From assembly GCA_027627225.1 (NCBI GenBank), contig CM051027.1, forward strand, positions 88,396,451-88,460,450: DNA of 64,000 bases, in the 5' to 3' direction. The position numbers and the translations under genes are program-made. Under the pieces are notes generated by a model. That model made no database searches. It was not told the DNA's origin and saw only the letters and a list, made by a program, of their open reading frames with translations. The DNA comes from Congeria kusceri. Its lineage: Eukaryota > Mollusca > Bivalvia > Myida > Dreissenidae. Shown here in pieces: positions 1 through 64,000 of this stretch; position 1 is the stretch's first letter, and every line of letters starts with the position of its first letter.

Positions 1-738
1 TTTGCTATATAAGTTTATACAAACAATGTGACCCTCGGGGCGTGGCCAGTTTTGACCCCAGGGGCATTATTTGAACAATCTTTGTAGAGGACCACTAAAC
101 AATGTTTCGTACCAAATATAAAACCTCTGGGCCTTGCGGTTTCAAATGAGAAGATTTTCATTTTGCTATTTAAGTCTATATAAACCATGTGACCCCCGGG
201 GTGTGGCCAGTTTTGACCCCAGGGGCATCATTTGAACAATCTCTGTAGAGGACCACTATACAATGTTACATACCAAGTATGAAACCTCTGGGCCTTGCTG
301 TTTCAGAGGAGAAGATTTTTAAAGTCATTTTGCTATATAAGTCTATATAAACCAAGTGACCCCCGGGGCGTGGCCAGTTTTGACCCCAGGGGCATCATTT
401 GAACAATCTTTGTAGAGGACCACTAGAGGATGTCACATATCAAATATGAAAGCTCTGAGCCTTGCGGTTTCATAGAAGATTTTTTAAAGTTTTCACTTTT
501 TAAATCTATTTTTAGCTCTGGTGACCTACATATGCAGCGAACCGAAAAAATTTGAACAACTTTGAAAGAGGTCCACCCAAGGATCATTCCTGTGAAGTTT
601 GGTGAAAATCTGCTAAGCGCTTTAGAAGGAGATGTTGTTTAAATGAAAAGTTGACGGAGCATGCACGCACGCACGCACGACGGAAAACGGGCGATCACAA
701 AAGCTCACCATGAGCACTTTGTGCTCAAGTGAGCTAAA
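1..738 (+). repeat. GAGCTC-type dispersed repeat, copy 1
   Basis: Roughly 3.5 internal units of about 165 bp (GACCCCCGGGGCGTGGCCAG; TTTGTAGAGGACCACTA) followed by an end with (CACG)n and the palindrome AGCTCACCATGAGCACTTTG/TGCTCAAGTGAGCT. The element runs off the left edge. Inverted relatives lie at 60968-62500 and 63862-64000. Confidence 0.85.
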
Positions 739-1130
739 AAACGAATTGTTAGATTAACGAATGTTATTTCAAGAATATTGGATCTGTAGCTAGACATGCA
801 TACTGTTAACAATTATTCGACATATCAACTTAAGTCTTGTCTATGTATTGCTAAAATAAGAGCAATTAGAAGTGCTGAATACCTCCAAACACCTCTTTAA
901 CTTAGGAGATTGGAGGACAATGCCAATAAGCACATCTTGTCCAATCCAAGGATTATAATTATACTACCCTTCTAAAATGGTCTAGCATGCTCAAGCATAA
1001 TTTTTTTTATCAAGTTTCAGTTTATAACAATACAGAACATGCTAGTGATTTCCTTGCCTAGCATCATCCTTGACAACACCTCTAGTCATCCAACTAACTG
1101 GAGAACAACAGACCAGTCATAATCTGTATG

Positions 1131-1400
1131 TGGCGCGTCGTGAGAAAACCGGTCTTAATGCATGTGCGTAAAGTGTCGTCCCGGATTAGCCTGTGCAGTC
1201 TGCTCAGGCTAATCCAGGACGGCACTTTCTGCTTTTATGGTATTTTCTGTTTCAAGGAAGTCTCTTCTAAAAATAAATACACTGTAAATACACTGTAGGC
1301 GGAAAGTGCCATCCCGGATTAGCCTGTGCGGACTGCACAGGCTAATCCGGGACGACACTTTACGCACATGCATTAAGTCCGGTTTTCCCCCAATGCGCCA
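1131..1400. mobile_element. Palindromic MITE, copy 1
   Basis: 270 bp. Outer ends TGGCGC/GCGCCA, then CCGG(T/A)CTTAATGCATGTGC arms. Each arm also holds its own hairpin (GGATTAGCCTGTGCAGTCTG / CAGGCTAATCC), so the whole can fold as two hairpins or one long one. It lies in the intron after BRSK exon 13. Confidence 0.85.
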
Positions 1401-1454
1401 CGTATGTATTATACTCTGGACCATAGTATGTGAAAGAATGTACAAAACACAAAC

Positions 1455-1506
1455 CTGGGCTGACCATTCAACTGCACTGCATCGATTCTCTTCCTAGGGG
1501 GATCCG
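1455..1506 (-). CDS. BRSK: BRSK coding exon 13: basic DPPRKR segment
   Basis: The exon is 52 bp and encodes ADPPRKRIDAVQLNGQP plus two bases. DPPRKR followed by I/V-D is a conserved landmark just after the UBA region in BRSK proteins. The acceptor is ATTGCTTTAG and the donor the weaker GTTTGT. It is the last exon I can place; no match to the Ser/Pro-rich tail or C-terminal domain is visible in 1-1454, so the gene continues left of the window. Confidence 0.88.
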
Positions 1507-1995
1507 CTAAAGCAATGACGAATTTCAATGTGTATAGTCAGTGTCAAAACTTTGTAATAAAGTAAAGAATAAACATTCATTTATTTGATGAAAAGTGTTC
1601 TTGAAATTGAAGTTGAATATAATGCATTGTATTGTTTTACTTTTGAGGCATTCAGAACCACTCTACATTCTCTTCTGAAAAATTGAATGAAAATGATTAA
1701 TCATCACTCATTTTTTTAAACAATGGCATTAATTTGATTTGATTGGGAATATAATAATTTGTTTTCAATGAGTCAAAGTGCACTAAGAAATCACATTCTA
1801 TGCAGCAAGAACACCACTTATTTACTTTAAAATATGTTCAGTTTTTTTTTAATATGTACTGATATATATACACCTTATTTCCAAATAAGTTTACAAACCA
1901 ATAGTTATTGTGGCCATTGGAAGTGCCGGATAGATAAATATTTAATAAAACATGACAAGAATGAAGATATTAGTTACAGATGAATCTCTGGTTAC

Positions 1996-2096
1996 CGGAC
2001 TCCGATCGGTGGCGTATTTCTATCTCGTCCTCTACACAAGGGTTCCTGAGTTTCCGATCCAACAGTAAGAAATATATCACCTTCTCTGTGTTGTGT
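1996..2096 (-). CDS. BRSK: BRSK coding exon 12: UBA end and tail start
   Basis: The exon is 101 bp and encodes HNTEKVIYFLLLDRK then LRNPCVEDEIEIRHRSES. EKVIYFLLLDRK is the last UBA helix (vertebrate EKMIYFLLLDRK, from memory). The acceptor is TCTCTACTGCAG and the donor GTAACC. It ends with one base of a split alanine codon completed by exon 13. Confidence 0.94.
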
Positions 2097-3588
2097 CTGC
2101 AGTAGAGAAATATACCTGCCTTGCACACTATGGACATGCAATTGTTGAATATTATTTGTAATATTGTCAGTAAGTGTATAAAACAGATCTAAACTCAAAA
2201 TATTAGATTTATATTTTTTAAAGTGATATATCAAATAGAATACAAAACTGATATTCACGACACACATAGGCTAAACACTGCCTTTTACCTAATTTACGTA
2301 ACGTTGTTGAAATCCTAAATAAATTCTTCAGCATTAAATACATGTGGTTCTATGCAGTAAAACTTGTAGCCAAACAAAATTAAAACTAAAAAAATATTCT
2401 ACTTTGAAGCCATGATTAATGTGGCAAATAGCAGAGTGAGCCTAATCTTGTCTCAACAACGAGGCATGCATGTCAAAATCATTGAACAACTTAAAGCCAT
2501 AAAATTTTCACTTGTAAACATCACAATATTATTTTCTGCAGTAGAGTTTGTTATGACAGCTAAAGTTACACAATTTCTTTCACAAACTTATACACATATA
2601 CATAAGAATCTTTTACTGGATGTGAGAACTCCATTTAAGAACCAATACAGTGGTTATCAACCAGAGCAAGTCTTCAGTCAGGAGCCTCATAATTATGCAT
2701 TGCAACACTAGAAAAAAGTGTTGATTTCTTGCAGTTGGTCAGGCAGACAAAAAATAGGCAGGCAAATCAATACCATATGTCAAATGACTCTGGTTGAGGA
2801 AGCATTTCAGCAGAATCAATACACTTTGTCTGCCATACCATATTGATGGCTATATACAAAACATTTTGCTCAAGGAATGGATTACATAATAAAATTAGAG
2901 ATGATCACATATTGTCATCAGGAAGATGTTTCTTGATCATGACAAGCCAAATCTGTTGAGGCCTTTCAACACATTTCCTCGACAGAATATATTATGTATC
3001 AAATACCCAGTTGGCACATCTAAATGGCATAGAGTTATTCACTGATATAAGATATTATCAGGTATTACCAGAAGATTTTAAAACTGACTGAGACTGACAC
3101 TTTAAATATGGTGCTGTATGACCCCAACCCTCTTGCCAACATTTGTCCATGGAAAATTATTGTTTATAGTTACATGTTGGCCTGCTGATTTAAAAAGATT
3201 AGCTTCTTTGGTAAATTGGGAGATTAAACCAAGCTTTTACTGACAGAACCATATGCATCACACAGCATTCATCATCAGACTGATACCTGTATACATTGTG
3301 TGTGACCACAGTCATCAATGGACATAATGTTCATAGTTCAATATTAACCAATGAAATTGAAGACATCCATGTATAACAAGCACTTTCATTGGCTAACACT
3401 CAAGACTTAAGTTAAATCATAGAACTTTTGTAGTTCATTGGGCTGGTCAATACATTACAAAAAATTTATAAATACATTTTAATGGTAAATGTTGTATTCC
3501 TAGGGCTAAAGCCAGCAGAAACAATCATACCAAAAGCCTTTGGTGATTGAAGGGCGTTATTAACTAGCTAGCCCTGATGACAACGTAC
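2097..3588 (-). other. BRSK: BRSK intron 11
   Basis: 1.5 kb of AT-rich sequence with no repeat or exon recognised. The plus-strand open frame at 2412-2711 has no family resemblance. Confidence 0.55.
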
Positions 3589-3701
3589 CGACTATTCAGC
3601 AGTTCCTGTATTAATCTGTCCTTATCCTTGAAACACTGTAGAGAGTTCATGGTGGACAGAACATCGGGGTCTATGTCCTCTATATTCGGTATAATAGAAG
3701 T
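3589..3701 (-). CDS. BRSK: BRSK coding exon 11: UBA region, first part
   Basis: The exon is 113 bp, 37 codons plus two bases. It reads TSIIPNIEDIDPDVLSTMNS then LQCFKDKDRLIQELLNS. EDIDPDVL and the following helices match the ubiquitin-associated-like domain that follows the kinase domain in AMPK-related kinases and supports its folding. The acceptor is GTTTGTTGCAG and the donor GTACGT; a split arginine codon (CG|A) joins exon 12. Confidence 0.94.
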
Positions 3702-4639
3702 CTGCAACAAACAATCTAAAAAGTACTACAATGCTGTGAAACTATAATTTACATTTGAATAATTGGTTTTTAAGTTTTGTAAGTGTTACTTTAAGAGTTT
3801 CAGGCATATTAATCTATATGCCATGCTATTTTCCCTGTACAAAACCTAACAGACTACTAATAGTAAAAATAGTACAAATACTGGATTTGATAGCACAATT
3901 TTTGTCGGATTTATTAACAACTTCCTAAGCTGTGAAGCATAAAAATGTTTCTTTAACATTTTTTATATAACTACAAAAAAGAAAAAATTGTTATGTTGAG
4001 GCCTAAGCCTCATATATGCATTATATAAAAAAGTATTGGGTATGCGTTATATCAACAAGGACCATGTCACAACAATATGATTACAAAGACAACACAAACA
4101 GATTGTCTTGTTGTTTTGGAGAAAACAAAGTCATGAACTCAAAAGCTAATAAATTTGCCAGGGGAAGATTCCTATATACAGCCTCAGATACATAAGGGCA
4201 AAGCCCTGCACGTGTTTTTGACAGACCAATGAACTTGCTGTGAGTAAAGCTGTCAGTTACATACACAAATAATTGCCAGTTTTACTCGAGCAAAACTATT
4301 CCTACTGCAACAATCCACAAGCCAGGGTAACAAATGAAAAGCAAACGAGTCAATGCGTTTTTCCTACGTATCTGAAATAGATCGCAGAGGGCCAGTATTC
4401 ATTAATAACCTAAGGAAAAACTTTAATGAATTTTTTTTTAATTTTAACATTTCGTAAGCTCTTGATAGTGTTGTTAATGGTTTAATTGGCATTAAAATGT
4501 TTTAGTCTTCGACAGACTCAAAACGTGGGGGCTTTTTTAACCATAGTGTTCATATAAATTGTTGAATTTCACATTGAAAACTTGATATGAAAATAACACT
4601 TTATAGTAACTTAAGTGAAGATATCCCTAGGAGCGTTAT

Positions 4640-4816
4640 GAACACCTGCCCAGATCTATTGGACATAATGCTGATATGCATACTGACATGTAATCAGTGA
4701 ACACCTGCCCAGATCTATTGGACATAATGCTGATATGCATACTGACATGTAATCAGTGAACACCTGCCCAGATCTATTGGACATAATGCTGATATGCATA
4801 CTGACATGTAATCAGT
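4640..4816. repeat. 59-bp tandem repeat, three copies
   Basis: Three essentially identical 59-bp units start GAACACCTGCCCAGATC at 4640, 4699 and 4758. Each contains TGATATGCATACTGACATG. The identity suggests a recent event. It lies in the intron before BRSK exon 11. Confidence 0.93.
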
Positions 4817-5603
4817 GATAGTGAGGAACCACAAGAAAGCACAATGGTCATAAATGTATAAATATATAATATAATTATCTGTGTATCTCCATCTTACATT
4901 TATGTTAACATATTAATATGTGCATCAACATACTGAAATTATTATCAATTGTAAATTGATAAAAGATATAAAAGCCTTGGATCTCCAGAAATATGAAGAA
5001 ACAAAGTTATCTATCTGTGTTATGGGTACCAATACATTGACAGACTACCCAAAATGACACAGGTTTAAAAGGACAATTCTAAAAGCACCCATTTGTGATT
5101 AGAATTCAAAGACATGCTCCAGACATCTAAGCCCTAAAGCCAATTATTGCTTGAATTGTCAAATATTCTACAACTTACAAAAACCTAAAATCTCAGTATA
5201 GAGGATGGAATGGTTTACAATAGATTGTACTTTACCTTTACTATGAAACATGTAATTTAGGGATTTATACTGTTGTTAGAAAATCAGAATACAGTGTACG
5301 TGTTTCTCCAGACATTTCTAGGAAATCTTTGAATATGATAAGAGCAGAAAGTACACACACCAATATGTCAAAGTCAAGCTAATGTGATTTGGTAACAATG
5401 AAGATGCATCAGCACTGACAATTATTTTCTCAAAGGAACAACTTAATAACTTTAAGAGGAAATCTCTATTACGCTTGTTTGCAGTAATTATGATGTCAGG
5501 GTAGACACTTTCTCAAAATATCATCACATAGTTAAACAATGCTTAACTGATAGTACGCTACACAGCCATGTATGAAAATACTATGTTAAATAAATAAATA
5601 ATA

Positions 5604-5873
5604 TACGTGGATTATCGTGGGAAAACTGGGCTTAATGAATGTGCGCAGTGTCCTCCCAGATTGTTTCGCCTGTGCAGTGCGCACAGTCTAATCCAAAACA
5701 ACACTTTCTGCCTACAGTGGATTTTATGTTTAGAAGAGACTTCCTTGAAACAGAAAATACCATACAAGCGGAGAGTGGCGTCCTGGATTAGCCTGTGCAG
5801 ACTGCACAGGCTAATCCGGGACGACACTTTACGCACATGCATTAAGCGCGGTTTTTCCACAACATGCCTCAGG
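5604..5873. mobile_element. Palindromic MITE, copy 2
   Basis: Same family as 1131-1400; the left arm is more diverged (CCTCCCAGATTGTTTCGCCT), the right arm well kept (GGATTAGCCTGTGCAGACTG). Confidence 0.83.
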
Positions 5874-6334
5874 TATAATATTGTAGCCCATTTACTGAGA
5901 TATTTTCCAACATAGCTTGTAGGTAGTGTGTCACTGACATTTTTTTTCAATAAAATTAAGACAGTCTGTCCTTCCCCTTGTAAATACATTATTGACTTAG
6001 AACCTCATAAATGTGTGTGATGAAGTTTTATCCAGTGCGCAGGGAGCCTCGACCTAATAAACAAGGCAAGTTGTCCTTGACACAGGTACAGAAGAACAGA
6101 AGGAATATGGTAACAGTGAACCATAGCACAATTCGTTATTCTTAGCAATGAATCTTGTATAACACGAATGATGGAAACAAAAGTGTGTCAATGACATTTA
6201 AAGATATATTTATAGATAACTTTGTTGTTTTAGACTTCAGCCGAATGGTTTTTGGATTTAGATTTTTAATTGAGATACAGAAGCAACAAATTGACTATAA
6301 TCCTAAATGGTTATGAGAAAATATTACAAGGGTA

Positions 6335-7142
6335 AATAAAGGAGAGGGGCATAAGGCCCTAGGTCGCTCACCTGAGGGGCTAAGGCACTAAACTGTTCTA
6401 CGCAAGTTTCATGAAGATTCGGTTAAAATATGTGGACTCTAGAGTTTTCACAAGCTTTTGTTTTCAATTTGGTCTGGTGACCTAGTGTGTGATCCCATGT
6501 GACCCAGTTTCGACCTCGTCTGAGATAATATTAGGACACATGTTATGAGCAAGTTTCATGAAGATAAGGTAAAAAACACGACTTTTAGAGTGTTCACAAG
6601 CTTTTTATTCAATTTGACCTAGTGACCTAGTTTTTAACCCCACATGACCCAGTTTAGAATTTGTCCAAGATATCATTAGAACAAATGTTCTGGGCAAGTT
6701 TCATGAAGATTGGGCAATAAATCTGGCCTCTAGAGTGTTCACAAGCTTTTTTATGTTTTCAATATAGCCATAAAAGGAAAACTGCTCCAACCCCTGGCGG
6801 ACATGCTTTTCAACGGAGCGGAACCATTTTCAAACTCTGCCGAGATATCATAAGAAAAAATGTTCTGAGCCAGTTTCATGTTGGTTGGGCAAAAAATGTG
6901 ACTTCTAGAGTGTTCACCAGCTTTTTCTTCAATTTGACCTAGTGACCTAGTTTTTGACCCCACATGACCCAGTTTCAAACTCGTCCGAGAAATCAATGGG
7001 ACAAATGTTCTGAGCAAGTTTCATGAAGATTGGGCAATAAATGTAGCCTCTAGAGTGTTCACAAGGTAAATGTTGACGACGAACGATTCACTACGCAATC
7101 ACAAAAGCTCACCATGAGCATGTTGTGCTCAGGTGAGCTAAA
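6335..7142 (+). repeat. GAGCTC-type dispersed repeat, copy 2
   Basis: Imperfect units of about 180 bp with TTTCATGAAGATTGGGC, TCTAGAGTGTTCACAAGC and TGACCTAGTGACCTAG, ending in the palindrome AGCTCACCATGAGCATGTTG/TGCTCAGGTGAGCT. The body differs from copy 1 but the end is shared. Confidence 0.8.
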
Positions 7143-7544
7143 AATACACCTGCCATTATATTATTATAAACATACATGAAACTAAGGGTCAATATCCAAA
7201 AGATTCTGATATACAATGATAAATATTCATGCCAATATGCCAAACCCACACCCAATGATCTAATGTAGCTACATGGTTACAACACTTCTATTGAACGCAA
7301 AACTTGAAAAAGAACCTGGTATTTTTTATACATGTACCAAAGTTGCTGTCAAGTTGTTTTAAGGTAAGTCATGTAAAAATACCATGTATATTGTATAAAG
7401 CTGTCGTTTTCAATGGATAATACATTACTCTGTCTGAACAATGTCAGTATTTAGTTCCTTGGTAGTACTGCTTTCTTATAATGCATTTATTATCTAAGTA
7501 CCACTCAAAGATACTTTTTAAACTAAAAGCAAACAAACTGATAC

Positions 7545-7596
7545 CTGTACAACTTGAACGACGGGCAATTCTAGTTCTAAATGATCTTGGCATTCC
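7545..7596 (-). CDS. BRSK: BRSK alternative exon 10a: linker to UBA
   Basis: A 52-bp exon with a strong acceptor (TTTGTTTCTTTCTAG) and donor GTATCA. Joined to exon 9 it reads MECQDHLELELPVVQVVQ. Its second half aligns with exon 10b (LELPVIQIVQ against ELELPVVQVVQ) while the first half differs. Equal length and phase, and shared sequence across the donor, mark it as a tandem duplicate. It leads in frame into exon 11. Confidence 0.87.
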
Positions 7597-8155
7597 CTAG
7601 AAAGAAACAAAACAAACAAAAAGATTTATACAACATTAAAGGATGCAAATAAGAATAGTAAAAGAATATAATACCAAATCAAACATTATAAACATGTTGT
7701 AATATATATATATAACACAATATGACTATTGTGAGCTAATGTTCATTATGGAATAACAAGCCGATATCATAAACATAATTGGCACGGTGTGTTTTTAACC
7801 TTTGGCAACAATTCCAGCAATTATACATTTGCTAAGAAATAAAAATTGCAAAGTATTTTTGTAAATATTTCCATACAAAATATTGGCAATCCATAATGTT
7901 CACACCCACATAAGTTTCATCTTTGACCAGCAATTCAACGTTACACCAAATTATCTGAAAAGTACTGTTGCAAAACATACATCTCAGTGACATAAGTCGA
8001 CAGTTCAGTACAAAAATACTTACATGTAAAACATGAGCATTATTGTACTTTGAACTGTCGAAGTGGTCAAGATGAAACTTGCGGCATGTATTAGTATACA
8101 GACAACAACAAATCCAAGACCTGTACATGTGTCATTTTATGGTCCATACTGATAC

Positions 8156-8207
8156 CTGTACGATTTGAATGACTGGCAGTTCTAACCCCGCCTCTTGTTT
8201 GTAACCT
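8156..8207 (-). CDS. BRSK: BRSK alternative exon 10b: linker to UBA
   Basis: A 52-bp exon with acceptor TTCTGTTCTGTAG and donor GTATCA. Joined to exon 9 it reads IGYKQEAGLELPVIQIVQ, the linker between kinase and UBA domains. The IGxK opening and the VQ ending are those of vertebrate BRSK (IGGKNEP...RKVQ, from memory), so this looks like the ancestral version. It has the same length, phase, donor and last nine codons in outline as exon 10a, 560 bp downstream in the gene. Including both shifts the frame. Confidence 0.85.
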
Positions 8208-8566
8208 CTACAGAACAGAATACCAGTAATATACAACCAACATTGCAACAACCAACCCAATATCTGGAGGAATTGTCAGCCACGGGGATAATATTTTTCA
8301 GATTCAGAGCTCCAAATAACACTTTGTTATTTAATGTGTTTGGCATTTTCATAAACATCACATTGAATCCAGCTCTGCAGAGCACAGTATGGTACATTGT
8401 ATGTAAATGATAACCATAAAACAGCTCAAACACCCGACTTTCTGACATTTAAGTTAATTCTGCATTCCCCTATAAAGGTTCTACTGGTATGTTACATCAT
8501 TTTCAAGTATTTGGATCCATTGTTGTGGTGAATGACTAAGACAATATACAGTGTTGACAAACTTAC

Positions 8567-8601
8567 ATGGTCACCCATGGATGTCTGTGTATTTCTTCTA
8601 A
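8567..8601 (-). CDS. BRSK: BRSK coding exon 9: 35-bp end of kinase domain
   Basis: This 35-bp exon encodes LEEIHRHPWVT plus two bases (AT) of a split codon. It matches the conserved end of the kinase domain (subdomain XI, HPW). The acceptor is TGTTTTCAG and the donor GTAAGT. Leaving in phase 2, it can join either of the two following alternative exons, giving isoleucine with 8156-8207 or methionine with 7545-7596 at the junction. Confidence 0.92.
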
Positions 8602-9717
8602 CTGAAAACAGATAAAAACACAGACATATAATGACATATTTATTAAAACTTTAAACAGCAAGCATTTCTTTCAACATTAGGCATACCAATATGGTATTAT
8701 TATTTCTTTTAATTAGTTACATTTGTACAATTTGAACAAGTAACTTAAGCATAGACCAAAGTACACTTGCTTTCAGTATCATTGAAACCAGACCCGAAAG
8801 CATTTCTAAAAAGGCCTTAATACTTCATTGAAAATGGGTTTTAATGAATATCAAAGACATTTAATGTCAGGTTACTCAGGTGTGCATACTGTAAGACATT
8901 TAATCTAAGGTTACTAAGGTGTGCATACTGCAAGACATTTATTGTCAGGTAACTAAGGTGTGCATACTGTAAGACATTTCATGTTAGGTAACTAAGGTGT
9001 GCATACTGTAAGACGTTTAATGTCAGGTATTTAAGGCGTGCACACTGTAAGACGTTTAATGTCAGGTAACTAAGGTGTGCATACTGTATGTGTTTAATGT
9101 CAGATAACTAAGGTGTGCATACTGTGAGACGTTTCATTACAAGTAACTATGGCGTGCATACTGTGAGTCATTTAATGTCAGGTAACTTATGTGTGCCTAC
9201 TGTAAGACATTTAATGTCAGGTAACTTAGGTGTGCATACTGTAAGATGTTTAATGTCAGGTAACTAAGGTGTTCATACTGTGAGACGTTTAATGTCAGGT
9301 AACTTAGGTGTGCATACTGTAAGACGTTTAATGTCAGGTAACTAAGGCGTGCTTACTGTAAGATGTTTAATATCAGGTATTTAAGGCGTGCTTACTGTAA
9401 GAAGTTAAATGTCAGGTAACTAAGGCGTGCATACTGCAAGATGTTTAATGTCAGGCAACTAAGGTGTGCATACTGTGAGACGTTTAATGTCGGGTAACTA
9501 AGGTGTGCATTCTGTGAGTCATTTAATGTCAGGTAACTTAGGTGTGCCTTCTGTAAGAAGTTTAATGTCAGGTAACTAAGGTGTGCATACTGTAAGACAT
9601 TTAATGTCAGGTAACTTAGGGGTGCATACTGTGAGATGTTTAATGTCAGGTAACTAAGGTGTGCATACTGTGAGACGTTAAATGTCAGGTAACTAAGGCA
9701 TGTATACTGTGAGACAT

Positions 9718-10018
9718 ATAAGGTTTGTTTGTTTGTTTGGATTTTTCGCCGAATTCAACAGTATTTCAGTCATATAACGGCGGTCAGTTAACCTACTCAC
9801 ACTTTTCCTGGGTAAGCTGGTTTACCAGTACTAAGTGCACACACTTATGCCAGTAACTGACAACTGCCCTACTTGAATCAAAGGTAGGGGGAGAATGGCC
9901 GTAGAAATAATTTCATGACCAATCCCCACACAAGTTATGTGGCCGGGCTGGGAATCGAACCCGCGATCCTCGGATTTGTAGTCCAGCGCTCTACCAACTG
10001 AGCTAGTGGCCCGGCTAA
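9718..10018 (-). mobile_element. tRNA-headed SINE, copy 1
   Basis: A 301-bp insertion in the 39-bp array, flanked by the 7-base duplication GAGACAT (9711-9717 and 10019-10025). On the minus strand it opens with a tRNA-like head (9942-10015): complementary acceptor ends GCCGGGC/GCCCGGC, A box TAGCTCAGTTGG and B box GGTTCGATTCC. It ends in a (GTTT)n-type tail at 9718-9735. These are the marks of a Pol III-driven, LINE-mobilised SINE. Confidence 0.88.
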
Positions 10019-10078
10019 GAGACATTTAACGTCAGGTAACTTAGGTGTGCCTACTGCAAGACGTTTAATGTCAGGTAA

Positions 10079-11031
10079 AGCCCCGGTCACACTATCACGA
10101 TTTTGGCTACGATAGCCCACGATTGATCGTGGACGTGTTAATCGTGACGAGTCGGGATGCACAGTGCCCCAATTGTATCTTCCTATGTACACCTACGGTT
10201 GTGGTAGGACGAGACTATGAATAGTCACTTGTAGGTTTCCGCAGCCGGTTCACCACGGTTTCACCAAGATATGATACGATCAGTTATGGTTGTAATACGC
10301 TAGCGTCAGGTACACGCTACGGTAACAGACGATTACAGACAACGTTTCTCCTATGAATGTATCAAGATTAAAGACGATTCATCACGATAAACCTACGATC
10401 AGCCAATAATTCTCAAGCTTCACTACACTTAACAGCGATTTGGACAGCACGATGCCTCGTGTATAATCGTGACACCATCGTAGGCAAACGTAGTGAATGC
10501 GTAGTTACATCGCGATAAACCATACAGGCAATGCAACCCAATAGTCGCGTTGTCGTGGTCCATCATGTATATTTGTGAGTAGTCATGCTAGTTGTCTTTA
10601 AGGATCCTACAGAAATTGCAACTGAACCGTAGGGAAAGCGTAGAAATCCGTACCATATACATAGCAAAATGTATGATAACGTTGTACAGTCTTGTAATAT
10701 ACATGTAATAAGATCAGTCACAATTAATCACGATTAAACACCAAAGGCCACGAACGCCTCTACGATGGCTGTAAGAATAAGCCAGATTGAGATGCAATTG
10801 CACTAGGATTGTGCTATGTTTTGGAAAAATCGCGGCAGTGCTATGATAGGCCACGAATGTTTTGAACATGTTCAAATCTGTCGTAGAGCTGCCGATCGAT
10901 AAGGATCCCCCAAGATTCTTCAAGATTTACACCGATGCCATTACGTATGTGTTCACGCTTTACCACGCTTCACCAAGATTTTGTAAATCGTGGACAATCG
11001 TAGCCAAAATCGTGACAGTGTGACCGGGGCT
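10079..11031. mobile_element. Harbinger-like MITE, 953 bp
   Basis: Terminal inverted repeats start AGCCCCGGTCACACT and extend about 35 bp (to CACGATTTTGGCTACGAT), flanked by TAA on both sides (10076-10078 and 11032-11034). A 3-base TWA target duplication with GC-rich ends is typical of PIF/Harbinger. The interior is non-coding, rich in CG and short CGAT/ATCG words. It is inserted in the 39-bp array, so it is younger than the array. Confidence 0.8.
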
Positions 11032-11127
11032 TAACAAACATGTGCATACTGTGAGAAGTTTAATGTCAGGTAACTTATGTGTGCATACTGTAAGATGTTT
11101 AATGTCAGGTAACTAAGGTACGCATAC

Positions 11128-11274
11128 TGTGAGACGTTTGTCTGGGTCCACCTCGACCATCCCTCGCAGCAGGTTCTGGCAGTCGGGTGGCACAAAATGC
11201 GGAATGTGAAACACTCCCTTCTTCACCTTCTCCAGCAACTGTCGTAAATTGTCATCGTCAAATGGAAGCGCACC
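11128..11274 (-). CDS. BRSK: BRSK coding exon 8: C-lobe
   Basis: The exon is 147 bp, 49 codons (residues 216 to 264), beginning [20 protein letters not shown] and ending [12 protein letters not shown]. It covers alphaG through alphaH, including the conserved DPDKRLT motif with its arginine. The acceptor is TCCTTCAG and the donor GTATGC. The final 12 exon bases (AAACGTCTCACA) together with the donor recur in every unit of the 39-bp array downstream. A frame reading on past the donor ends within a few codons in intron. Confidence 0.96.
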
Positions 11275-11559
11275 CTGAAGGACAACATAATCCACATGTG
11301 TCACACTTTCAGCCCAAGATTTGTCCATGTCGCAATTAATTGAAAATCTCATGAGACAAGCCCTCAATGTGTTAATTTCTGTTATCCTTCATACTTTTGG
11401 CAAATATTACTATTGGACTTCACATATTTCAAAATTGTGCTAATATTTGGAAGGAATGTTACAGGACTTTTTCAGGTTAACTTTTATAATATACACACCA
11501 TTTACTGCATATGATTCATAAGTAACCAAACACACAATTTATGTCAGTATGGCACCTCC

Positions 11560-12195
11560 ATTATCATAAGCACTAGTAATGCATACAGTACAGCGCCATA
11601 ATTATCCTGACCACTACATGTATTAATGCATAAAGCATGACACCACCATTATCCTTACCACTAGTAATGCATACAGTACAGCGCCATAATTATCCTGACC
11701 ACTACATGTATTAATGCATAAAGCATGACACCGCCATTATCCTTACCACTAGTAATGCATACAGTACAGCGCCATCATTATCCTGACCACTACATGTATT
11801 AATGCATAAAGTATGACACCACCATTATCCTTACCACTAGTAATGCATACAGTACAGCGCCATAATTATCCTGACCACTACATGTATTAATGCATAAAGC
11901 ATGACACCGCCATTATCCTTACCACTAGTAATGCATACAGTACAGCGCCATAATTATCCTGACCACTACATGTATTAATGCATAAAGTATGACACCACCA
12001 TTATCCTTACCACTAGTAAATGCATACAGTATAGCGCCATTTTATCCTGACCACAACATGTATTAATGCATAAAGTATGACACCACCATTATCCTTACCA
12101 CTAGTAATGCACACAGTACAGCGCCATCATTATCCTGACCACTACATGTATTAATGCATAAAGTATGACACCACCATTATCCTTACCACTAGTAA
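11560..12195 (-). repeat. 89-bp higher-order form of the exon 7-derived repeat
   Basis: About seven copies of an 89-bp dimer. One half keeps TTATCCTTACCACTAGTAAT (complement of the exon 7 end and donor) with CATACAGTACAGCGCCAT; the other reads TATCCTGACCACTACATG then TAATGCATAAAG. It is clearly a second-stage amplification of the 41-bp family, near-identical between copies and therefore recent. It lies at the far end of intron 7, about 0.3 kb before exon 8. Confidence 0.88.
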
Positions 12196-12518
12196 TGGAT
12201 TAAAGCTGCTACCGCACGGATGATGACAGATATTTAACTGAGGTCAAAAATATTGTTTATAATGTAAAACTAATGAAAATCATTAAATGTAATCGATTAA
12301 GCACCACTATATTATATTATAACAATACAAATAATAGCTTCTTTACAACTCGTTTGGGAAAGCCCTTCTAACAATAGACTACCATTTGAAACGAATGATT
12401 TTAAAATATTTTAACTGTTTTTTTTTAAATTTCAGTTCCTTGATAGATTTCTTTTTTAATTATTACATGAAATATATTTGTAACTGATACAAACTAATTT
12501 TTATGCAAAAAAGTTCCT

Positions 12519-12590
12519 GTGGGGGATTGAACCAGGGTCCTTTGCATGCGAGGCAGACACTAACCCCGCAGCTTAACACGTTCACGTTTT
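12519..12590 (-). pseudogene. Degenerate tRNA-like sequence
   Basis: The minus strand reads GCTGCGGGGTTAGTGTCTGC then CTCGCATGCAAAGG and CCTGGTTCAATCCCCC, with A-box and B-box style spacing. No matching acceptor stem; likely a tRNA-derived SINE head or pseudogene in BRSK intron 7. Confidence 0.35.
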
Positions 12591-12805
12591 GGAAAGCTCT
12601 AATCGTTATTTGTGTTTTGTAAACTACGGAACTCCGGAAGTGAAATCGATTGGTTGTATGGACCATGTGGTAATTTTACAACAACAACCTAAGAGTTATA
12701 AATATTTGAAAAGCATCTCGAGACGCTTTTGAAATCGGGTTGAAACAATGCGTCGTAATGAATTAACCAATGTGTGTCAAATCTGTGACGTAACAGCTTT
12801 AAGTA

Positions 12806-13690
12806 CAACACCACCATTAGCCTTACCACTAGTAATGCATATCGAATGGCACACCAATATCCTTACCACTAGTCAAGCATATACTATAACACAATCATTT
12901 TCTTTACCACTAGTAATGCATAAAGTATAACACCCCCATTATCCTAACCACTAGTAATGCATAATGTATAACACCATCATTATCCTAACCACTAGTAATG
13001 CATAATGTATAACACTATCATTATCCTTACCACTAGTTATGCAAAACGTATGACACTACTGTTATCCTTACCACTAGTAATGCATTAAGTACAACACCAA
13101 CATTATCATTACCACTTGTAATGCATTAAGTATCAAACACCCATTAGTAATGCAGAAAGTATGACACAACCATTACCTTTACAACCAGCAATGCTTGTTT
13201 GTTTTGTTTGTTTGGATTTTTTGCCGTATTCAACAGTATTTCAGTCATATAACGGCGGTCAGTTAACTTTTCCTGGGTAACTGGTTTACCAGTACTAAGT
13301 GCACATACTTATGCCAGTAACTGACTACTGCCCTACTTGAATCAGAGGTAGGGGGAGAATGGCCGTAGAAATAATTTCATGACAAATCCCCACAGAAGTT
13401 ATGTGGCCGGGCTGGGAATTGAACCCGCGATCCTCAGATTTGTAGTCCAGCGCTGTACCGAGCTAGCCGGCCCGGCATATAGTATAACACCACCATTATC
13501 CTTACCACTAGTAATGCATCAAGTATGACACCACCACTATCCTTACCACTAGTTATGCAAAAAGTATCACATGACTGTTATCCTTACCACTAGTAATGCA
13601 TAAAGTATAACACCAACATTATCCTTACCACTAGTAATGCATAAAGTATAACACCAACATTATCCTTACCACTAGTAATGCATAAAGTAT
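12806..13690 (-). repeat. 41-bp minisatellite built from BRSK exon 7 donor junction
   Basis: Units of about 41 bp containing, in kinase orientation, ATACTTTATGCATTACTAGTG followed by GTAAGGATAAT; these are the last bases of exon 7 (codons ILYALLV) and its donor. The array runs directly off the exon end at 13670. Early units next to the exon are nearly perfect and become more diverged further into the intron. A SINE copy splits it at 13195-13476. Confidence 0.9.
13195..13476 (-). mobile_element. tRNA-headed SINE, copy 2
   Basis: The same family and orientation as the copy at 9718-10018, with the same body (GCCAGTAACTGAC, GGTAGGGGGAGAATGGCCG) and GTTT-rich tail. The tRNA head is damaged: several bases of the D arm are missing (GTACCGAGCTAGCC). 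It is inserted in the exon 7-derived array; a clear long target duplication is not seen. Confidence 0.85.
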
Positions 13691-13738
13691 GACTCCGCTG
13701 CTCCAAACATCAGCCTTTCTCCCATCATACTTCTCTCC
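13670..13738 (-). CDS. BRSK: BRSK coding exon 7: alphaF region
   Basis: The exon is 69 bp, 23 codons (residues 193 to 215), [19 protein letters not shown] then ALLV. It includes the DVWSxG motif of subdomain IX; vertebrate BRSK has WSCG where this has WSSG. The acceptor is TTGTGTTTTCAG and the donor GTAAGG. The last 22 or so bases plus the donor are the same sequence that makes up the 41-bp tandem repeat filling the downstream intron, so the exon end is the first unit of the array. Confidence 0.95.
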
Positions 13739-13844
13739 CTGAAAACACAAAAATAACTTGTTAAATAGAAACTGTTAAGACACAGAACCCAAAAGTGATG
13801 TTTAATGGCCTTTTATGTACTACAGAAAGCATTTATGTTGTTAA

Positions 13845-15072
13845 ACAAGAGGGCCATGATGGCCCAAAGCGCTCACCTGAGAACTGGTAAAGATGAAGAC
13901 CATACTGTTGTGTCAGGTTTGAAAATAAAGGTACCTGAGAAATACAATGAGGGGGATAGGATCAATTTTGATTTAAAACATCGGTTAGTGATATGGGCTA
14001 ACTAAAGTACGAGTTGGGTAGTGGATGTGCGTTTTTTTTGCTAATGGTTCTCAAATCATTTTTCTCGATATTCTTACCTGACCCTTTTTCATTTAGTCAT
14101 TGACAATTCTGGAAAATGCAGAAACAGTAGATTCTGATGTCGTTTTCGCAAACAGTTTTGGAGAACTAGTTGCAATGCGATAATTGCAATGGCTGTGCTA
14201 TAAGGTAGTTTTGCTTTTCCTTTGATAATTTTCTGTCCAATGACAATAAATGATGTTAATGCAGGCTCTTAAGACTTCAATGTTGCATGTACAAATAACT
14301 GCATGCAAGTCTTGCAACTGTTGGAAATCAAATTTTATCAATCAATTTGTATGGTCATGCGCAAACTGTGTAAGTTTGTCAAGATTGAATCAAAAATCGT
14401 GTGTGCAAGCCAATCAATGATAACTTGTTGATGTTTTTTTCCAAACACAAGGGGCAATAACTCTGGTGTTTCTGGCCCAATCATGCTTTTCTTCGACTTT
14501 ACCTGTAGTCTTACATTCATAGACAAACTGTTCACGATTGGTGAAGATGAAGATGAAAAATGAAGTCTCTATCCTGAATAATGTCCATTTTTGCATATTT
14601 TTTCACAAACAAAGGGCATTAACTCTTGTGTTTCTGGTCCGATCTTGCTTATATTATATATTAACTGTAATCTCATGGTAATAGATTTAACTGTAATCTC
14701 ATAGTAATAGACAAACTGGCCCATTTTTGGCGTCTGCTGAGATCTGATGGTCATACACAAACTGTGAAAGTTTGGTTAAGATTGGATGGAAAATAAAGTC
14801 TTTACGTTGGAAAATGGCATTTTTGCACTTTTTTGGCATGAAAAAGGGGCAATAACTCTGATGTTACTGGTGTGATCTGACCCAATAACAATCCCATCTG
14901 AGATTTTATGGTCATACACAAACTGTGCAAGTTAGGTCGAGATCGAATAAAAAAATGTAGTCTTTATTGCGATAACAGTCCAAATTGTTGACGGCATACG
15001 GACGATGGACGACGCCGGAGAGGTCCCCTATACCAATAGCTAACCGAGCACTTTGTGCTCAAGTGAGCTAAA
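13845..15072 (+). repeat. GAGCTC-type dispersed repeat, copy 3
   Basis: Begins AGGGCCATGATGGCCCAAAG (itself a palindrome) and GCTCACCTGAG, continues with diverged units containing GGGCAATAACTCTGGTGTTTC and CATACACAAACTGTG, and ends GCACTTTGTGCTCAAGTGAG. It occupies much of BRSK intron 6. Confidence 0.75.
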
Positions 15073-15954
15073 AACAACACATAAATGTGTTTCATTTATA
15101 TTCAAACAGAAAATTGCATATTTAGTTTCGAGACTAGCTGTCATACATCCATCCTAAGCAGCAATACATTGCTAAAACCTCTATGGGCCGTTTTACCTCT
15201 ATTTACTGCCTTTGTCAATATCTATTTATCAGAGTGTTTACTACATTTTCTAATTATTAATAAGCAATTCACTTAAAAATCACTTACTAAATGGTGTTAT
15301 CATCATAAAAAAACAACAACATAAAATTGAAAATCAGTAAGTTTCAAATATTTCTTTAAAACAGTAACATAAACAGACTTTAATGTACTTAGTCAAAGAT
15401 GGACAAATTGACTACTTAAGTATTGCTGTGTGTGAAAATACATACAAACATACAATAAATTACATTAAAACCATCCAACAAATAAAGTTTATCATTTTAA
15501 ATGAGGTTATTTTAAATCAAGTTTTAACAAAATTCTAATTCTTAAAACTACAAACAATAATTGCTGACTGCATTGTGAAAAAGTTAGGCACATGACCACA
15601 CTTACGGGTCTATATAAAGCAAGAATACATAAAATACACATTACACAAAATTTAACACATTCTTATGCAATCAATAAACAAACAAAACTGTCAGTTTTTC
15701 ATTGTTTCCAATGAACAGTTTATGCCCAAATGTGGAGTCCACGCAACATAACACAGAGATCTGTGACAAGGGGATCATAATGTAGCATACAACTACATGC
15801 AACAGTATCTACACGTATCCTGTGTTCAGTTATGAATTATTGATAACAGTAGGGCTCGGCACGGAAGAAACTGCTACCATTACCATCAGCAGAAAGTTCA
15901 AACATGTTCTCCCCACTCAATACTTGTGCTCACTTTCTCCAGACTGATGGTCAT

Positions 15955-16038
15955 GACGTTTCACTAGCTCCTACAGACGTTTCACTAGCTCCTACAGACG
16001 TTTCACTAGCTCCTACAGACGTTTCACTAGCTCCTACA
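15955..16038. repeat. 21-bp tandem repeat, four copies
   Basis: Four perfect copies of GACGTTTCACTAGCTCCTACA followed by a partial copy and a GC-rich stretch (GCCGCCGCCGCTGCC). The 21-base length keeps the frame open (DVSLAPT on plus, TSVGASE on minus), but there are no flanking exon signals and it lies in BRSK intron 6. Confidence 0.9.
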
Positions 16039-16983
16039 GACGTTATTGTCTGCACAGAGGGGATGCCGCCGCCGCTGCCAACGTCGCCGATGCAGACAAA
16101 AGTAACCCCTATTTGTCGCCTTTTCATGTGAAACAACATATAGTTGTAATGCTAAAGATACTACATTGATGAAGTCTTCAGACTTTCACACATTATTAAA
16201 GGTCAGACAACTTTTTGAAGTTTTAAAAATTTACTTTCCTTATTTTTCCCCAAGTTATTGATTATATACCAACAAGACTTGGAGCAGGAACGTTATTTAT
16301 GCTCTTAGTAGACATACCAATACAAGAAACAGAGTTGCCACACTACAATGGATTGTAGAATACCCCAGCATTTGGTGAAATAACCAAGTAAATTCTTTAA
16401 AAGTAACTATATAGTAAAAATATATTTGGATATATTCTAAATACACAAAAATAAAACAACAAAAAATAAATATTACATGACAATGGCATTCCAATATGCG
16501 TGTTAATAATCATCAACATAACAAAATGAAAATCATATTCTAAAGTCACACTATTAAACATAAGAATACTTATAAACAAATATACCATGTCAATATCATT
16601 CGCATCGCAGTATTAGTATACTGATATAAAACCATTTGGTCAAACACTAGTGGGCACATGCTTTTTATATTGGAGCCTGAATAATAATTTGTTCAATTTT
16701 AGTTTAAGAGACATCATATGGTACCTGACCAATTAATAGTTCAATTCATTGTAATTTTGTTATCTTGAATTATCTGAGATTAGATTTTTTTTTATAAAAC
16801 CAAAACTGTTAACTTATGCTTTGACATTAAAAGACTCATAATATTCTGTAATACAAAACATTAAATTCCACAAATTTGTAATGCTTTTAAAAACACAACA
16901 CACATAAAAGCATATAAAATGAAGCGGCATGTTTGACATTCGGTAAAACAAACAAATTTCACACAACAATATCCAGATCTTAC

Positions 16984-17017
16984 CCTAATCACTTCAGGAC
17001 AAGCATAGTGGGGCGAC
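16984..17017 (-). CDS. BRSK: BRSK coding exon 6: 34-bp APE micro-exon
   Basis: This 34-bp exon encodes only SPHYACPEVIR plus one base of the preceding glycine codon, that is the P+1 loop and the CPE motif (APE equivalent, residues 182 to 192). The acceptor is TTTTTCTCAG and the donor GTAAGA. It is indispensable: it restores the frame between exon 5 (phase 2) and exon 7 (phase 0), and the peptide is what the family requires at this point. It is far too short for open-frame detection. Confidence 0.94.
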
Positions 17018-18842
17018 CTGAGAAAAACCAAGCGCTTTTAGATATTTATTACACAATGTGTGTGTTGTTTTTTTTTATACAAAATTTATATAATTATGCA
17101 TTAGGTATATTTGGCTTTATTATAATGAGTATGCAGGAGAAACTGACCATGGCTTTTATGAATCTGAAAGCACCAAGATGACTGATAAAGACCTTTTCAG
17201 TTTTTTGCTGGAACATTTAAACTCCATTGCCAGCTTTTGTTTAATGATTAATTTCCATTCATGGATAATCACAAACACCTCACCAGCTTTACCACGTGCT
17301 CTGCTGTGTAGAATACGTTAACTGTTAAATATGTGATATTCCAGTACAATGGTTTGATGAAATACTAGTTTGATTTGCATATGATGCAATCTCATAAAAA
17401 TCAAATCCTTACATTGTTAGGATCTGAAGACATCATATAACAGGTCACGTTCAAATGACCTTCCGAACAATAAAACATCAGCCCTGCTGCACCCAATAAA
17501 ATCGCCTTTGAGACAGCAATGTTCAGTCACAGTTTATGCAAAGTGATGCATTTCCAGCTGATCCTCGGGAATAAATGATTTACAGTTAATTTTCACGGGG
17601 ATAACAATGGATATAGTGGTACCTTAGGCGAGTAAACATCTGAAGTTCACGTTAATTTCGTGCATAGTATTTGTGGCTTATATATGAAGTTATACCACAA
17701 GATCTTGAAGGCAACATTTTGATTGGCTCCTGAAAAGGTCATCACAATGTGACCCCTAATGCAAAGTCGACAGATCCAGTCAGCAGATAATATAGTAGCG
17801 TCAGACTGGAGATAATTTTAATGAGATCGCATATGATGGACATTTGTGTAAATGTCTATAACAGATAGAAGGGCATTAACTTGCAGTGATCAATCCTACT
17901 ACTACAGTATATACAGAAAGATCTACCTAATACACAATATACAATATAATATTTGCAAATTTCATATGACCGTATATACTTATAATGCACAAGCACATTT
18001 TGTTATAAGACCAGTACATTAACAAATCTGGCATGGAATTAAGGATAGAATGTTTGCCTGTTGCAAGAGTCTCTTTTCATTAATTATGCACATAATCATA
18101 AGATTTATGTTTTTGTATGTCTTTCATGCGAAAGGCAATTTGCCTTGTTCAATAATGTATTTACATGTGTGAGATACAATTAATATTAAAATACTTTCAA
18201 TTAATATGCTTACAGAAAATAAAATAACAGAAATACTTTCTGAAAAAAAACACCCAACAAATATTCCAAAATTATCAATATGTAAGAATATTTTAATATG
18301 TTATTTTATCAAAATTAGTTACGATACTAACAACAGATTCTTACAACAAGGTTCATAAATAACGCTCTTTCAGTACAAGCATTACAAGTTTCTAAAGGAC
18401 CAGTTACAGATATACGATCATCTCAATAAACATGGGGTCGCAGCACATACTAATATTTCAGTACCAACATAATCAACATTACTAGTTACACTAAGGCCAG
18501 GAGCAGATATACCATCATCTCTGTACAGTATGGCTCACGCAAATTAAATATATTTCATAATTTTAGGAGTTTAGGCAATTAAGTCAAAGGTGAGTAGCTG
18601 GATGCACTGCTCTCAATATCGCAGAGTAATTAATCCGCATCACTTGGCTTCAGCTAGCAGCAATCGGAGTGAGTCCGCATAATTTTGTGGCGGGCATCAG
18701 CTACCACTCGTTGTAAATCTGCGTAGATACGCTTAGTTACATAGAGTAATTACCTAAATAATTTTTTTTTATCATCTTAATTAGTACAATATTTGTTTTG
18801 CCTGAGCTCTACTGTATGTCAAATGCAATGGCGCCCACTTAC
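17018..18842 (-). other. BRSK: BRSK intron 5
   Basis: 1.8 kb of AT-rich sequence; nothing beyond ordinary intron is seen. Confidence 0.55.
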
Positions 18843-18959
18843 CCACAGCTGGTCTCCAGCATAGAGCCCTCCACCTGTAGCGAGGCCATCCCGAAGTCGG
18901 CCACTCGGATATTGTTCTTCTCGTCCAATAGCAAGTTCTCCGGCTTTAGGTCCCTGTGG
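18843..18959 (-). CDS. BRSK: BRSK coding exon 5: catalytic and activation loops
   Basis: The exon is 117 bp and encodes residues 142 to 181. It carries [16 protein letters not shown] (catalytic D145, N150), then VADFGMASL (metal-binding D163) and LETSCG with T178, the position phosphorylated by LKB1 in this family. The donor is GTAAGT and the acceptor ATAACAG. All key residues for an active kinase are present. The final glycine codon is split to the tiny next exon. Confidence 0.96.
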
Positions 18960-19299
18960 CTGTTATAGACAGAGGAGAAAAATGGTCTCTCTTAAAGGCA
19001 TCATCTTCTAGCAAAATGTCTTTAAAATCATTAATTTTTCATGGAAAGTTGATGTTACACCTGAATTTTTTTGCTCCTCTTTACAAAATTTCCTCCCTAA
19101 AAGCATGGGCATAGGCCATCCCTGGTCTCTGAAAACAAGGCTGGTCACAGGATGTGACGTATGCCCCCAAAGCATATCCTTGTCAGAAAAAGGCAACACA
19201 ATGTCAAAGTAAAATATTATGATCTGGACAAATATCTTAAGATTTCAGCAACACAGCTGTTTGTTGTGTGTGACACACTGCCTCATAATGATCTTTATT

Positions 19300-20020
19300 C
19301 CCAGCAAGTTACTACATTCCTTACATGTTGGCAAAAATGATGCTTCCTACAAAAAGTTCATTCTAATATTTGACCTTTAAGTGTAACCTTGGACCCAGAC
19401 CTTGACCGAGGAGCATGTATGTGGTATGCGACACATCATCTGGTCATGGGAAAAAATAACTGAAGTAATATTAACATCCTTCCAGGCTTTTGGAAGTTAT
19501 AGAGCAGAAAGAAAATTCCTTGATATTTGACCTTGAATTGTGACCTTGACCTTTGACCAAAGACCATGGGAGTTGTACATGACACATCACCTGGTCATGG
19601 GAAAAAATAATCTGAAGTAATATTAAAATCCTTCCAGACATTTAGAAGTTAGGTAGGAGAAACAGACCTTTGACCTTGACCTTTGACAAAAAAGCATGGG
19701 AGTTGTATGCGACACAATGTCTGGTCCTGGAGAATACCTAATAATCTTAAGTAATATTTGAATCCCTCCAGAGCTTTAGAAGCTATGGAGTGGAAACAAA
19801 ACTAATTGACCTTTGACCTTAAAATGTGACCTTGACCTTTGACTGATGATTATGGGAGTTGCACACGACACATCGTCTGGTCATGGGGAATAATAATCTG
19901 AAGTTATATTAAAATCCATCGAGGCATTAAAAAGTTACAGAGCGGAAATGAAATCCGGACGGATGGACCCAACCACCCACGGACGGATGGTGCGACTCAT
20001 TTATGCTCTCCTTCGAGGGC
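19300..20020. repeat. Diverged repeat carrying TGACCTTTGACC words
   Basis: Four to five units of about 145 bp in BRSK intron 4 with TGACCTTGACCTTTGACC, GCATGGGAGTTGTA, GACACATC(A/G)TCTGGTCATGG and AATCTGAAGTAATATTA. It ends with GGACGGATGG copies and CTTCGAGGGCATAAAA. Similar TGACCTTGACC words occur at 31308 and 31446. Confidence 0.75.
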
Positions 20021-20559
20021 ATAAAAAGCTTCTAGAATATGATATAGCAGAAAAATACCAGTTAACATGCAACATGTCATGTTATGCAGAACAACAGACA
20101 GAGTTACATCAAACAATTAACACATTCTGACTACAGTGGACTCAGGCTCTATGTAAGAATATTTTTCTTGCCAGGCAAAAAAGGTTGTGAGCCAAACAAT
20201 TAAACATGTAAGCTGCTCATGATTAACAAGATCAGATAGCAGATATAACATTTCCTTTGGCCTAACAGGAATTTTTACTGTTCACTTCATCCACCAGGAA
20301 GACATGCTGTATGCTACATTTGTGTATTTTTTTCCATGGCATACAAAGTGCACTGCAATGATTGTGGTGAATAACACTGTTACACTATACATCCACTTTG
20401 TTTCTTCGTTTGAGAGTTCTTTTTTTTCTTTTCTTTTTTTGCTGTTAGTGAATCACAGACAAATTTAAACAGTTTTTCATATCTTTGAAAAATGTCATTT
20501 AATGTCTTAACTGCAACAACTAAAGCAGTTAGTCTAACCAAAAACAAATATTATACAAG

Positions 20560-22355
20560 AAGGAAAGATGGCCCTAGGTTGCTCACCAGAGTGTAAAGCA
20601 TCATAATGGCTTTTAACAAAAAGATTAAGATTTCAATAAAGCAGTATAAGGAAAACTGTCCCGCTCCCCAGCGGCAATTACTTTTAACGAATCAAAATGA
20701 TTTCCAGGAATTTGGTAGATGGTCATCCAAGGAACAAGTATGTGAAATTATTTTGAAATTTAGCCAGTGGTTTCAGACAAGAAGATTTTTAAAGTTTTCA
20801 ATAAAGCCATATAAGGAAAACTGCCCCGCCCCCTGGCGGCCATGTTTTTTAACAAATCAAAATGATTCAAGGAATTTCATCGAGGGTCACCCAAGGAACA
20901 TTTATGTGAAATTATTTCGAAATCCAGTCAATGGTTTCAGACAAGATGATTTTTAAAGTTTTCAATATAGCCATATAACGAAAACTGCCTCGCCCCCTGG
21001 TGGCCATGTTTTTTAACAAATCAAAATGATTTCAAGGAATTTGGTAAAGGGTCACCCAAGGAACATTTCTGTGAAATTATTTTGAAATCCAGCCAGTGGT
21101 TTCAGACTTAAAGATTTTAAAAGTTTTCAATATAGCCATATAAGGAAAACTGCCCCTCCCCCTGGCGGCCATTTTTTTAACGTATCAAAATGATTTGAAG
21201 GAATTTGGTTGAGGGTCACCTAAGGAGCATTTCTGTGAAATTATTTTGAAATCCAGCCAGTGGTTTCAGACAAGAAGATTTTTAAAGTTTTCAATATAGC
21301 TATATAAGGGAAACAGCCCCGCCCGCTGGCAGCCATGTTTTTTCACAAATCAAAATGATTTCAAGGAATTTGGTAGAGGGTCACCCAAGGACCGATTCTG
21401 TGAAATTATTTTGAAATCCAGCCAGTGATTTCAGACTAGAAGATTTTAAAAGTTTTCAATATAGTTATATAAGGAAAACAAGCCCGCCCCCTGGCGGCCA
21501 TGTTTTATAACAAATCAAAATAATTTCAAGGAATTTGGTAGAGGTTCACCCAAGGAACATTTTCTGGGAAATTATTTTAAAATCCAGCCAGTGGTTTCAG
21601 ACAAGAAGATTTTTAAAGCTTTCAATATAGCCATAGGAAAACTGCCCTGCCCCCTGGTGGCCATGTTTTTTAACAAATCAAAATGATTTAAAGGAGTTTG
21701 GTAGAGGGTCACCCAAGGAACATTTCTGGGAAATTATTTTGAACTCCAGCCTGTGGTTTCAGACAAGAAGATTTTAAAAGTTTTCAATATAGCCATATAA
21801 GGAAAACTGCCCCGCCCACTGGCGGCCATTTTTTTTAACGTATCAAAATGATTTGAAGGAATTTGGTTGAGGGTCACCTAAGGAGCATTTCTGTGAAATT
21901 ATTTTTAAAATCCAGCCAGTGGTTTCAGACAAGAAGATTGTTTAAAGTTTTCAATATAGCCATATAAGGAAAACTGCCCCACCCCCTGGTGGCCATGTTT
22001 TTCAACAAATCAAAATGACTTGAAGGAATTTGGTAGAGGGTCACCCAAGGAGCATTTTTGTGAAAACTATTTTCAAATCCAACCAGTGGTTTCTGACAAG
22101 AAGATTTTTTAAGTTTTCCAGTTTTAAGCTTTTGGTTGCCATGACACCCAGAGTTTTCAATATATTTTAATAAATTGAAGGAATTTGGTAAAGGACCATC
22201 CCAGGAACATTCCCGCCAAGTTTGCTTAAAATCGGCCTAGTGGTTTCAAAGAAGAAGTTGTTTGAATTTAAATGTTGATGACGGAAGACAGACGACGGAC
22301 ACAGTCAACTGACCACAATAGCTCACCCTCGAGCACTTCGTGCTCAGGTGAGCTA
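20560..22355 (+). repeat. GAGCTC-type dispersed repeat, copy 4, 165-170 bp units
   Basis: About nine units with GCCCCGCCCCCTGGCGGCCA, AGGAATTTGGTAGAGGGTCA and AAATCCAGCCAGTGGTTTCA, closing with the GAGCACTTCGTGCTCAGGTG palindrome at the right end. It lies in BRSK intron 4. Frames at the left (20606-20956) are repeat translation only. Confidence 0.88.
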
Positions 22356-22384
22356 ATAAAGAAAAAAATCATTAAAAGATTTGC

Positions 22385-22453
22385 CTTCGCCAGGACTCAA
22401 ACCTATGACCGTCGGGATCAAAAATCTGTTGTGCTTACCACTTGGCCATTCTG
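22385..22453 (-). pseudogene. Degenerate tRNA-like sequence
   Basis: The minus strand shows GGCCAAGTGGTAAGCAC (A-box like) and GGTTTGAGTCCTGG (B-box like) at tRNA spacing, with a TTTTTGA loop region. The acceptor ends do not pair, so it is probably a SINE head or tRNA pseudogene. Confidence 0.35.
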
Positions 22454-23775
22454 ATTTATGATAATTATAGTAAATTTGTGTTGCTATTTAAGTGATACAC
22501 GTGTTGTTGTTTTGTTTTTTTTAAACGATAAAAGTGTTGCAAACGCTTTAATATTTTATCCATTTCAGTTGATGATTTTTCATAAACAACATTTTATTTT
22601 CTATATACTTCTTTGCCAGTAGTGTTATTTTGCCAGCTTATATATAATGTATTTTTCTTATTGGGATTATGACGAAAAAATTGAAAATTGCAATTTGCCA
22701 ATCTGTGAACAGGTCCCTTGAATAACTACAAAAAGATTCTGAAATGCAAGTAAAGTGCCTGACCCAGATCTTGAGAGAGGATCAATGTCAAGAACAGATT
22801 ACCAATAAATCAAATCCATAATGCATTCTCACAGTATGTGTAACGTAATATGCATCTGCACCACTGGAAACGAATTTGAAGAAGGCATATATTGTCTGAC
22901 AACGTCATAACATTGGCCTATAGGACAACATGACTTATTTCTGATTGGCTTATTTTTGAAAACGATTATCTTTATACCAGAGAATGAGGCCAGTAAAGAT
23001 CAAAGATTTTTGATAAAAAAAAATGGAACAAGAAAAAGCTCTCAAACAAGTTCAGATAAATGGGTCAATTACATCCAATAAATGTATCAATGATCACTAA
23101 AACAGTGCAATTATTATAATGTATAAATTATGTTTATAATAACATGTTTAAATCTCACTTTTTCCAATTCTACCTTTCTGAGTGTTAAGGTTAATTGTAA
23201 GGGCAATGCTAGTGGCAGTACCTCAGATGTTAGCTGGTCAATCATTGAAATGTAAACCATATCGGTTACCTAAACATTAAGTCTTTTACTAAGATCAACA
23301 TTCCTGGATCTACTATTTGGACCGCTGTTAGATAGTTCATATAAACCACATGGCTTCAAACCATATACACAAACATTTCTTTCCCTTTTTTTCAATCCAA
23401 ATTTCTTGGCATGCAATCTATCAAACTGCTTAACTGATATGAAAGGAGTATATGCTGAGAATAAATGTATTCCTATTCACCAAACACAAAACACTACTGA
23501 TAAATATTTTAATTGAATTTCACTGTGTGACTTATCTTTTTAACTTAGATAATTGTCATTAATAAATATTTCCATCAGCACTATCAGCAACACAAGCAGC
23601 AAATTATGTAACTCTAATACTGGTTAAAAACTCACGGTCAATGGAAATACTTTTTTATGTATGTTTTATGAAATATTAACAGTGACCTGACATTCAACAG
23701 GAATTCAAATAAAATCTTCACAGTTTTGTAAATAACCTTTGTTACACAGACATGACAAACTGTAACCATGGCTTA

Positions 23776-24099
<324 letters not shown>

Positions 24100-24281
24100 C
24101 TATGCCATTGAAATATTAAATACAATTTTGATAAAAAATATGATTTTAATGTTGAGAGTAAGATTTTTCTCAAGATGTTTCTTAAATATGGCCCCTGGTA
24201 GGGTTGGGACAATACAATGAATATCGATATTGTTCCAATATGCACTGCTCCCAATACGTATCGATACACAAAACAAAAATA

Positions 24282-24471
24282 TGAGGCGCGTCGTTGTGAC
24301 AGCGGGCTTAATGCATGTGCGTAAAGTGTCATCCCGGATTAGCCTTTGCAGTCCACACAGGCTAATCCGGGACAGCACTTTCTGCCTTAAAAGCGGAAAG
24401 TGCCATCCCGGATCCGGGACAACACTTTACGCACATGCATTAAGACCGGTTTTCCCACGACACGCCACATA
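24282..24471. mobile_element. Palindromic MITE, copy 3 (shortened)
   Basis: Same family, about 190 bp: the second arm hairpin is deleted (CATCCCGGATCCGGGACAAC), leaving the outer CTTAATGCATGTGCGTAAAG arms and one inner hairpin. Confidence 0.83.
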
Positions 24472-25391
24472 CCGATATTTTCAAAGTTACTTTGTCCGAT
24501 CAAGTATTTGACTTAGTGGAATAAAATAAGACACACTTCTTTGAACCTTTGGCATTCTATAATACGTTTAAAAAGTGGTATGTAAAATAACTATTCAATT
24601 TTTTTTTCAACTAATGTTATTAGTGATAAGTGAAAGAACTAATGAATGAATAGTGTATCACTTACTGTGAGAATTGTTATGTGTATCACTTAACGTGATA
24701 TGTGTGTCGTTTGTGTGGCAGTTCAAAATATACAAACAACTTTCTTTATTGTTCATTAAAAACATCATAATACATTCCATCTGCCTGGTCGAAGTGCTCG
24801 TAACAATGTTTGCATTATTGTTGTTTATCGGCTAATAAATGTCGATATGTTGTTCTGATGCGGACTATTAAACTACTCGGGCTAAAGCCCTGGTGCTGTA
24901 ATTCATAAGCACAAGAATTCCAAATCATTGTTTATTAGCCGATAAACAACTCCAAATGGAAATTATTTCTTAATTATATCTTAAATTAAATGTGGAAGCT
25001 GTGTTAATTTGATATTAGTTGTTTGTGTTAGGTTACACATCATTTGCACTCTAACACAAAACTATGTTTGATTACTTTACCAGAAAAACAAAATATATTA
25101 CCACCAAACCTCATAATTAATCTTAGTGTTCAACACCATCCGTAGCAAATATTAATTTTTGTATTTTCAGGTTGGCAAAAAATTCATTTATGAATATGAA
25201 AAAGCTCAAGGCATCACAATCTTCTGCTGCAGAATATTTGATTATTTCTTTGCTAAGAAACTTGACATTTTCAATGCTCCATCATTATGCTCCATCAGGC
25301 TAAGAAGTGACCTTACATCACTGGACATTATTACAAATTAGTCACACTGTGATTCAAGTCCTTCAGTGCCTCTGAAACTGACAACTGTCTC

Positions 25392-28153
25392 TAGATCTAG
25401 TAGCGGTACATAGCTGTACCATCAACAGACATACGGTATATTCCCTAATAAAAGCCGCGGGGCCTTACATTTTACCAACAGGGGGACGTTTAATAGATCT
25501 AGTAGCGGTACATAGCTGTACCATCAATAGACATACGGTATATTCCCTAATAAAAGCCGCGGGGCCTTACATTTTACCAACAGGGGGGCGTTTAATAGAT
25601 CTAGTAGCAGTACATAGCTGTACCATCAACAGACATACGGTATATTCCCTAATAAAAGCCGCGGGGCCTTACATTTTACCAACAGGGCGTTTAATAGATC
25701 TAGTAGCAGTACATAGCTGTACCATCAACAGACATACGGTATATTCCCTAATAAAAGCTCAGGGGGCCTTACATTTTACCAACAGGGGGGCGTTTAATAG
25801 ATCTAGTAGCGGTACATAGCTGTACCATCAACAGACATACGGTATATTCCCTAATAAAAGCCCCGGGGGCTTTACATTTTACCAACAGGGGGGCGTTTAA
25901 TAGATCTAGTAGCAGTACATAGCTGTACCATCAACAGACATACGGTATATTCCCTAATAAAAGCTCAGGGGGCCTTACATTTTACCAACAGGGGGACGTT
26001 TAATAGATCTAGTAGCAGTACATAGCTGTACCATCAACAGACATACGGTATATTCCCTAATAAAAGCTCAGGGGGCTTTACATTTTACCAACAGGGGGGC
26101 GTTTAATAGATCTAGTAGCGGTACATAGCTGTACCATCAACAGACATACGGTATATTCCCTAATAAAAGCTCAGGGGGCTTTACATTTTACCAACAGGGG
26201 GGCGTTTAATAGATCTAGTAGCGGTACATAGCTGTACCATCAACAGACATACGGTATATTCCCTAATAAAAGCTCAGGGGGCCTTACATTTTACCAACAG
26301 GGGGGCGTTTAATAGATCTAGTAGCAGTACATAGCTGTACCATCAACAGACATACGGTATATTCCCTAATAAAAGCTCAGGGGGCCTTACATTTTACCAA
26401 CAGGGGGACGTTTAATAGATCTAGTAGCGGTACATAGCTGTACCATCAACAGACATACGGTATATTCCCTAATAAAAGCTCAGGGGGCTTTACATTTTAC
26501 CAACAGGGGGGCGTTTAATAGATCTAGTAGCGGTACATAGCTGTACCATCAACAGACATACGGTATATTCCCTAATAAAAGCTCAGGGGGCTTTACATTT
26601 TACCAACAGGGGGGCGTTTAATAGATCTAGTAGCGGTACATAGCTGTACCATCAACAGACATACGGTATATTCCCTAATAAAAGCTCAGGGGGCCTTACA
26701 TTTTACCAACAGGGGGGCGTTTAATAGATCTAGTAGCAGTACATAGCTGTACCATCAACAGACATACGGTATATTCCCTAATAAAAGCTCAGGGGGCCTT
26801 ACATTTTACCAACAGGGGGGCGTTTAATAGATCTAGTAGCGGTACATAGCTGTACCATCAACAGACATACGGTATATTCCCTAATAAAAGCTCAGGGGGC
26901 CTTACATTTTACCAACAGGGGGGCGTTTAATAGATCTAGTAGCGGTACATAGCTGTACCATCAATAGACATACGGTATATTCCCTAATAAAAGCCGCGGG
27001 GCCTTACATTTTACCAAGAGGGGGACGTTTAATAGATCTAGTAGCGGTACATAGCTGTACCATCAACAGACATACGGTATATTCCCTAATAAAAGCCCCG
27101 GGGGCTTTACATTTTACCAACAGGGGGGCGTTTAATAGATCTAGTAGCGGTACATAGCTGTACCATCAATAGACATACGGTATATTCCCTAATAAAAGCT
27201 CAGGGGGCCTTACATTTTACCAACAGGGGGGCGTTTAATAGATCTAGTAGCGGTACATAGCTGTACCATCAATAGACATACGGTATATTCCCTAATAAAA
27301 GCCCCGGGGGCCTTACATTTTACCAACAGGGGGGCGTTTAATAGATCTAGTAGCGGTACATAGCTGTACCATCAATAGACATACGGTATATTCCCTAATA
27401 AAAGCTCAGGGGGCCTTACATTTTACCAACAGGGGGGCGTTTAATAGATCTAGTAGCGGTACATAGCTGTACCATCAATAGACATACGGTATATTCCCTA
27501 ATAAAAGCCCCGGGGGCCTTACATTTTACCAACAGGGGGGCGTTTAATAGATCTAGTAGCGGTACATAGCTGTACCATCAACAGACATACGGTATATTCC
27601 CTAATAAAAGCCCCGGGGGCTTTACATTTTACCAACATGGGGGCGTTTAATAGATCTAGTAGCGGTACATAGCTGTACCATCAACAGACATACGGTATAT
27701 TCCCTAATAAAAGCCGCGGGGCCTTACATTTTACCAAGAGGGGGACGTTTAATAGATCTAGTAGCGGTACATAGCTGTACCATCAACAGACATACGGTAT
27801 ATTCCCTAATAAAAGCCCCGGGGGCCTTACATTTTACCAAGAGGGGGACGTTTAATAGATCTAGTAGCGGTACATAGCTGTACCATCAACAGACATACGG
27901 TATATTCCCTAATAAAAGCCGCGGGGCCTTACATTTTACCAAGAGGGGGACGTTTAATAGATCTAGTAGCGGTACATAGCTGTACCATCAATAGACATAC
28001 GGTATATTCCCTAATAAAAGCCGTGGGGGCCTTACATTTTACCAAGAGGGGGACGTTTAATAGATCTAGTAGCGGTACATAGCTGTACCATCAATAGACA
28101 TACGGTATATTCCCTAATAAAAGCTCCGGGGGCTTTACATTTTACCAAGAGGG
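25392..28153. repeat. 102-bp satellite array, about 27 copies
   Basis: Tandem units of 102 bp beginning TAGATCTAGTAGCGGTACAT, in BRSK intron 3. Each contains the near-palindrome GGTACATAGCTGTACC and a GC-rich block after TAATAAAAG that takes a few recurring forms (CCGCGGGG, CTCAGGGGG, CCCCGGGGG). Otherwise the copies are almost identical, which points to recent amplification or homogenisation. The array ends at ACCAAGAGGGG. No similarity to the kinase exons was noticed. Confidence 0.95.
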
Positions 28154-28635
28154 GTAATATGAGTCCAGTTCTTGTCATTCCGTCATATATACCATTATAT
28201 AGAAAACATTACAAGTTTACAGTGTAGCTCATTCTGCGAAAATTTTATTATATTTAAATATTTGTACTGCATGCACTTGACTTGAATTGTTTTTAAAGCA
28301 AAATGAGCAATTCATTAGGCGCGGAATTTAGAGTATTATTATTAAAAATGGGGGGGGGGGGTAACTGGTAACTAGGATTCGGCATTTATTTGATAATATA
28401 CGGTGTATGTTTCTACAATTCTCTGGTTCTTACTTGGTATTTTTTTCAAGGCTATTACAAAGAAAATTCCATTATTGAAGTTTGAAGATGGAACTTATTC
28501 CCATTTCGATCACATTTCCCATTTGATGTGATAAAATGTTATTTGCAATAGAGATTGAATATCATTATCTTGTTTATTGCGGAATATCTAATATACATAC
28601 CATTTGGTACAGTAGAGATAGGATTGTACAAGTAA

Positions 28636-28968
28636 TGCACCTATCAATATTTTCCCCCGGGGGGGAGGGGGGGGAGCGGAGTGCTGACCCAGGGGAATTT
28701 GACAAATTGTATGTTTTGGGGTGTAATTCCCCACCCTAGAGTCAAACATATTTGTCTAAATCCCCTAAATGGGAGATGCTAAATGTCTATCAAATGGCCC
28801 GCGGCCTGTATTACCAGGATATAAAATCGGACCAAAGTGTATTACCCAGGGACCCGGAATCATTCGGAATGTCAAATTCCCACCCGTCGGGGATTGTATT
28901 CAGTCTCAAGTCCTGTATATGCCCGCCGCTCCCCCCCCCCCCCCCGGGGGAAAATATTGATAGGTGCA
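28636..28968. mobile_element. TGCACCTATC-ended MITE, copy 1
   Basis: Inverted ends TGCACCTATCAATATTTTCC with adjoining runs of C or G (CCCCCGGGGGGG). 333 bp, non-coding, with an internal stretch TTTGACAAATTGTATGTTTTGG. A second copy is at 40241-40485. Confidence 0.75.
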
Positions 28969-29335
28969 TATGCATCTCTGTAAGTCATGACATGTATTTT
29001 ATTTAGGGAAAGTTCTATGATCATGATTCTTCTAGCCACGTGCAGATATTGTTCCCATATAAAACAGATTTTACATTTTTTGTAACTGATACCAGTTCCA
29101 AGATCACACTACTCAGGAACCATGAAAGTTTCATAAATATTAATATGCAATTGTACAATCAGATATTACCAACTTGCATGAGTGTTTTTGTTCAAGACTC
29201 GTTGTTTTATGTTAATTACACAAATGCAGATTGACAAATTGCTAAAAATAATATAATTATTATCTTTTTTTTAACTTTATTTCCACCAACAGCCACAAGA
29301 AACAATCTATTAATGGTAATAACCGTTATACTTAC

Positions 29336-29421
29336 AAGTATTTTTTGTTTTCATAGACATCAAACAACCCAAGGACATGTGGGTGTTCTATCAGCTTCAT
29401 AATCGCTATTTCTCTCTCAAC
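29336..29421 (-). CDS. BRSK: BRSK coding exon 3: alphaC helix region
   Basis: The exon is 86 bp and encodes residues 67 to 94 plus two bases. It starts [16 protein letters not shown] and ends DVYENKKYL, containing the alphaC glutamate that pairs with K52. The donor is a consensus GTAAGT and the acceptor GTGTTTCAG. One local difference from the vertebrate proteins as I recall them is VLGLFDVY where they read VLKLHDVY. A 32-bp minisatellite begins about 100 bp upstream of the acceptor. Confidence 0.95.
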
Positions 29422-29519
29422 CTGAAACACAACATATTCCATGTTGATAAAATTTCTTAACTAAACTTGCAACCACATTGTTAAACCTACACAACCATGC
29501 CATAACAAAAATGTTATGA

Positions 29520-30480
29520 CACAAACAGTTTGTGTCAAGTACAGAATGTGCACACCAGTTTGTGTCAAGTACAGACTGTGGATTCCAGTTGCGTAAAGAA
29601 CAGACAGTGAACACCAGTTTGCATAAGGACCAGCTGTAAACACCAGCTTGTGTCAGACAGATACTGTGAAAGCACCAGTTTTGAGTCAAGAACATACTGT
29701 GAACACCAGTTTGTGTCAACAACAGATTGTGAACATCTTTTTGTGTCAAGAGCAGACTGTGAACACCAGTTTGTGTCAAAACCAGACTGTGTGAGCACCA
29801 GTTTGTGTCAAAACCAGACTGTGTGAGCACCAGTTTGTTTCAAAACCAGACTGTGTGAGCACCAGTTTGAGTCAAAACCAGACTGTGTGAGCACCAGTTT
29901 GCGTCAAAACCAGACTGTGTGAGCGAGCACCAGTTTGTGTCAAAACCAGATTGTGTGAGCACCAGTTTGCATCAAAACCAGTCTGTGAGCACCAGTTTGC
30001 GTCAAAACCAGACTGTGTGAGCACCAGTTTGTGTCAAAACCAGACTGTGTGAGCACCAGTTTGCATCAAAACCAGACTGTGTGAGCACCAGTTTGCGTCA
30101 AAACCAGACTGTGTGAGCACCAGCTTGTGTCAAAACCAGACTGTGTGAGCACCAGTCTGTGTCAAAACCAGACTGTGTGAGCACCAGTTTGCATCAAAAC
30201 CAGACTGTGTGAGCACCAGTTTGTGTCAAAACCAGACTGTGGGAGTACCAGTTTATGTCAAAATACGACTGTGTGAACACCAGCTTGTGTCAAAACCAGA
30301 CTGTGTAAGTAGCAGTTTGTGTCAAAACCAGACTATGATAGCACCAGTTTGCATCAAAGACAGACTGTGAGCTCCAGTTTATGTTAAATCAGACTGTGTA
30401 GCATCAGTTTGTGTAAAATTAAGATTGTGTAAGCACCAGTTGGTAGCAAAACCAGACTGTGCACCAGTTTTCGTCAATTC
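29520..30480. repeat. 32-bp minisatellite in BRSK intron 2
   Basis: Around 29 units of 32 bp, ACCAGTTTGTGTCAAAACC then AGACTGTGTGAGC, sharpest in the middle and diverged at both ends. It starts about 100 bp upstream of exon 3. Reading through it gives open frames of repeating LTQTGVHS-type peptide, which I take as repeat artefact. Confidence 0.93.
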
Positions 30481-31289
30481 CAGACTTAACACAGTTTGTA
30501 CTTTTAGGGTCAAATGAGCATCCAAGGGAACAAAACTAATAAAGCGCATAAGCAACACATGATGTGGCTAGAGAAAAAGGCCTGACAGTGAGTTCCAGGA
30601 ATTTATGCATTCTACAAGGACAATCAGAGGACCTGTCGGTAGATGCCAGTCTCCTATAGAATGAACAACAAGCCATTTATTTACCAATTTCTGGCTTGTC
30701 ACACAGAGAGAAAAATTTATGCAGACTTGAGGATAAGGCGCTGATTTGATTCCACAATCAAATCAAATTAATCCAGATGCATATGAAAGTTTGGTTCCCC
30801 TAGTACATGATGATGCAAATTCAGTGAGTTTAGCAAGGCAAAACTAATGTTGTGTCTCTGTAAAAGATTCTTCTACTAGAAGTAAAACAAAATCATTTCA
30901 TAAATTGAAATCAAATTTATTAGACCTGATTAGGCTCAGAATAAAACATTTGCAAATGTTCTTGTAGAAATCAATAAACGCCCTTGTTCCTGGTGCGCTA
31001 TTAACCTCTTGATGTTGCATTTATAAGGTATCATATATAATGTAAATACCTGATATAATTTTGTAGTATCTTGATTTGTAGTACGTGCATTATGTTTTGA
31101 CTGTAGTATGATTTACAGTGTAACCTTGCTTCCTATAGTTTTTATGAAACAAAAAGCTGTTGAAGGACTGCGCTGCTCCACTTTTCTTGCACTTGTCAGA
31201 GTTTCTGGAATTTTTTTCTAAAACCAACTGTATCGTAGGAGCCAATTAAACAAAATTAATCTCTTTCTTGAGTTACTGAGTGGAAGCAT

Positions 31290-32095
31290 TTTTCTAAATT
31301 TCAAACAGTGACCTTGACCTTGACCCAACTAACCCCATATGGAATCTTATGCAATGTCTCGTTATACAGTATCTATAAATTGAATTTTATTAATATAGTT
31401 CAATTTGTTCTCAAGTTATAAAGCAGAAGATTTTTTTATACTTTTAGTAACAGTAACCTTGACCTTGACGCCACCCAACTCACCACAAATGCAATCCCGA
31501 GTAAAGTGTTGCTTTAGGGTATTTATGTATGAAGATTGATTCTCAAGTTAGAGAGTGGAATCAAAAGTTTACGTGTAAAAATGTCCATAATTTTGACAAA
31601 TTTCAAACTAGCGTTATCAAAATTGGCCTATGATTTAATTTTAATATAGGAAATAAGTGTTCAAAGTGTGAATGAAATCCCTCAAGCCATTCCTGAGAAA
31701 CCAGCTTACCGGAAAACTTTAACCAGTTCATATAGCTTATATGTAAAATTTCCAAGTGTAAAAGGGCCCATTAGTTAAACAAATTTCAAGCAAGAGTTAT
31801 CAAAATTGGCCTATGAGTTAATTGTAATATAGGAAATAAGTGTTAAAAGTTTGAATAAAATCCCTCAAGCCATTCCTGAGAAACCAGCTTACCGAAAAAC
31901 TTGAACCTGTCCATATAGCTTATACGTAAATTTTCTAAGTGTAAAAAGGCCCATAATTTTAACAAATTTCAAACTAGAGTTACCTAACTTGACCAATAGG
32001 TTCATTTCAATGAGGGGAATAAATGTTTTAAGTTTGAATAAAATCCCTCAAGCTATTCCTGAGAAACTAGCTTAGGCCTAAATTAAAATTAAGTT
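31290..32095. repeat. Diverged dispersed repeat in BRSK intron 2
   Basis: Starts with two TGACCTTGACCC-type blocks, then about three units of 180-190 bp sharing AAATCCCTCAAGCCATTCCT, GAGAAACCAGCTTACCG and CATATAGCTTATA. Non-coding. Confidence 0.7.
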
Positions 32096-33904
32096 TGTTT
32101 GCCATTTACCGACGGACCCACAAAAAAGCCGCTGATTCTAAATATTTTATTGCAGAATCTGCGGTAATTATTATTTTATTTAGTTATTTTTTTCTTGCTT
32201 TAAATTACGTTGTTTTTTTTCGCTTACAACTTTCATAGGCTACAATTTTGATCATTAAGACACTTGAACAAAAGAGTATAATGCTTTCGAGTATGAAAAC
32301 AAGCGCCTAGTGACCAAATACTAGTAAACATGGTGTGTTTCACGTTTTGTCATGTACACACCGGTCGACATACGACGTCATCATCTGTGTATAGAATTAG
32401 GATTTGTTTCAAGGTTAGATACCAGTAAATAGTAGGGTGATCCCCTTGAAAGCTGTCCGCATATGAAATAGTTTGGATTTTTTTCTGTCAAAAGAAAGAG
32501 ACATTTCGCATAATGGACGCTGGTTTAAATGGTTATTTCCTACAAACTACATGTCTTTTGTGCATTTTGATGTATCATGACACCGAATTACTTGAAATTT
32601 GAATATTCAGCAGTTTATGTATAGGCATCATGTGCTTTTTTCGAAATCGCGAGTGTTTCTTACGGTTACTTCAATCAAGTGAGATGAATTTTCTTAGAAG
32701 TAGCATAATATATCTTTTTTTGATGTTAAAATTTGAAAGCAGAAAGAACATCTTTCCAAAGAGATCAGACTCGCAATATTGAATCAAAGAAAAGTGACAA
32801 ACGATGCAAGGAAATGTTGCTGTTTTACAATGAGACCATATGGAAATATGATTTACTTGTTTCTAACCTTCAGTATGTTTGTTGAAATCAATAAATAAAT
32901 ACAAAATTCATGAAGTTGAAACAAGCAGAACTTAGGATGATGTATTGTATGATCTATTGTAGACGAGAACAAGAAAATTACCTACAAAGTTTCGATTTCA
33001 GTTAGCAAATCAACAAGTGGCAGTGCAGAAAAGTTTCACCCTGATATTAACAAAAAAGTACATGTCGATACTGGCTTTGTTAAGAAATAATTCAGCACCC
33101 AAAATTGTACATATGATACTAGTAACTGTTATTTGTTAAATTGTCATTTACAAAAACACAGTTTATATTTGAGGGGACAGAGACATCCGAGTCAACAACA
33201 TTTCTGATTTTGACATTTTTCGAGTCTAAACAGTCCTGTATTAATATGATTGCGACTGACTAGTCAGTTCAGCAATTGATAATAATACACGTTTTCTTGT
33301 CAGACAGTATGTGTCTATGCTGTATTAATTAATATGCGTGTCTAGTCAATTCAGGCATTGGTATTAAATAGGATACATTTTGTTCACAAATAGTTTTTAA
33401 AGCACTGCGTATTCTATTTAATGTTGTGTCCCTTACTAAAGCCAGTTTTACCATGTATAATCTTGGTTGAATCATTCAAGATGAAGAAAGTAATAGTGAT
33501 TTTCAAACAAAGATACAATTATAAGGCCAGTCCCTTTTTATTTTCTGGTTTACAAAAATTTTTGGGGAACATGTCCACTGGCAGGTCGAAAAAAAAAAAA
33601 AAAAAAGTGTTCAAATCTTAACACAACGAACGATTTCCCATTAGCAATTTATAATTAATAACAATATCAACATTAAAACACACTATTATGTGAAGTTAGA
33701 ATAAGACGTCAAACATGGTATAAACTGTTTTATTACACCAATGTTTTATATGCAGTTGAACCATTTGTATTTATGAATTTTACAGAGTAAATAAGTGTAA
33801 TAGATACATATATTTTAACGGCATCATTAAAATTGATTTTACCACAAAGTTGTATACTTGTATGGATTTACAAAATGTAAAGTGAGATGCCTTTTTAAAA
33901 GAAG

Positions 33905-33985
33905 ACGAGTTAACCTGCGCAGGACTGGAATCCACAACTGCCCGAACACAGACCTTGCAAAACGAGCTTAATCTAACCACACAAC
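33905..33985 (-). pseudogene. Degenerate tRNA-like sequence
   Basis: The minus strand reads GTGTGGTTAGATTAAGCTCG then TTTTGCAAGG and GGATTCCAGTCCTGCG. The layout resembles a tRNA with a long variable arm, but the stems are weak. Probably a pseudogene. Confidence 0.3.
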
Positions 33986-34459
33986 GCAAATTTTGAAAAT
34001 AATTGCTGTGAGGTCTCGAAAAACATATTAAATTTAACTATATCAAGAGAAAAGTCCAATTAATATGACGTTAATTGTCTGCATTCTTATTAAGTCTTAA
34101 TTCTTATTAAAAATGAGAAACCAGTTTTAACATATTTTTTTTTTAAATATTCAACTCTGTGTATATGCTAAATCTTCATGTATATATGAAATTTATCAGA
34201 TATAAACTCAACTGCTAGTGTGTGTTAAATTATTGCATTACAACTGTGACAGAAACAAAATACAAGGCAAATAAGAAATTCTCATTGTGTCGCGAAAATA
34301 TATATCATCAACAAAATGCAACCATGACTTTCTCTTTTAAGTGTATACGAGACAAAGCTGTCTGTCCCCACATCCTCGTTTCGATGTCCCCGCAAGAAGA
34401 TCTTTTTACTAATGATATTATTTGTTACAAATGCCACCTGAAAATATACATCCAGTGCC

Positions 34460-36120
34460 TTCCACAGGATTTTTTTTGGCGTCCCCGTCCCGAGAGGGGT
34501 GGGTTAGGGAGGGGTATCCCCTCCGTACGTCAATTTTTTTTTGCGGCATGTGTCAAATGACGTTATCTGGTGCGTTTTATCTATTAAATTTAAGGCTAAG
34601 ATGTTTTCAATTTTTAGACGATATGAAATAAACGAAGCATCACCGTTTGAACGGTATACCTCTAGCCTTTTAAAAGCAAAAGCATCATTGTTGTTGCGAA
34701 ACTGAAAGTAATGATTTTTTCCGGATGTTTATGTCCAGTGCGCATCACATTCGCACAGTGACGTCATGTCCAAATCCACTATTCTCGTCGTTCTCGAATC
34801 TTTAGGTTACACTCGATCTACTGATGGAGCCTTTTTTATTGGATTAATTATGTTCATATGGGCATGTATTTAGTGTTTTAACACTGTTTTAATCGTTACA
34901 GCTGTTGAACATAGTACTGACTGGATAATTGGTGAATTGTAAAGATCTTGATTAAAATATATTTATATTATATACATGCATTGTTCTTGCAAAAACGGCA
35001 GGAAATTTTCCTCGTGCACATCGTGCCTGCGCGTCATATGTTAAAGACAAATGTCACTCTATTGTTTAAAACAGTGTTGATTTTCTCGTGTTTCATTCTT
35101 TCCATGAATAACTGTACTTCTAACGGTAATATTAACTGTCATCAAATGGACAAGTCATTTTAAGGGCCGTCTACGAAACATGTTGAACATTATTAGAAGT
35201 TTACAATATATAATAAATTCAACAATTTACGAACTAAAAATCACTTCTAATTTTTTGTCCACCAATAAGTAACTTTGCATGGAAAAACCACGCCAATTTG
35301 TTTATAAGTTACCTATTTTTTCTCCATTTGTGAATTTATTTATGAGACGACCCTCAAACTTGAAACACTCACTGACCACAATAACGGGATTTCTCCCTGC
35401 AAAAATCATGCATGGGATTAACATTCCTTTGACGGGAAACTAGGACACCCAATGTCTTTAAAGACCTGTATTTAGTAAAGCACATGATCGGTACACGCAC
35501 GCTTTCCGTGCGTGGAACGTGACGTCGTGTTTCAGCAGACATTTTGCACTCTTTTGTAGAAAACACGGGTTTTACATGGCATACATGTACATAAACAATG
35601 GCGGACGCCTTGCTTAAAAAAATTGTCTGTGAAATTCCGGAACAATTTGTTGATCTCGATCGGCAATCATCGTGTGATACCGTCAAAAACAAAAAGCAGT
35701 TTCACGGAAGTAAACGGACTTACCGAGCAAATTATTATATTCGTACTCAAAATATTTCGAAAATTTGAACGTTTCGTCCCCCATCGGTAAAAAAAAAATT
35801 GTAATTATAATTTATTTATTTTTTTCACTTTCGGAAAATTTATGTTCGCCGGTTTTGTAAACCGTAAAATCAAAAAGTCCTGGCCTAATGTATTGCTATT
35901 TAAATGACGACATTCATGTATGACAAAGATTAAATTCTCGGAATAAAGTAAAACATTTTTCCTACATACCGACCCACCTCTAAAATTTCGGGTCGGTAAA
36001 GGGCAAACAAAAGATTTTTTAACTTAGTCCTTACCAAAAAACTTTAACCTAGCTCGGACGCCAACGCCGACGCAGGGGTGAGTAGAATAGCTTGTATTTT
36101 CTTCGAAAAGTTGAGCTAAA
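34460..36120. other. CG-richer block, likely repeat-derived, in BRSK intron 2
   Basis: Richer in CG than its surroundings. It contains GGGGTATCCCCTCCGTACG, the candidate frame at 35598-35768, sequence similar to the interior of the 37206-38403 transposon (35490-35610), and an end GTTGAGCTAAAAATG like the GAGCTC-type repeats. No inverted ends could be fixed. Confidence 0.4.
35598..35768 (+). CDS. Candidate 56-codon frame, possibly transposon-derived
   Basis: An open frame begins with a good start context (A at -3, G at +4): MADALLKKIVCEIPEQFVDL, later NKKQFHGSKRTYRANYYIRT, stop at 35766. The product is basic and I do not recognise it. A shorter frame at 37911-38003, inside a transposon, has PCKQYNSKRRFGFRFYYTR, which aligns at KQ(F/Y), SKR, (F/Y) and YYxR, and the DNA upstream of both is also similar. 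It may be the first exon of a transposon or repeat-borne gene (a donor GTAAAC lies at 35710). It lies in BRSK intron 2, antisense to the kinase. Confidence 0.3.
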   Translation: MADALLKKIVCEIPEQFVDLDRQSSCDTVKNKKQFHGSKRTYRANYYIRTQNISKI

Positions 36121-37000
36121 AATGTTCTTAGGAGTTCATATCTATAAAGGCTTTGAAATACATTCCATAATGCCAAGTAAATAAATATTCAACGATATTC
36201 TCAAGCAATTTTGATAAAATGAATAAGGTTCACAACAATTCAGTGTGTCAATAAGGTATTTCTGATCATAACAAATCCAACTAACTGATGAACACAAATG
36301 AGGTGATATGATATTAAATTGACATTTTAGTTTATTTTAAATCACTTTTTAACACTGTTCTTTTTAATAATGCATCCAAACATCATAATCAACACTACTA
36401 TCAAGTTGAAAAACACTTGTCTGCAAAAAGAAACATAAATGGTTGTGGGTATTGTTTACGGTAGTCTGAATTGAATCAACATGCAAGGCATGTGTTCTTG
36501 AAAGCAAATATCCACAATATTTCTCTTTTATTTGTAAATATCATGCTATCTTAGTTCTCAAACAAACCTAGGGGAAATCCATAAGATATTAGTGAACATT
36601 GGATAACTTGGATGTTGGCCATTATGTTTTAATATTGGTCCTTCCTTGTTTTGAAGTAAATGGGTCCATACAAATGATTCAGATTAAAGTAAACATAAAC
36701 ACTAAGATTTCTGGTGTTTTTAATGAAATAAACAAAAATAAAAATCATTTGTTAAAGGGACTATGTCATCGAAAAGGGCCTCAAAGGGGCAATTTCTTTT
36801 AAAAATCTGAAATTTAGATATTAATACTAGCATATAATAACGGTTAAAACAGGGTATATATAATGGGAAAAGAGTGTAGGCATTCTGTGATAAAAATCAA
36901 TTAATAACATGGGTTTTGTTTGTTTGGCCCTTTTCCTGGTTACATTTTGACATCAGAATTGTAAGCATTTTGTAAAACCAAAGTTTACACATGACTCCTT

Positions 37001-37089
37001 ACCAAGCATGATAGCGCAGTTGGTTAAAGCGCTGTCCAGTGTCATTTCTTCGTATGCCTCCTAAGTCGTGAGTTCGATACCCGCTTGGT
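37001..37089 (+). other. tRNA-like block inside element A
   Basis: Acceptor-like ends ACCAAGC and GCTTGGT pair perfectly, the D arm AGCGC...GCGCT pairs, the A box is TAGCGCAGTTGG and the B-box region GAGTTCGATACC. The T stem pairs poorly and the anticodon region is too long, so I call it a tRNA-derived promoter rather than a tRNA gene. Confidence 0.55.
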
Positions 37090-37205
37090 GTTTTACTTTT
37101 TTCAGACATTTTTGCTAATTTGTTTTTATCAAATATCTGATTGTGTATTATATTATGGTTTATTTATTTAATGCACATGTCTTAGTAAAGCGCATTTCTA
37201 TCAAA

Positions 37206-38403
37206 CAGGGATACAGATTAACAGGCGCCGAGTCGCCAATGCGAATAAATAAATCGCTGGGCTACAGAAATTTTCAATTGATTCGCCCAACTGGCGATCG
37301 AAAAATGCTGTATCGGCCAAAAAAAAATCCCCGACTGTCATAATAATCCAGTTTGGGTCGGTTTTTCGCGCCAATATCGCTAAGTACTGTTACTGACACC
37401 TGTGTTGTGGACAAACAATGACTCAACTCGCTCAACATCAAAGTGTAATTGTTTGATCAGCTTATATCGCACGTGCCACCTTTGAATGCTGTAATTAGCA
37501 CCCAAATTACTTTTAAGCTAGGGGTCGTGAAAAACGTGCTACACACAGTCCACCAGGAGGGTGTAAACAGTTTAACCTATCTGAACGACAATAACGTTAT
37601 CGCTACGACGTAACGTTCTGCTTTTGCGGTTTAGAGAAACTGTTAATGGTGTCACAACAACTGAGCAACAATATGCGATATAAGTGCAACTGCACATCGT
37701 TCACGTTACAGATACCTAACTTTGTTTACACTACGAAAACTTTATACAAAAGAAAAGATTTCACAGTTTTTGCGCTACGAAGTTTTTACTTCGCGGTCAG
37801 TACACCCACGCTTTGCATGAGGATGACATGACGTTGTGAATGTCAGCATGATTTTCGCATGCTTTTCTAGCAAAAACACGCGTTTAACATGAAATACATG
37901 TGCACACTAAATGCAAATGGAATTTGTGCCTTGCAAACAGTACAATTCTAAAAGACGTTTCGGATTCCGATTTTATTATACACGTTGTCATACCCTAGTT
38001 TGATATTAATTACAAACAACTGAATAATGTTTTTATATTTAGTTTAACTATTTTTATGTGTGGATTTAACACATTACGGATTTTAACAAATTTGAAAAGG
38101 GCGAGTAAAAGACGTTTACTTTTTGGGGTCGCCAAACTTCAATTGTTTATAAATTATAGAATGATATTGAATAAATTATAGAATGATATATGAATAGCCT
38201 GACATCTCGCAAGTTATATATCACGATCCGTCTATATCGCGATCCACAGACTACGCGAATCGCGATATAATGGAGCTGCAGTATATTATTTTATTTAACG
38301 GATAATTAAGTGTTGGGCTACCACATTTTCAGCTGGGCCCCTAGATGTCAAAAGTAAGGGGCCCAAGCGGCAAGTAATAAAAAAATGTTAATCTGTATCC
38401 CTG
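37206..38403. mobile_element. CAGGGATACAG-ended transposon, 1198 bp, nested
   Basis: Inverted ends CAGGGATACAGATTAACA / TGTTAATCTGTATCCCTG with an exact TCAAA duplication (37201-37205 and 38404-38408). Removing it restores a tRNA-bearing element that aligns with the copy at 60280-60816. It contains the short frame at 37911-38003 and CG-richer sequence. Confidence 0.85.
37911..38003 (+). CDS. Short frame inside transposon, related to 35598 frame
   Basis: A 30-codon open frame with similarity to the KQF...SKR...YYIR segment of the frame at 35598-35768, and with similar upstream DNA (CACGCTTT, then AAAACACG, TTAACATG). It sits within the 1.2-kb CAGGGATACAG-ended element. The function is unknown and it may be a decayed coding remnant. 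Confidence 0.25.
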   Translation: MQMEFVPCKQYNSKRRFGFRFYYTRCHTLV

Positions 38404-38508
38404 TCAAATAATATAATTTACTGTGCAACTGGAAGCCAATTTTTCCCTTTAACACACTTAACAATTTAATGCACTTGGCAGAGAAATAAACCAGTTTTAT
38501 CCCTATAT

Positions 38509-39935
38509 TACGGAATCCGGTTAGTGCCACATGAAATATCGTGCCTCTTACAGCGAGGGCAAGACACGAGAATTGCGCAAAACACGAAGCGAGACACGAT
38601 ATTCCCACGAGACACGAATATCGCCCAAATCTTGAGTATCGTGGTAGATTTTCAAACCATGATACTCGAAACACGAAGCAAGACACAATATTGTAACGTT
38701 CAAATATCGCCTGAATATCGAATCTCGCGGTTTGAAAGCAGGGAAGCAAAGCAGGGAAACACTCTTTTTCCTAACGAACGAATGCGGGTCAGGACGGCCC
38801 AAGTCATTGACGGCACAGACCATGATGGCCCACTGTCTGTCTGCCTGTCTGTCAGCCTCTTTGTCCATCAGTCCACGCATTCGCCTGGATGATACTGCTG
38901 CTTTGTGGCTATTTCTACTCGATTTGATAACTGTTTCTGTTTGAACTATAATGATGACTACGTTTTATTTATGCTTATTGTTTATTTTTATGAAAAGCCT
39001 GTTGCTGTAGAAGTAACGGTCTGTCTCTCTGTCAGACTGTCTCTTTGTCTGTGTGTCCGTCCGTCCGCCCATCCGTCTTGAGGAAACTGCGGATGCAATT
39101 ACTTCTGTTGCATTTTTAAATAGTTGTGTACTAAAGGCCTTCTTCAAATTAACTTTCACACACTGAAAGTAGGTCAACACGACGTGGGGTTGCATCATGC
39201 ACTAAAGCAGATAGGTGCATTGCCCTATTGTCCTATGTAGCAACGCACTTTGGTGTCAACTCAACTTCGGTGTTACTTATCATCATCATCATTATCATTA
39301 TCATCATAATCATCATAATCATCATCAACAACAACAACATCATCATCATCATATTTTTGCAAAATAATATCAAACAACTACAACGTGATTAATTCCTGGT
39401 GCACCGGTAGACGCAAGACTCGATATTCGAGCGATATTTGAACGATACAATATCGCGCCTCGCTTCGCATGTCGCCAGATTCTCGCGTCTTGCTTCGTGT
39501 TTCCTGTATCATGGCTTGAAAATTTACCACGATACTCAAGATTCGGGCGATATTTGAACGATATAATATCGTGCCTCGCTTCGCGTCTTGCCTGAATATC
39601 GTGTATCGCTTCGTGTCTCGCTTAGCATCTCGTGTCTCGACCTTTGAACGCGAGGCACGAGAATTGCGCGAGACACGAAGCGAGGCACGATATTTTACCG
39701 CGAGACACGAAGCGAGACACGAGAATTGCGCGAAATACGAAGCAAGACACGATATTTTGCCACAAGATATCGTGGTATGGGCTACTGCGACAGTGCGAGA
39801 TCTCGTGTTGCAATATTGTGCCTCGCTTCGTGTACCGCGGAATATCGTGTCTCGCTTTGTGTTTCGCGCAATTCTCGTGTCGCGCCCTCGCCGTAAGAGG
39901 CACGATATTCCATATGGCACTAACCGGATTCCGTA
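38509..39935. mobile_element. Foldback-type element with GACACGAAGCGA sub-repeats, 1427 bp
   Basis: Inverted ends TACGGAATCCGGTTAGTGCC / GGCACTAACCGGATTCCGTA continue into long complementary arms (38509-38740 and about 39410-39935). The arms are made of short words such as GAGACACGAAGCGAGACACG, AGAATTGCGCGA and CACGATATT in both orientations. The middle has CTGTCTGT and CATCAT microsatellites. No transposase seen; open frames in the arms come from repetition. Confidence 0.75.
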
Positions 39936-40099
39936 CTCTATAATTTCCATTCAGATGCATCCAATGGTCTGTAAGTAAACTGCATGACAGCCGCTTTGCA
40001 TGGACATAACTACATGAACTGTAACAGGGCTGTCAACTTTAATGTTTAATGATCAGAAATGACAGAGATACATGTCATCTGGCTGAGTTGCCCACATAC

Positions 40100-40194
40100 C
40101 TTCATTAATACTGATTCACTGAGCTTCTCCCTGTTGACAATTTTGATGGCCACCCGTTTGCCGCTCACACAATGAATGCCAAGCTTTACCAGAC
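40100..40194 (-). CDS. BRSK: BRSK coding exon 2: ATP-binding lysine
   Basis: The exon is 95 bp and gives residues 35 to 66. It reads [20 protein letters not shown] then [12 protein letters not shown], which completes the glycine loop and supplies the VAIK catalytic lysine (K52). The acceptor is TTTTTCAG, the donor GTATGT, and the exon ends in phase 0. Near-identity to vertebrate BRSK through [18 protein letters not shown] is from knowledge of the family. It is isolated between introns of 11.7 and 10.7 kb. Confidence 0.96.
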
Positions 40195-40240
40195 CTGAAA
40201 AATAAAAATATCCTAACTTTAGTGTGTGATTGAATAATAA

Positions 40241-40485
40241 TGCACCTATCAATATTTTTCACCAGTTGAGGGGGGGGAGTGATAATTCCAGGTCTCGGGA
40301 AATAGACTTGGGTCGGATTTTAGATCCCGGTTACATTGGGCCCCCGGGCATCTCTGAATGTGGAGATTTAGACAAAAATGCTTGGCTCTAGGGTGGCTAA
40401 TTAGACCCAAACAAATATAATTAGTCAAATTCCCCTGGGTCAGACTGCCGCTCCCCCCCCCAGGGGGAAAATATTCATAGGTGCA
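40241..40485. mobile_element. TGCACCTATC-ended MITE, copy 2
   Basis: 245 bp with ends TGCACCTATCAATATTTTTC and GAAAATATTCATAGGTGCA. It shares the CCCTGGGTCA/TGACCCAGGG and GTCAAATTCCC words with copy 1 but is shorter. It begins about 45 bp upstream of the exon 2 acceptor in gene orientation. Confidence 0.72.
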
Positions 40486-43400
40486 CAACTATTAAAATTT
40501 ATATACCTAAGTACATGTAACATGATGTCTGCAACTCAGTTTCTATCTTGTACATTAGTATTGTCTTACTGGCTGTTTTGGAATGATTATAACAACACAA
40601 TAATCAAAGAAAAAAACGACACCATGAAATTCAATAAACTCAAACCCACAACGAAATATCAATCAGAGCTCTCACTACACAATAGGGGAATGGGGCTGGT
40701 GGTTTGGGGGTTTTAGGGGATTTTTTTTTATATATTGCATTTTTTATATTCTACTTTGTTATAAAACATTAATGAATTGTTATGCCACAAATAATAAATT
40801 AGAGAAAATGCACAAACTTGGTTTGATGACAATTTGCTGGGACGGTTTAAGAAAAATTCTCTATCTTAGTCAATTTTTGGTCGATTTTGGTCAATTTTTT
40901 TCAAAATGAAGCTCCATTCTGAGGGGAATTTTAAGATTAATACAGGGAAAAATATATATACTTTTTAAGCAAGGGAATGTCGGCCCCAAATTCAGTCAAA
41001 TGAGAATCCTGTATAAATAAAAGGAACAAAGCAATGTAGCCAGGTTAATCATTGTGTATATTCTCTTTCCACCCAGCAGTTTCTGTTTTCTTGCACTGAC
41101 AGCCAAAACCTATCCACTAATTGAGGCAATAACAACTCTGCAGGCTGTTTTCTCATGCAGGTAGACTGGGCTTCAAGTTAAAGGTTTATTTTAATGAGTA
41201 TGGGGGGGAGGGAAATGTCCATCATTTGTGCATAATAATACTAGAACTACATATTTTAATAATATTGTCAACATGAACTAGCATAGTCATATATTATTTC
41301 AATAAATTTCTCCCCTCATTTTTCTTACTTTCCCACCAGCTTCCCAATATTACCAGGATGAATCAGCATTTCTCACGGATTATTCAAATCACAAACCAAT
41401 ACTGTAACCATTTATTACGATTGATCGTGTATTGATTGTTGGCAGCAAAAAATCAATCTCTCCCAGTGACCATTTATTTGCATCTGTTCATTTCCAGTAT
41501 TAAACACCCAATAAATATAATGATTTCAGAAAATATTGTTTATAACTGCTTCATGAAAAGTACTTCACAGAATTTGCACACAAAAACTGACTGCAAAAAC
41601 TATAATTACAAGCAATCATCTGCAAACAATAACAATATTTAATGATATTTAAGTGTTATTGAATTTCCAGAGAAATTAGTGCCAGTAGCATTAGTTCTTG
41701 ACATATTAAACTGCACTTCAGACAGCAAATATTATTCTGAAATTTGCAAGAATTCAGCCTTTACACAATGATACATGTATAGTTAGAACTGTTATTAGTA
41801 TCATAATTATGTGTAAACTTTTAGAATATTATTATATCTGTAGAAAGAATTATAGTAAAAAAACAACATTGGTATAAATCAACTATATCTGAGAAATCAT
41901 CAAATAAAATTATATGTTGTGAAACACAAACAGCCTGCTGAAATGGTGTTGTCATTTGACATGGAAATGCCATCAACAATTAGCACATTTACTCACAGTA
42001 CTGAATGTGAGAACAACTAGGTTCCATACAGACTTCAATACATGGGCTGCTAATGGAATATAAAATCATCCCAATGGCGGTGAACAGAACTTTAATGAAG
42101 ATTGAATTTGAATGCATACAATATTGATGAAACTATGACAACCAAGAAAGAGATACAGTGTGAATGTTTTGGGACCAAAGTTGATAATGAAACAATAGAA
42201 ATAAGTAATAGTACCAGGAAATACAGTTTATAGTTAATGCATGTTAGGTGCTTTCTAAGATGTTCCCTGCCTATGTTGTGGCAGCATGTCATATCTGTGA
42301 TTATGATAAGTGCAACATATAAGACATGTAAGAGATCACAAAATGCTTGCCTGATGAATTTTCAATAGCTGGAAATGGGTTGAGAACATGCAGCAACTGT
42401 TTGAAACATCAGCGCCTGCAGCTATAAACATGAGTCATACAGCTTTCTTTCAAATGCATCATCATTGAAATATGTTCAACAGAGACAAACAGTTGATGGG
42501 AAATTGGCCATGAAGCCATAAGCCTGGAATCAGTTGTTGATCAAGATCAGGTCTACATCCAGCAGCTTCACGAAACAATGGACGCCATGTACACTTTAAT
42601 TGCCAAATCTTTCTGCACAAACGCTAGACTAAAATCATGAAAATAAGCGTGGTACTGGGATCGGCAACACCCAGTTCTTTAACATTTCTTCTTAGTTCCT
42701 AATATGGAGTTTCTTTGTCATTTGCATTTGCATGTGCATGTATCTGATATGGATAACATCTGTTGGCATGGGAATATACACCATCATACATACCAATAAT
42801 ACATGTACACCTTAATTATGAATGACACTTGGAAATGTTCATAATCGTAACTGCTTTTGTGTTTCTTTTGTTGTTTGTACAATGTTGTGTAACCATAAAA
42901 TAACCAACCAGATGTCAATGCCCCCACTATACAATGTACATATTGCACTTCAAGATGTCTACAGCAAAGCAATTAATAACTTTCTGTTCAATGCTAATTG
43001 ATCTCACAAAATTAATTATGTTTGATGGTGATGGAATTCTTACAATTGTTCACCAGATGTAAAGTGCCTTGTGGTTAGCAGATATTCAGCGTTATATATA
43101 GAACAAATGACTAAATTTCTTTCAGCTGTCAGAATCTACGAAAGAATGCATTCTTATTACAATACATTCCTCGTGATATTGTGATTTAGAAGGATAGTGC
43201 GCTACTTCATTTGCCATTGTAAGAGACGCCATTGATTTATTTAATAATGTAAAATGCGTTGTATCAAAAGAAATACTGTATGGCATATAGTTTTTCTTCA
43301 TTAGCTACTAAATGAAGACAACAATGCAAAAGGCCATGGATATATACTGAACAATTTCAATGATATTTCAAAATATGATGCAAAAGTACACAAATCTAGT

Positions 43401-43714
43401 AACTTAGTAAATGTTAAAGAAGTCCGGAAATATGTTTATAAAATAAAACTTTTGCAGACATCGTTTCTATTGGACATCTTACCGATCTAAATACAGAAAT
43501 TGGTAAAATAATAACATTTTGGTAACTTTTTATCGTATAGTAAGATATATGCGATAGCTGGTGATGCTTCTGGAGAAAATCAGCATTAGTGTATGTTCCA
43601 TTCGTACCAAGTGTTTTCGAACACAGACATCATAAAATGCCTTTCGTTAATAAGTAACAGTTTTCAGTCAAATAAAAATCCTTAAGGTTCATTAGAACTA
43701 ATGCTTCATTTATA

Positions 43715-44533
43715 CAGTAGAACCTGTCTAAATCGGACGGCGTCGGGACCCGGCCGATCGTTCGGTTTTCAGAGGTGCTCGGTTTGCCCAGGTTCATTTT
43801 CCTTTAAAAATGTGTGTTCTATTATATATGTTTATTCGAGTATATAATAAGTCAACACAACATGTTAATGTTACACTTTTATAATTGTTTATTATTTTTG
43901 GTATATGCAAGTAAAAATGTGTATTTGTAAATAAAACGACACTCAAATTATCAATCAAACAAGTTCAAGAATGTATTTAACGTACAACTTATTTACATCT
44001 GTTTAAAGAAATCACCAATTGTTGACTGCTTTGATTAGTTTAAACATATTTATTTTAGCTAGATTATAACGCAAGCCTTTTAGTGTTTCACAATAACTAC
44101 ATTATTGTGAAACACTAAAAATTTTACAGTGTACGTAAATTTCAACATAAAACACAACCGAATAATCTGTTGTTCACAAGTTGACTATTGTTGTATGCAC
44201 CAACTTGCTGATCGCTAATTGCACTACTGCCCCGTTATCACCACGGCACCTATGCCTTTTGTTGTACTTGTGTCACCAATCATCGGGTTTACGCGTCCGC
44301 GGTATCGCAAAGTGACACCTAACAGGATACACCGTTCGGTTTATTCAGGTTTTTTAAGGTTGAATGAGATCAAATTTGTCGAAAAATTGTTCGGTATTCG
44401 GTTTGGACAGGGTTCGGTTTATTGAGGTTTTTTGATACATAAAACAAGAAGGATCAAAATCGGGACCAAAATAGCTGTTCGGTTTTGACAGGGATTCGGT
44501 TTTCACAGGGTTCGGTTTGGATAGGTTTCACTG
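43715..44533. mobile_element. Pogo/Tigger-like MITE, 819 bp
   Basis: The left end CAGTAGAACCTGTCTAAATC follows TA; the right end reads GGATAGGTTTCACTG, the complement of CAGTGAAACCTATCC. Both are close to the CAGTnnAACCT ends known for pogo-type elements. Internal GTTCGGTTT words repeat near the right end. No transposase frame. Confidence 0.65.
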
Positions 44534-45380
44534 TTTAATCAATCTACTATTAGACATACAAATAGTTATTTTAAAATAAGTAAGATAATAATTTAATGTG
44601 GTAAAAAAAAATAATTTACCCCCTGAAATGAAAGCAACACATAAGTGACAGTTACGCAAACATTTTAACAATATACAATTTACCAGGCAATATTTGATTA
44701 AAACTTCTTGAGACAAATCTTTAACATTTCTCAACGTTAATTTCATGGTAAAAACTATCTGATTGAATTTCTCACCTGTGCCAAAGTAAAAGCAAATGTT
44801 TATAAAAGCAATCAAAGTTTAAAACATTTACAATACTGGTAGGTTAATTTGCTATGAAAGTTGGCAAGAATTCACACATTTATTTACAGTTTACAGTTGT
44901 ACACAGACCAGGTTGTGGAACTTGTATGCTTGCAAATTTGTAGATTGATGTGGGATTCTAACAATATTTACATTATTTAAGTTTTGAATGTTGTGCTTTT
45001 TTTGTTATATCAAACACATGTCTATGGGAACAGTTCAGATCAAAACATTTATGTCAAAATTAATATTTAACACTAAAATAAAATGACATGTGTATAAAAT
45101 AAACTAAAAGTGAAAAAGCCACTTAAAAGCTTTTATGATTTTAAGAAACTATGGACATTTATTAACAAAGGGTCACATCTTCTGACTGCATGACACATGC
45201 CAGTTCCATTTCACCAAAGCAGTCTTTAAATATTTCAAACCAAAACTAGACATTTCCATTTTTCAGAATTGATCCCACTTTAATTCATCATACATTTATC
45301 AATTTACAAGGTAGGATAAAAGCCAAATAAGACACCAGTGCTGACCAAACATTGTCTTTTATTTCACTTTTGGGTTATAA

Positions 45381-45645
45381 ATGAGGCACGCAGTGGGAAA
45401 ACCGGTCTTAATGCATGTGCGTGAAGTGTCGTCCCGGATTAGCCTGTGCAGTCCGCATCGGCTAATCCGGGATGGCACTTTCCGCCTACAGTGGATTTTT
45501 GTTTAGAAGAGACTTCCTTGAAACAGAAAATACCATAAAAGCGGAAAGTGCCGTCCCAGATTAGCCTGTGCGGACTGAACAGGCTAATCCGGGATGACAC
45601 TTTACGCACATGCATTAAGACCGGTTTTCCCACGATGCGCCTCAA
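45381..45645. mobile_element. Palindromic MITE, copy 4
   Basis: Same family with both inner hairpins (GGATTAGCCTGTGCAGTCCG and its partner) and the TTTAGAAGAGACTTCCTTG centre. It is in BRSK intron 1. Confidence 0.85.
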
Positions 45646-46503
45646 ATGTTTTTACCTGTTTCAAAGACCCACCAGTGCAAGTCATATCTACTTTACCATC
45701 TTCAGCAGACAGCAGTCTTTGTATTATCTAACAAAAAAGATTCTTAATATGACTCAGATTAGATCCCCTATTGAGATTTTCTGTATTAATCATCAAACCA
45801 GATTGCCACAGGCATTGAAGAAAAACTCATTTTCAGTTTCACCCAAGCTTTCTGGCTCACCTTGCTTTTATAGCTCTTCACCTGTGCTATGCTAAGATTT
45901 CAAATGCTACTTTCAGGTTTTCCCCCATCACTGACTAGAATGCAAATAGTAAACAATATCTGTAGGCTTTGAGGAAAAACTGTAGGAAGATTTTCCATCT
46001 ACATGTACATTAAGATACACATCTGGAGTTTCTGTACAAAAACATCTGTGGTCTTACAATTTGTCTTTGCAAATGTTTAGTTTACCAATGTACCTTAAAC
46101 CCTCACTAGACTACAGTATTTTCTCCAGAACTTGGCCCTAGGGTCACAACGTCCAATATAAATAAATATACAAATCTACTATGAACACTTACATTGTACA
46201 TATACAGCTTGGACAATTTAACCGACACAAAAACCAATATTCCAGACAAGTGGCTGAAACTATGCACTCCCTACTTCTGATACAATTTTGCAGGTAAAAA
46301 TGTGTATATTAAATTCATACAATTATGGTATATACATGTACAACTGCAAAGGACTATCAAAAAAGCACACACTTTAATCCCACTAAAATATGTGGAACAT
46401 TGCCCATGGCATTATTGGCCATCTCACAAGGTCAGTTTTGAATGCAAGTGGAAGACCTCAATATCTGTATTGATCAAGAACTGCAGTATATGGAGATTGA
46501 GTA

Positions 46504-47718
46504 CACTAGCGGATCCAGGGGGGGGGGGGGCACCCGGCGCGCACCCCCCATAAAACTTTCGGACCATACATATATGGGCATATATGAAAGGGTCAAAACT
46601 GGACGAATATGCTAAAAACAATTTGCTCGCTTCGCTGGCTCAATTTTGTTAAAGATACACATCATCTCAGTGAAAAATACCCAACCTAGCCCCGCCCCCT
46701 GCAATTTCTTACATACACCGTAGTACCGGCGCCACAGTTCAGCTAAACTATAGACAGTGGGCATATATAAATTTATTTAAGGATGATTGGTTTTTTGTGT
46801 GTAAATGTATGGATTTTATAAAGATGTCAGATGCAATACACTGTTGGCACAGGTACCACATAAAAGACATACTTTTCGACAAAATATTACTTTAAGTCGA
46901 AATTCATGTCGAGTTTAAATAGTTTTGTCTCAATACAAAGTTTACTTCCCAATATTCTAAATCGACAAACTATTTGTTCAATCATCAATTAGCAAAAACA
47001 CCAAATGTCTTTTTTTTTCATTCATAAGAGAGATATAACGTTATAAAGTAGAGGGGTATCCACAACGTTGGCTCCAATTCCTGGCGATTTCATATTTTTT
47101 TCGCGGCACCATATATGTCAGCGAAATTGACACAAAGTCAGCTTCTCTTGTCTTATTAGTTCATAATCATATGAGTATCTTTCACAATATTTCATGTAAA
47201 AAAAACTTGTTTGTATGTCTGTCCGTTAGTTCGTTTCGATGAACAAAACCACAGTTTATAGCACATTTGTAGACAAATTGATGAGCAAGACTGTGTACAT
47301 CATTTAATAACATTCATTTCAAAAAGAGACCATTACACTTCGGTAAATGAATAATACTAATAATTCTTGATGTGTGTGTGTTTGAATGTAGTCAGCTATG
47401 GATTTTACATGTTTAAAGATGTTCCTGATATGTACAACATAGAATGTTAAATACATATTTAGTGGACAGGAACATCACAAAAGGGCAATTTACCGCCAAA
47501 ACAGGTGCATGACATACAGATGAACCAACATGTCTTTCGAACATAAGCTGAGGTATTTATTCAGTGCAACAAAGTGCATTTGATGATGATGATGATAATA
47601 TATCTTTGACACGGATCTGTAGCTATTCACTGCAGACCCACAGACATAATAAAGGGTTTATAACTGCACTATCTAAAGTTTATGCCCCCCTAACCCAAAA
47701 TCCTGGATCTGCCCCTGG
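46504..47718. mobile_element. GGATCCAGG-ended inverted-repeat element
   Basis: The left end AGCGGATCCAGGGGGG and right end CCTGGATCTGCCCCTGG are imperfect inverted repeats about 1.2 kb apart. The interior is AT-rich, non-coding and has a GATGATGATGAT run. Borders are approximate. Confidence 0.5.
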
Positions 47719-49324
47719 AATAAGAAACGTTACTCATTCATGTATTGATCAAACATAACTGAAGGTACTGTTAGTGTTTTTTCAATAATATGCCTCTGAT
47801 ATTGCTATGAATATAAAACTATTTAAAAAAAAAAAGACTGTTAATACCTCTTTTGATGTAAACTAAGCAAAAATAATAATGAGTCTGTTTTAAATCCATT
47901 CTTAAAAAATTATAAAAAGGCGTGAAGTTACACTATTCTCCTTCATTGGAAAAAGAACAAGTCACATGTGATTGCACGTTAATACGAATGTAACTTACAC
48001 CGGTTATTAACAGACTCAGAGATAGTTTAAGACTAAATCTATAGTCACCGATAGTCACTAGCCAGTTTTCAGATTAACATGCATTAACTGTACTGGTATT
48101 GGTAATGTACATGCAAGGACATATAATTATAAATAATATATTATAATTTAAACATTACAATTAATATTTTATCATTAACAGCCCAACATTGGTCAACGCC
48201 ACAGATATAGGGCATGTGATCAATGTCTTGTGAAGTGTAAACATATAATGGTTTTCCAGGAACACTGCATTAGTATTGACATTTCAAGCAGCATTCAGTG
48301 TTGTACATAATGAATGATGTAGGGTACTTATTCACTGACTCACCCCAAGTATTGAACAACATGTTAGAGAACACAGATACTTCCACAGAGCAAGTCAGAT
48401 AGCTCACCGGGTCTGATCAATACAAAATGCCACTTCCTCGTAATGTATTTTCATACACATACACGTGTACATGTATTTTTGCATCCAAGAAACCAATCAA
48501 TTAGGCTATGTTTTAGTTATTTAACAAAATGGTACAATTCATTTTCACAGCACTGTACAATTTATTTGTGTGTGTAGAATACATGTCTCTGTTGAACTGA
48601 ACATTTACACAATTTATCACTGGGTGTGACTTTAATGAATTTATTTCATTACAATTACTACAGCTAAGCTTTCATGTTCATTGTAAATAAATTGAATACT
48701 GTATTAACTTTTATGGTGTATGGAATATGGTGTAGAATATGAACAAAATGATGTAATGTCCATGAAATATAATATGACAGTAGGCAATTATCCCCACTAC
48801 TTTTTTTGTTGAGGTACCCACAACATTTAAACCATAGTACTCTTGGTATACTTTGATACACAAATATTCTACCTTAAGTATCAGTATTGCAGTCATTACC
48901 AGTTTGGCCAAGCAAGCCTGAATTATTATATTATTACTTAAATTATTTTTTTCAATTTGGGTTAGCAGGAAGAAGTTTTCTTCAGTTTTAAATAAACATA
49001 TACAACAAAGCTATGTAAGCTGGCTTTTTACACCCAACATTACGGCTTCTTCCTGAAATTCCATGACGATGATCTGAAAAATGAACTATATGATGCTATG
49101 TTTTTAAAGCTTTTTTTTAAAAGACGAGATGTAGTTGATACTTGCCATTTGTTTCATTTCATCGTGCCTCAGAAAGTTGCAATTCTGCTGCTCTGGTTTG
49201 CAGCTAGCCATTGAGTAATTAAATGGTAATTAAATTGAATAATATTCTCTTTTATTGCTGTTTAATTTGAATTGCGATGCTATGAGGTTAATTTTAATTT
49301 ACACTTACATGTTTTGTGAATAAT

Positions 49325-49560
49325 TCTGGGCCAAGTGCGAGGTTCGTGCGCACATAAACCGGTTTAAACCCCCAATGCTTTGCATTGACCGTTCCAAGGC
49401 GGTGACCCCAGTTTTATTCATGTGTGTCTTGTGTTTGTTATGTGTTTTTGTGATATCCTTTGTATTGTTTTTGGCAATTAGTCACTTGCCATAAATAAAA
49501 GACCTCGGGCTGCTAATAAAAGTTCTCTCCTGCTGTCGCAACAGGAGTTTCGTTGTGTTT
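49325..49560. other. Possible dispersed element, unassigned
   Basis: A distinct block in BRSK intron 1: CATAAACCGGTTTAAACCCC, GACCGTTCCAAGGCGGTGAC, a T-rich middle and a 3' hairpin CTCCTG...CAGGAG. It looks like a compact repeat or LTR-like piece but I found neither a second copy nor target duplications here. Confidence 0.3.
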
Positions 49561-49759
49561 CTACTGAGAGCAAGAAAATGTTACAAGCCCACCTTTATAA
49601 AACTGAGAATATGAGCAAGCCCACGTCACAATAGTCCAGTGCAGTACTAACAGACTTGTGCTAATTTTAATCCCTGGTATTGCCATTATGACAGTTCTAA
49701 AGCACACTATGACCAGTCCTTGAACAAGGTCCAGAAGCACTGACTGCCTTTGTGCACAG

Positions 49760-51057
49760 CAGGGATCTCGGAAACTCAAAATCAAGCGTATTTTTCAAAA
49801 GGACGCATGTCAAACCCATGCCAAGAGTCCTTGGGACGCATGCTTTTTCGCTTTCTGCGTATACCCTGTTACTTAACACATACATGAGTGCCTGCAGTAA
49901 ACTCGTCAGTAGTCGCGACAAAATCAATGTCGGCCCCAGTACACACTGCAGCTGTCAAAGTCTAGTCCTTTAGCTCCACCCACAGCAGTCCCTTAGCTCC
50001 ACCCACACCATTCCAGACAGTTACTGTTAATTTTCATTGGTAAATTACATTGTCACTCATTGCTGTGCTTTAATCCACAAGTCAATTAGAATGTGCGAAA
50101 TCGCCGAAATGTGACAAAAGGCGTCCCCAATTAAGAACAATTAGAACATAGTTGACAACTTAAAACAAATAACATTGTTAAAATGAGTGAAAAACAGCTT
50201 CAGCTGATTTCATTAATTTATACTGCCACTCAAATTTCATGAATAACAACTAAATCTCAGTACATTGAGTAATGCGGTGATAGGAGTATTTGTTTTGACA
50301 GAAATTTTACACGAAAATCTAGGGCTGAATTTTGACAGGAATATAAAAGCATTGTTCAATAATCATATATTAAGGAACTTTCTAGTATATAACACCTATG
50401 ACAAGACATAAATTAACAGTACTGGTGGCAATTTAAATATGAAATTTTGCAATGTCACATATTTTCGCGACCCCGCCAAAAAATTTTTTGTCGCCGACTT
50501 TACAGATCACAAAACATTTGTAAAACACATGCAAACACATAATTTGTTGTTCAATATCACCAATAACTGCTCCTTTCATACGTTTTTGTGTTGTAAAACC
50601 TGTTTCACAATTACACTACTTGACAGTAACGTAGGCTTTGGTACCTGCCTGCTGTACTGTAATCGAGCCATCATGACTTTACTAGGCCTACACATCAGTT
50701 AACAAGTTTCGACCATCAATTGCTAATTATCCAGAATTTACCTGTTTTAAAATTAATTATTGGTACAAAAATATTGTTTTATAAGACATGATTAAGTATT
50801 ATGTATTATTATCATTATAATTACATAACCCAATAATAATAATAATTATTATTAGTAGTAGTAGTATTATTATTATCATGATTATTATTCTATTTATAAC
50901 TGACATAATTATATTGTATAAATGTATAAATTGTACAAAGTCCATTCCCTGTCGCGTGTCACATACTTGACTTTTATTTCTTTTCTATTTGGGGCTCCAA
51001 CTTTTTAGGGGGAAGGAGTCCCAGGACTCCTATTTTAAAATCCTAGTGAGATCCCTG
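49760..51057. mobile_element. CAGGGATCTC-ended transposon, 1298 bp
   Basis: The same family in the opposite orientation, flanked by CACAG on both sides (49755-49759, 51058-51062). It carries the FKRTHVKPMPRVLGTH stretch near its left end (plus strand), two copies of TTAGCTCCACCCACA, an ATT-rich run (50826-50890) and a GAGTCCCAGGACTCC palindrome near the right end. It lies in BRSK intron 1. Confidence 0.82.
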
Positions 51058-51891
51058 CACAGGGATTTAACCTGCATTGGGATACTGCAAATCTATCCAG
51101 AGAATCATGTTTGCTCATGTGGCTATAATACATGCCTACACAGGTATGCATCTATTTATAGAGATACTAATTGATCTGACATGGCTTGATCATTAATATC
51201 ATACAAAAGAACTGGTGTGGCATAATTACAGATGGTTACAATGAACAACATCTATGAAAATGAAATGTTAGATATTACTGTCACCTAGTTTTGACCTGTA
51301 TTGTAAACATGTAGTTAATAAAAAAAATACTTATATAACACATGCTTTTGGTAAAAGACATAAATTATATAATATTATGAATTTATATTATATTTTTTTA
51401 AATATTACAGTCAGATGCAAAAAAAAACAAAAAGCAGACGTAGGTATCATGCCACAATAACAGCTAAAAACAAATCCTATCAGCCCTGATTCAATTATGT
51501 ACAGCTCAAATCAAATTTTACTTATTTTACACATACCTGCATGCATTAAATAAAGCAACAGAGATGCCTACATTTGTATGCATATACATATATATATATA
51601 TATGTATGTATATAGATGTATATATATATCATGGAAGAGTAACTGTTAGTGTTGCTACAAAATAGATAGATAGGTGTACATTGTGTGCATGCTACATCAT
51701 GTTACATGCCTAAGTACAGAAATCAACATTTGTACCATTTTTTCAAATTTTACAAAAATTCCTGTCATTTTTAAAGATTTTCCCCATCAAACGTGAAAAC
51801 ATGTCTTATTCGCAAATAATTCCTAAATTTTTTTGTGTGGCCATTTGCTACAGTATTTTGGCTACTGGATAAGGGTAACACAGTTATATAC

Positions 51892-51994
51892 CTGTCTGGC
51901 CCTTGCCCAGGGTTTTCTCGAGTTTGTAAGGCCCCACGTACAGCTCCTCCCTCTCACGCAGGGAGTTTACACGGTGATGGTGGTAATGTGACAT
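51892..51994 (-). CDS. BRSK: BRSK coding exon 1: start codon and glycine loop
   Basis: The exon is 103 bp and encodes residues 1 to 34 plus one base. It begins MSHYHHHRVNSLRERE, a histidine-rich then charged stretch, and continues to GPYKLEKTLGKGQT, the start of the kinase domain with the first part of the glycine-rich ATP loop. The start is supported by an in-frame TAG two codons upstream and an A at -3. The donor is GTATAT. The codon for the next glycine is split over a phase-1 intron. A possible acceptor (TTTTAG) lies about 37 bases upstream of the ATG, so an untranslated first exon further right is likely but not identified. Confidence 0.93.
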
Positions 51995-54900
51995 AGTCTA
52001 CTAACAAAATCCTCTCAAGTTGCTAAAATATCATTTTTCTTTTGCTGTAAACATTAATGATTAATATTTAATTCACATATAAGTGTTGCATTACTGAGTA
52101 TTGCTAAATTGTGTTTTCAATTACAATATGCAGTAGTTTCATTATACATCCATGTTTTTCAAGTAAATACTGACACACTCTTGCATAAACGTGTTTTCAT
52201 AAACAACATTTTATTCCATTAACATCTGACAAAATGTTTTTCATTTTTCTCTCCATTTTCAATCCGAAGCAGAATTTGAGATCAATAGAATAAGAAGTGT
52301 GCTCACTACGCGATTTCTATTAAATAAACCTGATTCTCTTCACACATTTTGTAAATACCACTACAGTAAGCGAAATGTACACACACCCCTAGTGCAAGTT
52401 TCGATCCCTTCACAGAAAACTCTGAAAATGCTCCACAAAATGAGATTGTTCTGTCAAATATTCAGTAATTGATCTAGTGACAGGTGCGCGCGTTCATAAT
52501 TGTACAAGAACGGTCACTCTTATCGATTTCTCAGCCTCAGCAGCCGACTGCAGAATAGTTGTACATGGGTTGTCTCCCTTGGAACATTGAAGACGCGCCG
52601 ACTTTTTATGTTTAAAGCTTTGTTTATTTTATCTACGTTAATTAATTAATTATTTCATACATATTGTTTTCTTATGTTTAGAGCACATTTACGTAACGGA
52701 ATAATGTGGAAAATATAAACAAGAATGAATGTATAATTTAACTGCGTAGTAGGACTGTTTGATTTAGGCAAACTAGCGATGCATCATAATATTATGTCAG
52801 TAAAATATTGCTTTATATCGTGAATTCACGCACTTGCAATGTAAGTAACATGACACTTGATCGTATGAGTATTATGTTCGCTCAGACACTAGCTCTAATG
52901 TCATCATGGACACTTAAGCCCTTTTCATTTTAAGAGGTTTGTTGACCATTATTAACCACTCATTTATTTGCCACGTACATCCGTGACAAGCTTGACCACA
53001 AACCCTACCATGTCCGTTTTGTGTACACTATGTTAACAGAACTTACAACTTGACTCGATGAATGATAACCATTAATACAACGCTGCATTGTATAATGATT
53101 TCAATAACATTTTGCACTGAGACTTCAATAATGATTGACACTAAGCGTGGAAATGTCCGCGGGTTTTGTGAAACACAAAATAAGAATTCGGTCGTTGCGT
53201 CAACATAGTCCATTTGTTCGTGACCTCAGCATCGTGTACATAGAATATGTAACAGGGCGATATAATCTCCCTTTAATATATATATATTGAGGTAATTATT
53301 TATTATCTGTACCAATCATATTTTTCCGTTATAATATTATCTATTAACAATATTATACCTAATATCACTTGTCTCAGTTACACATCGTATTTTGTTGTAT
53401 TACATGACGTTTATATATAATTCCCTATACGAGTATAAACGTGTTCAGAGTTTTCTATTGTAGGTCGGCCTTCCCACTTGTTGGGCAAGGTAATGGGGTT
53501 GATCCCTATGAGTAGGTCTTGCAGATGTTAAATATCGGCACTTTGTGCAGGATTTTGATATTCTGACTAGAGCATAATTTAATATTTGGTTGATTATAGA
53601 ATTTCACTACAACTGAATAAACTATTGTATTTGAACGACCATTTGCTGTTGAGTCTTTTTATTACAACCTTCTTTAAGGTGAACATTGAACCTTGGGCAT
53701 TATAAAACGGCACTATTACAAATATTATAATGTAAATATTACTAAAGGTTAGTTAGATTATGTGCATATTTTTCCCATTGTCGAACAGATGAACGCGCTT
53801 GTCGACTCGTTCATCCAACTACCCATTGTCGGACCCTACGGTATATATATAGGCGATTCTAAAAACTATCTTACGGAGCATTCCGGAGATAGTCGATGTA
53901 TCACGATTGAGATTGGAAATGAAACAAAACCAAAACAAAAAACAAAAACAAAACGTGTATTACAAGTTTTACATTTGCTTCAACAAATTTATTAGTTCTT
54001 TTTACTTAAATCAAGGGGAAGAGACAGTGTGCATTAGCCTTAATACATTGGAGCTATCGTCGTAGCGGTTTCAAACAATGATAGTTATTTTAATCGTAGT
54101 TTACGCTTGAGTGCACCAGCACACGAGAGCGATATGTAATTATGTTGACAACAAAGGCAAGATGGTGGACCTATTAGTGAAATCGTATATTAAATATGCT
54201 GTTGAAATGATTACCAGTCTTAACCAGTCTTAATTATTTACCAATAAATTCTGCTTATTTTTTGCACAGTTGTTGTTTTTATGTCGTATTACTGTATTGG
54301 AACTGAATAAGGGTATGATGTCAATTAGTGCCAATTATGATAATTTGATACCATTTGCATTTAAAATCTATTGTTATGCCAATTAGAGCCAATTAACAAA
54401 TCACGTATTTATGGTACTATGCTCCTACTCAGCACGATAAGTGTGACGAACAGGCTCCAGTTTCATCGCACCCTATCACAGGTTGCACGAATGTTTGAAG
54501 GTGTTAATGACAATCGTTTAAGATTTTTAGTTCAAGAACAAACAACAAAATCATAATTTGCTCCTTTTATTGCATTAAATACAGGTAAATAATATACGAG
54601 TTTGTAATCTTTGAACTCGGTCGACAAAAATGCAGTCTGGCGTAGTTTTATGTACAACAAAATCATACATATGAAATGATTTAATTGCAAACATCGATAA
54701 CAATTAATATTACTATACGGCGTATGGTATTTAACAAGCACGAGCAATCATTAATCGATACTATCCGTGTATATTCGGCAAAAAACGTTATGCGCCGGAC
54801 AAATCCGAACGTAATTGCAATATATTGTCAGTGTCTATAAATTTTCGGACACCTGTAATTTGGGAATATTTTTGTGTATCCAAATTTTCGGCCACGAAAA

Positions 54901-57900
54901 TGTTTAATTATCTTTAAGTGTCCGAAAACATAGACATTTTACGGTATTATCCATTTGCTATCGTCATAATTAGCAGTAAATAACCATGGTAACGCTACAG
55001 CGGCGCAGTTCACAAAACATGACGTATGTTGATATTTAAAATTCGCCGTAATGCGTGCAAAAATTAACGCATATTGCCAAAAAGTTCACCAGAACGTAAT
55101 GTTTTACCAGAATGACGTCGTATTCAAATTTGACGTCATTTGATTGTTGGATGCTAATGTTAACCATTTTCTAACCGTACAGTATAGTCGCAACGTTGAA
55201 AACTCGCAAAATGTCGTCATCAGGACGTCTGGAAATCCGCGCTATCATCAAGATTCGTCAGGAACTCGGGCAGTCCCATTCGGCGACACTTAATATGTTA
55301 AAGGAAACTCCACACAAGTGAGTCAGACGACATTTTTTTAGGCGCACAGACGCTTTTCAGACGGTCGGACCAGCCTTGAAGATGATTCGGGTCGTGGTCT
55401 GAGTAGGAAAATGCGTAAGACGCTGACATCTTCTATGGCTGAGACGCTAGAAAGAAACAGACGGCCTACCGTGCGCAGCCTATCCGAAATGTTTGACATC
55501 AACTATGGGACAGTATATAGAATTATCACTGAAAATGTTGCATATGTTTGTATATTAAATAATATTTAAATTAGATAAGAATAATTCTTAAATTAAATCA
55601 AACTCAATATTTCTCGATTGTCCCCACAATTAAACGGCAGTCGAAGGGTCGCCGGTTTGAGACGCTAGCTCAATTACGGAAAGCGACATCTGAATTTGTC
55701 CAACTGTACGACTCGTATCATGGCTTGAGAACATCTTCACACAGTGGGTACAAAGACACCGACGTTGTATCGAGTGCAGCGGCGAATAACTCAGACGTCG
55801 AAGATAATGACGTACGCACAATACACTGTTTGTTTGAATATGTATGTGCCGGCCATGTATTGTTTGATTGCAATATTTTGTTCTTATCCCGTATAACGGA
55901 TAGTTTCCGCTTTGTTTTGTTGTATATTTTATTGACGTGTAATAAATATTATTGAATGTGTGACTAAATTCCGGGTTATTCTGGATCATCCGTCGTATTT
56001 GCTATTTCGGTCAGACCTACAAAACAACGAGACAATATTGAATATTCATGCAATATAACAAGTGATCGCCTTCAAATTTTGTAATAACTGGAATACATTG
56101 TTTGTAAAATGAAAACAACATAATGATGTTTATTGTATTTTAATTGTTGATGAAATGGAACATGTATGTATTAATTATGTGTATTAAGATGGAGATGCTG
56201 CCTTTTCAACGTAATTTCACGGAAAAAATGTTCGTCTGACATTTATATATTTGCAGTTTATATACCTACAACATCTCGAGTCAGAGATATTTTTGTATAA
56301 ATGGTGTATGATGTAAACTATGATAAAAGAAAATATACTAGACAAATCTCCTAATGCACATAATAGAAATACTGTCAATATGTTACATTGAAGCGGAAAC
56401 AACAAATGCTTCAAAATGACCTTAACTGACAAATCATTTGTACCAATAATTAGTCCTTTGAAAAGTATTGACAGGATAATTGACAGTAATGTCTGAAAAT
56501 TCCATTTATAATCGTATATGTATTTTAATAAAGTTTTAACGGTCAAATATAGATGTGCATTGGGAGATTTGCAAAGTATCGAAATGTTAGTGACATTTTA
56601 GCAGCAAATTGATTCAAATGTAATTCATACATCGAAATGCGTACCGGTACATTCACTTTTTGTAACGGCATGAGTTCCTGTTAAAATATTGTCGCTATCG
56701 TTGTTAACTTGGCTAGACTGAAACATATGGAGTTAAGTCATTCTTGCGACTTGAATTGGCGTGGTGGGTCACGATACAGTTTCATATGCTTACCAATAGC
56801 ATTGTATATTGTGAAAGAAAATAGTTTCAGAGTTTCGGTTAATATTAACGTCACAACGCGTCGTTAGTTTTACTCGGCTGATTATAAGCTGCTGCATATA
56901 CGTAGGACACTTTATATTCAGTGATATCTTCAGATATCTAGCAAATATCGCAACAAAATGTTGTAAATGTTGGCAAAAATTGGGTAGTAAAATCAAATTT
57001 GTGGTATAAAGTGTACGATTTCAACGGAATTTCAATAGGGGATGGCACGTATATACGGTCCTGCATAAGGTTTCATAAACACAATGGAGTAGGACTACGG
57101 GGTTAAAGTATATATTATGTTTAAAGTATGAAATACGTTAGAAAAAAAAAAAATCGGTTTTCGAAAATTCCATTTTAATATAGTAAGCTAGATTCGAATC
57201 AATTTTCTTCAAGACACTTTACATTAAAACATATTTTGATTCTTTCGATATTTACACAACTGCTGATTTGTTTTCTACTAAATTCTTATCCCGGTGATGT
57301 TTTATTTACAGATATTTTCGAAAGTGATATATTGTCGAATTTTTTAAACCAAGTGTACGCACGTGCGTACCGTGTTTATAAATGACAGATACAAAATACG
57401 CATAATTAAATCTTTCTCAGTATTGTCGTCCTCACAGAAAATGCCAAAAATAAACAAAGAAAAGGTAAATAATTGACTTCTTTTCTTTGCAGACTACGAG
57501 TCAGTAAATCGAAAGCTGCAAGGGTCCTTCTTCAAAACAGCAAAAAAAACCACGAATGTTTTCTTACCTTAGAATTATTTAAGATAATGTATGTCCTGTG
57601 TATTATTATGTGTATATCATGTGATTTATTACAATTACAGTTTCTAAAAAAAGTCAATTTATTAAAAATGTTTCGTCAAATAAATGGAAACCCTATTTTC
57701 ACTATTTACTTGAATGTAACCGAAATGCGCTACATCGGTAATTGTTCACTCGTTGTGAAAGTGTAATTTCTGGTTACTGATTATTATTCTGAATTTGTGA
57801 CAACCAATTACTGCAATATATTAATTTTAAACTGTAGTATTGAAAATCGAGAGCACGCATCGTATGACCTACGTTTGACTCAGCAGGCTAGGCGTCACTA

Positions 57901-59035
57901 ACAACCGATGCTCCTAACAACCACGCTTTATACGTTATTCTACATGGCTCCTTGCAGATTGACTTGTTAGCTGGCATATATATCATTCCGTTTGCTTTTG
58001 ATATTTAGCTTTAAAAATATATGTACGTTACTTACAAATAAATGTGTATTATGAATTACTATAGAATAAGAAGCCATAGTATCAAGTTTCAAGGTGGGAA
58101 ATTGAACTTTATTCAAACAAATGTTTCTTTTTTAGCAAAGATGCACTCATAATTGACATGCTTTTCGATTCTTTTGTCGCCGACAGTCTTTCTACGCTGT
58201 CAGCATTTTGATATATATAAAATGTCGCCCACAGCTATTAGCTTTCCATGGCACATACCTTAAAAGAATCATTCATAATGTTATATATATGGAATTTAGC
58301 ATTCGATTCCAAACTTTCACCATTTAAATGTGGTTATTTTAATATTGCACTATAAATAGTGACTTACTATAAATCATTTTTATACAGTATTGCTCTCTCA
58401 TAAATACAATTTATCACTAGTTGGCCTTCAGGTAAACTGGCTTGGCTATATAATTATACAGCAGGAAATAAACACGTACATCTACACGTAACTTACAAAC
58501 TAGTCAATGTAAGTTGAGAAGTACGTGAAAATACAACAAAACATATTGCTACGGGTATATACATAAAGTGCGATTGTATGTTACATTTTATGCGGCACTG
58601 TAGTTTGACCCGTTTTTATTGGTCCCTTTGAGGATCACCATTGTGTTCATTGGTTGGTAAAAATATACATTTATCAAAACTTGTTAAAAATCGAAAGGAG
58701 TTAATGTTGATGATACGTTGCAACAAAAACTATTGCGTAAAGTTGATAACTGTTTGACAGTTCTATTTACTCCTGATTTATTTTATTTCGTGATTGTGAT
58801 GCACATATACAATTTACTTGTAACTGATTTACTAGATTATACGTATTTATACACACCGTCGATTATCGGAAGCTGAAACTCCTTTCGTTACTAAATTTAT
58901 CAACATACAAATACACGACTCGGGTGTGAACTCGGAAACACTGTGAGTGAACTCGGAATATCGTTAACTGTCAATTGTGTATTCAATATTTACCGGACGT
59001 TTTTTGTGTAACGAAGTTTATTAAAAACATAACAA
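51995..59035. other. Intergenic region between BRSK and RAS starts
   Basis: This 7-kb region separates the two divergent start codons. It should contain both promoters and any untranslated first exons. I see AT-rich unique-looking sequence, TATA-type simple repeats (53276-53288), a mariner transposase fragment (55211-55569) and a CG-richer patch near 52490-52610 that could mark a promoter. Just upstream of RAS, GTGAACTCGGAA occurs twice in 58926-58960. No coding exon recognised. Confidence 0.5.
55211..55569 (+). pseudogene. Mariner-type transposase N-terminal fragment, decayed
   Basis: Two frames together resemble the helix-turn-helix region of mariner (HTH_48-type) transposases. The first, from the ATG at 55211, reads EIRAIIKIRQELGQSHSATL before a stop at 55319; the second, from 55342, reads RRFSDGRTSLEDDSGRGLSR and then RRPTVRSLSEMFDINYGTVY up to a stop at 55567. 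GRTSLEDDxxxGR and the PTVxxLSEMFxIxxGTVYRI helix pair are family hallmarks. The catalytic DD(D/E) half is missing and no inverted repeats were found, so this is a relic. Confidence 0.7.
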
Positions 59036-59066
59036 ATGACAGAATACAAACTCGTTGTTGTTGGAG
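59036..59066 (+). CDS. RAS: RAS GTPase coding exon 1
   Basis: The exon is 31 bp and encodes MTEYKLVVVG plus the first base of codon 11, followed by donor GTATGT. This is the invariant N-terminus of H/K/N-Ras-type small GTPases, the membrane switch upstream of Raf-MAPK. The start is supported by an in-frame TAA two codons upstream and A at -3. The exon is very short because an intron interrupts the P-loop at codon 11. Rap and Rho proteins start differently, so a classical Ras is the best call. Confidence 0.95.
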
Positions 59067-59418
59067 GTATGTATATTGAATATGTAGATGAAATATTATG
59101 CAAAATTGTCGCTTAATAGGTATTTAATTGCTTACCCCACCCAGCAAGTTTGTCACACGAATGCTTACTTTGATTTAAAGTTGTCAAGACATAAAAGAGG
59201 TTTCTGTAATGACGTTTGATTACACTGATATAATTCTGGTCACATTGGTGTTCAGAAACTTAGAACTTATTTAAATAATGTGTCATTACTTTCTCCAATT
59301 TTTCTATCCATCACAATTCTGAATATTGGTATAATTATGCATATGGAAAGACTGATGGACATAGTATATGTAATATGTTTTGACATTTGTTTAATATTTG
59401 TTCAATTGTTTGATTCAG

Positions 59419-59467
59419 CTGGTGGTGTGGGCAAGAGTGCCCTAACGATACAGCTTATTCAGAATCA
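59419..59467 (+). CDS. RAS: RAS GTPase coding exon 2: P-loop
   Basis: The exon is 49 bp, acceptor TTTGATTCAG, donor GTAAGT. It completes codon 11 and encodes AGGVGKSALTIQLIQN plus two bases of codon 27 (CA, histidine expected). It supplies the rest of the phosphate-binding loop: glycines 12 and 13 (both GGT) are the normal residues, with K16 and S17 for phosphate and magnesium. The next exon (FVDEYDPT, switch I) is not found before the window end, so the following intron exceeds 4.5 kb. Confidence 0.95.
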
Positions 59468-60279
59468 GTAAGTATCAATCAGTTGTACATGGAACTTCAG
59501 TTCAAAAGCGAGACTACAAATCTGCACACATGACATGGATTTGCTTACAGTATCAAGTTTTTCATATTATCTCATCTTAAGGAAAGAACAGTAGTACCAT
59601 AATTTTTAACATTTAGTCTTTAAATGCAACATGTTTTAGCATTTAAATAAATCAACACAACTATTAAACTAATAGCAGTTGGCAATATACATGTTTATGT
59701 ATTGTTGATCTATTCACATTATAAAGCAAATAAAAAAAGAAAGTGTGCGCTCAATAATTTAACACGAAATTCATCAAGTCAAATGCAAATAATCATGCAC
59801 TGCATCATTAAATCTAAAGATGTTAATTGAACTTATCTATAACTATGTTTGTTCATGGTTCAAATTAACTGGTTTGGTGTTTGCAGCTTGTTGCCCCAAG
59901 TACTGACTTAACAAAGGTGTGAAATATTTGTTGAGAAAGTGTGAAAAGTCTCGGTTACAATCTGATTCGTAGTATTGCAGTAACATTTCATTCCTAACAG
60001 ACTAACACTATGATCTGTTTTGCTGTTTGCATTTCGACTGGGTAGATATTTTGTATTGTGACACCTAATGACCTACATTGTATGCTAATTGGTTAATTGT
60101 TTGTTGCTGATAGCAAATAGGAAATTTTAAATTATATTTCAAAGTATATACTGTGAGTGTATATCAAACATATTGCAGGATTTAGGAATATTCTAACACG
60201 ATACTTGCTGCTTTTTCTATTGGCCTCAATGGAAATTATTTTGATTCTAACATAATTGGACAACTATTTTTGCAAATGT

Positions 60280-60816
60280 AAAGGGGCTATGTCAACGAAA
60301 TATTGTTTTCCTATTGCACTATAAATGATAATAGATGATATAAATACACTTTACTAAGACATGTACATTCAATTAAGAATAAATAATATAACACAGAAAG
60401 AGATATTTGATAACAACAAATTAGCAAAAATGTATGAACAAAATAAAACCCCAAGCAGGTATCGAACTCACGACTTCGGAGCCATAAGAAGAAATAATAG
60501 TAGACAGCGCTTCCATAAGAAGAAATAATAGTAGACAGCGCTTCTACCAACTGCGCTATTCTGCTTTGTAAGGAAACGTGTGAAAACTATGGTTTTAAAA
60601 AATACTCTCAATTCTGACGTCAAAATGTAAACATTAAAAGGGCAAAACATGCACAACCCATATGATAAAATGATATTTATCTCAGAATGCAAAAACCCTT
60701 CTCCCATTATATATACATCATTGTAAGCGTTATTTCATGGTATTATTAATATATTAATTTCAGATGTTTTAAAGAAATTACCCCCTTGAGGCCCTTTTCG
60801 TTGACATAGTCCCTTT
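60280..60816 (-). mobile_element. tRNA-bearing inverted-repeat element, copy B
   Basis: Terminal inverted repeats AAAGGGGCTATGTCAACGAA / TTCGTTGACATAGTCCCTTT. The internal tRNA-like block on the minus strand has A box TAGCGCAGTTGG and B-box region GAGTTCGATACC. About 31 bp (CCATAAGAAGAAATAATAGT...) are tandemly duplicated inside the tRNA-like block, so this copy is not a functional tRNA. Confidence 0.78.
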
Positions 60817-60967
60817 AATGAGAACTACATTTCACTATGCTCCGCTCAGAATCCGGACTACTTTTTGCTTTGTTTATTGGGTAGTTTAACAACGATAATT
60901 TTGTTCTTTGACTATAGAAAAATGTACTAGTATCATGTTAGCATCATAATCACAGCATCTTTTTGAG

Positions 60968-62500
60968 CTCACCTGAGCACAACGTGCTCATGGTGAGCTT
61001 TTGTGATAACCTTTCATCCGTTGTGCGTCGTGCGACAACATTTTCATTCAAACAACATCTCTTCCTAAACCGCTGAGCAGATTTTCACCAAACTTCACAG
61101 GAATGATCCTTGGGTGACCCTCTTTCAAAAATTGTTCAAATCATTTTGGTCCGCTGCATATGTAGGTCACCATGACTTAAAATAGATTTAAAAATCTCTG
61201 AAACTGCATGCCTTTGAGCTTTCATATTTGGTATGTGGCATCTTCTAGTGGTCCTCTACAAAGATTGTTCAAATCAGGGATCTCACTAGGATTTTAAAAT
61301 CGGAGTCCTTGGACTCCTTCCCCCTAAAAAGTAGGAGTCCCAAATAGAAAAGAAATATACATGTAAGTTAAATATGTGATGCGCGAGAGTGAATGAAACT
61401 TCACAATTAAAACATTTATACAATAAAAATAAAATAATAATCATGTTAATAATAATAATGTAATTATAATGATAATATATAATACTTAATCATGTCTAAT
61501 CAAACAATATTTTTTGTACCACAAATTATTTTAAAACAGATAAATTCTGGATAATTACCACTTGATGGTCTAAACTGGTTAACTGATGTGTAATGTGTAG
61601 GCCTAGTAAAAAGTTACGATGCGGTTATTACAGTCTAGCAGGCAGGTATCAAAACATAAGATACTGTCAAGTAGAGTAATTATGAACCAGGTTAACAACA
61701 CAAAAATGTAAGAAAGGAGCAATCACTGGTGATATTTAACACCAAAGTATGTGTTTTCATGTTGTTTACAAATGTTTATGATCTGTAAAGTCGGCGATGC
61801 AAATTTTCGTGAGGTCGTGAAAATATGTGACATTGCAACATTTTGTACTGAAATTACCGTCAGTATTGTTAATTTATGTCATATCAAAGTGTTATACACT
61901 AGAAAGTTCCTTAATGTATGACTATTGATTGAAATGAAAATTAACAGTACTAACTGTCTGGAATGGTGTAGGCGGAGCTAAGGGACTGCTGTGGGCGGAG
62001 CTAAAGGACTAGACTTTGACAACTGCAGTGTGTACTGGGGCCGATATTGATTTTATCGCGACTACTGCCGAGTTTACTGCAGGCACTCATGTATGTGTAA
62101 AGTAACAGGTTTTAAGCGAAAAAACATGCGTCCCAAGGACTCTTGGCATGGGTTTGACATGCGTCCTTTTGAAAAAATATGTGTCCAAAAACGCTTGATT
62201 TTGCGTTTCCGAGATCCCTGCAAATGATGCCCCTAGGGTAAAAACTGGCCATGCCCAGAGGGTCACATTGTTTGTATAGACTGGTATAGCAAAATGACTT
62301 TTAAAATCTTCTCCTATGAAACCGCAAGGCCCATAGGTTTCATATTTGGTATGAAACATTGCATAATGGACCTCTACAAAGAATGTTCAAATGATGCCCC
62401 TGGGGTCAAAACTGGCCACGCCCCGGGGGTCACATGGTGTATATAGACTTAAATAGCTAATGACTTTGAAAATCTTCTCTGAAACCGCAAAGCCCAGATA
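60968..62500 (-). repeat. GAGCTC-type dispersed repeat, interrupted copy
   Basis: Inverse orientation: starts AGCTCACCTGAGCACAACGT and carries the same GGTCACCATG, GTGGTCCTCTACAAAG and GGCCACGCCCCGGGGGTCAC units as copy 1. It is split by the 946-bp transposon at 61275-62220; after removing that and one CAAAT the repeat reads through (GTTCAAATGATGCCCC). Confidence 0.82.
61275..62220. mobile_element. CAGGGATCTC-ended transposon, 946 bp
   Basis: Ends are CAGGGATCTC and GAGATCCCTG, with CAAAT duplicated on both sides (61270-61274, 62221-62225). Internal features: a GGAGTCCTTGGACTCC palindrome near one end, ATT/AAT simple repeats, and a minus-strand reading stretch RTHVKPMPRVLGTH near the other. 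The shape resembles hAT-like ends but the duplication is 5 rather than 8 bases. No full transposase. Confidence 0.8.
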
Positions 62501-63861
62501 TTATTATTCTTTATGTTATTATTATTCTGTATATTATTTTATTGGGTTATGTAATTATAATGATAATATATAATACTTAATCATGTCTTATAAAACAATA
62601 TTTTTATACCAATATTTAATTTTAAAACAGGTAAATTCTGGACAATTAGCAATTAGCAATTGATGGTCCCAACTAGTTGACTGCTTTGTAATGTGTAGGC
62701 CTAGTAAAATGTTATGATACTGCGATTACAGTAAAGCATAAGTTACTGTCAAGTAGAGTAATTGTGAAACAGGTTAAAATCACACAAATGTAAAAAGGAT
62801 ATTAAACACCAAAAAAGTATGTGTTTGCATGTGTTTTACAAATGTTTGTGACCTGTAAAATCGGCGACGGAAATGTTTGTGAGGTCGCGAAAATATGTGA
62901 CGTTGCAAAATTTTGTACTTAAATTACCGCCAATATTGTTAATTTATGTCTTGTCATAGGTGTTATATACTAGAAAGTTCCTTAATGTATGATTATTGAT
63001 CGATGCTTTTATATTCCTGCCAAAATTCAGCCCTAGATTTTCGTATAAAATTTCTGTCAAAACAAAAACTTCTATCACTATATTACTGAGATTTACAGTT
63101 GTTGTTACCGGTATTGATGAAATTTGATTGGCAATATAAATTAATAAAATCAGCTGAAGCTGTTTTTCACTCATTTTAACAATGCTGTTTGTTTTAAGTT
63201 GTCAAATATGTTCAAAACTAATCTTAATTGAGGACGCCTTTTGTCACATTTTGGCGATTTCGCACATTCTAATTGAATTGTGCATTAAAGCACAGCAATG
63301 AGTGACAAATGTAATTTACCAATGAAAATTAACAGAACAGAACAAGACTTGTATTTTCACCCAAGTATATAACATATACAATTAGGGCAATATAACAAAG
63401 CAAACTTGTTAGTAAATTAGTAACTTCCGATAATTTTTACATTAACACAATTGTATAGATGATATATGGGGGGTATTTAAATAATAAGATACATAGCCGG
63501 AACATATGATAATAATAATAGCCGGAACATATGATAATAATAATAATAATAATGATAGCAATAATATGAGATCTATAATCAAAATCAAAATACCAAAATC
63601 TTAATGAAATTATCAAAATCACAATCATTATCGTATCATATTCAAAATTATCATACTAATCTTTGACAGCTGCAGTGTGAACTGGGGCAGATATTGATTT
63701 TATCGCGACTACTGCGAGTTTACTGCAGGCACTCATGTATGTGTTAAGAAACAGGGTATACGCAGTAAGCCAAAAAGCATGCGTCCCAAGGACTTTTGGC
63801 ATGGGTTTGACATGCGTCCTTTTGAAAAAATATGCATCCAAAAACGCTTGATTTTGCGTTA
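62500..63861. mobile_element. Truncated CAGGGATCTC-family copy
   Basis: A third relative: it shares ATTGGGTTATGTAATTATAA, GTGACGTTGCAAAATTTTG, the CTGCAGTGTGAACTGGGGC block and RTHVKPMPKVLGTH (minus strand) with the two complete copies, but both terminal CAGGGATCTC ends are absent. It includes ATA/AAT microsatellites at 63505-63560. Confidence 0.7.
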
Positions 63862-64000
63862 ACATTGCAAAGTGGTCCTCTACAAACGTTGTTCAGATGA
63901 TGCCCCTGGGGTCAAAACTGGCCACGCCTCGGGGGTCACATTGTTTTTATATACTTAAATAGCAAAATTACTTCAAAAATCTTTTCCTCTGAAACCGAAA
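63862..64000 (-). repeat. GAGCTC-type dispersed repeat, partial
   Basis: One unit (GTGGTCCTCTACAAACG, GGCCACGCCTCGGGGGTCAC) running off the right edge, directly after the truncated CAGGGATCTC relative. Confidence 0.7.

Follow-up and report, generated by a model that had tools for sequence, protein, structure and literature searches.

SAD/BRSK kinases function in axonal development and presynaptic vesicle clustering (PMC4686854). In mouse SAD-A, the flexible linker between the kinase and UBA domains lines a pocket around His136 and makes hydrogen bonds to both lobes, the UBA domain is inhibitory, and the autoinhibitory sequence (AIS) binds where the kinase and UBA domains meet (PMC4686854). 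By analogy, the nearest functional parallel to a splicing exchange of this linker is the tyrosine kinase Fyn, which has mutually exclusive exons over its SH2-kinase linker. The FynT and FynB exons, like the BRSK exons described below, are exclusive tandem duplicates over a regulatory linker beside a kinase domain; the Fyn pair, however, reaches into the N-terminal part of the kinase domain as well, while the BRSK pair lies between the kinase and UBA domains (PMC9741552). Within the SAD family itself, exon 15 of Caenorhabditis elegans sad-1 is spliced in a neuron-specific manner and affects NAB-1/Neurabin binding, but it is a cassette that is included or skipped and not one of an exclusive pair; the accessible part of the source does not give its location relative to the linker (PMC6641836). 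Human BRSK2 is likewise alternatively spliced, at a tandem donor of exon 19, which alters the last residues of the protein and not the linker (PMC1779574). Another old exclusive pair, with one exon present only in some lineages, has been described for coq-2 of helminths, annelids and molluscs; unlike BRSK, coq-2 encodes a metabolic enzyme whose core is remodelled, and its pair occurs in nematodes too (PMC7434440). A report on the oyster kinome names BRSK once, for an onset of expression during gastrulation, and the string 'splic' is absent from the portion of its text that was accessible (PMC4883820). The earlier note on this DNA knew of no described exclusive pair in BRSK genes, and none was found in a literature search that covered mostly papers available without subscription.

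The window, a 64,000-nucleotide stretch of the 1.55-Gb assembly of Congeria kusceri (contig C4, 88396451-88460450), carries on its minus strand most of one BRSK/SAD kinase gene. It holds 12 coding exons and an exon 10 pair, and further C-terminal exons lie just beyond it. The exons were located with a BRSK2 probe (tblastn) and splice sites, and are as follows:

51994-51892, minus strand: exon 1, kinase domain (tblastn, splice sites)
40194-40100, minus strand: exon 2, kinase domain (tblastn, splice sites)
29421-29336, minus strand: exon 3, kinase domain (tblastn, splice sites)
23917-23777, minus strand: exon 4, kinase domain (tblastn, splice sites)
18959-18843, minus strand: exon 5, kinase domain (tblastn, splice sites)
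17017-16984, minus strand: exon 6, kinase domain (tblastn, splice sites)
13738-13670, minus strand: exon 7, kinase domain (tblastn, splice sites)
11274-11128, minus strand: exon 8, kinase domain (tblastn, splice sites)
8567-8601, minus strand: exon 9, end of the kinase domain (LEEIHRHPWVT plus two bases); ends in ...CAT, donor gtaagt
8156-8207, minus strand: exon 10b, 52 nt, G-type linker IGYKQEAGLELPVIQIVQ; acceptor ctgtag, donor CAG followed by gtatcagt
7597-8155, minus strand: intron between 10b and 10a, 559 nt, with a 127-nt AG-free zone and U-rich tract at its 3' end
7545-7596, minus strand: exon 10a, 52 nt, D-type linker MECQDHLELELPVVQVVQ; acceptor ttctag, donor CAG followed by gtatcagt
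3589-3701, minus strand: exon 11, start of the UBA region (TSIIPNIEDIDPDVL...); receives the stop if both or neither of the exons 10 are used
2096-1996, minus strand: exon 12
1506-1455, minus strand: exon 13

The best named relatives of the clam protein are BRSK proteins, with the kinase domain followed by a UBA domain as in the BRSK/SAD family, and among solved structures its kinase part and its UBA part both match the BRSK2 chains 4ynz and 4yom best. Residues 255-375 show their top identities with Mya arenaria (89%) and Ruditapes philippinarum (87%), which points to a heterodont bivalve. A downstream C-terminal exon, outside the window, encodes KKSWFG, whose SWF resembles the Trp-Phe that precedes the KA1 domain in an AIS; because this motif matches Trp522-Phe523 of the SAD-A AIS (PMC4686854), it is a predicted AIS. 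Elsewhere in the assembly, a 235-residue kinase-UBA query reached at most 60% identity, and no second BRSK gene was found among the best 150 of 415 candidates that were scored. Thus, the gene is taken as single-copy, as it apparently is in this assembly.

Exons 10b and 10a are diverged copies of one exon, likely spliced one at a time, and different 18-residue linkers are predicted ahead of the UBA domain. The properties that the earlier note had attributed to the two exons were recovered in full. Both are 52 nt long as read from the sequence, both are entered with two bases left from exon 9 and exit in phase 0, and both end in an identical donor, CAG followed by GTATCAGT. The acceptors have the AG and 14 and 17 pyrimidines out of 20, so that their earlier description as good is justified. 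The division into differing first halves and homologous second halves is likewise apparent, since 24 of the last 30 bases are identical as compared with 8 of the first 22, the latter being little above chance. A 40-nt block that includes the donor is identical at 34 positions, against 27 in the best of 1000 dinucleotide shuffles of the downstream region and 23 in the best match elsewhere in the window. Over the full 52 nt the match is weaker, with 32 identical bases where the best of 300 shuffles had 29. The encoded peptides, IGYKQEAGLELPVIQIVQ and MECQDHLELELPVVQVVQ, are identical at 8 of 18 residues. Homologous, adjacent, equal in length and phase and enclosed by one pair of flanking exons, 10b and 10a are arranged as expected of an exclusive pair. 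No further copy of exon 10 emerged when the minus strand of the window was scanned with a profile, which scored the two exons at 30.3 and 50.8 and the next best match at 2.1.

The reading frame is open through exon 13 with either 10b or 10a, and the claim that both exons or neither would break it was borne out by a stop in exon 11 in either case. Since 52 is 1 mod 3, joined or skipped RNA is frameshifted. Exon ends follow the exon 11 stop at 91, 192 and 244 nt when both exons are skipped, and at 33, 134 and 186 nt when both are joined, so that nonsense-mediated decay is predicted for both kinds of RNA. One exon would be chosen at a time, and mis-spliced RNA would be frameshifted and then decay. 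The frame is the one putative device for exclusivity that is visible in the sequence itself. Exons of lengths not divisible by three are found in 377 of 629 human exclusive clusters (PMC5740500), so a device of this kind is ordinary.

Exclusivity may be kept mainly by this frame together with regulated competition between two identical weak donors and a strong, U-rich 10a acceptor. The shared exon 10 donor scores 5.9, as compared with 6.6-10.0 for the other 12 donors, on a small PWM that was built from the same 12 donors with which it was compared. The AG-free zone of the 10a acceptor extends over 127 nt against 12-54 nt at the other 12 acceptors, and a run as long as this precedes 0.4% of the AGs on the gene strand; genes with exclusive exons are reported often to have long polypyrimidine tracts (PMC7969005). 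Exons 4a and 4b of OGDH are likewise exclusive, with a long AG-free zone and a U-rich tract before the downstream exon. Their branch points, however, are 25-41 nt away from the 5' splice site (PMC7969005), whereas the AG-free zone at the BRSK locus starts over 400 nt past the 10b donor, and an OGDH-like steric block is therefore a misfit. Steric crowding, which needs a 5' splice site less than about 50 nt from the branch point, is unlikely in an intron of 559 nt with its zone this far from the donor.

Other devices were sought in the introns around the pair. For docking/selector pairing in this one species, none of five intron pairs beat 100 shuffles each, the observed energy being reached by 83, 69, 45, 30 and 100 of the 100 shuffles. 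Seven simple splicing-factor motifs were mostly near background in the three flanking intron stretches; two of the seven, with counts uncorrected for that number, were TCTT, found 7 times in the 10b-10a intron against 2.8 expected, and TGTA[AT]A, found 2-3 times against 0.6-0.9 expected in each flanking stretch. The U12 consensus has the donor GTATCCTT and the branch site TTCCTTAAC. U2/U12 incompatibility appears unlikely, as both exon 10 donors agree with this consensus at 6 or 7 of 9 positions but lack CCTT; the best match to the branch site before exon 11 is 5 of 9.

A protein search with residues 255-375 recovered 223 proteins at E <=1e-10, the best 120 of which were aligned with both versions from the window. 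Further protein searches (33 and 42 matches) returned only proteins already in the first listing. The database entries are representatives of 90% clusters, so that the absence of an isoform from the list proves nothing. Linkers with G at position 2 and K at position 4 of the exon are here called G-type, and those with D or E at position 2 D-type. Among the best 120 of the 223 proteins, position 2 is G in 73, D in 41, E in 3, A in 2 and a gap in 1 (fragment P0110), the counted 18-mer of P0062 being a composite of two copies. All named arthropods, rotifers and the brachiopod among the proteins listed have G or A at this position, while D or E is found in named bivalves, gastropods, cephalopods and a chiton, and in other records too. 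There are hints of D or E also in the nemertean Lineus and in a gapped sequence of the annelid Owenia.

The pair was sought in other bivalves, as the earlier note had proposed, and was found in Ostrea edulis and also in the gastropod Biomphalaria glabrata. Isoforms X3 (P0020, G-type) and X2 (P0054, D-type) of O. edulis have 10 differences in their first 460 residues, all within the exon, and X3 shows the same 10 differences from X5 (P0053) over the first 300 residues. Isoforms X12 (P0052, G-type) and X5 (P0041, D-type) of B. glabrata have 10 differences in their first 355 residues, again all within the exon, and differ elsewhere too beyond residue 355; the NCBI 'X' isoforms are gene models. 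Two oyster-like pairs, P0010/P0044 and P0011/P0047, differ at 11 of 647 residues, all in exon 10. Seven pairings of the 647-residue proteins were tried, of which two differ at the 11 residues of the exon only and the other five add 1-4 scattered differences. The longest contigs of these proteins measure 2.8-3.6 kb, which for a gene of many exons suggests that the records come from spliced RNA, presumably of an oyster. P0010 represents 23 contigs and P0044 represents 2, numbers that are not read as expression. The expectation that productive transcripts carry one exon is supported by these isoform pairs, each with one 10b-like and one 10a-like member, and the exclusive reading of the clam exons, which are represented by genome sequence alone, is well supported by orthologues.

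No joined form was seen among the aligned proteins except in a doubtful annelid gene model from Paralvinella (P0062). This model has a G-type linker, 35 other residues and a second copy, ELELPMGQVVQ, in the same order as in the window, which hints that both exons were drawn into the gene model; the residue ahead of the second copy mismatches a plain retained intron. In Octopus, the BRSK isoforms P0057 and P0058 have the extra residues LQINRRSQLLSAIGVTR right before the D-type linker, and P0058 adds 15 more ahead of them, so the joint accepts further optional sequence in this animal. The protein P0001, of Centruroides sculpturatus, owes its top E-value to a repeat of the whole linker-UBA block, which is likely a model or assembly artefact.

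The two clam exons were assigned to these types with a profile built from 10 G-type and 15 D-type 18-mers, in which classes were set by eye and all 25 controls were placed in their own class when left out. Exon 10a scores 50.8 as D-type and 20.4 as G-type. Exon 10b scores 30.3 as G-type and 10.7 as D-type, its G score lying below those of all 10 G controls (35.5-53.7), and by sequence it is the more diverged of the two copies. In a less circular test, with classes defined by position 2 and placement made by the other 17 positions, 46 of 48 distinct 18-mers were placed correctly, the misses being G sequences of Solemya and of an oyster. By mean identity over these 17 positions 10a is nearer to the D-type (10.6 as compared with 8.5 to G), whereas 10b is no closer to either (7.9 to G and 8.0 to D), so that its putative G assignment rests mainly on G2, K4, Q5 and I16. 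Exon 10a is identical to Mya arenaria X2 at 18 of 18 residues and to Ruditapes at 16, and shares 11 with the D-type of Ostrea, 7 with the oyster G-type and also 11 with a rotifer G-type. Of the 18 residues of exon 10b, 11 agree with the oyster G isoform, as compared with 7 or 8 for the oyster D isoforms.

Since both types occur in a bivalve and in a gastropod, the pair is at least as old as the split between these groups if the types are orthologous, and the exon swap is likely an old molluscan switch. The 10b type would be ancestral, as most of the listed sequences of arthropods, rotifers and Lingula have G2 and K4 and solved BRSK2 has GGK; 10a would be the downstream copy, turned D-type in an early mollusc or earlier lophotrochozoan. 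We tentatively propose that a single duplication preceded the split of molluscs, annelids and nemerteans and has since possibly served as a two-position dial on SAD-kinase autoinhibition, with G-type and lophotrochozoan-only D-type linkers in different cells or stages. Separate duplications in bivalves and gastropods, with a convergent D-type look (D or E at position 2), would leave the switch real but not ancient. Such convergence seems rather unlikely to us, even though the exons encode only 18 residues, two G sequences come closer to D than to G once position 2 is removed, and the equal-length exclusive exons of mrp-1 arose independently per lineage (PMC7434440), for the D-types of bivalves, gastropods, cephalopods and the chiton resemble one another at most positions other than position 2, as their placement by the other 17 indicates.

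It is also conceivable, though improbable, that 10b is decaying or hardly used in the clam, that the working kinase always carries 10a, and that the pair is functional in oysters and snails only. The low profile score of 10b among G-types would agree with decay, as would the listed representatives of the heterodonts Mya and Ruditapes, which are D-type only; yet 10b retains an open frame, both splice sites and its 11 residues in common with the oyster G isoform, and close isoforms are hidden by the 90% clustering of the database. Dosage control as the main purpose of the pair, with joining or skipping as a deliberate poison event acting through mRNA decay and the protein difference secondary, is very improbable. 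Both wrong outcomes meet a stop in exon 11 that precedes later junctions by more than 50 nt, and the two identical donors are the lowest-scoring of the 14 examined, but both coding versions are retained as protein in oyster and snail, which a pure poison switch would not require.

Under the exclusive exchange of two coding linkers, the swap would replace the first half of the linker and retain its ELPVxQxVQ half. Because the linker of SAD-A sits at the inhibitory interface, its exchange in the clam protein is predicted, by analogy, to shift inhibition by the UBA domain and the AIS. The swapped linker may reposition the inhibitory UBA domain and tune the hold of UBA and AIS on the inactive kinase, depending on cell type or stage. 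Two natural linkers within proteins that are otherwise the same would provide a ready-made test of the role of the linker. If the types are orthologous, molluscs have retained an old switch from the bivalve-gastropod split or earlier, and its splicing control can be compared across clams, oysters and snails.

Several repeats were observed in and around the gene. The 12-mer ACAGGTATCAGT, formed by the end of exon 10 and its donor, has an exact third copy in intron 11 (3279-3290, minus strand), without an exon 10-like frame ahead of it, and occurs twice more with one mismatch; all five matches are on the gene strand, against 0.34 expected. Along intron 7 (13690-11546, minus strand), 19 repeats with at most 2 substitutions reproduce the last bases of exon 7 and its 5' splice site, GCATTACTAGTG followed by GTAAGG; they form arrays with 41-bp and 88-bp periods, a donor-derived minisatellite that yields many decoy donors. 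In intron 8 (11139-8854, minus strand), the end of exon 8 with its donor, CTCACA followed by GTATGC, occurs 17 times with at most 1 substitution and a 39-bp period. It seems unusual for adjacent introns of one gene to carry two donor-born arrays. The 10a-exon 11 intron contains a perfect 59-bp tandem triplication (4639-4818) as well as dispersed-looking repeats (6394-7065 and 5665-5834), which comprise diverged 245-nt direct copies (84%) with sub-blocks of about 35 nt, and a long near-palindrome. Elsewhere in the assembly, contig C5 has several near-identical kinase-like open frames at about 19.93-20.65 Mb, spaced roughly 111 kb apart, and a 307-aa kinase-like open frame with a constant 29% match to the query lies on many contigs (e.g. 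C3:60336158, C17:2636474), resembling a dispersed multi-copy gene.
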